Shown here: piece by piece, positions 1 to 34,861 of the stretch
Position numbering within the stretch: the first letter of the stretch is position 1
How the letters are laid out: the number at the start of each line of letters is the position of its first letter
Origin: Holdemania massiliensis AP2
GTDB taxonomy: Bacteria > Bacillota_I > Bacilli_A > Erysipelotrichales > Erysipelotrichaceae
DNA length: 34,861 bases
Assembly (NCBI RefSeq): GCF_000327285.1
Contig: NZ_HE998567.1
Coordinates: 981,737 to 1,016,597, forward strand
Reading direction: 5' to 3'
Notes under the pieces: model-generated
Told to the model about the DNA's origin: nothing
Databases searched by the model: none
The model's input: only the letters and a program-made list of their open reading frames with translations
Translations under genes and position numbers: made by a program

Positions 1-1233
1 TTATTGACGGAATATTACCGCCGCGACTGGCCGATGACGCTGGAGGAATTCTACCGCAGCCCTTCGCTCAACCAGCAGCGTCTGCTGCTACGGCAGGCCG
101 CTGAACTGGCTGTCACACCAGAAAGTTTCACACCGCAGAAAATAACGCCGGCCGTTCAGGCACCGGTCAATCTGGATGTCGTGTTAATCAGCGGCGGCAG
201 CGGCTACTTTGGTCTGCATCTGATCCAGGCGCTCTTTGACCTGAAACTTTCTTCCCGGATCTTTGTTTTAAGCCGGCAGGACCGCAGCGTTGTTTTCGAG
301 AAAGCTGCGCAGCTTTTAGGTCAGGACTGGGTTACGAAACATCAGGCCAAACTCGTTTGTCTGAAAGCCGATCTGCACGATCCGCAGCTGGGACTTTCAG
401 CCTCGGCCTACGCGCTGATCACCTCCCAGATCACCTGTGTCATTCACAGCGCGGCTGAGGTTCGTCACTATGGACAGCGTGAACAATTCCTGCGCGCCAA
501 TGTCGAAGCCACCGAAACGATGCTCGCCGCCGCACGCCAGGCGCATGTGCCGTTCATCCATGTTTCAACGCTTAGCTTATGCGGTACAGTTTTAAAAGCT
601 CAGCCGCAGCAGCCGGCGGTCTTTACTGAAACGGATCTGGACATCGGACAAAACTGGCAGGATAATCTTTACATCGAATCCAAGTTTATGGCTGAGCAGC
701 GTGTGCTGGCGGCCCGCGATGAAGGTCTGCCGGTGCGGATTCTGCGCTTAGGCCGCTTAGTTGGACGTCACACCGACGGTCAGTTCCAGCTCGCTTACCA
801 AGACAACGCGTTCTGGCGAATTTGCCAAGGACTGCTTCAGGTCGGGATGCTGCCGGCGGCATTGGCTGAGATGTCAGTAGAAGTGAGCGCCGTAGACGAA
901 TGCGCCCGGGCTGCCGCTTTGATCTGTACGACAACGCTGTGCGTCGCGCATCTGGCCAATCCCCATCCGCTGACGTTTAAAGAAATTTTCTACGATCTGC
1001 CGCAGGTCAGCGACGCCCAGTTTCAGCAGCAGCTGAAGACAAAGCAGAAACACGACGCGCTGTTAGGCAGTCTGATTGAAGAAATGAACGCGCTGCAAAA
1101 ACAGCCGCCGCAGATTCAGGCCGACTGCACGCTGACCTTGAATGCCCTGCGTCAGGTTGAATTTACGTGGAGTATCCCCGATCCGGACAAGGAACTGCGC
1201 AGCCATCGATCAAAGCGAGGTGAAAGCGAATGA
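1..1233 (+). CDS. Thioester reductase domain protein, 5' end cut by window (probable NRPS/reductase C-terminus)
   Basis: This is a NAD(P)H-dependent thioester reductase of the extended SDR fold, the type that releases a carrier-bound acyl or peptidyl chain as an aldehyde or alcohol. The frame is open to the first base, so the gene very likely continues upstream. Counting from the TTG at position 4, a nucleotide-binding motif GGSGYFG lies at 64-70, HSAAEV at 148-153, HVSTL at 186-190, and the catalytic pair in YIESK at 223-227. The first 30 residues (DWPMTLEEFYRSPSL) resemble the last helices of a carrier domain, which would fit the end of an NRPS; this is an inference. No carrier serine motif is visible. 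The stop overlaps the kinase start as ATGA, so it heads the visible part of a six-gene operon. A carboxylic acid reductase is the main alternative to an NRPS. Confidence 0.85.
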   Translation, partial: LLTEYYRRDWPMTLEEFYRSPSLNQQRLLLRQAAELAVTPESFTPQKITPAVQAPVNLDVVLISGGSGYFGLHLIQALFDLKLSSRIFVLSRQDRSVVFEKAAQLLGQDWVTKHQAKLVCLKADLHDPQLGLSASAYALITSQITCVIHSAAEVRHYGQREQFLRANVEATETMLAAARQAHVPFIHVSTLSLCGTVLKAQPQQPAVFTETDLDIGQNWQDNLYIESKFMAEQRVLAARDEGLPVRILRLGRLVGRHTDGQFQLAYQDNAFWRICQGLLQVGMLPAALAEMSVEVSAVDECARAAALICTTTLCVAHLANPHPLTFKEIFYDLPQVSDAQFQQQLKTKQKHDALLGSLIEEMNALQKQPPQIQADCTLTLNALRQVEFTWSIPDPDKELRSHRSKRGESE

Positions 1234-3104
1234 TTTCCAATACGGCTTTAATGACGTTTTACATTTCCATCATCGGTCTGGTGATGATCATCTCCCGCAA
1301 TCTCAGAACCAACCGCTCCCATCTGATCAATAAGATTTATGCGTTCTTAGCCTTGGCGCTGATCGAATGGATGATAGCGCTGATCGGCATGCGCTTTTCA
1401 CGCCCGGATGATCAGATCGCACTTTATTTTTGGGATGCACTGTCCAATCTCGGCGTTTCTCTGACCCCGGTGCTGTCGCTTCTGATTGCGATTGTCTTTG
1501 TCCGCCATTACGCCCGTCTGCCAAAAAAGACGGCCTGGCTGTTTGTCATTCCGCTGCTGACCAACATCATGATCTGGACCAATCCGCTGCACCATCTGCA
1601 TTACCGGCAGTTCAGTGTAATTGCCAGCGAAGTGGTGTTCGGGCCGTACATGCTGATCAGCGGCGGCTACAGTTATCTATGCATGCTGCTGTCCATTCTG
1701 ATCATCATGAACTTTGCTTTTAAAAGTCATAACTCACTGTATATGCGCCAAGCTCTGCTCTTTTCGCTGGGCAACCTGATTCCCTTTGCCGTCAGTATGC
1801 TGGCGACGTTCAAGATTCTCAACCTGAGCATTGCGGCGACGCCGATCAGCTTTGTCTTTACGGTAATCTTTCACGGCATCGCGATTGAAAGGCTGAATTT
1901 TCTCAACATCACCCCGATTGCCACCCAGCACATCCTCGATTGGATCTCCGATGGTTATCTGATCCTCAGCGATACCGGTCTGGTGCTCAATTACAATCAG
2001 CCGTTTGCGGATATCTTCGGACAACGCTGCGGGATTCTGGTCAACCGCTCGCTCAAGGACATTCAGATTCCGGAAGACAACGCCGCCCAGACCGCGATCC
2101 GCAATCTGATCAGCTCGGTCGATTCCGCCCGCGACAGCGGCAGTACGATCGTTTATGAACAATCGATTGTCAACGGTGGTCAGATGTATTACTACATGGT
2201 CGAAATCACACCATTAAAGATCGACGATACCATCGCCGGCTTCAGCGTCATCTATAAAAATGTCACGACGCTCAAGGAAAGCATGCAGAAGCTGCAGAAA
2301 TCCCAAAAACAGATGATGGAGCGCGAACGGCTGGCAACCCTGGGACAGATGGTCGGCGGCATCGCGCACAATCTGAAAACACCGATCATGTCGATTTCCG
2401 GTGCGCTCAGCGCGATGGAGGACCTGGTGCGTGAATGTGAAGAAAGCTTCGGCGATCCGGAAGTCACAGCCGCCGATTATCGTGAAATCAGCGGTGAAAT
2501 GACCGACTGGATTCGCCGCTGCAAGGACTCCTGCGCTTACATGTCGGATATCATCACGGCCGTCAAGGGTCAGGCTGCCAACATGAACGCCTCGGAAAAA
2601 GTGGCGTTTACCGCAGAAGAGCTGATCCGTCGGACAACGCTGCTGATGCGGCATGAATTAACCGTCAGCGGCTGCCGCCTGATCACCGACAACCAGACCG
2701 CACCGACCGTCTTGCTGCACGGCGACATCAACAATCTCGTTCAGGTCGTCAACAACTTCGTCGCCAATGCGATCGACGCCCAGCTGCCCGAAGGCGATCA
2801 CACGATCACACTGACTGTCAAGGAGCAGCAGGGCAATCTGATTTTAACGGTCAGCGATCATGGCAGCGGCATTCAGGACAGCGTCCGCCGGCATTTGCTC
2901 AACGAAATGGTCACGACCAAAGGAGCGGCCGGGGCAGGATTGGGCATCTATATGTCCAAAGCGCTGATTCAGGGCAAATTTGATGGCGAGCTGTGGTTTG
3001 ACGACAACCCCGGCGGAGGGGCGGTCTTCGGCTTTACCATTCCGCTTTCTTCCGAAACTGTGGAAGAAAGCGCAGACATTCAGGAAAGGAGGGATTGGGC
3101 TTGA
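1230..3104 (+). CDS. Membrane sensor histidine kinase with 7TM-type sensor and PAS domain
   Basis: This is a sensor kinase of 624 residues. The N-terminal third (about 1-225) contains seven or so hydrophobic segments like the HisKA 7TM sensor region. A PAS-like domain follows at about 230-345 (DWISDGYLILSDTGLVLNY). The dimerisation helix carries GGIAHNLKTP with the phospho-acceptor His near residue 380. The ATPase domain shows NNFVANAID (N box), SDHGSGIQ (G1) and GAGLGIYMSK (G2). It starts at an ATGA overlap with the reductase and its stop overlaps the start of the receiver/HD-GYP gene, so the two are almost certainly partners. What the sensor detects cannot be read from the sequence. A kinase inside a carrier-protein biosynthetic operon is uncommon. 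Confidence 0.93.
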   Translation: MISNTALMTFYISIIGLVMIISRNLRTNRSHLINKIYAFLALALIEWMIALIGMRFSRPDDQIALYFWDALSNLGVSLTPVLSLLIAIVFVRHYARLPKKTAWLFVIPLLTNIMIWTNPLHHLHYRQFSVIASEVVFGPYMLISGGYSYLCMLLSILIIMNFAFKSHNSLYMRQALLFSLGNLIPFAVSMLATFKILNLSIAATPISFVFTVIFHGIAIERLNFLNITPIATQHILDWISDGYLILSDTGLVLNYNQPFADIFGQRCGILVNRSLKDIQIPEDNAAQTAIRNLISSVDSARDSGSTIVYEQSIVNGGQMYYYMVEITPLKIDDTIAGFSVIYKNVTTLKESMQKLQKSQKQMMERERLATLGQMVGGIAHNLKTPIMSISGALSAMEDLVRECEESFGDPEVTAADYREISGEMTDWIRRCKDSCAYMSDIITAVKGQAANMNASEKVAFTAEELIRRTTLLMRHELTVSGCRLITDNQTAPTVLLHGDINNLVQVVNNFVANAIDAQLPEGDHTITLTVKEQQGNLILTVSDHGSGIQDSVRRHLLNEMVTTKGAAGAGLGIYMSKALIQGKFDGELWFDDNPGGGAVFGFTIPLSSETVEESADIQERRDWA

Positions 3105-4636
3105 GAAAAAATCGCAAAGGCGCCGTTTCCAACGAGTTTCGGCTGTTGGTTCTCGATGATGATGAAATGATCACCCTGGCGCTGCGTTCTTATTTTCAGG
3201 GCAGCGGCTATCAAGTAGAGATCGAAAGCGATCCGCTGAAAGCCATTGAACGTGTCCGGCAGGAACATTTTGATATCCTGCTGCTGGACTTTCTGATGAG
3301 TCCGATCTGCGGCGATAAGGTCGTCGAACAAATCCGGCAGTTTAATCATGAACTGTTCATTATTCTTCTGACAGGACATAAGGATCTGGCGCCGCCGGTC
3401 AAGACGATCCGGGAATTGGATATTCAGGGTTATTATGAAAAAAGCGACAAATTCGACCAGCTGGAGCTGCTTGTCGAATCGTGTGTGAAATCCATTCGGC
3501 AGATGCGCACAATCCGCAGCTATCGCGACGGCTTAGGCGAAATCGTTGCCGATATGCCGCTTTTAGTGGAAGAAAAAAATTTGTCGCAGCTGATCCCGCT
3601 GATCGTCAGTCAGACCCGTTCACTGACCCGGCAGGATAATGTCTTCGTGCTGCTCAATCCGTTAACCGTACCACAGGTCAGTGAGAAGCTGACGTTAGTC
3701 TCCTCCTTGATGCTCAGCGGCAGCGGCGATTATTCGCTCGATGCGACGCAGTTCATGAAACGGCATTTTCCCCGCTTTCTGCCGCTGATCCAGGCCGCCA
3801 AGCTGCAGGGAACAGCCGCGCTGCAGGATCAGCAGCTGGTGCTGCCGCTAAAGGATGAGAACGAACAGTTTCTCGGCGTGATCGGCGTTGACTTTGATGA
3901 ATTGCCGTCCGCCACGGTCATCCAGCTGATGGAAGCCTATGGTCACCAGGCTTCCTCGGCAGTCGCCAGCACCTATCTGCATACGCTGCTGCAGGACAAA
4001 AACAAGGAACTACTGGAAACCAATCAGCTGTTGAAAGAAAACTACATGCAGACGATCACCGCGGTGCGGTTAATGGTCGAAGCCAAGGATATCTATACCC
4101 GCGGTCATTCCGACCGCGTCAGCTATTATACGCTGCTTTTGGCCCGCCGGCAGATCAGCGACAAAGACCAGCTGGAAAAAATCCGTCTGGCCGGCCTGTT
4201 CCATGATGTCGGCAAGATCGGCGTGCCGGATTCCATTTTAAGCAAACGCGGCCCGCTGGATGAAGAAGAATATCAAGCGATCCGGCGGCATTCGGCGCTG
4301 GGTTATGAAATTTTATCGACGATGTCGTTCTTCCAGGATATCGCTAAGATTGTGCGCAGCCATCATGAACGCTGGGATGGTCAGGGCTATCCGGATCATC
4401 TGTCCTGTACGGCGATTCCGCTGGCTTCGCGGATGATCGCCGTCGCCGATGCTTTTGACGCAATGACCTCATTTCGCTCCTACCGCAGCTGTTTGTCGAT
4501 GGAACAGGCCCGCGCAGAGCTGATCCGCAACAAAGGCACGCAATTCGACCCGCAGCTGGTCGATGAGTTTCTGGAAATTCTGCAGGGCTATGATGAAATT
4601 CGTTCCCAACTGGAATGGACTTTCCATGAGCTTTAG
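3101..4636 (+). CDS. Response regulator with HD-GYP output domain
   Basis: This protein has an N-terminal receiver and a C-terminal HD-GYP domain, the class that usually hydrolyses cyclic di-GMP. I chose the TTG at 3101 because GGAGG at 3088-3092 lies 8 bases before it; the TTG at 3095 is too close. Counting from 3101, the acidic DDD cluster is at 19-21, the phospho-acceptor Asp in LLDFL at about 63, and the conserved Lys in YYEKSDK at about 114. A GAF-like region covers about 150-295. HD-GYP motifs are complete: HSDRVS, the HD of LFHDVGKIGVPD at 368-369, HHERWDGQGYP at about 421-431, and ADAFDAMTS. There is no DNA-binding domain, so the output should be a second messenger or a protein contact. 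The start overlaps the kinase stop. Activity on cyclic di-GMP is inferred from the family. Confidence 0.93.
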   Translation: MRKNRKGAVSNEFRLLVLDDDEMITLALRSYFQGSGYQVEIESDPLKAIERVRQEHFDILLLDFLMSPICGDKVVEQIRQFNHELFIILLTGHKDLAPPVKTIRELDIQGYYEKSDKFDQLELLVESCVKSIRQMRTIRSYRDGLGEIVADMPLLVEEKNLSQLIPLIVSQTRSLTRQDNVFVLLNPLTVPQVSEKLTLVSSLMLSGSGDYSLDATQFMKRHFPRFLPLIQAAKLQGTAALQDQQLVLPLKDENEQFLGVIGVDFDELPSATVIQLMEAYGHQASSAVASTYLHTLLQDKNKELLETNQLLKENYMQTITAVRLMVEAKDIYTRGHSDRVSYYTLLLARRQISDKDQLEKIRLAGLFHDVGKIGVPDSILSKRGPLDEEEYQAIRRHSALGYEILSTMSFFQDIAKIVRSHHERWDGQGYPDHLSCTAIPLASRMIAVADAFDAMTSFRSYRSCLSMEQARAELIRNKGTQFDPQLVDEFLEILQGYDEIRSQLEWTFHEL

Positions 4637-4651
4637 AAAGGAGATGTCCTG

Positions 4652-6322
4652 ATGCGAACTTATCCGAACTATCCCGCTGACACTTACCCTACTTTCCGGT
4701 GTTATCTGGAAGGCATCAAAACCCAATTTGGCGCGCGGGATGCGATTGTCAGCTTCTCCCCTCGGGGTGAACGCTTCAGCCGCACCTACAAGCAGCTGGC
4801 GGAAGACGTGCAGGCGCTCAGTGAAGCGTTTCGGCTGTTTCTGCCGGAAGGCCATGCCGCGATTCTCAGTGAAAACAGCTACGGCTGGCTGATCACCTAT
4901 CTGGCGCTGATCCTCAGCGGCCGCACCGCCGTCTGTATGGATACCGAGCAGCCGGAAGAAATTTTAACCGAAATGATCCGGCACACAGACTGCACCACCG
5001 TCTTTGTTTCCCCGGCCTTCCTGCCTTTGACTGACTCGCTGCGGCACCAATGTCCCAAGCTGCAGAAGGTTCTGCGGCTGAGCTACGATGAAGACGACAG
5101 TTTAAAAGCACTGTGGCTGAAAGGTTTGACGCTGGTCCGCGAACATCAGGGCGACTGGTCTTTTCCTGATCATGACGGCAGCTTCACGGCCTCGATTGTC
5201 TACACCTCCGGTACGACCAGCGTTTCCAAACCGGTCATGCTGAGTGAAGCCGGGATTCTGCTCAATGCCGCCGACTCGATGCGCTTAGTCAGCATCGCGG
5301 ATACGATGTATACCTCCCTGCCCTTCTATCACACTTACGGTCTGACCTGTTCGGTCATCAACATTCTGCTTCATGGTTCGACGCTGTGCATTAACGGATC
5401 GTTGAAAACCATGCTTCGGGATTTGAAGACCTTTGCGCCGGAAAACATGATGGCCGTTCCGCTGATCGTTGAAATGATGCACCAAAATATCTGGCGGACG
5501 TTAAAAAACCAAGGCCAGGAAGCCAAGATGCGAAACTATCTGAAGCTGTACCGGATTGTCCATCGGTTCGGCTTTCGGCCCTTCCCTGCCTTCTTAAAGC
5601 CGATCCGGGAAGCCTTCGGCGGCCGGCTGAACATGATCGTCTGCGGCGGAGCGCATCTGTCGGAAAAGATCGGATTAGAAATGGAAGCCTTCGGCTTTCA
5701 GATCATTCAGGGCTACGGGATTACCGAATGCTCGCCGCTCATCAGCGTCAACCGCAATCTCGACAGCCGCGTCGATACCGTCGGCCATGTTCTGCCGGGC
5801 ATTGAACTGCGCTTAATTCAGGGAGAGATCGCCGTGCGCGGGACCTCGGTGATGCAGGGCTATTATAAAAATGAAGCACTGAGCCAAGAGGTCTTTGACC
5901 AGGGCTGGTTTCTAACCGGGGATCTGGGCAGTCTGGATTCCCGCGGTCATCTGCGCATTACCGGTCGGAAAAAGAATCTGATCGTCTTTAAAAACGGCAA
6001 GAAAGTCTCGCCGGAGGAAATCGAACAGCAGCTGATTCCGCTGCCGCTAGTCAAAGAAGTGATGGCCTACGGTATGGGAGCGTCGGAAAATCCTGACGAT
6101 GTCCGGCTGGCGGTCATGATTTATCCGGATCCTCAAGCCACCGAAGGCATGTCGGCTTATGAGATTTTAGAGCAGCTGCAGGCCGATGTCGATCAGGTCA
6201 ACCAACAGCTGCCTTCCTACAAGCAGATTCAGATGATCAAGCTGCGGGAAACGGAATTTGAAAAAACAGCGACCCGCAAGATCAAGCGGCCGCCGATGCC
6301 GGAAAGGAGAAGTGAAGCATGA
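4652..6322 (+). CDS. AMP-forming acyl ligase (adenylating enzyme)
   Basis: This is an ANL-superfamily adenylating enzyme of 556 residues, which activates a carboxylic acid as acyl-AMP and passes it to a thiol. The P-loop-like motif YTSGTTSVSK is at 184-193, YGITECSPL starts at 355, TGDL is at 422-425, and the hinge region reads GRKKNLIVFKNGKKVSPEEIE. A Lys-rich tail near 546 (KTATRKIKR) fits the catalytic Lys of the mobile C-terminal domain. A GAAAGGAG site sits upstream of ATG 4652. The stop overlaps the start of the acyl carrier protein gene as ATGA, so the most likely acceptor is that carrier rather than free CoA; this is an inference from context. The substrate cannot be read directly; a fatty or aryl acid is plausible. 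Confidence 0.9.
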   Translation: MRTYPNYPADTYPTFRCYLEGIKTQFGARDAIVSFSPRGERFSRTYKQLAEDVQALSEAFRLFLPEGHAAILSENSYGWLITYLALILSGRTAVCMDTEQPEEILTEMIRHTDCTTVFVSPAFLPLTDSLRHQCPKLQKVLRLSYDEDDSLKALWLKGLTLVREHQGDWSFPDHDGSFTASIVYTSGTTSVSKPVMLSEAGILLNAADSMRLVSIADTMYTSLPFYHTYGLTCSVINILLHGSTLCINGSLKTMLRDLKTFAPENMMAVPLIVEMMHQNIWRTLKNQGQEAKMRNYLKLYRIVHRFGFRPFPAFLKPIREAFGGRLNMIVCGGAHLSEKIGLEMEAFGFQIIQGYGITECSPLISVNRNLDSRVDTVGHVLPGIELRLIQGEIAVRGTSVMQGYYKNEALSQEVFDQGWFLTGDLGSLDSRGHLRITGRKKNLIVFKNGKKVSPEEIEQQLIPLPLVKEVMAYGMGASENPDDVRLAVMIYPDPQATEGMSAYEILEQLQADVDQVNQQLPSYKQIQMIKLRETEFEKTATRKIKRPPMPERRSEA

Positions 6323-6546
6323 TAGAAAAAATTCTGGCGATCATCACCGAGGTGACAGGCCAGCAGCAGCTGACGCTGCAGACCGATCTGGTTCGGGATC
6401 TGCAGCTGAATTCGTTTGACGTTGTAAACATCATCATCGCGTTTGAAAACGAATTCGGGATTGAAATTGAGACTCAGCAAATCCGGCACATCCAGAAAAT
6501 CAAAGATATTGCCGACTATCTGGAGAAACAGGGCGTTCATGACTGA
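6319..6546 (+). CDS. Free-standing acyl carrier protein
   Basis: This small acidic protein of 75 residues has the four-helix carrier layout. The attachment site reads DLQLNSFDVVN, with Ser 32 as the predicted phosphopantetheine anchor; the usual D-S-L is N-S-F here, a permitted variation. The recognition helix after it (IIIAFENEFGIEIE) is typical. It overlaps the ligase stop by ATGA and its own last codons overlap the phosphopantetheinyl transferase start by 8 bases, so all three are translationally coupled. Its likely role is to accept the acyl group from the neighbouring ligase and deliver it to the reductase-bearing megaenzyme. It is unlikely to be the housekeeping fatty-acid AcpP, given its place and motif. 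Confidence 0.92.
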   Translation: MIEKILAIITEVTGQQQLTLQTDLVRDLQLNSFDVVNIIIAFENEFGIEIETQQIRHIQKIKDIADYLEKQGVHD

Positions 6547-7093
6547 AGCCGGACTGCGGTTGTTTTCAGGTTCTCTGGATTCCCTGTCCAGTGCCGGTCT
6601 GCTTCAGAAAGCGTTAAAGCGGCAGGTCGATATGGGAATCCTGCCGTTTGTCCCGACAGAGCGCACCCTTACGCCGAAGGGCAAGCCTTATTTCGCGGAT
6701 TTGCCCGCAATGCATTTCAGTATTTCCCACAGCGGCCAGCAATGGGTCTGTCTGTTTGCCAGTCAGCCGGTCGGCATAGATATTGAACAGCCCCGCCGCT
6801 GCCGTGAAGAAGCAATTGCGCGCCGGTTTTTCCATCCGCTCGAACAAGCCTGGCTGGCCAAGCATCCCCAAGCCTTTTTTCCTATCTGGACCGCGAAGGA
6901 AAGCTATGTTAAATGGTCAGGCTGCGGTATTGACAGCCAGTTTTCCCAGTTCAGCGTGATCGATGAGCATGGTGCGCTGTGCCAAGGGGATGGTTATCAA
7001 TTCATCCCGTTTGTCACAAAAAAAGGAACGCCCGGCACGATGTGCCTGAGCGCTTCCCTCAGTGAACGTTATCAAACTTACGAATTGGACTGA
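6539..7093 (+). CDS. 4'-phosphopantetheinyl transferase, Sfp type
   Basis: This enzyme transfers the phosphopantetheine arm from CoA to carrier-protein serines. I start it at ATG 6539, inside the end of the carrier gene, giving 184 residues; the frame is open further upstream but that part only shadows the carrier gene. Family motifs are clear: SISHSG at about 61-66, the metal-binding GIDIEQ at 79-84 (Asp 81, Glu 83), and WTAKESYVK at 117-125 (Lys 120, Glu 121, Lys 125). At 184 residues it is shorter than the usual 220-240 of Sfp, mainly in the N-terminal part. It is the last gene of the operon and would prime both the free carrier and any carrier domain upstream. Its 3' end overlaps the convergent ABC transporter gene by 16 bases. 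Confidence 0.92.
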   Translation: MTEAGLRLFSGSLDSLSSAGLLQKALKRQVDMGILPFVPTERTLTPKGKPYFADLPAMHFSISHSGQQWVCLFASQPVGIDIEQPRRCREEAIARRFFHPLEQAWLAKHPQAFFPIWTAKESYVKWSGCGIDSQFSQFSVIDEHGALCQGDGYQFIPFVTKKGTPGTMCLSASLSERYQTYELD

Positions 7094-7737
7094 AGCTCGT
7101 TCAGCCGAACGAACCGTGTTCCCGTCCGCCGGGCAAATTGTTCGTCATGCGTGACGACCAGGATGCCCAGTCCTTGTGCCGCCAGATCCTGAATGATCTG
7201 GGTGACATCCAGCGCGGATTGTTCATCCAGGGCGCTGGTCGGTTCATCAAAGCACAGGATTTCCGGTGCCAGCATGCAGGCTCGGGCAATCGCCGCGCGC
7301 TGCTTCTGCCCACCGGACAATGAATTAGGATAGGCCTGCGCTTTCTGTTCAATCTTGAGTTGTTCCAAAAGCCTGCGGGCTTTTTTTTCGGCTTCCTCCC
7401 GGCTCATTCCCTTTAAGCGCACCGGGGCTTCCGTCAGATTCCGCAGCACCGTCCAATGCGGAAACAGATTCCAGTTCTGAAACACCAGTCCGATCTTCTG
7501 GCGGTATTGCACCGGATCGCACCAGTGTCCATCCTGACATAATACTGTGCCTGAGAGTGAAATCGTGCCCTTTTCCGGTAGTTCCAGCCCGCACAGACAG
7601 CGCAGCAGCGTCGTCTTGCCCGCCCCGGAAGGTCCCATCAGACATACGATTTCCCCCTGATCAATCCGCAGCGATACATTTTCAAATACCGGATCGGCGC
7701 CAAAGGTTTTCGCGCATTTCTCAGCGATGCAGCTCAT
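7078..7737 (-). CDS. Polar amino-acid ABC transporter ATPase
   Basis: This is the ATP-binding subunit of an amino-acid uptake transporter, 219 residues. Walker A GPSGAGKT is at 35-42, the Q-loop is in GLVFQNWNLFPHWTV, the signature LSGGQKQR starts at 140, Walker B LCFDEPTSALD is at about 161-171, and the switch His is in VVTHDE (197). A GGAGG site 8 bases before the ATG overlaps the permease stop region. It is the third gene of a binding protein-permease-ATPase operon behind a T-box leader. Its last 16 bases run into the convergent phosphopantetheinyl transferase gene. Confidence 0.95.
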   Translation of the reverse strand: MSCIAEKCAKTFGADPVFENVSLRIDQGEIVCLMGPSGAGKTTLLRCLCGLELPEKGTISLSGTVLCQDGHWCDPVQYRQKIGLVFQNWNLFPHWTVLRNLTEAPVRLKGMSREEAEKKARRLLEQLKIEQKAQAYPNSLSGGQKQRAAIARACMLAPEILCFDEPTSALDEQSALDVTQIIQDLAAQGLGILVVTHDEQFARRTGTRFVRLNELQSNS

Positions 7738-7749
7738 CGTTTGTTCCTC

Positions 7750-8382
7750 CTAATAATAACTGATGCGTTTCTCGATCCGGCTTAAGATCCAGCTGAAGCC
7801 GCCGCACATCGCCAGATACAATAGACCGACGACGACAAACGGCAAGGCTGTCGCATACGTATTGACCGCAGACCGGCCGGCCTTTAACAGCTCGGAAGCG
7901 CCCAGCACATAGATCAACGAAGTGTCCTTGACCAAATTGAGCACCTCATTGCCAATCGCCGGCATGGCATTGCGCAGCGCCTGCGGCAGCTGAATCCGAA
8001 AGTAAATCGTGCGGCGGGAAAAGCCAAGCATCTTCCCGGCTTCCGCCTGCCCTGGATCCACCGCGCCCAACGCCCCGCGCAGGATCTCAATAAAGTACGC
8101 CGTGTAGTTCAGGGTAAAGGCAATCAGAATTGAGGCTTCCCGACTGAACGTCAGACCCAGGTAAGGCATTCCAAAAAAGATAAACATCAGCTGAAGCAAT
8201 AACGGCGTTCCCCGCATCAGCGTGATGTAGCCGCGAAACAGCGGTTTCAACAGACGGCCGGAAAACTGTTGGAACGCCTGAAGCAGACAAGCTAAGGGCA
8301 GCGAGAGCAATAACGTCAAAGCAAATACCTGCAGCGTAACGCCCGCCCCGGCGAGTAAGGAAGGCAGAATCTGTCGGATCAT
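7750..8382 (-). CDS. Polar amino-acid ABC transporter permease
   Basis: This is an integral membrane permease of the HisM/GlnP family, 210 residues from the ATG at 8382. I prefer this start because GGGGAA lies just before it and the start sits 2 bases after the binding-protein stop; a GTG at 8400 has no visible ribosome site. The protein has about five hydrophobic segments. The cytoplasmic EAA loop, which docks on the ATPase, reads EAGKMLGFSRRTIYFRIQLP, and the N-terminal segment ALTLLLSLPLACLLQ is typical. In this family a single permease usually forms a homodimer. Confidence 0.94.
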   Translation of the reverse strand: MIRQILPSLLAGAGVTLQVFALTLLLSLPLACLLQAFQQFSGRLLKPLFRGYITLMRGTPLLLQLMFIFFGMPYLGLTFSREASILIAFTLNYTAYFIEILRGALGAVDPGQAEAGKMLGFSRRTIYFRIQLPQALRNAMPAIGNEVLNLVKDTSLIYVLGASELLKAGRSAVNTYATALPFVVVGLLYLAMCGGFSWILSRIEKRISYY

Positions 8383-8384
8383 GC

Positions 8385-9188
8385 TTATTCCCCAAACCAC
8401 TTGGCGTTTAAGGCCGCCTGGGTGCCATCCTCGACGCAGGCCTGCATCGCTTCATTGATTTTGCTCAATAATGTCGCATCGCTTTTGCGCATCCCCACGG
8501 CATACTGTTCGGTTCCGAAATTGTCATCCAGTACTTTATATTTGTCCAGCCCTCTTTGCTTCATCACATACCGCGCCAGAACTTCGTCGACAACGATCGC
8601 CTGGGAACGGCCGGCTTCCAGATCCATAAAGCAGTCGATGTTGGTATCAAATTCTTCCGGAGCGCCGTTTTTTAACTTCGCCGCCAGTTCCGCCTCCGCC
8701 ATCACGGCTTCCAAGGCGCTGGATTCTTTCTGAACGGCAACGCTTTGTCCGGCTAAATCGTCCTTTGTCATGATGGCGGAATCGGCCAAGGTGATGATCA
8801 GCTGCCGGTTTTCCAGATACGGCTCAGAGAAGGCTACCTGCTGCTTCCGCGTTTCAGTAATCGAATATCCGTTCCAGATCAAGTCAATGTTCCCAGCGTT
8901 CAGCTCGGTTTCCTTCATCGACCAGTCAATCGTCTGAAATTCAAACGTCAGCCCCAGCTTTTCCGAAACCGCCTGCGCCATGTCGATATCATAACCGGTT
9001 AATTCGTTGTTTTCATCACGGAAGCCCATCGGCGCAAACGTATCGTCGATCCCCACCACGACTTTGCCGCGGGCCTGCAGCGTACTGTAGCTGTCCTGCT
9101 GCGCGGTCGTTTTCGCCTGACATCCGCTCATCATTAAAAGACCCAGACTGATCAAACTCATCCATACTTTTCTGCTTTTCATTTTCAT
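8385..9188 (-). CDS. Amino-acid ABC transporter substrate-binding lipoprotein
   Basis: This is an extracellular solute-binding protein of family 3 (267 residues). It opens with a lipoprotein signal peptide ending in LMMSGC, so the Cys at about 23 would be lipidated and anchor the protein outside the membrane. Binding-lobe motifs are present: VVVGIDDTFAPMGF, LTGYDIDMAQAVSEKLG, DLIWNGYSITETRKQQVAFSEPY and IVVDEVLARY. GGAGGAG precedes two closely spaced ATGs (9188 and 9182); either may be used. It is the first gene after the T-box leader. The amino acid it binds cannot be fixed from the protein; the leader's candidate specifier points to histidine, less probably threonine. Confidence 0.94.
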   Translation of the reverse strand: MKMKSRKVWMSLISLGLLMMSGCQAKTTAQQDSYSTLQARGKVVVGIDDTFAPMGFRDENNELTGYDIDMAQAVSEKLGLTFEFQTIDWSMKETELNAGNIDLIWNGYSITETRKQQVAFSEPYLENRQLIITLADSAIMTKDDLAGQSVAVQKESSALEAVMAEAELAAKLKNGAPEEFDTNIDCFMDLEAGRSQAIVVDEVLARYVMKQRGLDKYKVLDDNFGTEQYAVGMRKSDATLLSKINEAMQACVEDGTQAALNAKWFGE

Positions 9189-9260
9189 TTCTCCTCCACT
9201 TTTGATATAGCATGAAATGAAATTGAATCCCGAAATGGTTCGTTTTAGACCGCGGCCGCT

Positions 9261-9302
9261 AAAACAAAAACCCTCTCATCCTAAACAATAAGGACGAGAG
9301 GG
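9261..9302 (-). terminator. T-box intrinsic terminator
   Basis: CCCTCTCGTCC and GGATGAGAGGG form an 11-bp stem with one G-U pair and a 10-base loop, followed on the - strand by TTTTTGTTTT. It lies directly after the T-box core, so the competing antiterminator can form only when the 5' strand pairs with the core. Confidence 0.93.
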
Positions 9303-9551
9303 TACTTTTCCCTTCGTGGTTCCACCTTAATTTACTGCATTCCTCGCGAAATCCAGCCTCTTCGAGTACAAAGCTTCTATACTCTAGTACGATAACGGGT
9401 ACAGGTTCCGATCCAGCCTACTTGATTGCTCGTTCGGTGAATTGCTCCAAGATGTGTTCAGCCTGTTTTCTCATATTCCCTTGCACCAACCGGAAACTCT
9501 CTGGATGAGCGATCAAGGCTTACTTTTTCTTTTCATCGCTGTTATATCAAT
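9261..9551 (-). promoter_or_regulatory. T-box leader controlling the amino-acid transporter operon
   Basis: On the - strand the 5' leader shows T-box landmarks in order: an early AGTAAG, AGAGAG, the distal-loop GGTGCAAG, then GCTGAACACATCTTGGAG around the specifier loop, and the T-box core AAGGTGGAACCACG at 9328-9315, followed by a strong terminator. The known role is to sense uncharged tRNA and let transcription continue when the amino acid is scarce. After GAA the specifier reads CAC (9456-9454), a His codon; a one-base shift would give ACA (Thr). The T-box base after TGG is A, which would pair with a U73 discriminator and does not match the usual C73 of tRNA-His, so the identity stays open. 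Confidence 0.93.
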
Positions 9552-9557
9552 GACTGT

Positions 9558-9586
9558 ATGATAAATCCCCAAGGCCAACTTGTCAA
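9558..9586 (-). promoter_or_regulatory. Promoter of the T-box/ABC transporter operon
   Basis: TTGACA (9586-9581) and TATCAT (9563-9558) are separated by 17 bases, a near-consensus housekeeping promoter. The predicted start of transcription is near 9551, just ahead of the T-box stem I. Confidence 0.88.
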
Positions 9587-9634
9587 GCAGGAAATAACTT
9601 TTTTCTGAAACTTTTTCTTTACTTTTCAGAACTT

Positions 9635-10504
9635 TCAGTCACAATCATGCTGCATTTCAAGCGATTTCAGCCTTGTTTTCGATTCTTTCTCCGACCTTGC
9701 GCCTCTCAGGCAGGACCGTTGAAAAGCGGATCTTCCCGACCACCCCTGCTGCATCAGCCAGAGCATCATGATCAGGTTCTGCGATAAAAGCTTCGCTGCC
9801 CAACAGCTGATCTGTGTCAAAATTCCATAAATTGAATGGGATTTGCCTTTTCGGCTGTCAGCCAATGCTTTCTGAGCCACGGGGACGGGATTCGTAATCG
9901 GAAACAAACGGGTAACGCTGGGATGCGTATTCGTCTTCGCTTTCATGATAAACGGCGTTCTCATCCAGCACGGACAAACTGAGGTGACCGATATTCCCCG
10001 CGGCTTCAGCTCCACCGCCAGTGCCATGGAAAACCGGTCGATAAAGGCTTTGCTTGCGGCATACACACTGAAATAAGGCAACGGCTGAAAGGCTGCCTGG
10101 GAAGCGGTATTAATGATGCGGCTGCCTGCCGTCATATAGGGAAGACAAATGGACGTCATCGCGATGACTGCCCGGCAGTTTAAGTCAACAATCTGCACGG
10201 CATCCAATGTTTTTATTTTTTCAAACGGTCCAAATTTTCCGCTTCCCGCATTGTTGATCAGCCAGAATATCTGCGGCTGTTCAGCAGTTAAACGGCGATG
10301 GAAGTCAGCCAGCTGACCTGGATCGGTCAGATCGATTTGAACCGGAATGATCCGCTGGCCAAAATCCTGTACCAGCCGCTGCAGCCGAGCCGGGGTTTTC
10401 GCCAAGGCCCAGACTTCATCAATATTTGGATCTTCCGCTATCCGTTGGGTATATTCCCGGCCTAACCCGCTGTCAGCACCGGTGATGATCGCGATTTTCT
10501 GCAT
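9635..10504 (-). CDS. Short-chain dehydrogenase/reductase
   Basis: This is a classical SDR of 289 residues, an NAD(P)-dependent oxidoreductase. TGADSGLG at 8-15 binds the cofactor, NNAG is at 84-87, and the catalytic Ser 135, Tyr 148 and Lys 152 are in NTAS and YAASK. The C-terminal tail after about 200 is longer and more basic than the core family needs, with a hydrophobic stretch (LIMMLWLMQQGW) that may contact membrane. CAGGAGG lies before the ATG. It stands alone on the - strand upstream of the T-box promoter. The substrate is unknown; it should not be given a specific name. Confidence 0.88.
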   Translation of the reverse strand: MQKIAIITGADSGLGREYTQRIAEDPNIDEVWALAKTPARLQRLVQDFGQRIIPVQIDLTDPGQLADFHRRLTAEQPQIFWLINNAGSGKFGPFEKIKTLDAVQIVDLNCRAVIAMTSICLPYMTAGSRIINTASQAAFQPLPYFSVYAASKAFIDRFSMALAVELKPRGISVTSVCPCWMRTPFIMKAKTNTHPSVTRLFPITNPVPVAQKALADSRKGKSHSIYGILTQISCWAAKLLSQNLIMMLWLMQQGWSGRSAFQRSCLRGARSEKESKTRLKSLEMQHDCD

Positions 10505-10842
10505 ATAAGCCTCCTGTTTTCCCAGCTTGATTTCAGACGCTTTTCATTCTGCCTTAATCCTAAGTTGGATAAAGCATGAAAGCTTCTTTACGTTTAGTAT
10601 GGCTTAATGAACAAAACGGGAACCGGAAAAAAACGCTGCCTTTTTTAACCTGTATGGACGCTAAAGAAAGACTGACCTTTCGGTCAGCGTGATGTTAATT
10701 CAATTATAAGTTTTCATCAATCCTGCTAATGATTATTAAATAATCGATAAGAGTCTTTTCTGCGGCTTTTAGTTTGTTGTAATATTTGATGTTGTATTTA
10801 CAGCAGAATCGGATATATTGGTAGTAGGAAAGAAGTGATCTC
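10505..10842. other. Intergenic region between divergent genes, with an inverted repeat at 10672-10687
   Basis: This 338-base gap separates the SDR gene (-) from the antitoxin gene (+). It contains CTGACC-TTTC-GGTCAG at 10672-10687, which could be an operator of the TetR kind or, on the - strand, a 6-bp stem with a GAAA loop followed by TCTTTCTTT. No regulator gene adjoins it. Near 10792 TTGTAT and TATATT about 16 bases apart make a plausible promoter for the antitoxin. The rest is AT-rich with no supported gene. Confidence 0.5.
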
Positions 10843-11103
10843 ATGCCAAACATTAAACCGATATCTGATTTAAGGAACTACTCTGATGTACTCCGGGATG
10901 TAACCGTAGACTCTCCTGTATTTTTGACAAAGAATGGGCGCGGGCGCTATGCCATTATTGATATACAAGATTATGAAGAAATGAAAGCTACCCTTACGCT
11001 GATGAATGAACTTGCAAAAGGGAGAAAGTTGGGAGAGGAAAAGGGATGGCTTTCATCGGATGATGTAAGGGCACATTTCAAGGCAAAACGGAATGGCTTA
11101 TAA
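10843..11103 (+). CDS. Phd/YefM-family antitoxin
   Basis: This small protein (86 residues) matches the Phd/YefM antitoxin pattern: an N-terminal DNA-binding part (MPNIKPISDLRNYSDVLRDV), the strand pair SPVFLTKNGRGRYAIIDIQDYEEM, and a charged C-terminal tail that would wrap the toxin (EEKGWLSSDDVRAHF). Such proteins repress their own promoter and neutralise a RelE/ParE toxin. The toxin frame that overlaps its last codons is reduced to a stub, so this looks like an orphan antitoxin. Base composition is AT-richer than the neighbouring genes, which would fit transfer. Confidence 0.9.
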   Translation: MPNIKPISDLRNYSDVLRDVTVDSPVFLTKNGRGRYAIIDIQDYEEMKATLTLMNELAKGRKLGEEKGWLSSDDVRAHFKAKRNGL

Positions 11104-11167
11104 CCTACACTACTCTCCAGAGGCATTGAATGATCTGGACGAGATACAGGAGTATATTGAAAAATAA
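11093..11167 (+). pseudogene. Truncated RelE/ParE-type toxin remnant
   Basis: An ATG at 11093 overlaps the end of the antitoxin gene, the usual arrangement. It opens MAYNLHYSPEALNDLDEIQE and stops after 24 residues. That opening matches the first helix of RelE/ParE-family toxins, which are normally about 90-105 residues. No continuation of the fold is visible in the other frames downstream, so the rest has been lost rather than shifted by one base. Confidence 0.75.
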
Positions 11168-11316
11168 CAAAAAATACTCCCTTTAATGAAACCGTTAGAT
11201 TTTCCAGCGGTTTTTCTTATGCCTAAAAACGGAGGTGAAACATTTGGCTTATTTTTTCTAAATTTTACACTACAAATATAAGCGAATACTGCCTGAGGCC
11301 TCTGAAAAAGCAAACA

Positions 11317-11362
11317 AAAACAGGACAGAGTCCGTATACTCAGACTCAAAAAGTCCTGTTTT
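11317..11362 (-). terminator. Terminator after the alpha/beta hydrolase gene
   Basis: AAAACAGGAC and GTCCTGTTTT form the outer stem, and GAGTC/GACTC an inner stem. On the - strand it is followed by TTTTTGTTTG, so it ends the hydrolase transcript; it could also work on the + strand. Confidence 0.75.
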
Positions 11363-11385
11363 GAAAAAATAATGACAGAAAAGAG

Positions 11386-12195
11386 CTAATCCTTCAGAAA
11401 TTCAAACACCACACGATTAAAATCACGAGCCTCTTCGTAGGCACTGTGTCCATAGCCTTGATAAATTTTTAGCTGGCTGCCCGGAATCAGCCGGGCAAGC
11501 TCACCTGCCGAATCCCTGCCCAGAACCTGATCCTGATCCCCGCCCACGACCAGCACCGGACATCGAATGCTGGAAATGAATGCAGCACTGTCATGGCCGA
11601 GGCAGGCGTGCGCCTGAATGATAAAACTGTTCAGACTTTTCGGCCGCAGGATCCGGGCCAGAACCGGATTGAACGGGCGCTGGATTCTGACCCGCCCAGG
11701 GGTATAGATTTTTTCGGCCATATCCGCGAACAGACTTGGGAAGTCCGCTTGTTCCGCAAGCGAAATCCAATGCGAAATGACGCTCCGGGACGTTTCATTC
11801 TGCCGGCACAGCGTAACTGCCAGAACCAGCTTTTCAACCCTCTCGGCAAAGTCAGCCGCCAGATACTGAGCGATCATGCCGCCCTGAGAAATCCCCACAA
11901 CATGCGCTTTTTCAATTCCCAGCTGCTTCATCGCCCAGGCCAGATCCGCAGCCATGTCGCGGGTTGAACAATTTGGCTTCAGTTTGTTTTTGCGGCTGAA
12001 TACATAAACCCGATAATCGTGGGCAAACCTTCGGTACAGAAACGCGAACATCAGCGCCGACCCTTTAACCGATTTCAGTGAATCCCCCAAACCGGGAATA
12101 AAAATAAGCGGTTTGTGTCCCTTACCGAAAACAATATAATCCATTTCGGTTTCTTCCATGTTCAGTGTGCCGTTGTCAGCGTTATAGATCATCAT
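11386..12195 (-). CDS. Alpha/beta-fold hydrolase
   Basis: This is a serine hydrolase of the alpha/beta fold, 269 residues from the ATG at 12195. AAAGGAG lies 5 bases before that ATG; an upstream TTG at 12213 overlaps the ribosome site and is rejected. The nucleophile elbow is GISQGG with Ser 103, the oxyanion region IFIPGLGDS is near 31-39, the acid lies in VVGGDQDQ (Asp about 220), and the base in QGYGHSAYE (His about 250). No signal peptide. It lies 67 bases downstream of the M20 amidohydrolase gene on the same strand, so they may be cotranscribed. Substrate unknown. Confidence 0.9.
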   Translation of the reverse strand: MMIYNADNGTLNMEETEMDYIVFGKGHKPLIFIPGLGDSLKSVKGSALMFAFLYRRFAHDYRVYVFSRKNKLKPNCSTRDMAADLAWAMKQLGIEKAHVVGISQGGMIAQYLAADFAERVEKLVLAVTLCRQNETSRSVISHWISLAEQADFPSLFADMAEKIYTPGRVRIQRPFNPVLARILRPKSLNSFIIQAHACLGHDSAAFISSIRCPVLVVGGDQDQVLGRDSAGELARLIPGSQLKIYQGYGHSAYEEARDFNRVVFEFLKD

Positions 12196-12262
12196 CGGTA
12201 CTCCTTTGTCCAAGCGTAAAAAGACCGCGTCGGAATTTCAGTTCTGTCTGCTCAGACCTTCC

Positions 12263-13363
12263 TTACAAATCAATATTCATCAATGCCAGATCCGTTTTAA
12301 TTCCTTCCTGCAGCACCTGTTCATCAAAATTGAAATGACAGTTATGCAGCGCGATTCCAGTACCGGTGCCTAAGAAAAAGAACACACCCGGAATTTTCCG
12401 CTGGTAAAAGGCAAAATCTTCGGCGATCATTTCCGGTTTGTCAAGCACCTGCAGCTGCGGCAGTAACGCCTGAACTTTTCCAAACAGACCGGCATCATTG
12501 ATCACCGCCGGATAGCCTTCGGTATAATCAAACAAAATCTGACAGCCGGTTTCCTGTTCCAGCTGATGCATGATCTCTTTCGTCTGGTCGATCATCCAGT
12601 CGAACGTGGCATCCTGAAACGACCGGTAGGAGCCTTCCAGCACCGCCGTTTCCGGCAGAATGTTGCGTACCGTGCCGGCATGGAAATTGCCGAACTTTAA
12701 GATGCGGTATTGGTTAGGCGCGATTTTCTTTTCCATTGCGTACAGCCGGCACAACAAATCGGCCGCGATGGCCAGCGCATCGATCCCCTCATCCGGTTTG
12801 GCACAGTGCGTACTCTTTCCTTTGACCGTGACCGTCACCTCACTGGCATGCGCCATCATTTCATCGCTGCGGCTGGCAACGGCCCCGGCTGGGATAAACG
12901 GCCACAGATGCGTGCCAAAAATCGCCTTGACGTTGTATTTTTCAAAGATGCCGGTATCACAGATCGGCTTGGCGCCGCCGACTGTTTCTTCCGAGGGCTG
13001 AAAGATCAGCAGGATATTATTCTTCCACTGCGTCCGATCCAGCTGATCCAGTTCCTGGGCAAAACCCAAAAGCATCGCCATGTGACCGTCATGACCGCAG
13101 GCATGCATTCTGCCCGGATGCCGCGAAGCAAAATCCAGTCCGGTTTCTTCCTGAATCGGCAAAGCATCCATATCGGCGCGGTAAGTCAGCGTTGCTTCTT
13201 TACCGGCGTCAAAGTAAGCCGCCGCTCCGGTTTCCAACAGCTCGATCACCTCGCAATGTAATGTTTTTAAAACAGAAACAACATATTCTTTGGTTTTAAA
13301 TTCGGTGAAGCTGGTTTCCGGAATCTGATGCAGATCCCGGCGAAATTGTGTCGCTTGATTCAT
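12263..13363 (-). CDS. M20-family amidohydrolase (metallopeptidase)
   Basis: This cytoplasmic metal-dependent amidohydrolase of 366 residues belongs to the M20D group, whose members remove acyl groups from amino acids or related compounds. Metal and catalytic motifs are YRADMDALPI at 61-70, MHACGHDGH at 86-94 and the Glu pair in QPSEETVGG (125-126); the dimerisation lid domain covers about 170-285 (TVKGKSTHCAKPDEGIDAL). The closing FFFLGTG and HNCHFNFDE segments also fit. AAAGGAG stands 8 bases before the ATG. N-acetyl-diaminopimelate deacetylase and hippurate-type hydrolases are both possible; no neighbour decides between them. Confidence 0.9.
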   Translation of the reverse strand: MNQATQFRRDLHQIPETSFTEFKTKEYVVSVLKTLHCEVIELLETGAAAYFDAGKEATLTYRADMDALPIQEETGLDFASRHPGRMHACGHDGHMAMLLGFAQELDQLDRTQWKNNILLIFQPSEETVGGAKPICDTGIFEKYNVKAIFGTHLWPFIPAGAVASRSDEMMAHASEVTVTVKGKSTHCAKPDEGIDALAIAADLLCRLYAMEKKIAPNQYRILKFGNFHAGTVRNILPETAVLEGSYRSFQDATFDWMIDQTKEIMHQLEQETGCQILFDYTEGYPAVINDAGLFGKVQALLPQLQVLDKPEMIAEDFAFYQRKIPGVFFFLGTGTGIALHNCHFNFDEQVLQEGIKTDLALMNIDL

Positions 13364-13451
13364 TCAGAACACTCCTTTCGTCCTTCTCTCTCATTCATTG
13401 TAACGAACTCTGCAAATTCGTCAAGCAAAGACGCACAGGCTCGCTTCAATT

Positions 13452-13460
13452 TGGTATAAT
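13452..13460 (+). promoter_or_regulatory. Extended -10 promoter of the FAD dehydrogenase gene
   Basis: TGG followed by TATAAT is an extended -10 element 22 bases before the gene start; no good -35 box is visible. Confidence 0.7.
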
Positions 13461-13481
13461 GAAGAACAGGAGTGATCAACA

Positions 13482-15068
13482 ATGCTGCAAATATCCAACC
13501 TGCAACTATCTCTGGATGAAAATCCTCAGAATCTGGAAGCCTTAATCATCAAGAAGCTGCGGCTGCGTCCGCACCGGCTGATGTCCTGGAAAATCGTCAA
13601 GGAATCGCTGGACGCGCGCAGAAAACCGCTGCGTTTTGTGTATACCGTGTTGGCTGAAACCCCGGATGAAGCCGCCATTTTAAAAAAGAAGCTGCCGCAT
13701 ATCAGCGCTGCCAAACCTGACGTTTATCAACCGCCTCAGCCTTCCCTCATCGCTTCAACACGGCCGATTGTTGTCGGTTTTGGTCCGTGCGGCATGTTTG
13801 CCGCGCTGTTGTTGGCGGAAGCCGGACTGCGGCCAATCGTGCTGGAACGCGGGGCAGACGTCGATCAGCGCATCCAGGATGTGGAAACCTACTGGCAAGG
13901 CGGACCGCTGAATCCCCAAAGCAATGTTCAGTTCGGCGAGGGCGGCGCCGGCACGTTTTCCGACGGCAAGCTGACCACTCGCGTCAAAGACGTTCGGATT
14001 GTGAAGGTCACCGATGAACTGATCGAAGCCGGGGCAGATCCGGAAATCGGATATCAGGCTCATCCGCATATCGGAACCGACCGGCTGCGGCAGATCGTAA
14101 AAAACATCCGCTTGAAGATTCAACATTTGGGCGGTGAGATTCATTTCAATACAACCCTGACCGGAATCAGCACCGATGCCAAGGGGCTCTGTGCGGTGCA
14201 GGCCGGCGCTTTGACCCTTCCCTGCCGTCAGCTGGTGCTGGCGCTGGGCCACAGTGCCCGCGATACCTTTACGATGCTGCATGAAGCCGGGATTGCGATG
14301 GAGGCCAAGGATTTTGCGGTCGGCGTGCGGGTTGAACATCCGCAGCGTCTGATCGATCAGAATCAATACAAGGAAGCCGCCGGCCATCCGCGCCTGAAGG
14401 CGGCTGAATACCGCCTCACCTGTCAGACTCAGGAAGGCCGCGGGGTTTATTCGTTCTGCATGTGTCCCGGCGGCACCGTGGTCGCCAGCGCCAGTGAAGC
14501 AGAAGCGATTGTGACCAACGGCATGAGCGAATACGCGCGCAGCCAGGCCAACGCCAACAGTGCGCTGCTGGTTCAGGTGCGGCGTTCGGATTTTGGCGAG
14601 GGTGTGCTGGACGGCATGCGTTATCAGCAAAAACTGGAACATCAAGCCTGGATTTTAGGCGGAAGCCACGGCCAGGCTCCCTGCCAGCGGATTGCCGATT
14701 ATCTGAACGGCCAAGCTTCATCAGCATTCGGACAGGTGATCCCCAGCTACAGCCGCGGGGTGACGATGACGGATCTGCATGCCCTGTTTTCCCCTTCGAT
14801 CAACCGGGCGCTGGAAGAAGCGCTGGCTGATTTCAATCAGAAGATTCCCGGCTTTACCGATCCCGATGCCCTGATGACGGGTGTGGAAACACGCTCTTCC
14901 TCGCCAGTCAGAATCCTGCGCGATGAACAGTTTCAAAGCTTAACCACTGCCGGCCTGTATCCGGCGGGAGAAGGCGCAGGCTATGCCGGCGGGATCGTAT
15001 CCGCGGCGATTGACGGGCTGCGCGTCGCGGAACAGATCATCCGCGATCAGGAAAACGTGAGGGATTAA
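13482..15068 (+). CDS. FAD-dependent dehydrogenase of unknown substrate
   Basis: This 528-residue flavoprotein matches the uncharacterised FAD-dependent dehydrogenases of the COG2509 type. An N-terminal region of about 90 residues (RRKPLRFVYTV) precedes the FAD-binding fold, where GFGPCGMFAALLLAEAG begins at 99 and the ribose-binding Glu is at about 122. FGEGGAGTFSDGKLTTR and ETRSSSPVRILR are further family blocks, and the C-terminal YPAGEGAGYAGGI closes the FAD site. It starts with AGGAG 9 bases before ATG. The ThrE-type transporter gene begins 2 bases after its stop, so they share a transcript. Confidence 0.9.
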   Translation: MLQISNLQLSLDENPQNLEALIIKKLRLRPHRLMSWKIVKESLDARRKPLRFVYTVLAETPDEAAILKKKLPHISAAKPDVYQPPQPSLIASTRPIVVGFGPCGMFAALLLAEAGLRPIVLERGADVDQRIQDVETYWQGGPLNPQSNVQFGEGGAGTFSDGKLTTRVKDVRIVKVTDELIEAGADPEIGYQAHPHIGTDRLRQIVKNIRLKIQHLGGEIHFNTTLTGISTDAKGLCAVQAGALTLPCRQLVLALGHSARDTFTMLHEAGIAMEAKDFAVGVRVEHPQRLIDQNQYKEAAGHPRLKAAEYRLTCQTQEGRGVYSFCMCPGGTVVASASEAEAIVTNGMSEYARSQANANSALLVQVRRSDFGEGVLDGMRYQQKLEHQAWILGGSHGQAPCQRIADYLNGQASSAFGQVIPSYSRGVTMTDLHALFSPSINRALEEALADFNQKIPGFTDPDALMTGVETRSSSPVRILRDEQFQSLTTAGLYPAGEGAGYAGGIVSAAIDGLRVAEQIIRDQENVRD

Positions 15069-15070
15069 CG

Positions 15071-15841
15071 ATGAACAACGATTTTGATCAGCTGCTTCAA
15101 AATGCCGCGTATGCCGGCCAGCTGTTGTTGGAAAGCGGCGCTGAGATTTACCGCGTTGAAGATACGATCTGCCGGATCTGTCTGAATTACGGGGCGCAGG
15201 AGGCCAGCAGCATCGTTCTGCCGACCGGAATCTTCGTCACCGTTGTCGCCGACGGGCGTTCCGTCAGCAAGATCGTGCGGATTAAGTCGCGCGGGTTGGA
15301 TATTGACCGGATTGATCGAATCAATACGCTTTCCAGACAAAGCACAGCCCTGCCGCTGAACGACTTTATCGCTCAGCTTCGCCGGCTTGCCCACCGTCCT
15401 CCGTATTCTAAAGTCAGCCGGATGGCGGCCGGCGCCTTAGGCGCTGGCGGTTTTACCTTATTTTTTGGCGGACAGCTGCCGGATCTGGGCTGCGCGTTCG
15501 TCATCGGCGGTCTGATCGAGGGCTGCAGTTCATTTTTAGAACAACATCAATTTCCCTCCTTCTTTGCGATCAGCCTGTGCTCCGCTTTGACGGCCTTATT
15601 GGCAATCGGGTTCAATCAGATTGGCGCCGCGCCTTCGCTGGACGCTTTAATCATCGGCTGTCTGATGCTGCTTGTTCCCGGCCTGGCGATTACCAATGCG
15701 ATCCGCGACAGTTTGTCGGGAGATCTGATCTCCGGGATGACGCGCGGGGTGGAAGCGGTTCTGATCGCAATCGCCGTGGCGTTGGGTCCGGGCCTGGTCA
15801 TGAGTCTGTGGATGATGCTGGGAGGAAACCCGCTATGGTGA
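15071..15841 (+). CDS. ThrE-type threonine/serine exporter, first half
   Basis: This 256-residue membrane protein matches the ThrE N-terminal family (DUF1212, like YjjP). The N-terminal soluble part carries LLLESGAEIYRVEDTI, and the C-terminal half has about five membrane segments starting near residue 118. In the founding ThrE of Corynebacterium the two halves are one exporter; here they are two genes. GTGAGGG before ATG 15071 serves as ribosome site. It is cotranscribed with the second half, whose start overlaps its last codons by 7 bases. Export of threonine or serine is the family role; the substrate here is inferred. Confidence 0.9.
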   Translation: MNNDFDQLLQNAAYAGQLLLESGAEIYRVEDTICRICLNYGAQEASSIVLPTGIFVTVVADGRSVSKIVRIKSRGLDIDRIDRINTLSRQSTALPLNDFIAQLRRLAHRPPYSKVSRMAAGALGAGGFTLFFGGQLPDLGCAFVIGGLIEGCSSFLEQHQFPSFFAISLCSALTALLAIGFNQIGAAPSLDALIIGCLMLLVPGLAITNAIRDSLSGDLISGMTRGVEAVLIAIAVALGPGLVMSLWMMLGGNPLW

Positions 15842-16257
15842 TCAAGCTGATCGGCGCCTTTCTGGCTGAAATCGGATTCGGTGTGCTGTTTAATATCCAT
15901 GGAAAAAAACTGTTGGCTGCAGCGCTGACCGGAACGCTGGGCAGTTTGATTTACGAGCTGGTTCTGCTGGGACAGGCCGGGGAGATTCTCGCGATGTTTC
16001 TGGCTGCCTGTGGATTGTGTTTTGTCAGCGAAGTGCTGGCAAGATTGATGAAAACGCCGGTCACGACATTTCTGATCTGTGCGCTGATCCCGCTGGTCCC
16101 GGGCGGAGGCATGTATTATACGATGCTGGCAATCATTCAGGGCAATACGATGAGCGCGCTGGAGATTGGCATCCACACGCTCGGCTGCGCCGGCGCGCTG
16201 GCGCTGGGAATTGCGCTGACCAGTGCTTTTTTCTCACTTTCGATGAAAAAATCATGA
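15835..16257 (+). CDS. ThrE-type exporter, second half
   Basis: This 140-residue membrane protein matches the YjjB/ThrE_2 partner. It has about four to five hydrophobic segments and the family block LIPLVPGGGMYYTM. I start it at ATG 15835, which overlaps the end of the first half by 7 bases and follows GGAGG; the frame upstream is open but only shadows the first gene. The two proteins should form one transporter. A terminator follows directly. Confidence 0.9.
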   Translation: MVIKLIGAFLAEIGFGVLFNIHGKKLLAAALTGTLGSLIYELVLLGQAGEILAMFLAACGLCFVSEVLARLMKTPVTTFLICALIPLVPGGGMYYTMLAIIQGNTMSALEIGIHTLGCAGALALGIALTSAFFSLSMKKS

Positions 16258-16265
16258 AAAATGAA

Positions 16266-16293
16266 GAAAAACCTGAATTTTTTCAGGTTTTTT
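16266..16293 (+). terminator. Terminator after the ThrE-type pair
   Basis: AAACCTGAA and TTCAGGTTT form a 9-bp stem with a T-rich loop, followed by a run of T. Confidence 0.92.
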
Positions 16294-16363
16294 ATGTATA
16301 ATTATAACCATTTCGTTAGCATACTAAGGTCTGAGCTAATCTCTTAAGAAGTCTGAAAGTTTC

Positions 16364-16380
16364 TTACATTTTTCTTAACA
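16364..16380 (+). promoter_or_regulatory. 11-bp direct repeat, PhoP/PhoB-box-like
   Basis: TTACAT (16364-16369) and TTAACA (16375-16380) repeat at an 11-base period, the spacing used by OmpR-family regulators of the PhoP type (TTNACA with a 5-base gap). It lies upstream of the promoter of the GT2 gene. Confidence 0.45.
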
Positions 16381-16403
16381 CAAATATAAATTTTCATGAC
16401 TAA

Positions 16404-16421
16404 TGTGAATTTTTCTTCACA
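16404..16421. promoter_or_regulatory. Palindrome just upstream of the GT2 promoter
   Basis: TGTGAA and TTCACA form a perfect 6-bp inverted repeat around TTTTTC, ending 4 bases before the -35 box. It could be an operator for a dimeric regulator; the form recalls Crp/Fnr sites but the central gap is longer than in those. Confidence 0.45.
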
Positions 16422-16425
16422 GAGA

Positions 16426-16453
16426 TTGCATTTCTTCTTCAGCCGTTTAAAAT
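16426..16453 (+). promoter_or_regulatory. Promoter of the GT2 gene
   Basis: TTGCAT and TAAAAT are separated by 16 bases. The leader after it is about 60 bases and has no riboswitch I could identify. Confidence 0.65.
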
Positions 16454-16522
16454 AGAGTCCAGCATCAGCAACAGGCTGAGCTGCTTTTTACAGGGTGCGA
16501 ATCCGAAGAAAGGACCATGAAT

Positions 16523-17785
16523 ATGCTAGAAAGTTTAAATGCATTTAATTTTACAATTTTTATCTTATTTCTGCTTCTCTATTTATATCAGATTATCTTT
16601 GCCGGAGTCGTGTTGTTTGGCAAAAAGAAACCGACGCCGGAAGCGAAGCAGATGCACCGCTACGGCGTCATTATTGCGGCGCGCAATGAAGCAACGGTCA
16701 TCCGTGAGCTGCTTCAAAGCATCAAAGCGCAGAATTATCCGGACGGTTTGGTCACGGCTTTTGTCATCGCTGACAACTGTACCGACAACACTGCAGAACT
16801 GGCCCAGGCTGAAGGGGCTGTCGTTTACGAGCGGTTCAATCAGCTGAAAGTCGGCAAGGGCTATGCGCTGGATTATGCGTTTAAGCACATCATGAAGGAA
16901 TATCCTGAGGATTGGTTCGAGGCTTACTTTGTCTTTGATGCAGACAACCTGCTGGATCCCAACTACATTCGGGAAATGAACAAAGTGTTTGATTCCGGCT
17001 ATGAAATAATCACCAGCTACCGCAACTCCAAAAACTATGATTCCAACTGGATTTCTGCCGGTTATTCACTATGGTTTCTGCGCGAATCAAAATATCTGAA
17101 CCAGGCGCGGATGATGTGCGGCTCCAGCTGTGCGATTTCCGGTACCGGCTTCATGATTTCCAATCAGATCGTCAAAGCCAACAACGGCTGGAAGCATCAT
17201 CTGTTAACCGAGGATATCGAATTTTCTGTCGACAGTGTCCTGCATGGCTTAAAGATCGGCTACTGCGGCAGCGCCGTCCTGTACGACGAACAGCCCTGTA
17301 CATTTGAACAGTCCTGGAAACAGCGCCTGCGCTGGTCAAAGGGGTTCTATCAGGTATTTGGACGCTATGGACAATCGCTGGTCAAACGGATTGTCAAAGA
17401 ACGCGATTTCAGCAGTTATGACATGACGATGACCATTGCTCCGGCCCTGTTTGTTTCTTTGTTCAGCGTCCTGATCAATTCCCTCGCCCTGTTGTTTACG
17501 TTATGCGTACAGCGGGATCCGGAAGTTTTATCCGTTACGCTGGGCGCTATAACCGCCTCTGTAATCAACTACTATTTGATTCTGTATGCCTTCGGCGTTC
17601 TGACGACCATCACGGAATGGAACAATATCCACTGCAGTGCTGTGAAGAAGATTCTCTACACCTTCACTTTCCCGATTTTTATCTTCACCTATGTTCCGAT
17701 CGCGATTGAAGCGCTGTTTAAGAAGATCGAATGGAGTCCGATCACCCACACCATCGCCAAATCAATTCAGGAAATACGCGATTAA
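16523..17785 (+). CDS. Membrane glycosyltransferase family 2, processive type
   Basis: This 420-residue membrane enzyme belongs to the GT2 polysaccharide synthases. A membrane segment at about 10-35 precedes the catalytic domain. Key residues are the early YGVIIAARNEA, the metal-binding DAD at 139-141, TED at 229-231 and QRLRW at 267-271, the D,D,D,QxxRW layout of processive synthases, followed by three or four membrane segments. Of two close ATGs I prefer 16523, 8 bases after AAAGGA; 16517 is only 2 bases away from it. It has its own promoter and terminator and no partner genes, so a surface polysaccharide is likely but the sugar is unknown. Confidence 0.9.
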   Translation: MLESLNAFNFTIFILFLLLYLYQIIFAGVVLFGKKKPTPEAKQMHRYGVIIAARNEATVIRELLQSIKAQNYPDGLVTAFVIADNCTDNTAELAQAEGAVVYERFNQLKVGKGYALDYAFKHIMKEYPEDWFEAYFVFDADNLLDPNYIREMNKVFDSGYEIITSYRNSKNYDSNWISAGYSLWFLRESKYLNQARMMCGSSCAISGTGFMISNQIVKANNGWKHHLLTEDIEFSVDSVLHGLKIGYCGSAVLYDEQPCTFEQSWKQRLRWSKGFYQVFGRYGQSLVKRIVKERDFSSYDMTMTIAPALFVSLFSVLINSLALLFTLCVQRDPEVLSVTLGAITASVINYYLILYAFGVLTTITEWNNIHCSAVKKILYTFTFPIFIFTYVPIAIEALFKKIEWSPITHTIAKSIQEIRD

Positions 17786-17799
17786 CCGCGTATTTTTTA
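17773..17799 (+). terminator. Terminator overlapping the end of the GT2 gene
   Basis: ATACGCG and CGCGTAT form a 7-bp stem with loop ATTAAC, which contains the stop codon, followed by six T. Confidence 0.88.
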
Positions 17800-17913
17800 T
17801 AGGGACAGCTTCGTCCTTCTGCAGAAAGCAAAGCATGTCTGCGCTCTTCGATCTTCCGTTTTTAGACATTTCGTTTAGAAAGTATAGCGCAAACAAGCCG
17901 GAGTCATGGATTT

Positions 17914-17946
17914 CTTCACACAAACTTCACGGTTTTTTTCTATAAT
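17914..17946 (+). promoter_or_regulatory. Direct repeat and -10 box of the HtrA gene
   Basis: TATAAT at 17941-17946 is preceded by CTTCAC at 17914-17919 and again at 17925-17930, giving TTCACA and TTCACG at an 11-base period. There is no good -35 hexamer, so an activator binding at the repeat in its place is plausible, as with PhoP-type or CssR-type regulators. Confidence 0.6.
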
Positions 17947-17973
17947 AAGAACGGATAGAAAGAAGGAAATAAA

Positions 17974-19116
17974 ATGTTCGATCACGAATTAATGGATACG
18001 GAAACGGCAGCGGTCAAAAAAGAACTGCGGTCGATGAAGCGAACCTTCCGCATCGGACTTGCGGCTTGTGCTTTACTTTCCGGAGTTATCGGCTTTTCCG
18101 CCGGGACTCTGGCAGCCAAAAATTCAAAAGCCAGCGTCGTTGTACAAAGTGTAGAACGTCGCCAGAATGTGGAGAACGTGCCGGTGACTTCGATAAATAT
18201 TCCTTCGGTTGCGGCATTGACGCAGAACAGTGTTGTAGAAATCCGAACGGAATCCGTTTCCAACAGTTTATTTCTGCGTCAGTTCGTCACGGAAGGAGCC
18301 GGCAGCGGCGTCATTATTTCTGAAGACGGCTACATTGTTACCAACAATCACGTTATTGAAGACGCCCGCTCAATCCTTGTGGCGCTGCATGACGGGACAA
18401 CGTATGAGGCTCAGCTTGTCGCCTCAGATTCCAAAATGGACATCGGCGTCATTAAAATTGAAGCTTCCGGTCTGACGCCGGCGATTCTGGGAGATTCTGA
18501 TTCGCTGTCGGTAGGCGAACCTGTCGTCGCCGTCGGCAACCCATTGGGACAGCTGGGCGGGACTGTGACCAATGGAATCGTCAGCGCTTTGGACCGTGAG
18601 ATTATTCTGAACAATGAGCACCGGAACTTATTGCAGACCAACGCGGCGATCAATCCGGGCAACTCCGGCGGCGGCCTGTTTAATGCGGACGGAGAATTAA
18701 TCGGCATCGTCGTGGCCAAGTCATCCGGGGAAGATGTTGAGGGTCTGGGTTTCGCCATTCCGATCAATGATGCCAAACCGATTATCGAAGATCTGATCGC
18801 ACAGGGATATGTCGGCGGCCGGGTATCGTTGGGCATTACGGCGCTGGATCTGACAACCCCTCAGCTCGCCGCTCAATACGGTTTCAAGACACCGGGCGTC
18901 TATGTCCAGTCCGTCATTGAAAACTCCAGTGCTGCCAACGGCGGGCTGCAGCCAGGCGATTGCTTTGTATCTATCAACGATACGGCGATTGAAGCCATTT
19001 CCGACATTACTTCCATCCTGAATGAAAGCTCTGTCGGCGATCAGCTGATGATCACGGTGAAGCGTGACGGCAAGATCGTTGAACTTACCCTTACCCTGCA
19101 GGAAAAGAAAGGCTAA
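17974..19116 (+). CDS. HtrA/DegP-like serine protease
   Basis: This is an envelope quality-control protease of 380 residues. A single membrane segment at about 26-48 anchors it with the catalytic part outside. The trypsin-like domain has a complete triad: His 126 in TNNHVI, Asp 156 in SKMDIGVI, and Ser 231 in NPGNSGGGLF. One PDZ domain occupies about 285-375 (VYVQSVIENSSAANGGLQPGD). The start follows AAGGA at good spacing. The cytoplasmic N-terminus is short and charged. The promoter carries an 11-base direct repeat that fits control by a response regulator. It stands alone between two terminators or terminator-like hairpins. Confidence 0.95.
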   Translation: MFDHELMDTETAAVKKELRSMKRTFRIGLAACALLSGVIGFSAGTLAAKNSKASVVVQSVERRQNVENVPVTSINIPSVAALTQNSVVEIRTESVSNSLFLRQFVTEGAGSGVIISEDGYIVTNNHVIEDARSILVALHDGTTYEAQLVASDSKMDIGVIKIEASGLTPAILGDSDSLSVGEPVVAVGNPLGQLGGTVTNGIVSALDREIILNNEHRNLLQTNAAINPGNSGGGLFNADGELIGIVVAKSSGEDVEGLGFAIPINDAKPIIEDLIAQGYVGGRVSLGITALDLTTPQLAAQYGFKTPGVYVQSVIENSSAANGGLQPGDCFVSINDTAIEAISDITSILNESSVGDQLMITVKRDGKIVELTLTLQEKKG

Positions 19117-19212
19117 GCACGGCTTACCAAGCATTCTCAAACCTGATCAAAATGCGATCTTAAGAATGGTTTCAGTTAAAACAAACGGAATGGTAAAGAT
19201 CGGATACTTTAG

Positions 19213-19344
19213 GGTTCTTTCTGAACGCTGAGGAAAGCAGAGCTTTTAAAGAAACAATAGGCGCTTTAAATCTGTGACAAATACAGATTCAAGGCGCCTT
19301 TGTTATTAGGGCCATAATTCATGACCTCGCGTTCAGAAAGAACC
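19213..19344. repeat. Palindromic element, copy A
   Basis: The ends are a perfect 16-bp inverted repeat, GGTTCTTTCTGAACGC (19213-19228) and its complement (19329-19344). Inside is a second stem, AGGCGC-TTTAAATCTGT (19259-19275) with its near complement (19283-19299) and loop GACAAAT, followed by TTTGTTATT, so it can also act as a terminator for the HtrA gene. It shares about 85% of its bases with copy B. No gene lies inside. No clear target duplication is visible. Confidence 0.9.
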
Positions 19345-19567
19345 TTGTGTATTGTGTCCTCTTGTTGTACTTTTTATATGACTTAATTTAGACACGAAAT
19401 GAGTAAGAAGTCATCAAGAAAAAGGCTTTTGCTTATTGAAAAACAGATTCAATTGAGCTACTATAATATTGAAAAGCAAACTCAGAAAAGTTTTTTAACA
19501 TTTTTCTGTTTCTTGCGGGGCTTTTTCTGATTTTCCGCAATATTAGATATGAAGGAGGTCTTTCTCA
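19345..19567 (+). promoter_or_regulatory. Leader of the Rpn-family gene, with -10 box and shared 30-bp block
   Basis: A TATAAT box is at 19462-19467, with no well-spaced -35. Closer to the gene, 19513-19542 reads TTGCGGGGCTTTTT then TTTTCCGCAATA; TTGCGG and CCGCAA can pair as a hairpin. The same block occurs, with 25 of 30 bases equal, upstream of the CpaB-like gene at 33430-33459. AAGGAGG precedes the ATG. Confidence 0.6.
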
Positions 19568-20629
19568 ATGGAAATCAGTAAAATTCCTTACCCTGATTTA
19601 TCGCTTCAATCCCTGCCGTATTCCCTCAATCCAGATCAGCTTCGTGAGCGTTTAATCACCCTTGACTTTCGGGAAAACGATGTATTCCGTTTTGCCCTGG
19701 GTTGTGAGGATGAAAAATCCAGAAAGATTCGATTTGCTTATTTATCAGCGCTGTTTCATATCCAGGTTGTCCGAGCAGATATAAAAAATACGGAACCAAT
19801 GAAAACCTATGAAAGGGAAAAAGGTGTGCGCTTCGATTTGCTTATCGAAGTTGAAGATGACAAAGGTCAGATTCTGCTTGTGAACATAGAAATGCAGAAT
19901 TATCAGATGGGTCGGCACTTGTCGCTGCGCTCTCAGGGATACTTGGCACGAATCGTTGCCGACCAGCTCAATGCGGACAATCTTTATGAATTTAATCCCG
20001 TAGTTCAGCTGATGATTCTCAACCGGAGTCCGCAAGTGCAGGAATGGGATGGATATCTGCATCATTATCGATACTTCAATGAAGAAAAGGGCAAACGTCT
20101 GCCGGATGAGCGATGTCAGATCCTCTGGATAGAAATGGATAAATTAGAGGAATTGGAAAGCAAACCCGTTGAAGAATGGAAAATGGAAGAAAAAATTCAC
20201 TACATGCTTCGGTTCAGTCATATCGCAGAGAAACAGAACATCATTCATGAATTAGTCGAGAAGGAGGAAATTATCAAGATGATGGAAGAAAAGAAAGTGG
20301 ATTTTTTAAGGGATACAAGTTTGGCAATTGCTCGATTGAGAGCCAAGTTTGATGAATTGGATTATGAACTGGAAATGGCAGAAAGTCGGCTTGAAGGCAA
20401 ACGCGAAGGTAAACTTGAAGGTCAACGAACATTGATTAAACTGGTTTTGGGAAAACGGATGGAACTCAGCACAGAAAATGAGAAGCAGATTGACAGTTTA
20501 GATGAACAAGCACTCTTAGAGCTGACTCAGGTCATAGATACAATCTACACATCACAGGATCTTCACCACCAAATCCAAACGATTACAAAACAGAATAGCA
20601 GAGCTGCAGAAACAATACTTTCCCGATAA
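19568..20629 (+). CDS. Rpn-family PD-(D/E)XK nuclease (putative transposase-like)
   Basis: This 353-residue protein matches the Rpn (recombination-promoting nuclease) family, PD-(D/E)XK enzymes often annotated as putative transposases. The nuclease core has RFDLLIEVEDDKG with Asp 90 and VNIEMQ with Glu 108 and Gln 110, the D-ExQ version of the active site. The C-terminal part is a long helical region with the family's EGKREGKLEGQ turn repeats near 275-285. It is complete, with AAGGAGG before the ATG. It is AT-richer than the genes around it and lies between two copies of a palindromic element, which suggests a mobile or horizontally acquired unit. Known family members nick or cut DNA and promote RecA-independent recombination; mobility here is inferred. 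Confidence 0.88.
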   Translation: MEISKIPYPDLSLQSLPYSLNPDQLRERLITLDFRENDVFRFALGCEDEKSRKIRFAYLSALFHIQVVRADIKNTEPMKTYEREKGVRFDLLIEVEDDKGQILLVNIEMQNYQMGRHLSLRSQGYLARIVADQLNADNLYEFNPVVQLMILNRSPQVQEWDGYLHHYRYFNEEKGKRLPDERCQILWIEMDKLEELESKPVEEWKMEEKIHYMLRFSHIAEKQNIIHELVEKEEIIKMMEEKKVDFLRDTSLAIARLRAKFDELDYELEMAESRLEGKREGKLEGQRTLIKLVLGKRMELSTENEKQIDSLDEQALLELTQVIDTIYTSQDLHHQIQTITKQNSRAAETILSR

Positions 20630-20892
20630 AGTACCGAATTTACAGAATTCAATCCAAGAAACTAAGTTTAGATACGTAAGACAGATCCTATATACTTTTC
20701 ATCCTTTAAGGTAAGCTCAGATTTGACGGATCGATCCTTGAAAGATTCTGACATCAGGATAAATAAGTTTAAATAGTTGGATTCGGGCAAGATTAACAAA
20801 AAAGAAGGTCTGCTTTGTAGAAAGTATTGGCCTGAATGAGCGTGAAATCATAATTGAATAAAAGAGGGACGACTAAGTGATAAGCATGTTTC
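20630..20892. other. Non-coding stretch after the Rpn-family gene
   Basis: This AT-rich stretch of about 260 bases has stops in all frames and no recognisable gene, repeat or promoter. It leads into copy B of the palindromic element. Confidence 0.6.
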
Positions 20893-21024
20893 AGTTCTTT
20901 CCGAGCTCTAGGCAAAGCAGAGCTTTTGAAGTAGCAATAGGCGCTTTAAATCTGTGACAAATACAGATTTAAGGCGCCTTTGTTATTGGGTGCCATAATT
21001 CACTACCCAGAATTCAGAAAGAAC
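20893..21024. repeat. Palindromic element, copy B
   Basis: This is the second copy, in the same orientation as copy A. The terminal arms, GTTCTTTCCGAG and TTCAGAAAGAAC, pair less perfectly (10 of 12). The inner stem is better than in copy A: AGGCGC-TTTAAATCTGT against ACAGATTTAAGGCGCCT with one G-T pair, then TTTGTTATT. It can end transcription of the Rpn-family gene. Confidence 0.9.
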
Positions 21025-21071
21025 CTACTTTGGATCTTCTCTGATAGTTCCATTATTCTGTTTAGGCTAAC

Positions 21072-21109
21072 GAAAAAGAAAAGCAATCAAAGTCCTGGAC
21101 TCTGACTGC
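21072..21109 (-). terminator. Terminator after the EF-G paralogue gene
   Basis: On the - strand GCAGTCAGAGTC and GACTTTGATTGC form a 12-bp stem (two G-U pairs) with loop CAG, followed by TTTTCTTTTTC. Confidence 0.92.
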
Positions 21110-21131
21110 TTCATTTCAATTTCTGAAGAAT

Positions 21132-23204
21132 TCAATCTTCTTCTTTTTCAATATTTGCGGTTTTGATAACCTTTTCGGCAATCGGCTGCGGGGCTGGTTC
21201 ATAGCGATCAAACTCAATCACGAAGGAACCGCGGCCCTGCGTCATTGAACGCAGCTCTGTTGAATATTTCATCATTTCAGCCATCGGCACTTCCGCCGTG
21301 ATCTTCTGTTCTTTTTCATCCACTAAATCCATGCCGAGAATAATTCCGCGGCGTTTGTTGAAATCGCCGATAATCGTGCCGGTATATTCCTCTGGAATCA
21401 AAACTTCAACCTTACCGATTGGTTCAAGCAGGATTGGTTTGACTTTCGGCATTCCGGCTTTGTAGGCCAGACGGGCCGCGGCTTTAAAGGCAATTTCCTT
21501 CGAGTCGACTTCATGATAGGAGCCGTCGGTCAGCGTCGCTTTGACACCGACAACCTTATATCCAGCCAGAACTCCCTTTTCCATGCATTCCCGCAGACCG
21601 GCTTCAACGGCTGGGAAATACTGCTTCGGAACAGCACCACCGAAAACAGATTCCGCAAAGACCATTTCATCCCCATCGCACGGTTCAAATTTAACGAAGA
21701 CATGACCATACTGACCTGCACCGCCGGACTGCTTTTTATGCTTGCCTTCAGCCGTGACTGTGCCGCGGATCGTTTCACGATACTGAACCTTCGGCTCCGT
21801 GGTCGTGACTTCAACCTTATATTTGGATTTCAGCTTGCTTAGGATGACGTCGATATGCTGAACGCCCATGCCGTACAACACCGTTTCCTTGGTTTCCTTA
21901 TTCTTATCCAGACGGATCGACGGATCTTCTTCACACATCCGCTGCAGACCCATGCTCATCTTGTCTTCATCCGCTTTGGTTTTCGGCCAGATCGCAACGC
22001 CCAGCATCGGTTTCGGGAATTCGATTGGAGCATAGGTAACCGGCTTTAAGCGTGTTGCTAGCGTGTCGTTGGTATCGGTGAACTGCAGTTTGACAACTGC
22101 GCCGATATCGCCGGTAAACAGCTTGCCAACCGCAATCTGATGCTTGCCCTTAACGATATAAATCTGATTCAGTTTTTCAATCTTGTCCTTCTGTACGTTT
22201 AAGACCTGGGCATCCGTGCTCATGACGCCGGTCATGACCTTCAGCAGGGAGATCTTGCCGACAAACGGATCAATGATCGTCTTGAAAACCTGAGCCGTAA
22301 ACGCTTCCTGTTCATTGGTTTCCATCAAAATCGGAATGCCGTCCAGATCCAGCGCTTCAATCATGCCCTTCTCAGCATAGCTTGGGAAGTACTCACGGAT
22401 CAGATCAAGCAGACGTTCGATGCCGGTAACCTGGGTCGCACTGCCGCAGTAAACCGGACGGATATCCCCGTTGCGCACGCCGATGCGCAAGCCCTTGGCG
22501 ACTTCATGTTCATCAAAGCTTTCGCCGCTGAAGAATTTTTCCATCAGTTCATCATCGGCCATCGCAATCGCCTCAGCGATCTGATTGTAATATTCTTCAA
22601 CGATCTCTTTCAGCTCATCCGGTACTTCCTTCGGAGTTGTCCGATCGTCATAATACCAGGCTTTTTTACGCAGAATGTTGACAGAGCCGACAACCTTGCC
22701 CGCGCTTGTAATCGGAACTTCAAACGGAATGACCGTCTTGCCGAAATGTTCGCGCAGCTGATTGTAGGTCTGATCAAATGAAGCATTTTCCTCATCAATT
22801 TTGTTGATGAAGAAAATGGTCGGCAGTTTCTTGCGGGTAACGATCTTCCAGGCTTTTTCCGTACCGGATTCGACGCCGTCCTTTGCCCCGACGACGATCA
22901 GCGCGTTATCGCCGACCGCGATGCCGCACTGCGCTTCGCCCTCATAATCCAGATAACCCGGCGTATCAATAAAGTTAATCTTGCATTCTTTCCATTCAAC
23001 CGGCGCAATGGAGGTGTAGACGGACAAACCACGTTTGATTTCTTCCGCGTCATTATCCATGACGCTCGTTCCATCTCCGGTTTTGCCCAGCCGGTCCGTT
23101 GCCTGAGTAAAATATAATGCAGCTTCGACGACGCTGGATTTGCCAGCGCCGCTGTGTCCCATCAGAACGATATTGCGGACTTCATTCGCTAAATAATCTC
23201 TCAT
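21132..23204 (-). CDS. EF-G-like GTPase (EF-G2-type paralogue)
   Basis: This 690-residue translational GTPase has the five-domain layout of elongation factor G. G1 is GHSGAGKS at 16-23, the switch region is EEIKRGLSVYTS at about 54-65, G3 is DTPGY at 80-84 and G4 is NKID at 134-137. Domain IV contains GGAGQYGHV and the C-terminal part PMAEMMKYSTELRSMTQGRGSF is typical. The G3 motif of true EF-G is DTPGH with a catalytic His; here it is Tyr 84, as in the separate EF-G2-like group, so this is not the main translocase. No str-operon genes (rpsL, rpsG, tuf) are near. It begins 12 bases after the ankyrin gene stop, with GGGGGAA as ribosome site. Its actual role is unknown. Confidence 0.92.
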   Translation of the reverse strand: MRDYLANEVRNIVLMGHSGAGKSSVVEAALYFTQATDRLGKTGDGTSVMDNDAEEIKRGLSVYTSIAPVEWKECKINFIDTPGYLDYEGEAQCGIAVGDNALIVVGAKDGVESGTEKAWKIVTRKKLPTIFFINKIDEENASFDQTYNQLREHFGKTVIPFEVPITSAGKVVGSVNILRKKAWYYDDRTTPKEVPDELKEIVEEYYNQIAEAIAMADDELMEKFFSGESFDEHEVAKGLRIGVRNGDIRPVYCGSATQVTGIERLLDLIREYFPSYAEKGMIEALDLDGIPILMETNEQEAFTAQVFKTIIDPFVGKISLLKVMTGVMSTDAQVLNVQKDKIEKLNQIYIVKGKHQIAVGKLFTGDIGAVVKLQFTDTNDTLATRLKPVTYAPIEFPKPMLGVAIWPKTKADEDKMSMGLQRMCEEDPSIRLDKNKETKETVLYGMGVQHIDVILSKLKSKYKVEVTTTEPKVQYRETIRGTVTAEGKHKKQSGGAGQYGHVFVKFEPCDGDEMVFAESVFGGAVPKQYFPAVEAGLRECMEKGVLAGYKVVGVKATLTDGSYHEVDSKEIAFKAAARLAYKAGMPKVKPILLEPIGKVEVLIPEEYTGTIIGDFNKRRGIILGMDLVDEKEQKITAEVPMAEMMKYSTELRSMTQGRGSFVIEFDRYEPAPQPIAEKVIKTANIEKEED

Positions 23205-23216
23205 ACGGCTTCCCCC

Positions 23217-23885
23217 CTACTTCAAATGCTCTTTCAGCTCAGCAAAGCAGTGCTCACGGACATAATGAATAGCGAGGTTGCCCTGGAAATCTTTGATGCT
23301 CTTATCTGCGCCTTGGTCCAGCAGATACAGAACCAGATCAACATATCCGCCGTAGCTGGCTCTCATCAACGCTGTGCAGCCGGCATTATCCTGCATGTTG
23401 ATATCCGCGCCGTGTTCGATCAGATATTTGATGACATCCACCTTGCATGCCAGAACCGCTTCCATCAGCGCCGTTCTGCCCTTGCTGTCACGAGCGTTCA
23501 CATTCGCTCCGTTTTCAACCAGATATTCAACGACTTCGCTCTGACCTAGGAAGGAAGCCCGCATCAGCGACGTCCGTCCGTTGTCATCATGAGAATTCAC
23601 ATCGGATCCTGCTTCAACCAGCATCTTGACAATTCCCAGATGACCTTTTTTTGCCGCGCCCATTAACGCCGTCTTATTGTTGACATCACGAGCCCGAACA
23701 TTTGCTCCATTATCTAGCAAGAACCGAACGATATCTTCATAACCGCGCTTAGCGCTGCGCATCAAGGCTGTCCGTCCGTCGCCGTTGGATACATTGACGT
23801 TGGCTCCTTTGGAAACACATGCACAGACTTTCGCGAAATCGCCGGCTGCCGCCGCATCCCAGAACTCTTTGTTTGTTTGATCCAT
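23217..23885 (-). CDS. Ankyrin-repeat protein
   Basis: This 222-residue protein consists almost wholly of about six ankyrin repeats of 33 residues (pattern DGRTALMRSAKRGYEDIVRF and LLDNGANVNARD). There is no signal peptide or membrane segment, so it should be cytoplasmic and bind a protein partner. AAAGGAGG stands 8 bases before the ATG. It is the first large gene of an operon with the EF-G paralogue, which suggests that the two act together, perhaps with the ankyrin protein as a partner or regulator of the GTPase; this is an inference from context only. Confidence 0.94.
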   Translation of the reverse strand: MDQTNKEFWDAAAAGDFAKVCACVSKGANVNVSNGDGRTALMRSAKRGYEDIVRFLLDNGANVRARDVNNKTALMGAAKKGHLGIVKMLVEAGSDVNSHDDNGRTSLMRASFLGQSEVVEYLVENGANVNARDSKGRTALMEAVLACKVDVIKYLIEHGADINMQDNAGCTALMRASYGGYVDLVLYLLDQGADKSIKDFQGNLAIHYVREHCFAELKEHLK

Positions 23886-24077
23886 AATGAATTCCTCCTT
23901 TTATTTATTCATCAAACATTGAACTTCCTGCGCATCATTCCGAAATTCGGAACCCCCTGTGATCTGCATCAGCAGGAGTATTCCTGAAAACTGAACCTTG
24001 TGCCCGATTCCTCAGTAATGGACAGCCGATTCAAGATTCCATTTTCAGGCGTAGGCGGATCTGACATGTCGCTCAAC

Positions 24078-24138
24078 TTTGTCTGCCTGAAGCGTTCAGC
24101 ACCTGAATTTCGCTGACTCCTTCGCTTCCGAAGACAAA
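24078..24138 (-). promoter_or_regulatory. Long stem-loop in the ankyrin/EF-G leader
   Basis: TTTGTCT/AGACAAA, GAAGCG/CGCTTC and TCAGC/GCTGA are three stacked stems separated by small internal loops, 61 bases in all. It lies directly after the attenuator hairpin, and the T-run of that hairpin borders its first strand. It does not match a riboswitch class I know. Confidence 0.55.
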
Positions 24139-24164
24139 AAAGATGGACAGTCTAAATCCATCTT
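24136..24164 (-). terminator. Attenuator-like terminator upstream of the ankyrin/EF-G operon
   Basis: On the - strand AAGATGGA and TCCATCTT form an 8-bp stem with a 9-base loop, followed by TTTTT. It lies between the operon promoter and the ankyrin gene, so it would stop most transcripts early unless opened. The stop codon of a 38-codon frame lies in its loop. Confidence 0.7.
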
Positions 24165-24268
24165 AAAAACAACTGATTTTTTCCCAAAAGAACCCCGCCG
24201 AAAACACCTTCAGCTCTATCATCTCCATTTTGAGGGGCAACAAAAACTAAGCCTTTCTTCTGGTCCAT
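24152..24268 (-). CDS. Possible small protein or leader peptide, 38 residues
   Basis: A frame starting at ATG 24268 (MDQKKGLVFVAPQNGDDRAE...) runs 38 codons to a TAG in the loop of the following hairpin. GGAG stands 9 bases before the ATG and the predicted promoter start is about 34 bases upstream. I do not recognise the peptide. It is either a small protein gene of its own or a leader whose translation affects the hairpin. The evidence is positional, so this stays tentative. Confidence 0.35.
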   Translation of the reverse strand: MDQKKGLVFVAPQNGDDRAEGVFGGVLLGKNQLFLRWI

Positions 24269-24308
24269 GATGTTTCACTCCATTCCGGTCTTGGTTCTTT
24301 ATAGCTTT

Positions 24309-24336
24309 ATTGTAACCGATTTCATTTTTTGTTCAA
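24309..24336 (-). promoter_or_regulatory. Promoter of the ankyrin/EF-G operon leader
   Basis: TTGAAC (24336-24331) and TACAAT (24314-24309) are separated by 16 bases. Transcription from here gives a leader of about 417 bases before the ankyrin gene. The remaining part of the leader (23886-24077) shows no supported feature. Confidence 0.7.
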
Positions 24337-24484
24337 GACCTTTCTTACCGAATTTCTATGAAAACTATGTTTTCGTTTGTTACATTTTGTAAATTCTTTC
24401 ATTTTTGTTTTTTCCTGCTTTTTGGACTTCTTTTTTCACTGTGAAGTTGTTACAATGAAATCAAATGAGGAAAAGGAGATTCTT

Positions 24485-25234
24485 ATGGAAGCCTGGAAAA
24501 ATTACTTCAATGTCATGAACGAAATCATCGCCAACGTCATGGACAGTCAGGGCGAGGCCATCATGCAGGCAGCAAAACTGTGCGCCGACGTATCCGAGCG
24601 CGGCGGTTTAATCTATGGATTGGGCGCGGGACATTCCCACCTGGTCATCGAGGACGCCTTTTGGCGGGCCGCAACCGTCGCCAACTACGCGGCGCTGCTG
24701 GAGCCCAGCGTTACCGGCACCTTTGATATTACCAAAAGCTATTTAATGGAAAACACCTATGAGGTCGGCCGTCACATCGTTGATTATCATCGTGTTACAC
24801 CCAACGACTGCATCATCATCATTTCCAATTCCGGCAACAACATCGTCCCGGTCGACGCCGCTTTGCGGGCTCGTGAAAAAGGCATTCCCACGATTGCCAT
24901 CACCGCGGTGGAATACAGCGACTACCTGACGACCAAGCACCAAAGCGGCAAAAAACTGAAGGATGTCTGCGATATCGTTCTAGACAACTGTTCGCTGATC
25001 GGCGATGCCGCGGTTGAAATAGAAGGCTTCCCAATGAAGATCGGCTCGACTTCTACCATTCCGGCGGTTTATCTGCAAAACGCGGTGCTGACGCAGACCG
25101 TAGAACTGCTGGTCCAGCGGGGATTAGATCCAGACGTCTATTTCAACGGCCACATCGCGTTTATGGACGCCTCGGCTGCCGATCACAACGACAAACTTGT
25201 CGACAAGTATTTTTACCGCATCCGCAATCTCTGA
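24485..25234 (+). CDS. SIS-domain sugar-phosphate-binding protein
   Basis: This 249-residue protein has a SIS fold, found in sugar-phosphate isomerases and related regulators. Family blocks are GLIYGLGAGHSHLVIEDAFWR, CIIIISNSGNNIVPVDAALRARE and the central TIAITAVEYSDY. I start it at ATG 24485, 6 bases after AAAGGAG; earlier ATGs in the same frame (24377, 24455) lie in the AT-rich promoter region, where TACAAT at 24451-24456 may be the -10 box. It resembles the YfeU/UPF0309-type single-domain SIS proteins; no sugar transporter or kinase adjoins it, so the ligand is unknown. Confidence 0.9.
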   Translation: MEAWKNYFNVMNEIIANVMDSQGEAIMQAAKLCADVSERGGLIYGLGAGHSHLVIEDAFWRAATVANYAALLEPSVTGTFDITKSYLMENTYEVGRHIVDYHRVTPNDCIIIISNSGNNIVPVDAALRAREKGIPTIAITAVEYSDYLTTKHQSGKKLKDVCDIVLDNCSLIGDAAVEIEGFPMKIGSTSTIPAVYLQNAVLTQTVELLVQRGLDPDVYFNGHIAFMDASAADHNDKLVDKYFYRIRNL

Positions 25235-25254
25235 TTTTCATAATCGGATAAGAG

Positions 25255-25300
25255 AAAACCGCTGATTCTGCCGGATAAGCAGAAAATCTGCGGTTTTTTT
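25255..25300 (+). terminator. Terminator after the SIS-domain gene
   Basis: AAAACCGC and GCGGTTTT close a longer stem that includes GATT/AATC and CTGC/GCAG, followed by a T-run. Confidence 0.85.
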
Positions 25301-25311
25301 GCTGCTGTGGT

Positions 25312-26472
25312 TTAGGCTTCCTGCCTATCGCTTTTAGAAAGTACGTGGATCAGCCGTTGCGCAGCTACCTCAATCACGCTGCGGGGTGCTGCGATATTCA
25401 GCCGGATAAACGGTTTTTCACATTGGTAGTGGGAACCGCTGCTGCCGTAGATATGACAGCGGTTTTCAAACAAATCCACAACCTCGGCGTCGTTATTGCA
25501 GCAGCCGCTGCAGTCTACCCATAACAGAAACGTCGATTGAAGCCGCATCGGCATCAACGGAACATCAGCTTCTTTCAGCATCGTTTTAAAAATCTCGGCA
25601 TTTTGGCTGACGTAAGCCTTGGCCTGCTGCAGCCATGTCTCTCCCGCTGGACTGTAAGCTGCCAGCGCGGCGGCGTGGGAAAAGGTCTGATTATTCATAT
25701 AGGCCAGACTGTCCCGCTCATGCTGCAACGCCTGGGCCTGATTAGCATCCGGAATAAACACAAACGAACACTGCATTCCCTGAAGATTAAACGTCTTGCT
25801 TGGAGAAAGAATTGTAATGACGTTTTGATCTACAGCGCTGGCCGCCGTCATCGTTCCATAGACCCAATCCGCATGGATTTCATCCGCCAGCACCGTGACC
25901 TGGTATTTCCGGCACAGCGAAAGCATCGCATCCAGTTCCTCACGCGTGAAAACCTTGGAGGTTGGATTGTGCGGCGAACACAGAATAAACAGCCGGACTT
26001 CCTGCAGCTTCGCTTCAAAATCGTCCATATCCAGTTCATAATGATCCTCCTTCTGGATCAGTTCGTTCATCACGCAGCGGCGCTGGTTCAGCGTGACGAC
26101 CTTGCGGAAAGGACTGTAGGATGGGTTCTGGATCAAGATTCCGTCGCCCGGCTTGGTGAATGCCCGCAAACACAGAGCAATCGCCGTATTGACGCTGGGG
26201 GTGATCTGAATTGTCCGGGGATCCAGCAAGGCTGCGCTGTGTGCTTTTGCCCAGGCACACACCACCTCCGGCAGTTCCTCATCGAATTGCTGATAGCCGT
26301 AAAACGGATGTTCCGCCCGCTCGATGATCGCCTGCTGAATTGCCGGGCAGCAGGGCAGATCCATATCCGCCAGTGTCATCACCAGCGCATCCTGAGGCCG
26401 CTGCGCTGTTTTAACCGCATTATATTTGACACAGTGCGTCCCTTTGCGATCATAAATTTCATCAAAGTTCAT
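25312..26472 (-). CDS. PatB/MalY-type PLP-dependent aminotransferase or C-S lyase
   Basis: This fold-type I PLP enzyme of 386 residues matches the MalY/PatB group, usually cystathionine beta-lyases. The opening (FDEIYDRKGTHCVKY) and LVMTLADMDLPCCPAI are typical, as is YGYQQFDEELPEVVCAW. Cofactor residues are in CSPHNPTSKV, ADEIHADWVY and the Schiff-base Lys in SPSKTFNLQG. I start at ATG 26472, because the ATG at 26499 overlaps the -10 box TATAAT and so cannot be in the transcript; GGGAG stands before 26472. The gene stands alone. The choice between beta-lyase and aminotransferase cannot be made from the sequence. Confidence 0.9.
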   Translation of the reverse strand: MNFDEIYDRKGTHCVKYNAVKTAQRPQDALVMTLADMDLPCCPAIQQAIIERAEHPFYGYQQFDEELPEVVCAWAKAHSAALLDPRTIQITPSVNTAIALCLRAFTKPGDGILIQNPSYSPFRKVVTLNQRRCVMNELIQKEDHYELDMDDFEAKLQEVRLFILCSPHNPTSKVFTREELDAMLSLCRKYQVTVLADEIHADWVYGTMTAASAVDQNVITILSPSKTFNLQGMQCSFVFIPDANQAQALQHERDSLAYMNNQTFSHAAALAAYSPAGETWLQQAKAYVSQNAEIFKTMLKEADVPLMPMRLQSTFLLWVDCSGCCNNDAEVVDLFENRCHIYGSSGSHYQCEKPFIRLNIAAPRSVIEVAAQRLIHVLSKSDRQEA

Positions 26473-26497
26473 CTTTTTTTCTCCCTCTGTTTTTTCC

Positions 26498-26506
26498 ATT
26501 ATACCA
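26498..26506 (-). promoter_or_regulatory. Extended -10 promoter of the PatB/MalY gene
   Basis: TGG TATAAT on the - strand; it overlaps an upstream in-frame ATG and so decides the gene start. Confidence 0.75.
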
Positions 26507-26567
26507 CTTCATCCCCCTTTTTGCGGCAATAGAAAATGACCCGCAGTCAGGTCATTTCCGTTTTCAT

Positions 26568-27257
26568 TTAGTTTGACTGCTCGTTTGCTTCCTCATCAAT
26601 CCCCGGAATCGGCCGCAGCTGCGACATCAGCGCCTCCCAGGTCAGCCGGCCCACGATCCCGTCGGCGTTTAAACCCTGATCACGCTGGAAGGCGCGCACC
26701 TGCTGATCAAGCTCGCTGTCAAATACGCCGCTGATCTTGGTTATACGGTAGCCCAGCGCCCACAGTGCATCCTGAGCGACGCAAACTTCTGTCTTTTTAT
26801 CGCCTTTCTGAATCTGCGCAAAGGGTACGAAATCACTGGCTGCTTCGTTTTGATGATGCAGATGGGCTTCAATCCGGGTGTGTTCCAGATCGGTAATGAC
26901 ATCAAACAATTCCTGGTCTTCCGCCAAAGTGACTAACTGCTGCAGCCCCGGCAGCGACAGATTAGATCCCAAATCGACCGCCGTTCCCAGCATATGCGTT
27001 AAAATCATCGGTTCATCTGCATCCCACGCCCGCCGAAACGCCCGGCTGACACGCGGCTTCTGCCCATAGCGGCGGATCAGCTCATTCACTGAATTTAAAA
27101 AGCGCCGGGTGGACCAGCCGATCGTACGGCTGTGGGAATTGCGCATAAACTCGCCGACAGTCAGCCGGCAGCAGGTCGTATACGGCATGTTGTCCGAACA
27201 GCGCAGCGAATACGTTTCCATGTTGTTCGTTTGGTCATTGTATATCAAAATTCTCAT
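26568..27257 (-). CDS. Probable M15-like cell-wall peptidase with peptidoglycan-binding domain
   Basis: This 229-residue protein has a C-terminal peptidoglycan-binding domain of type 1 at about 160-215 (ISGVFDSELDQQVRAFQRDQ and ADGIVGRLTWEALM). The middle contains THMLGTAVDLG (His 88, Asp 95) and EHTRIEAH (His 132), which fits the H-x6-D...H zinc site of M15 D,D-peptidases of the small type; this assignment is moderate. No signal peptide is visible, so export must be by another route or the protein acts after lysis. The start ATG 27257 follows GGAGGTG at 7 bases; a GTG 9 bases upstream lies in that site and is rejected. It is divergent from another peptidoglycan-binding protein. Confidence 0.75.
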   Translation of the reverse strand: MRILIYNDQTNNMETYSLRCSDNMPYTTCCRLTVGEFMRNSHSRTIGWSTRRFLNSVNELIRRYGQKPRVSRAFRRAWDADEPMILTHMLGTAVDLGSNLSLPGLQQLVTLAEDQELFDVITDLEHTRIEAHLHHQNEAASDFVPFAQIQKGDKKTEVCVAQDALWALGYRITKISGVFDSELDQQVRAFQRDQGLNADGIVGRLTWEALMSQLRPIPGIDEEANEQSN

Positions 27258-27395
27258 CGGTTTCACCTCCAGTATACCTTATGCGCTTTGTGGCGAAAGG
27301 CCAAGGCCAATGACCAAATGCACCTACGTTAGGCACGTTCCCTTTCCCCGCCGGCTTGGCGTCATACCCTGTTAATGAAAGGAGGATTTACTTTT

Positions 27396-27890
27396 ATGGC
27401 TTATGTAATTCGCAGAGGTTATACAGGCTTAGCTGTCAAGAAGATGCAGCACTATTTAAATGTGCTGCGCACCACGTATCCTGACCTTCCGGTTCTGAAA
27501 GAAGACGGCAACTTCGGTTCAGCAACCGAAAACGCCGTCATGCTTTTCCAAAGACATACCGGCTTAACCGCCGATGGCATCATCGGAACTTTAACCTGGG
27601 ATAAGATTATCGCTAAATATAAAGCGAACCCCGATCCAGGACCTGGTCCGGATCCCGATCCCGGTACAGATCAGCCGCCGCTGGAATACGGCGATACCGG
27701 ACTGGAAGTCCAGAAAATGCAGAACTATCTGAACAAGCTCACCCTGCCTTCAACGCCGATTACGGCAGACGGAGTTTTTGGTGCCAAAACCGAAGCCAAG
27801 GTCATCGCGTTTCAAAACGCGCACAGTTTGACTCCGGATGGCAAAATCGGTGAGAAAACCTGGGATAAGATCATCGACCTGATCGACTAA
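27396..27890 (+). CDS. Protein of two peptidoglycan-binding domains
   Basis: This 164-residue protein consists of two type-1 peptidoglycan-binding domains, at about 1-70 (VKKMQHYLNV, DGNFGSATENAVMLFQRHTG, DGIIGTLTWDKI) and 92-164 (VQKMQNYLNKL, DGVFGAKTEAKVIAFQ, DGKIGEKTWDKI), joined by a Pro-Asp-Gly linker at about 73-90. No catalytic domain and no signal peptide. The start is ATG 27396 behind AAAGGAGG; an ATG at 27375 overlaps that site. It is divergent from the M15-like gene with the same kind of domain. Such proteins may be parts of phage-like or spore-related wall systems, but nothing here decides. Confidence 0.9.
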   Translation: MAYVIRRGYTGLAVKKMQHYLNVLRTTYPDLPVLKEDGNFGSATENAVMLFQRHTGLTADGIIGTLTWDKIIAKYKANPDPGPGPDPDPGTDQPPLEYGDTGLEVQKMQNYLNKLTLPSTPITADGVFGAKTEAKVIAFQNAHSLTPDGKIGEKTWDKIIDLID

Positions 27891-27895
27891 CCTAA

Positions 27896-27931
27896 AAAAA
27901 TCGGAATTCCCAAACGGAGTTCCGATTTTTC
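27896..27931. terminator. Bidirectional terminator between convergent genes
   Basis: AAATCGGAA and TTCCGATTT form a 9-bp stem with T-runs on both strands; it serves the peptidoglycan-binding protein gene (+) and the lipoprotein gene (-). Confidence 0.9.
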
Positions 27932-27941
27932 TGCTTGCTGT

Positions 27942-28445
27942 TTATTTCGGCGGGTTTTCCGGATGTTCCGCCTGCGATACCGCTTTTTTTACAGTTTCAA
28001 GATAGTTTTGAATCGTAATCGTGCATTGCGTCCGCAAATCTTCATTCACGGCTTTGCCTTCCTCGTCCACATTCACAGCCTCTAAACCATGAGCGACAAT
28101 GTAGTCTTCCAGCGCTTGAATCTGCTGACTCCAGCCTGCGATCGCCTGCTCACCCAGCTTATACTGATCGCCCAGCGTTTTCTTTGTCGTATCTTCTGTG
28201 ATTTCATCAATTGACACCCAGCTGATCTTCCCGTCCTTCATTTGAACCGAAACGATCGGCGTTCCAAACGTCGTGGTTTCCCCTACGACATCACTGGCTT
28301 CCGTAATCGCCGGATCAATCGTCGGCGAAACCGTCGGCGCAGTACTGGGTGAAGCTGAAGGCGAGGGCTGAGGTTTCTTCTGATTCCACGAACAGCCGGT
28401 CAGCACAGCCAGACACAAAACGGCGCACAGAATGATTTTCTTCAT
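27942..28445 (-). CDS. Lipoprotein of unknown function, FMN-binding-domain-like repeat
   Basis: This 167-residue lipoprotein starts with a signal peptide ending in VLTGC (Cys about 18), followed by a Pro/Ser/Thr-rich linker to about 48. The remainder (MKDGKISWVSIDEI, TTKKTLGDQYKLGEQAIAGW, QIQALEDYIVAHGLE, TITIQNYLETVKKA) follows the pattern of clostridial FMN-binding-like secreted proteins, but the usual SGAT motif for FMN attachment is replaced by RTQCTIT. So flavin binding is doubtful. AAAAGGAGG precedes the ATG. It lies 79 bases downstream of the histidine kinase gene on the same strand and could be read from that operon. Confidence 0.82.
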   Translation of the reverse strand: MKKIILCAVLCLAVLTGCSWNQKKPQPSPSASPSTAPTVSPTIDPAITEASDVVGETTTFGTPIVSVQMKDGKISWVSIDEITEDTTKKTLGDQYKLGEQAIAGWSQQIQALEDYIVAHGLEAVNVDEEGKAVNEDLRTQCTITIQNYLETVKKAVSQAEHPENPPK

Positions 28446-28524
28446 GAAACAGCCTCCTTTTCATTCTGCCTTTAGTCTGCCCCGCACCGCGGTGTTCTAT
28501 CAGCCTGAAATCGAGAAAAAGCCG

Positions 28525-30465
28525 CTATGCAGTAAAATCCGCGGGCTCCTGCGGCAGTTCCGCAAACCGAATTTCGATCTTAAACAGATCTCCATCGGCA
28601 CTGACCTCAATCTGACCTTTCATCAGTGTTACAAACGTTTCCGCAATCGCCAGGCCCAAACCGGAACCTTCTGTCGATCGGGATACATCGCCGCGGACAA
28701 ACCGTTCGGTTAAGGATCCCGGATCAAATTTCAGTTCGTAGTTCGCAATGTTTTTGAAGCTGATGCAGATCTGTTCCTCCACCCGTTCAATCTGAATATA
28801 AACGCGGGTATTTTCCATGGAATATTTAATCGCATTGGTAATCAGGTTATCAAAGACATTATACAACCGACCGCCGTCCGCCAGAATGTAGCCAGGAGTA
28901 TCGAGGTATTGGATTTTAAACTCCAGCGTGCTGGCTTCAATTTTTTCATCCAGCTCCGCCAGCGTCTGCATCAGAAGGCCGTTAATTTCCAGCTTCCGCA
29001 AATCCATCTGCAGATTGCCGCTGGCCGCCTTGGAAATTTCAAACAGATCCTGAATCAGATTTTTTAACCGCACGCTCTTCTGCGTGATGATGCGCACGTA
29101 GTCACGGGCATATTCCGGCTGAATCTCAGCTTTGGTCAACAGATCTGAGTAGTTGATCAACGATGTGATCGGCGTTTTCAGATCATGGGAAACGTTAGTA
29201 ATCAGCTCAATTTTCAGTTTCTCACTCTTAAGCTGTTCTTCAACCTGATGACTGACGCCTTCCCGGATTTTTTCCAGATTATCACTGACTGGCTGCAGCG
29301 GACTGCCTTCGCTCAGCTCAAAGCTTTCGTTCAGTACGCCGCGGCGGATATTTTCAACCTGCTGCGCCAGCGCGGCAGAATCCTGCATGAACAACATCAT
29401 CCTGCGGATGTAGAGAAACAGCACCAAAAAGGCCGCAGCAAAGATCAGAACAAACACCAGAATTCCCATAAAGCCCAAAAACGCGGAGAACATCATCGAC
29501 CAGAGAATGAATGCGCAGATGACTTCAAAAACAACCAGAAGCAGAAATTCCGTCAGCCATTTTTTCTGATAGCCATACGGACCGCTGATTAAGCGCACCG
29601 TCTTCATTGCAGAATTAAGAATATTGTGATGAAAGGGCTTTAAGCCATAGAAATGCAGTTCATTGACCAGCACATACAAGCCCCAAAACAGCACGGTCAC
29701 CGCCAAGGGCAGCGGCAGGCTAAGCGAGAACAGCATCAATGTTAAAACTAAGCCCAGCCCCAGTTTAACCTCAATCCAAAAATTGAAAGTCAGCTGCGCC
29801 AAGCTTTCATTAAACGCCGTAATCGGCGCGCGCTTGAACACCCCGTAGGCCAGAGTGATAAAAAACAGGCACAAGGAGGAATAAAAGCAGATCTTCAGAT
29901 TGTTCATCGACTCCTGAAAGTACGTGTAGCTGTAATACATCGGCGTATTGTATGCCAGCTGATCGTCGATCACCAGCGCCAGCCGTTCAACTTTTTCCTG
30001 AGAATACAGCTTAAGCAGGCTGACAGCCATTTCCGCCGTTTCCCGCGTGATCGTCTTCTGATCAATCAGGAAATACGCTCCGCGATAGGTTATCTGCGGG
30101 GTTTCTCCCTGCTGCCATGTCAGCATCATCATGCCCTGACTGCCGTACTGCTGCAAAAACTGATCATAAGTCAGCTTCAGATCATCATCGCTGTTGAAAT
30201 AAATATCCTGCTGCTCAACGACATAATGCAGATTGTAATACAGGTCTTCCTGAACCTCTCCCGACAACGGCGGTTCATCATAAAGCAGATGTGCCAAATC
30301 CTGCAGGCTCTGCTGAATCATCTGTTTGGGATACAGCACCTGATGACCCTGGGTTGAATACAGCGTTTCCACCGTCAGCGCCGAGGTAAACAACAGCCCC
30401 GTCAACAGAACGAAAAAAAGCAGGAACGCCAGAAACCCGCTAGTTTTTCTCGATCTTGTATCCAA
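28525..30465 (-). CDS. Sensor histidine kinase with several membrane segments
   Basis: This 646-residue sensor kinase begins with a membrane segment at about 10-32, an outer domain to about 185, then at least four further membrane segments to about 365. A short linker leads to the dimerisation helix with LITNVSHDLKTPIT (His about 427), and the ATPase domain has NVFDNLITNAIKYS, FKNIANYE and STEGSGLGLAIAETF. The start codon is TTG 30465, inside the end of the regulator gene (26-base overlap), with AGGTGG 9 bases before it; the exact start is uncertain. The overlap ties it to the response regulator upstream. The signal is unknown. Confidence 0.92.
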   Translation of the reverse strand: MDTRSRKTSGFLAFLLFFVLLTGLLFTSALTVETLYSTQGHQVLYPKQMIQQSLQDLAHLLYDEPPLSGEVQEDLYYNLHYVVEQQDIYFNSDDDLKLTYDQFLQQYGSQGMMMLTWQQGETPQITYRGAYFLIDQKTITRETAEMAVSLLKLYSQEKVERLALVIDDQLAYNTPMYYSYTYFQESMNNLKICFYSSLCLFFITLAYGVFKRAPITAFNESLAQLTFNFWIEVKLGLGLVLTLMLFSLSLPLPLAVTVLFWGLYVLVNELHFYGLKPFHHNILNSAMKTVRLISGPYGYQKKWLTEFLLLVVFEVICAFILWSMMFSAFLGFMGILVFVLIFAAAFLVLFLYIRRMMLFMQDSAALAQQVENIRRGVLNESFELSEGSPLQPVSDNLEKIREGVSHQVEEQLKSEKLKIELITNVSHDLKTPITSLINYSDLLTKAEIQPEYARDYVRIITQKSVRLKNLIQDLFEISKAASGNLQMDLRKLEINGLLMQTLAELDEKIEASTLEFKIQYLDTPGYILADGGRLYNVFDNLITNAIKYSMENTRVYIQIERVEEQICISFKNIANYELKFDPGSLTERFVRGDVSRSTEGSGLGLAIAETFVTLMKGQIEVSADGDLFKIEIRFAELPQEPADFTA

Positions 30466-31135
30466 TCCCCCACACCACCTTTATATACCGCGGATTCTTC
30501 GGATCAATTTCAATCTTCTCACGAATCCGCCGAATATGGACGGCAACCGTGTTTTCACTCTGGAAACTCGTTTCATTCCATACCCGCTCATAGATTTCAT
30601 CAATTGAAAACACGCGGTTCAGATTGGTTAAAAACAATTCCAGAATCCGATATTCGATCGGTGTGACCTTGACCGGTTCGCCTTCCAGCGTCACCGTTTT
30701 CGCCTCCAAATCAATACTTAAACCGCCGACTTCGATCACCGTTCCGGTTTCCGCCGTCGCCCCCAGCTGCATGTAGCGGCGCAGCTGCGATTTAACCCGG
30801 GCAATCATTTCCAAAGGATTAAACGGTTTGGTAATATAATCATCAGCACCGATGTTCAGACCCAGCACCTTATCCATGTCCTCCGATTTGGCAGACAGGA
30901 TAATAATCGGAATGTTGGATGTTTCACGAATGTGCATAATCGCCTGGATTCCATCCATCTTCGGCATCATCACATCCATCAGAATGCAGTGAATTTTCTG
31001 CTGATTCAGAATTTCCAGCGCTTCCAGTCCATTATACGCTTTAAAAATTTCATAGCCTTCGCTCTTAAGATAAATTTCGATCGCGTCGGCGATCTCATGA
31101 TCATCATCCACGACTAAGATTTTATAGTTTTCCAT
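30440..31135 (-). CDS. OmpR/PhoB-family response regulator
   Basis: This 231-residue DNA-binding response regulator has a receiver with Asp cluster at 10-12, phospho-acceptor Asp 54 in LMDVMMP and Lys 103 in ITKPFNP. The winged-helix domain covers about 130-231 (VTPIEYRILELFLTN, SIDEIYERVW, NTVAVHIRRIREKIE, VVWGIGYKIE). It is the first gene of the pair with the kinase. OmpR-family regulators bind direct repeats at about 11-base period; one such repeat (TTACAG and TTACAA at 31207-31223) lies about 72 bases upstream of its start, so self-regulation is possible. Confidence 0.95.
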   Translation of the reverse strand: MENYKILVVDDDHEIADAIEIYLKSEGYEIFKAYNGLEALEILNQQKIHCILMDVMMPKMDGIQAIMHIRETSNIPIIILSAKSEDMDKVLGLNIGADDYITKPFNPLEMIARVKSQLRRYMQLGATAETGTVIEVGGLSIDLEAKTVTLEGEPVKVTPIEYRILELFLTNLNRVFSIDEIYERVWNETSFQSENTVAVHIRRIREKIEIDPKNPRYIKVVWGIGYKIEKN

Positions 31136-31206
31136 ATTCCCAATCCTTTCCGCTCTTCTATTTTATAACCTTACCAAACAATTCTTAAGCGTTTCCATTC
31201 TTTTCC

Positions 31207-31223
31207 TTACAGTTTTCTTACAA
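31207..31223. promoter_or_regulatory. 11-bp direct repeat upstream of the response regulator
   Basis: On the + strand TTACAG (31207-31212) and TTACAA (31218-31223) repeat at an 11-base period with gap TTTTC. The right box overlaps the stop codon of the upstream metallopeptidase gene. It resembles the repeats before the HtrA and GT2 genes. Confidence 0.4.
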
Positions 31224-31904
31224 ATCCCCATTTAATAAGGCTTTCCACGTATCGTAGTCCGGCATGTGGTGACGAATGACCGTGTAAAAGCGTTGGGAAT
31301 GATTCGGTACGATCAGATGCGCATATTCATGCCATAACACTGAATTCACGCACGCTAAAGGGTAATGAATCAAATTCAGATTCAGCGTGATTTTGGACTT
31401 GGCCGGAATACAGCTGCCCCAGCGGCTTGTCATCCGCCGGTAATGGATCGTCGGAGCAGCCAGATGATAGTCCGCAATCACCTGATCCCATTTTGGCCGC
31501 AGTCGTTCGACTTCGGCTTCCAGGCTGCTCTTGGCAAATTGATCAAAGGCGCGCTGCTTTGTTTCCGGACAGGCATCGGCGCCATAAAGAATTAAGCGAT
31601 CCGGCTGCAGCCGGGTTTTTCCTTTGCCAATCACCCATTGCAGCTCGACCGGCTTGCCGTATACGGCGATCTTTCCGCTGGCCGGTTGGGACTGCTGCGC
31701 CTGACGGCGGGCCAGCTTTTCCGTATGGGCCTCAATCCAACTGCGCTTCGCTTCCACAAACCGCTGAATTTCTGCATTCGAACAGGCATACGGCGCGCTG
31801 ATAAGCAATTCATCCGGACTTTTTAAGCGCAGAATCAGATTGCGGATCGGTTTGCGCTGAACCGATATCCGCAGAATTTTCCCATTGATATTTAAGCTTT
31901 CCAT
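31218..31904 (-). CDS. YgjP-type metallopeptidase (M48-like)
   Basis: This 228-residue protein matches the YgjP/DUF45 metallopeptidase family. The zinc motif HEYAH is at 192-196 with a third ligand His in NHSQRF (about 202); the preceding RMTSRWGSC and KITLNLNLIHYP are the family signature. No membrane segment. The start is ATG 31904, 7 bases after AAAGGAG; the frame is open another 117 bases upstream, but TGT TATAAT at 31935-31927 is the likely extended -10 box, which rules out that extension. Function is poorly known in the family. Confidence 0.92.
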   Translation of the reverse strand: MESLNINGKILRISVQRKPIRNLILRLKSPDELLISAPYACSNAEIQRFVEAKRSWIEAHTEKLARRQAQQSQPASGKIAVYGKPVELQWVIGKGKTRLQPDRLILYGADACPETKQRAFDQFAKSSLEAEVERLRPKWDQVIADYHLAAPTIHYRRMTSRWGSCIPAKSKITLNLNLIHYPLACVNSVLWHEYAHLIVPNHSQRFYTVIRHHMPDYDTWKALLNGDL

Positions 31905-31926
31905 CGCCGCACTCCTTTTGGGATTC

Positions 31927-31935
31927 ATTATAACA
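31927..31935 (-). promoter_or_regulatory. Extended -10 promoter of the metallopeptidase gene
   Basis: TGT TATAAT on the - strand, 22 bases before the start codon. Confidence 0.75.
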
Positions 31936-31950
31936 TAAAACCGAAGACTA

Positions 31951-31980
31951 GAAAACGGCGCCAAGGACAGCGCCGTTTCT
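31951..31980 (-). terminator. Terminator after the DUF1700/DUF4097 gene
   Basis: AAACGGCGC and GCGCCGTTT form a 9-bp stem; on the - strand a short TTTTC follows. Confidence 0.75.
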
Positions 31981-32013
31981 TTTCCTGATTTCTTTAAGTT
32001 CTTTGCGGTTAAT

Positions 32014-33039
32014 TTAATCACTAATTTTCAAATCGCCGCTGATTGTCTTGACCGCGATTTGGGCATGACCATCCCCAGCGCTCAGCTGACGGCCGCGGCG
32101 TTCCAGCGGCAGATGGATATGCGGCCGCAAGTCACCGGAAATCGTCGTGAAGCTGCAAACAAAACCTGTGGTATGCGGCAGGGTTAAATGAATATCGCCG
32201 CTGATCGTATCCAGTTTCAGACTTTCAGCCGCTTCAATCGCAAGATCAAGATCACCGCTTTTGCTTTCCGCCAGCACCGCCTGGAAGCAGCCCCGAATAT
32301 CTAAATCGCCTGAGGTTGTACGGAATTTGCCCAGTTTACCATGGGCCTGGGTCAAATCAAGGTCACCGCTGATCGAAGTGGCTTCAATCAATTCACCGCG
32401 GACTGCCGCATGAATATCGCCGGAAGCCGACGTAAACTGCACAGCCTCGGCATCAAGTGCACGTATATCGATATCTCCGCTTTGCACCGACGCCGCAAAC
32501 TTGCCGCAGTGAAGGATTTCAGGCACTCGGATATCTCCGCTCATACTGCTGATCTTGACATCCAGACTGGCTGAAGGCAGCGTAACATCCAATCGCAGAT
32601 GTTCTCCCGCTCCCGCCCGCAGCCAGCTGTTCTGCAGGCGAATCACGCGGATGGCATAGACGTCATTCTCCTGAACTGTTTCAAGCCGGTAATTATGCAC
32701 CCGCAGCGGATTGCGGCTATCGTAGAAATCCACTAAAACATCATTTCCAGTTCCCTGCTTCAATGTGATATCCGCACTTTCTGCTTCAATGCTGACCATC
32801 GACAAGGCATCAATCTGGGTTTGGGATTCCGCCTGAGCCTGACGATGCGGACGGGTATTCAGTTCGCTGATCAGTTCTGCCGGATCGCCCAGCTCCTCGC
32901 TGATTTCCTCTTCGCTGCGGCCTTCGCTCAGCCCCTGTTCAAAGTGATCGGTAAAATCCTGAAGAATTTCCTTTGCGGTTTGTTCGTCAACGGCCTCCAG
33001 ATCCATTTGCAGCCGTTCCATGTATTCTTTTCTGTTCAT
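32014..33039 (-). CDS. DUF1700 plus DUF4097 protein (beta-helix-like SGD repeats)
   Basis: This 341-residue protein begins with a DUF1700 (HAAS) region at about 1-60 (MNRKEYMERLQMDLEAVDE, EEISEELGDPAELISEL). The rest is a DUF4097-type repeat domain in which SGDI or SGDL returns nine times, at about 18-25 residue intervals, giving a right-handed beta-solenoid in known relatives. There is no signal peptide or membrane segment, although many relatives have one between the two parts. Its start overlaps the PadR gene stop as ATGA, so they form one operon. Such pairs are linked to cell-envelope stress in Firmicutes; the precise role is unknown. Confidence 0.9.
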   Translation of the reverse strand: MNRKEYMERLQMDLEAVDEQTAKEILQDFTDHFEQGLSEGRSEEEISEELGDPAELISELNTRPHRQAQAESQTQIDALSMVSIEAESADITLKQGTGNDVLVDFYDSRNPLRVHNYRLETVQENDVYAIRVIRLQNSWLRAGAGEHLRLDVTLPSASLDVKISSMSGDIRVPEILHCGKFAASVQSGDIDIRALDAEAVQFTSASGDIHAAVRGELIEATSISGDLDLTQAHGKLGKFRTTSGDLDIRGCFQAVLAESKSGDLDLAIEAAESLKLDTISGDIHLTLPHTTGFVCSFTTISGDLRPHIHLPLERRGRQLSAGDGHAQIAVKTISGDLKISD

Positions 33040-33353
33040 GCTTCTCCTTTCCGGATGAGTTCATCCACTAATCGCACAAATTCCTGCCATTCGCCTGTCA
33101 GCTGTTGTTCATGGGACCGGCCTTTTTCCGTCAGCCGATAGTATTTGCGGGCCGGACCTTCCGCAGATTCCACCAGATAGGTATCCACGTCGCCGTCATC
33201 TTTCAGCCGTTTTAAGATCAGATACAGGGTTCCCGCCGCAACCGTCATTTTCTGTGAGATCGCTTCGGTCAGCTCATAGCCGTATTTCTCTCCCTGCGCC
33301 AACAAGGACAGCACGCACATTTCCAGTACGCCTTTCTTAAACTGAGCGTTCAT
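33036..33353 (-). CDS. PadR-family transcriptional regulator
   Basis: This 105-residue winged-helix regulator shows the PadR pattern: KKGVLEMCVLSLLAQGEKYGYEL, the recognition region AAGTLYLILKRLKDDG, and RKYYRLTEKGR in the wing. It lacks the long C-terminal helix of larger PadR proteins beyond the short one at its end. It is the first gene of an operon with the DUF1700/DUF4097 protein and probably represses its own promoter, as is usual for the family. Confidence 0.93.
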   Translation of the reverse strand: MNAQFKKGVLEMCVLSLLAQGEKYGYELTEAISQKMTVAAGTLYLILKRLKDDGDVDTYLVESAEGPARKYYRLTEKGRSHEQQLTGEWQEFVRLVDELIRKGEA

Positions 33354-33374
33354 CCAATCCCTCCTTCTAACAAG

Positions 33375-33403
33375 ATAATATCACTAGCTATTCTATAATG
33401 CAA
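33375..33403 (-). promoter_or_regulatory. Promoter of the PadR operon
   Basis: TTGCAT (33403-33398) and TATTAT (33380-33375) are 17 bases apart. The region has repeated CTATTC/ATAG words that may form the PadR operator. Confidence 0.75.
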
Positions 33404-33429
33404 TATACTATTCATTAAAATTTTAGAAA

Positions 33430-33459
33430 TTGTGAGGCTTTTTTGAATTTTCCGCAATA
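33430..33459 (+). repeat. 30-bp block shared with the Rpn-family gene leader
   Basis: TTGTGAGGCTTTTT followed by TTTTCCGCAATA matches 19513-19542 at 25 of 30 bases with no gap. In both places it ends 14-19 bases before the GGAGG site. The hairpin seen in the other copy is lost here because the left arm differs, so conservation is more likely for protein or RNA polymerase contact. Confidence 0.65.
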
Positions 33460-33480
33460 GTATAGATGGAGGATAAACAA

Positions 33481-34197
33481 ATGAAGAAAAAAATTGCACT
33501 CACCATCACCCTCGGATTCACCTTGCTTGGATTGATCATCAGCGGTTTCTATTTTTTCCAGCATGAACTGAACCGGCGTTTAGACCTGGTTTCTGTTCCC
33601 GTCAGTACATCCAGCTTACCCCCGCGTCATACAATCACGGCCCAGGATCTGACCTGGATTGATATCCCTTCTGCCTATCTGCAGGCTGATCTGCTTTTGA
33701 GCGAAGCGGAGCTTGTCGGTTGTTGGACACGCTTGGAAAGCACCATTCCGCGCGGTTCCTTCTTTTATGAAGAAATGGTTGAAAGACCTGAGGAAATGAC
33801 TGATTTCAGTATCACGACCTTGAAGGAAGGTCAAGCTGTTTTTCCTTTGGCAGTTTCAATTGAAGAGATCAGCGGACAATTAATGCAGCCTGGACAGCAG
33901 GTTGATTTGTATGTATACGGCCAATGGCCGGATGGTCAGGAAATGATGGATTGTCTGCTTCGTGGCGTACGCATTCTGGAACTGCAGAACCGTTATGGTG
34001 AACGGATTGATCAGGCAGAGGACACCCTGCCTTCTACTGTGCTGCTGGCCGTTGATCAAGCCTATCTGTCTCCTTTATCCATTGCGGAGAAGAAAGGACG
34101 AATCGAACTGTATCTAACCGCTGACAGTTATAATCAGGCAGAATGTATCCTGGCAGAGGAATCCGAGGTTCTCCGCTGGCTGAAAGAGGAACGATAG
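33481..34197 (+). CDS. CpaB-like SAF-domain protein
   Basis: This 238-residue protein resembles CpaB/RcpC proteins of Flp (Tad) pilus systems. One membrane segment at about 3-25 anchors it; a SAF domain follows at about 35-95 (VSTSSLPPRHTITAQDLTWIDIP), then a beta-rich part with IEEISGQLMQPGQQVDLYVYG, the RcpC-type block. The start is ATG 33481, 8 bases after GGAGG; the ATG at 33466 overlaps that site. No other Tad genes lie within the window, and non-coding repeats follow directly. A stand-alone envelope protein is also possible. Confidence 0.8.
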   Translation: MKKKIALTITLGFTLLGLIISGFYFFQHELNRRLDLVSVPVSTSSLPPRHTITAQDLTWIDIPSAYLQADLLLSEAELVGCWTRLESTIPRGSFFYEEMVERPEEMTDFSITTLKEGQAVFPLAVSIEEISGQLMQPGQQVDLYVYGQWPDGQEMMDCLLRGVRILELQNRYGERIDQAEDTLPSTVLLAVDQAYLSPLSIAEKKGRIELYLTADSYNQAECILAEESEVLRWLKEER

Positions 34198-34255
34198 TCT
34201 TTGTTACTATTTAAAGACAGAAAAGAAGCCACGAACACGCTATGAGTTAAAAGTC

Positions 34256-34797
34256 AGAAGACTTCGTTTGTCAAGCGATTGGGAGCGAATAGGCACTTTT
34301 CAGGAGCGAATAGATAGGTTAGAAGAAATGAAAGAGATAAGCACTGAATGTTAGATAACTTCGTTTGTCAAGCAATTGGGAACGAATAGGCACTTTTCAG
34401 GAGCGAATAGCCAAGTTAGAAGAAATGAAAGAGATAAGTACTGAATGTCAGAAAGCTTCGTTTGTCAAGCAATTGGGAACGAATAGGTACTTTTCGGGAG
34501 CGAATAGACAAGTTAAAAGAAATGATAGAGATAAGCACTGAATGTCAGAAAGCTTCATTTGTCAAGCAGTTGGGAGCGAATAGGCACTTTCGGGAGCGAA
34601 TAGACAAGTTAGAAGAAATGATAGAGATAAGCACTGAATGTCAGAAAGCTTCATTTGTCAAGCAGTTGGGAACGAATAGGCACTTTTCAGGAGCGAATAG
34701 ACAAGTTAGAAGAAATGATAGAGATAAGCACTGAATGTCAGAAAGCTTCGTTTGTCAAGCGATTGGGAACGAATAGGCACTTTTCGGGAGCGAATGG
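34256..34797. repeat. Array of 97-bp tandem repeats, non-coding
   Basis: The word CTTCRTTTGTCAAGC returns at 34262, 34359, 34456, 34553, 34649 and 34746, i.e. at 97, 97, 97, 96 and 97 bases: five full units and a partial sixth. Each unit holds two copies of GGARCGAATAG 21 bases apart, and CTTC-TTGTC near its start can pair with GACAA-GAAG near its middle. Since 97 is not a multiple of 3, no frame stays open through it as a protein repeat. The flanks 34198-34255 and 34798-34861 hold no supported gene. Confidence 0.93.
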
Positions 34798-34861
34798 GTT
34801 AATAATAAAATTTGAATTATTCCTATGGATTTAGAAGTATCTGCAACTTTGGTAACAAACA

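Follow-up and report, generated by a model that had tools for sequence, protein, structure and literature searches.

A predicted lipopeptide-aldehyde operon with a probable built-in two-component sensor in Holdemania massiliensis AP2

The left end of a 34,861-nucleotide stretch of DNA from Holdemania massiliensis AP2 (the window) raises two connected questions: what its biosynthetic genes make, and what a sensor kinase and its regulator are doing among them. The host genome comprises 3.81 Mb in 17 contigs, and its closest named relatives are Holdemania filiformis DSM 12042, Holdemania sp. Marseille-P2844 and an uncultured Holdemania. Positions 1–7093 are occupied by six tightly coupled genes on the + strand, confirmed as an operon. 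An earlier note on this DNA had counted six overlapping or nearly overlapping genes, and the count is borne out. It described only four of them, namely a reductase, an adenylating ligase, a free carrier and an Sfp-type transferase, each supported here by Pfam matches; the kinase and the HD-GYP regulator were omitted. The features are listed below, with domain calls for the six genes that are Pfam matches far above chance.

L004:5361–11375, left of position 1, in frame with the reductase: remainder of the NRPS
1–1233, + strand, open left edge: R domain, C-terminal part of a C-A-T-C-A-T-R NRPS (NAD_binding_4, 8e-37; the AusA reductase is the best solved relative; in-frame continuation leftward)
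1230–3104, + strand: 7TM-PAS-HisKA-HATPase sensor histidine kinase, phospho-acceptor H380 (HisKA_7TM, 8e-35; HATPase_c, 2e-20; PAS_9, 1e-5; seven hydrophobic segments)
3101–4636, + strand: REC-DUF3369-HD-GYP response regulator, predicted c-di-GMP phosphodiesterase (Response_reg, 1e-15; DUF3369, 4e-11; HD_5, 3e-38)
4652–6322, + strand: stand-alone acyl-AMP-forming ligase of the acyl-CoA synthetase type (AMP-binding, 2e-51; acyl-ACP synthetase among its PDB relatives)
6319–6546, + strand: free ACP with attachment serine S32 in LNSFD (PP-binding, 1e-8)
6539–7093, + strand: Sfp-type 4'-phosphopantetheinyl transferase (PPTase), AusB-like (ACPS, 7e-17)

Four of the five gene junctions overlap (ATGA at 1230, TTGA at 3101, ATGA at 6319 and 8 bases at 6539–6546), the regulator beginning at a TTG codon that overlaps the kinase stop. 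The fifth, between regulator and ligase, is a 15-base gap (4637–4651) carrying an AAGGAG ribosome-binding site. Neither an internal promoter nor an internal terminator stands out in the operon (5 promoter-like sites versus 3.6 in shuffles, and 7 terminator-like sites versus 6.3), and promoter-like sites are also present 5' of the NRPS, which is weak evidence.

The part that would define the product had been expected by the earlier note to the left of position 1, and it is indeed found there. The 6 kb upstream encode C-A-T-C-A-T in frame with the reductase, and a check for a stop or an unrelated gene just before position 1 found neither. In the assembly, this upstream segment is followed by a run of 362 Ns that ends exactly at position 1 of the window. 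The two edges of the run share an identical 9 bases: the sequence before it ends in TTATTGACG, and the window itself begins with TTATTGACGG. At this position the uncultured Holdemania has an uninterrupted GGSSLQALMLLSEYYSRG, collinear with the GGSSLQALMLLT of AP2 joined to LLTEYYRRD, and the comparison at the protein level is LQALMLLSEYY versus LQALMLLTEYY. In the Marseille-P2844 alignment, one side stops at query residue 1769 and the other begins at 1765. Because of the shared 9-base edges and the collinearity of the relatives, the gap appears to be spurious, with no sequence apparently missing. The reductase is thus the C-terminus of an NRPS of ~2,412 amino acids with the domain order C-A-T-C-A-T-R. 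At two orthologous loci (L005/L105 and L007/L104) the NRPS lies in a single frame; that of H. filiformis is interrupted in the draft assembly by a frame break and a run of Ns, and the split may be either real or a draft artefact.

The two A-T modules are joined in frame to the C-terminal R domain, and this arrangement is intact in the orthologues. The best match of the first condensation domain, C1, is the starter C domain of RzmA (7c1h; 107 bits, with the next family, Txo1, at 83 bits), and RzmA-Cs functions in lipoinitiation (PMC7804268). C2 served as an internal control for this likeness, and its best matches are the elongation domains of Txo1, TycC and LgrA (138–146 bits), with RzmA reaching just 53 bits. 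By pairwise similarity, C1 resembles the starter type; its motif is HHLISDG, and HHxxxDG is preserved in every orthologue that can be read there. Reading the acyl chain length from the gate residue of C1 (Q or A here; R148 in RzmA) was dropped as too weak. In the R domain, the cofactor loop ISGGSGYFG and residues T190, Y224 and K228 align to the AusA reductase. The best NCBIfam match of the PPTase is AusB (5e-16), under the model cut-off, and neither the NRPS nor the PPTase reaches the NCBIfam cut-offs for AusA and AusB.

By a motif-based reading, the pocket residues are D-A-I-S-L-G-Q-I-G in A1 and D-V-T-T-I-V-C-V-Y in A2. These pockets are nearly constant within Holdemania and are largely kept in a distant genus (G048), so that the operon carriers are likely to use the same or similar building blocks. 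Assignment of the amino acids themselves was dropped, the residues fitting no code recognised with confidence. The ligase and the ACP are both encoded in the operon and conserved in both genera, and S32 of the ACP is invariant in five orthologues.

From these domains, their order and the integrity of their motifs we infer the chemistry of each step and the product. The PPTase would arm the ACP and both T domains of the NRPS; the ligase would adenylate an acyl acid and load it onto the ACP; the starter C domain would couple the acyl group to the first amino acid, and C2 would join the second; release by the R domain would then give an N-acyl dipeptide aldehyde. Given the C-A-T-C-A-T-R order, the starter-like C1, the AusA-like R domain and the separate ligase and ACP, such an aldehyde is predicted as the product with good confidence. 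Between the two products proposed in the earlier note, the acylated peptide aldehyde is the better supported; the two complete amino-acid modules between loading and release speak against a reduced fatty-acyl product. Its suggestion that the ligase and carrier start the synthesis would fit the architecture of the best-supported product. The related pyrazinones that it mentioned are unlikely on chemical grounds, because the cyclisation requires a free amine, absent once the N-terminus is acylated, and its label 'Clostridia-type' is inexact for a Holdemania host (Erysipelotrichaceae).

The kinase and regulator genes sit between those of the NRPS and the ligase. The phospho-acceptor histidine of the kinase is intact and invariant in five orthologues. 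The regulator contains HDVGKIG and HHERWDGQGYP, with the HD, HH and GYP key residues likewise invariant in five orthologues (HHERxDGxGYP). A Pfam search recognised no DNA-binding domain in the regulator, and c-di-GMP hydrolysis is therefore its likely output. GGDEF matches are abundant (28 in the AP2 genome and 14 in G048), which indicates that a c-di-GMP network exists in the operon carriers. In each operon-bearing genome just one HisKA_7TM protein passes the curated cut-off, and it is this kinase; an AlphaFold model of the kinase, built with 4 sequences, was too poor for use (mean pLDDT 47). The 7TM-PAS kinase would read a membrane-accessible cue, most likely the lipophilic product or some signal linked with it, and would phosphorylate the REC-HD-GYP regulator, altering c-di-GMP breakdown. 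That the kinase senses the product itself, with the NRPS-made N-acyl dipeptide aldehyde as self-signal in an Rpf-like circuit, is a tentative and rather doubtful proposal: we infer the ligand and the output, and the tie between product and kinase solely from operon membership and co-conservation.

The six-gene order is kept in three other Holdemania and in G048, a distant genus of the family, where the same six genes follow in the same order over two contigs broken inside the NRPS. The GC content is ~33% in G048 versus ~54% for the AP2 operon, and identity to AP2 is 53% for the kinase, 50% for the regulator, 44% for the ACP, 43% for the ligase, 36–37% for the NRPS and 33% for the PPTase. The kinase is present in exactly 5 of the 273 family genomes, which are the operon carriers, and a long NRPS match was found in the same five among the 196 family genomes scanned for NRPS. 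As an idealised count, the chance that two sets of five drawn from 196 coincide is 4e-10, a figure inflated by the membership of four of the five carriers in one genus; counting by genus (2 of 60) is fairer and gives 6e-4. With strict thresholds, the regulator was found nowhere outside Holdemania in 395 class genomes, nor the kinase in 392 phylum genomes, and the operon arrangement is rare among the sampled genomes. The dN/dS values between H. filiformis and Marseille-P2844 are 0.06 for the kinase, 0.06 for the regulator, 0.08 for the ACP, 0.11 for the ligase, 0.19 for the PPTase and 0.22 for the R domain, so that, of the genes tested, the first two show the strongest purifying selection. The low values support a function for the pair, not any particular ligand; strong conservation and low dN/dS are common in signalling proteins.

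Four genomes from another family of the same class carry an NRPS of the C-A-T-C-A-T-R type at 26–28% identity, several of them cut by contig ends. A PPTase adjoins where that side is readable, and no kinase, HD-GYP regulator, ligase or ACP was found adjoining these four loci. The sensor pair is therefore not needed for the function of such NRPSs in general; judged from these loci, the ligase-ACP-sensor set is a trait of the Holdemania-type operon, and NRPSs of this kind do not generally come with it. These relatives have a different signalling set next to their aldehyde-type NRPS: a SpoIIE phosphatase, a STAS protein and, in two of them, a fusion of a MatE exporter with an RsbW-like ATPase.

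Several other accounts of the locus can be weighed against these results. Within the window alone the reductase looks separate, as it would if a small stand-alone enzyme worked with the ligase and ACP to make a fatty aldehyde or alcohol; the upstream sequence rules this out, since both here and in the intact orthologues the reductase forms, in frame, the C-terminal end of a dimodular NRPS, and the probability left to it is negligible. The resemblance of the R domain and the PPTase to AusA and AusB would suit a dipeptide without an acyl cap that closes to a pyrazinone, in which case the ligase and ACP would act elsewhere. This is improbable, and was rejected, in view of the additional N-terminal starter-type C domain, whose HHxxxDG is intact in the readable orthologues, and of the retention of ligase and ACP in both genera.

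A further account concerns the sensor, and is a distinctly possible one. The locus would be an ordinary lipopeptide aldehyde operon whose kinase and regulator sense an external cue (a host factor, redox state or membrane stress) and adjust production or lifestyle, the product being a protease inhibitor and not a self-signal. PAS domains commonly respond to cues from inside the cell or from the environment, and the similar NRPSs of the other family do without the pair; the known gut dipeptide aldehydes, moreover, are protease inhibitors (PMC12327764, PMC10039858). Against this, the pair lies inside the operon in both genera and occurs across the family only alongside it, and the regulator has no recognised DNA-binding domain for direct control of transcription. 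Taking the evidence as a whole, we consider it probable that the locus is a lipopeptide-aldehyde operon that contains its own two-component sensor.

Gut dipeptide aldehydes, including ruminopeptin, are already known (PMC12327764), and they are recognised as protease inhibitors. The class of product is thus the known part of the present operon; the apparently new part is the conserved sensor pair within it, and the kinase and HD-GYP regulator are its most conserved and most unusual component. A limited open-access literature search on Holdemania with NRPS, and on gut peptide aldehydes with pyrazinones, returned nothing relevant; the Holdemania cluster may possibly have been listed earlier in published sets of gut aldehydes. 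The joint occurrence of a synthetase, a dedicated sensor and a predicted c-di-GMP phosphodiesterase across two distant genera offers a testable proposal, that the maker senses its own molecule, and named Holdemania strains carry the operon, which makes the test practical. If true, a human gut bacterium would have an Rpf-like circuit based on a nonribosomal lipopeptide.

Ruminopeptin is itself N-acylated. Its cluster (rup, from Ruminococcus bromii) and other gut clusters likewise encode a dipeptide aldehyde released by a reductase (PMC12327764), but rup belongs to another host family, and the Holdemania operon adds the 7TM kinase and HD-GYP regulator. AusA and AusB of Staphylococcus aureus, the closest named relatives of the R domain and the PPTase, likewise pair a dimodular NRPS bearing a terminal R domain with a partner PPTase. 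AusA is A-T-C-A-T-R, and its R domain releases free-amine aldehydes that give pyrazinones (PMC12153313); the Holdemania NRPS differs from this aureusimine layout in its extra starter-like C1 and in the accompanying ligase and ACP. In OaaA/OaaACP/OaaC of Coprococcus eutactus, a free ligase and a free ACP deliver a fatty acyl group to a condensation domain that is placed close to starter domains (PMC13142362). Both systems, each in a gut bacterium, encode a free ligase and a free ACP, and a corresponding acyl delivery is predicted for Holdemania, whereas the Coprococcus pathway yields a fatty acid amide through a free-standing C domain, without the subsequent peptide or reductase of the Holdemania operon.

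The sensor pair finds its nearest likeness in RpfF-RpfC-RpfG, the DSF quorum-sensing system of Xanthomonas, which comprises a synthase, a polytopic membrane kinase and an HD-GYP regulator with a link to c-di-GMP (PMC12838280). In both, a synthase is encoded with a membrane kinase and an HD-GYP regulator, and the likeness is one of analogy, not membership. None of the six operon genes encodes a crotonase-type synthase like RpfF. The Rpf kinase is a hybrid with REC and Hpt domains and five transmembrane helices, whereas that of Holdemania has seven transmembrane segments and a PAS domain, without REC or Hpt. The two also differ in product class, since the Holdemania signal would be an acyl peptide aldehyde.

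Immediately to the left of window position 1 lies an assembly gap of 362 N (L004:11376-11737, contig C1 of the H. massiliensis genome G000), both edges of which bear the same 9 bases. Judged against relatives, no residues are absent at this site, so the length of the gap is arbitrary and the resulting break in the NRPS reading frame exists on paper only. In the draft genome of Holdemania filiformis DSM 12042 the NRPS is interrupted by a frame change and a run of N, a break that may originate from an assembly error; the two frames lie on L106:

8485-13584, minus strand, NRPS frame
13334-15940, minus strand, NRPS frame

At its downstream end the operon of the window abuts an amino-acid transporter, the stop of which overlaps the end of the PPTase gene by 16 bases:

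window 7078-9188, minus strand, amino-acid ABC transporter (ATPase, permease and binding protein), convergent with the operon

These neighbours are the same in the other Holdemania but not in G048, a genome of a distant genus that carries the same six-gene order. The PPTase of the G048 operon has a C-terminal extension that, on inspection of the sequence by eye, looks like a GNAT acetyltransferase:

L107:8318-9313, PPTase with C-terminal extension

Elsewhere in the window, a PDDEXK_2 family transposase-like nuclease gene is found at 19568-20629 on the plus strand.

In genomes of another family of the class, signalling genes adjoin the NRPS:

L119:5373-9593, genome G269
L121:5131-9365, genome G253
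L120:7137-9670, genome G403

The genes next to the aldehyde-type C-A-T-C-A-T-R NRPS in G269 and G253 encode a SpoIIE phosphatase, a STAS protein and a fusion protein in which a MatE exporter is joined to an HATPase_c_2 domain of RsbW-like type; G403 has the STAS and SpoIIE genes but lacks the MatE gene. The MatE-HATPase_c_2 fusion, STAS protein and SpoIIE phosphatase beside the NRPS constitute a partner-switching set.

Follow-up and report, generated by a model that had tools for sequence, protein, structure and literature searches.

Three direct repeats of 11-bp period in Holdemania massiliensis are probable operators of two different OmpR-family circuits

A stretch of 34,861 nucleotides from Holdemania massiliensis AP2 (hereafter the window; G000:C1:981737-1016597, in a genome, G000, of 3.81 Mb) carries three direct repeats, the two words of each pair lying 11 bp apart: TTACAT/TTAACA (16364-16380) upstream of a glycosyltransferase gene, TTCACA/TTCACG (17915-17931) upstream of an htrA gene and TTACAG/TTACAA (31207-31223) upstream of a response regulator gene. 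Are these repeats read by a single regulator, and do the genes behind them form a single regulon? An earlier note had taken all three for TTNACA repeats of a PhoP-type regulator encoded in the window, and had proposed a small envelope regulon. From sequence, conservation, the association of repeat words with regulator types and gene order, we arrive at another reading, namely that the three repeats are probably the operators of two different OmpR-family circuits, one for htrA and one for the glycosyltransferase and the response regulator.

The htrA gene (17974..19116, plus strand) encodes a HtrA/Do family serine protease with Trypsin_2 and PDZ domains, which scores 287 bits against the degP_htrA_DO profile, under the cut-off of 416. 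Its candidate operator (17915..17931, plus strand), in full TTCACA-CAAAC-TTCACG, lies nine bases upstream of a TATAAT -10 hexamer (17941..17946, plus strand) that is identical across four members of the genus. A PD-(D/E)XK transposase-family gene (19568-20629) lies 3' of htrA. The membrane glycosyltransferase, assigned to the GT2 family by domain search, is encoded at 16517..17785 (plus strand), and its candidate operator (16363..16380, minus strand) reads CTTACA-TTTTT-CTTAAC in full, that is, CTTACA-N5-CTTAAC(A) on the plus strand and GTTAAG-N5-TGTAAG on the minus strand. A sigma-70 promoter scan of positions 16250-18000 returned no promoter-like match, the htrA -10 included. Holdemania filiformis DSM 12042 carries the same GT2 and HtrA genes on contig NZ_GG657556.1.

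The two-component pair lies on the minus strand. The OmpR-family response regulator (RR, 30440..31135; Response_reg and Trans_reg_C domains) is placed in a VanR-like superclade by a tree, and the sensor histidine kinase (HK, 28525..30465; HisKA and HATPase_c domains) has a VanS-like catalytic half, the VanS profile being its best match, under the cut-off. The candidate RR operator (31206..31222, minus strand) reads CTTACA-GTTTT-CTTACA on the plus strand, hence TGTAAG-AAAAC-TGTAAG on the gene strand, and a -10-like TAAAAT stands at 31160..31165 (minus strand) within a promoter-like match of 9/12, a score reached three times in the region against 2.9 expected. A YgjP-like gene (31218-32021) lies directly upstream on the same strand; together with genes for a PadR-like regulator and a HAAS-DUF4097 protein (LiaG-like, with a score below the cut-off), it makes up a group at 31218-33353 that possibly forms one long envelope-stress operon with the RR gene.

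The three 11-bp repeats are present in the sequence, but they consist of more than one word or motif. The positions and the period given in the earlier note are correct, and its view of the repeats as direct repeats of the OmpR-family type is supported by the conservation and the family-wide enrichment described below; the idea of one shared word is not, as TTNACA fits well at the htrA site only. A search of the window for TTNACA-N5-TTNACA with up to two mismatches gave 32 matches against 28.2 expected, a number equalled or exceeded in 31 of 100 shuffles, and thus no enrichment. The htrA site alone fitted well (one mismatch), the RR site was matched just with two mismatches and a shift of one base, and the GT2 site (16364-16380) was unmatched at two mismatches or fewer, so that TTNACA half-sites some 5 bp apart were not found at the three promoters as the note had it. 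Six minus-strand matches at 34269-34769 stem from a tandem repeat (34253-34795; 5.6 copies of a 97-bp unit, 93% matches) that adjoins an RcpC/CpaB-like gene (33466-34197). The genome-wide motif search that the note had proposed as a check also gave no enrichment: CTTNACNNNNNCTTNAC had nine matches against 19 for the reversed control, and the loose word alone is therefore not enriched.

The GT2 and RR repeats have CTTACA-N-TTTTCTTA in common, letter for letter, the orientation of the RR repeat relative to its own gene being opposite to that of the GT2 repeat. With at most one mismatch, TKTAAG-N5-TKTAAG occurs three times in the window against 0.35 expected (none of 100 shuffles reaches three), two of the three matches being the GT2 and RR sites; because the pattern was picked after these two sites had been seen, the count illustrates the likeness and does not prove it. 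Genome-wide, CTTAMANNNNNCTTAMM was not enriched over its control, with 8 matches versus 12 in the own genome and 22 versus 31 in four genomes; the GT2 and RR sites of this search recur in two relatives, G002 and G003. A literature search over titles and the openings of abstracts returned nothing dealing with these repeat sites.

Conservation within Holdemania bears on each site to a different degree. The htrA site is kept in G001, G002 and G003; in G001, whose HtrA is 75% identical, both half-sites and the TATAAT are kept, with GGCTG in place of CAAAC as the spacer. The RR site is kept in the same three genomes, again with a different spacer in G001, where it reads TGTAAG-N5-TTTAAGG and is joined by a CTTAAGA element before the -10, and the sequence GTTATA(A/C)AA at the -10 of this promoter is kept in four genomes. 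Part of this site is also coding sequence, since the stop codon of the YgjP-like gene upstream falls within its first half, so that it is mainly the second half-site that counts as free evidence. The GT2 site is kept as CTTACATTTTTCTTAAA in G002 and G003, within a conserved block flanked by more variable stretches, but these two are near-identical relatives and hence little informative; a close GT2 homologue was not found in G001, where the best match reached 30% over part.

Which regulator would read the GT2 and RR repeats? In the tree, the window RR, the regulators encoded in operons with GT2 genes (operon RRs) and a paralogue, RR3, form one superclade, apart from a second type, RR2 (100/100). 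The window RR occupies a branch of its own, and no operon RR is singled out by the tree as its nearest. Of 35 superclade loci, 31 were counted, with L102, L103, L107 and L108 omitted as near-copies, and the rows were scanned by coordinates for gene starts. CTTAA-N5-CTTAA at 9/10 or better was found upstream of 18 of these 31 loci against 0.40 expected from mononucleotide shuffles, an expectation that, as in all our association counts, overstates independence because the rows are related; three control words were found at 2, 3 and 2 of the 31 loci, and TTCACA repeats at none.

The neighbourhoods of GT2 genes point in the same direction. Among 80 GT2 loci (the best 80 of at least 575), four have a VanR-like RR-HK pair, or an HK at a contig end, directly upstream of GT2 (L195, L200, L204 and L206), and L216 has an RR-HK pair 700 bases 5' of the first of two GT2 genes. 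Within the family of Holdemania, G018 and G007 have an HK directly 5' of GT2, in G018 also with an RR. These operon counts are lower bounds, because several loci have short flanks; GT2 homologues without a two-component system are nevertheless the rule. In the operon promoters, CTTAMA-N5-CTTAMA is present at 12/12 in L195 and L216 and 11/12 in L206 (p 0.00 each), 10/12 in L200 (p 0.12) and 9/12 in G018 (p 0.17), all against mononucleotide shuffles. Stand-alone GT2 genes, 75 of the 80 loci (L195, L200, L204 and L206 being taken out as operons, L166 lacking upstream DNA and L216 being counted as stand-alone), show the repeat at 11/12 or better in four cases, one of them H. filiformis, against 0.30 expected.

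It is plausible that a small regulon unites GT2 with the neighbouring kinase pair, although this half of our reading is weaker than the one on htrA, and the pairing of a VanS-like kinase with a GT2 suggests an envelope signal sensed by the kinase. To this extent the envelope regulon of the earlier note is retained, a common regulator for GT2 and the kinase pair being plausible, whereas htrA goes with the RR2 type.

The alternative that survives best, although we consider it unlikely, agrees that htrA is under RR2 and holds that some other regulator, such as RR3, binds at GT2 and RR, or that the RR site alone is real. RR3 and the window RR fall together in the VanR-like superclade, and some RR3-type relatives (L281, L283, L291 and L293) carry CTTTAG-type repeats upstream instead of CTTAA. 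Moreover, the GT2-linked kinase of G018 scores slightly better against the RR3-partner kinase (222.5 bits) than against the window kinase (211.1 bits); the G018 and window kinases are of nearly equal length (644 and 645 aa compared, respectively), but only their catalytic halves align, with 44% identity across 241 residues. Against this alternative, the GT2 and RR repeats share their word exactly, and the RR3 promoter of G000 has CTTCAT-N5-CTTCAT, not CTTACA. This CTTCAT repeat, upstream of the RR3 paralogue (L106, G000:C1:1070579-1071274 and upstream), stands at the same distance to the -10, and its conservation in G001 to G003 is partial.

For htrA, the assignment of a regulator is clearer. 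TTCACA-N5-TTCACA at 10/12 or better was found upstream of the best HtrA match in 12 of 19 genomes of the family, against 0.47 expected from dinucleotide shuffles. Not among the 19 are G002 and G003, which are near-copies, G010 and G011, for which there were matches but no loci, and nine loci (L030-L038) from the other family of the order; none of these nine reached 10/10 for a 10-letter TTNACA score (mononucleotide shuffles, mixed region lengths). A TATAAT or TATACT follows the repeat after nine bases in G001, G005, G013 and G015, and in four genomes the second htrA gene of Holdemania has repeats of the TTCAC type that score between 9/12 and 11/12.

Across genomes, the htrA repeat goes together with the presence of an RR2-type gene. 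It is present in 11 of 13 genomes with RR2 and in two of six without (p=0.046), and, at 11/12 or better, in 8 of 13 versus none of six (p=0.017), the threshold for RR2 presence (1e-60) having been set in a gap of the match list after the list had been seen; this count reaches beyond the 331 upstream bases covered by the count of 12 in 19, the htrA repeat of G018 lying further upstream. Exceptions occur on both sides: G008 and G012 have an RR2-type gene and an htrA without the TTCACA repeat, and in G004 and G017 the repeat reaches 10/12 without an RR2-type gene. In G013, htrA, the RR2-type gene and a kinase gene are consecutive.

The RR2-type genes carry the same box at their own promoters. Holdemania has two such systems, RR2 (G000:C1:725755) and its paralogue RR2b (C1:308343). 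The RR2 promoter, first met in G002 through a pattern search that included the -10, has TTCACN-N5-TTCACW in four Holdemania genomes, and the RR2b promoter has TTCACGCAGAATTCACA, likewise in four. More widely, the TTCACA repeat at 10/12 or better lies upstream of RR2-type genes at 21 of 30 loci (one per genome, from the 30 highest-scoring among 55 matching genomes) against 0.0 expected from mononucleotide shuffles. The control word RMATTC was itself enriched at these loci (10 of 30 at 10/12, 2.4 expected), but it is not a clean control because it overlaps the AATTCAC context of the motif. Of the nine loci without the repeat, the RR2-type gene of G013 probably lacks a promoter of its own inside the htrA-RR2-HK run.

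The pattern TTCA-N7-TTCA-N11-TANANT has five matches in the own genome against none for the reversed control, and 22 against three in four genomes. The five precede htrA, RR2, RR2b, the RR3 paralogue and an arylsulfotransferase-like gene; because the pattern was derived from the htrA, RR2, RR2b and RR3 sites, which match by construction, the sole news is the scarcity of other matches. The fifth site (L091, G000:C6:51090-51121) reads TTCACA-N5-TTCATA-N9-TATACT and lies 5' of the arylsulfotransferase-like gene, a possible extra RR2 target. Because TTCACA marks htrA and the RR2 types and is found at none of the 31 window-RR superclade loci, the most likely place for htrA is in a secretion-stress circuit of the CssRS kind whose genes lie elsewhere in the genome.

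The same data weigh heavily against a single regulator, the window RR, that would bind all three repeats and control GT2, HtrA and itself, as the earlier note had suggested. The three repeats do share an 11-bp period within one 15-kb stretch, and OmpR-family regulators can tolerate divergent half-sites. Yet TTCACA is found at 0 of 31 loci of the window-RR superclade versus 21 of 30 of the RR2 types; G020 has the htrA repeat at 12/12, with RR2 present and no window-RR-type match at 1e-70; and a CTTAAA repeat is not enriched upstream of htrA (two of 19 genomes, 1.21 expected). We thus regard this possibility as very improbable. Least credible of all is that the repeats are chance products or by-products of AT-rich promoter DNA, read by no regulator: the absence of enrichment for TTNACA in the window and for CTTNACNNNNNCTTNAC and CTTAMANNNNNCTTAMM in the genome would agree with it, but the half-sites of htrA and RR are kept in G001 while their spacers change, the enrichment upstream of htrA and RR2 goes far beyond shuffles, and for htrA the G001 conservation and the 12 of 19 family genomes largely refute it.

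If the three repeats serve two circuits, the following scheme can be proposed, in which we infer binding, the direction of regulation and the signals. A misfolded exported protein would activate RR2, by analogy with CssRS of Bacillus subtilis, and an RR2-type regulator (RR2 and/or RR2b, encoded elsewhere) would bind TTCACA-N5-TTCACR, 9 bp before the htrA -10. Phosphorylated RR2 would sit as a tandem dimer on the htrA -35 position or immediately 5' of it, a place for which the scan gave no good -35/-10 pair, and would activate transcription by recruiting polymerase both to htrA and to the operon of RR2 itself. The VanR-like RR encoded in the window would bind the CTTACA/TGTAAG-type repeats of GT2 and RR, further upstream at both promoters, and would control itself and the glycosyltransferase.

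Beyond Holdemania, a broader reading seems to us conceivable, though the odds lean slightly against it: an undescribed VanRS-like system, lying directly before its surface-polysaccharide-type GT2 gene in scattered Clostridia and relatives, may control that GT2; the Holdemania gene, some 14 kb off, may have kept a copy of the operator; and paralogous OmpR regulators of this order may each keep their own 11-bp word (TTCACA, CTTAA/CTTACA or CTTTAG). In that case the repeat word of each paralogue would let its targets be mapped from sequence without further data. The class of mechanism is already well known; the interest of the locus lies in the assignment of candidate operators to regulators by comparison alone in a little-studied gut lineage, and in the correction of a tempting one-regulon reading. 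It also provides a testable secretion-stress circuit, with two htrA genes and two RR2-type systems, and proposes a candidate system by which a surface glycosyltransferase may be controlled.

Four known systems invite comparison. PhoP of B. subtilis binds TTAACA repeats, and it resembles the regulators considered here in using direct-repeat operators of the OmpR-family kind; however, the GT2 and RR words are not TTNACA and the window RR is VanR-like, so that the PhoP label given in the earlier note is misplaced. A PhoP-kind array does occur elsewhere in the genome (L087, G000:C2:226561-226593), where three TTAACA at 11-bp spacing, which we take to be a Pho-type box, lie 5' of a gene for a Na/Pi cotransporter that includes a PhoU domain; the genome may therefore have a Pho-type circuit of its own.

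VanR/VanS is the closest system by profile, as VanR models are the nearest in NCBIfam to the window RR, but the scores fall below their cut-offs (vanR_ACDEGLN, the best match, 280.2 bits versus 350; vanR_FM, 266.9 versus 460). In enterococci, VanR boxes are described, in excerpts of the source, as direct repeats (T/C)CGTANGAAA(T/A)T upstream of the -35 (PMC4405338). The sequence TTGTAAGAAAAC at 31212-31223 matches the VanR operator YCGTANGAAAWT with two mismatches, which is within chance, a scan of the window at up to two mismatches giving 26 matches against 35.8 expected and no enrichment.

CiaRH offers a likeness in the operator. In Streptococcus pneumoniae, htrA is a strong target of CiaRH and the operator is NTTAAG-N5-TTTAAG with an 11-bp period, according to excerpts of PMC3091779. 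The RR site, TGTAAG-N5-TGTAAG (TGTAAG-N5-TTTAAG in G001), resembles this consensus as given there; here, however, the CiaR-like word is found at GT2 and RR instead of htrA, and by profile the regulator itself is of the VanR kind.

The htrA half of the locus resembles CssRS. In B. subtilis, the canonical box for CssR reads TTTTCACA, and CssR activates htrA, htrB and cssRS, as stated in excerpts of PMC6749698; a box of this type, TCTTCACA, is present at the htrA promoter as the first half of the repeat (17913-17920) at 7/8. The neighbourhoods differ. No htrA was found in the 1.5-kb flanks of 30 RR2-like loci from six Bacillaceae-type genomes, nor in wider stretches around three such loci, and Holdemania has two RR2-type systems. 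RR2 as a CssR orthologue thus finds no support in the Bacillaceae-type neighbourhoods, and no CssR profile is among the best 25 NCBIfam matches listed for each RR2 protein. In Psychrobacillus, TTCACA-N5-TACACA-N9-TATACT (L349:6353-6412) stands about 60 bp ahead of the frame of an RR2-like gene (L315, 45% identical) that has no htrA nearby (about 6 kb covered), and the TTCACA word may therefore be ancient in regulators of this type. With CssRS, as far as the excerpts describe it, the Holdemania system shares the TTCACA core, htrA genes as targets and an autoregulated two-component operon, the last suggested by the presence of the same box at the RR2 and RR2b promoters in four genomes. The predicted htrA/RR2 circuit would therefore be better described as one that works like CssRS than as CssRS itself.
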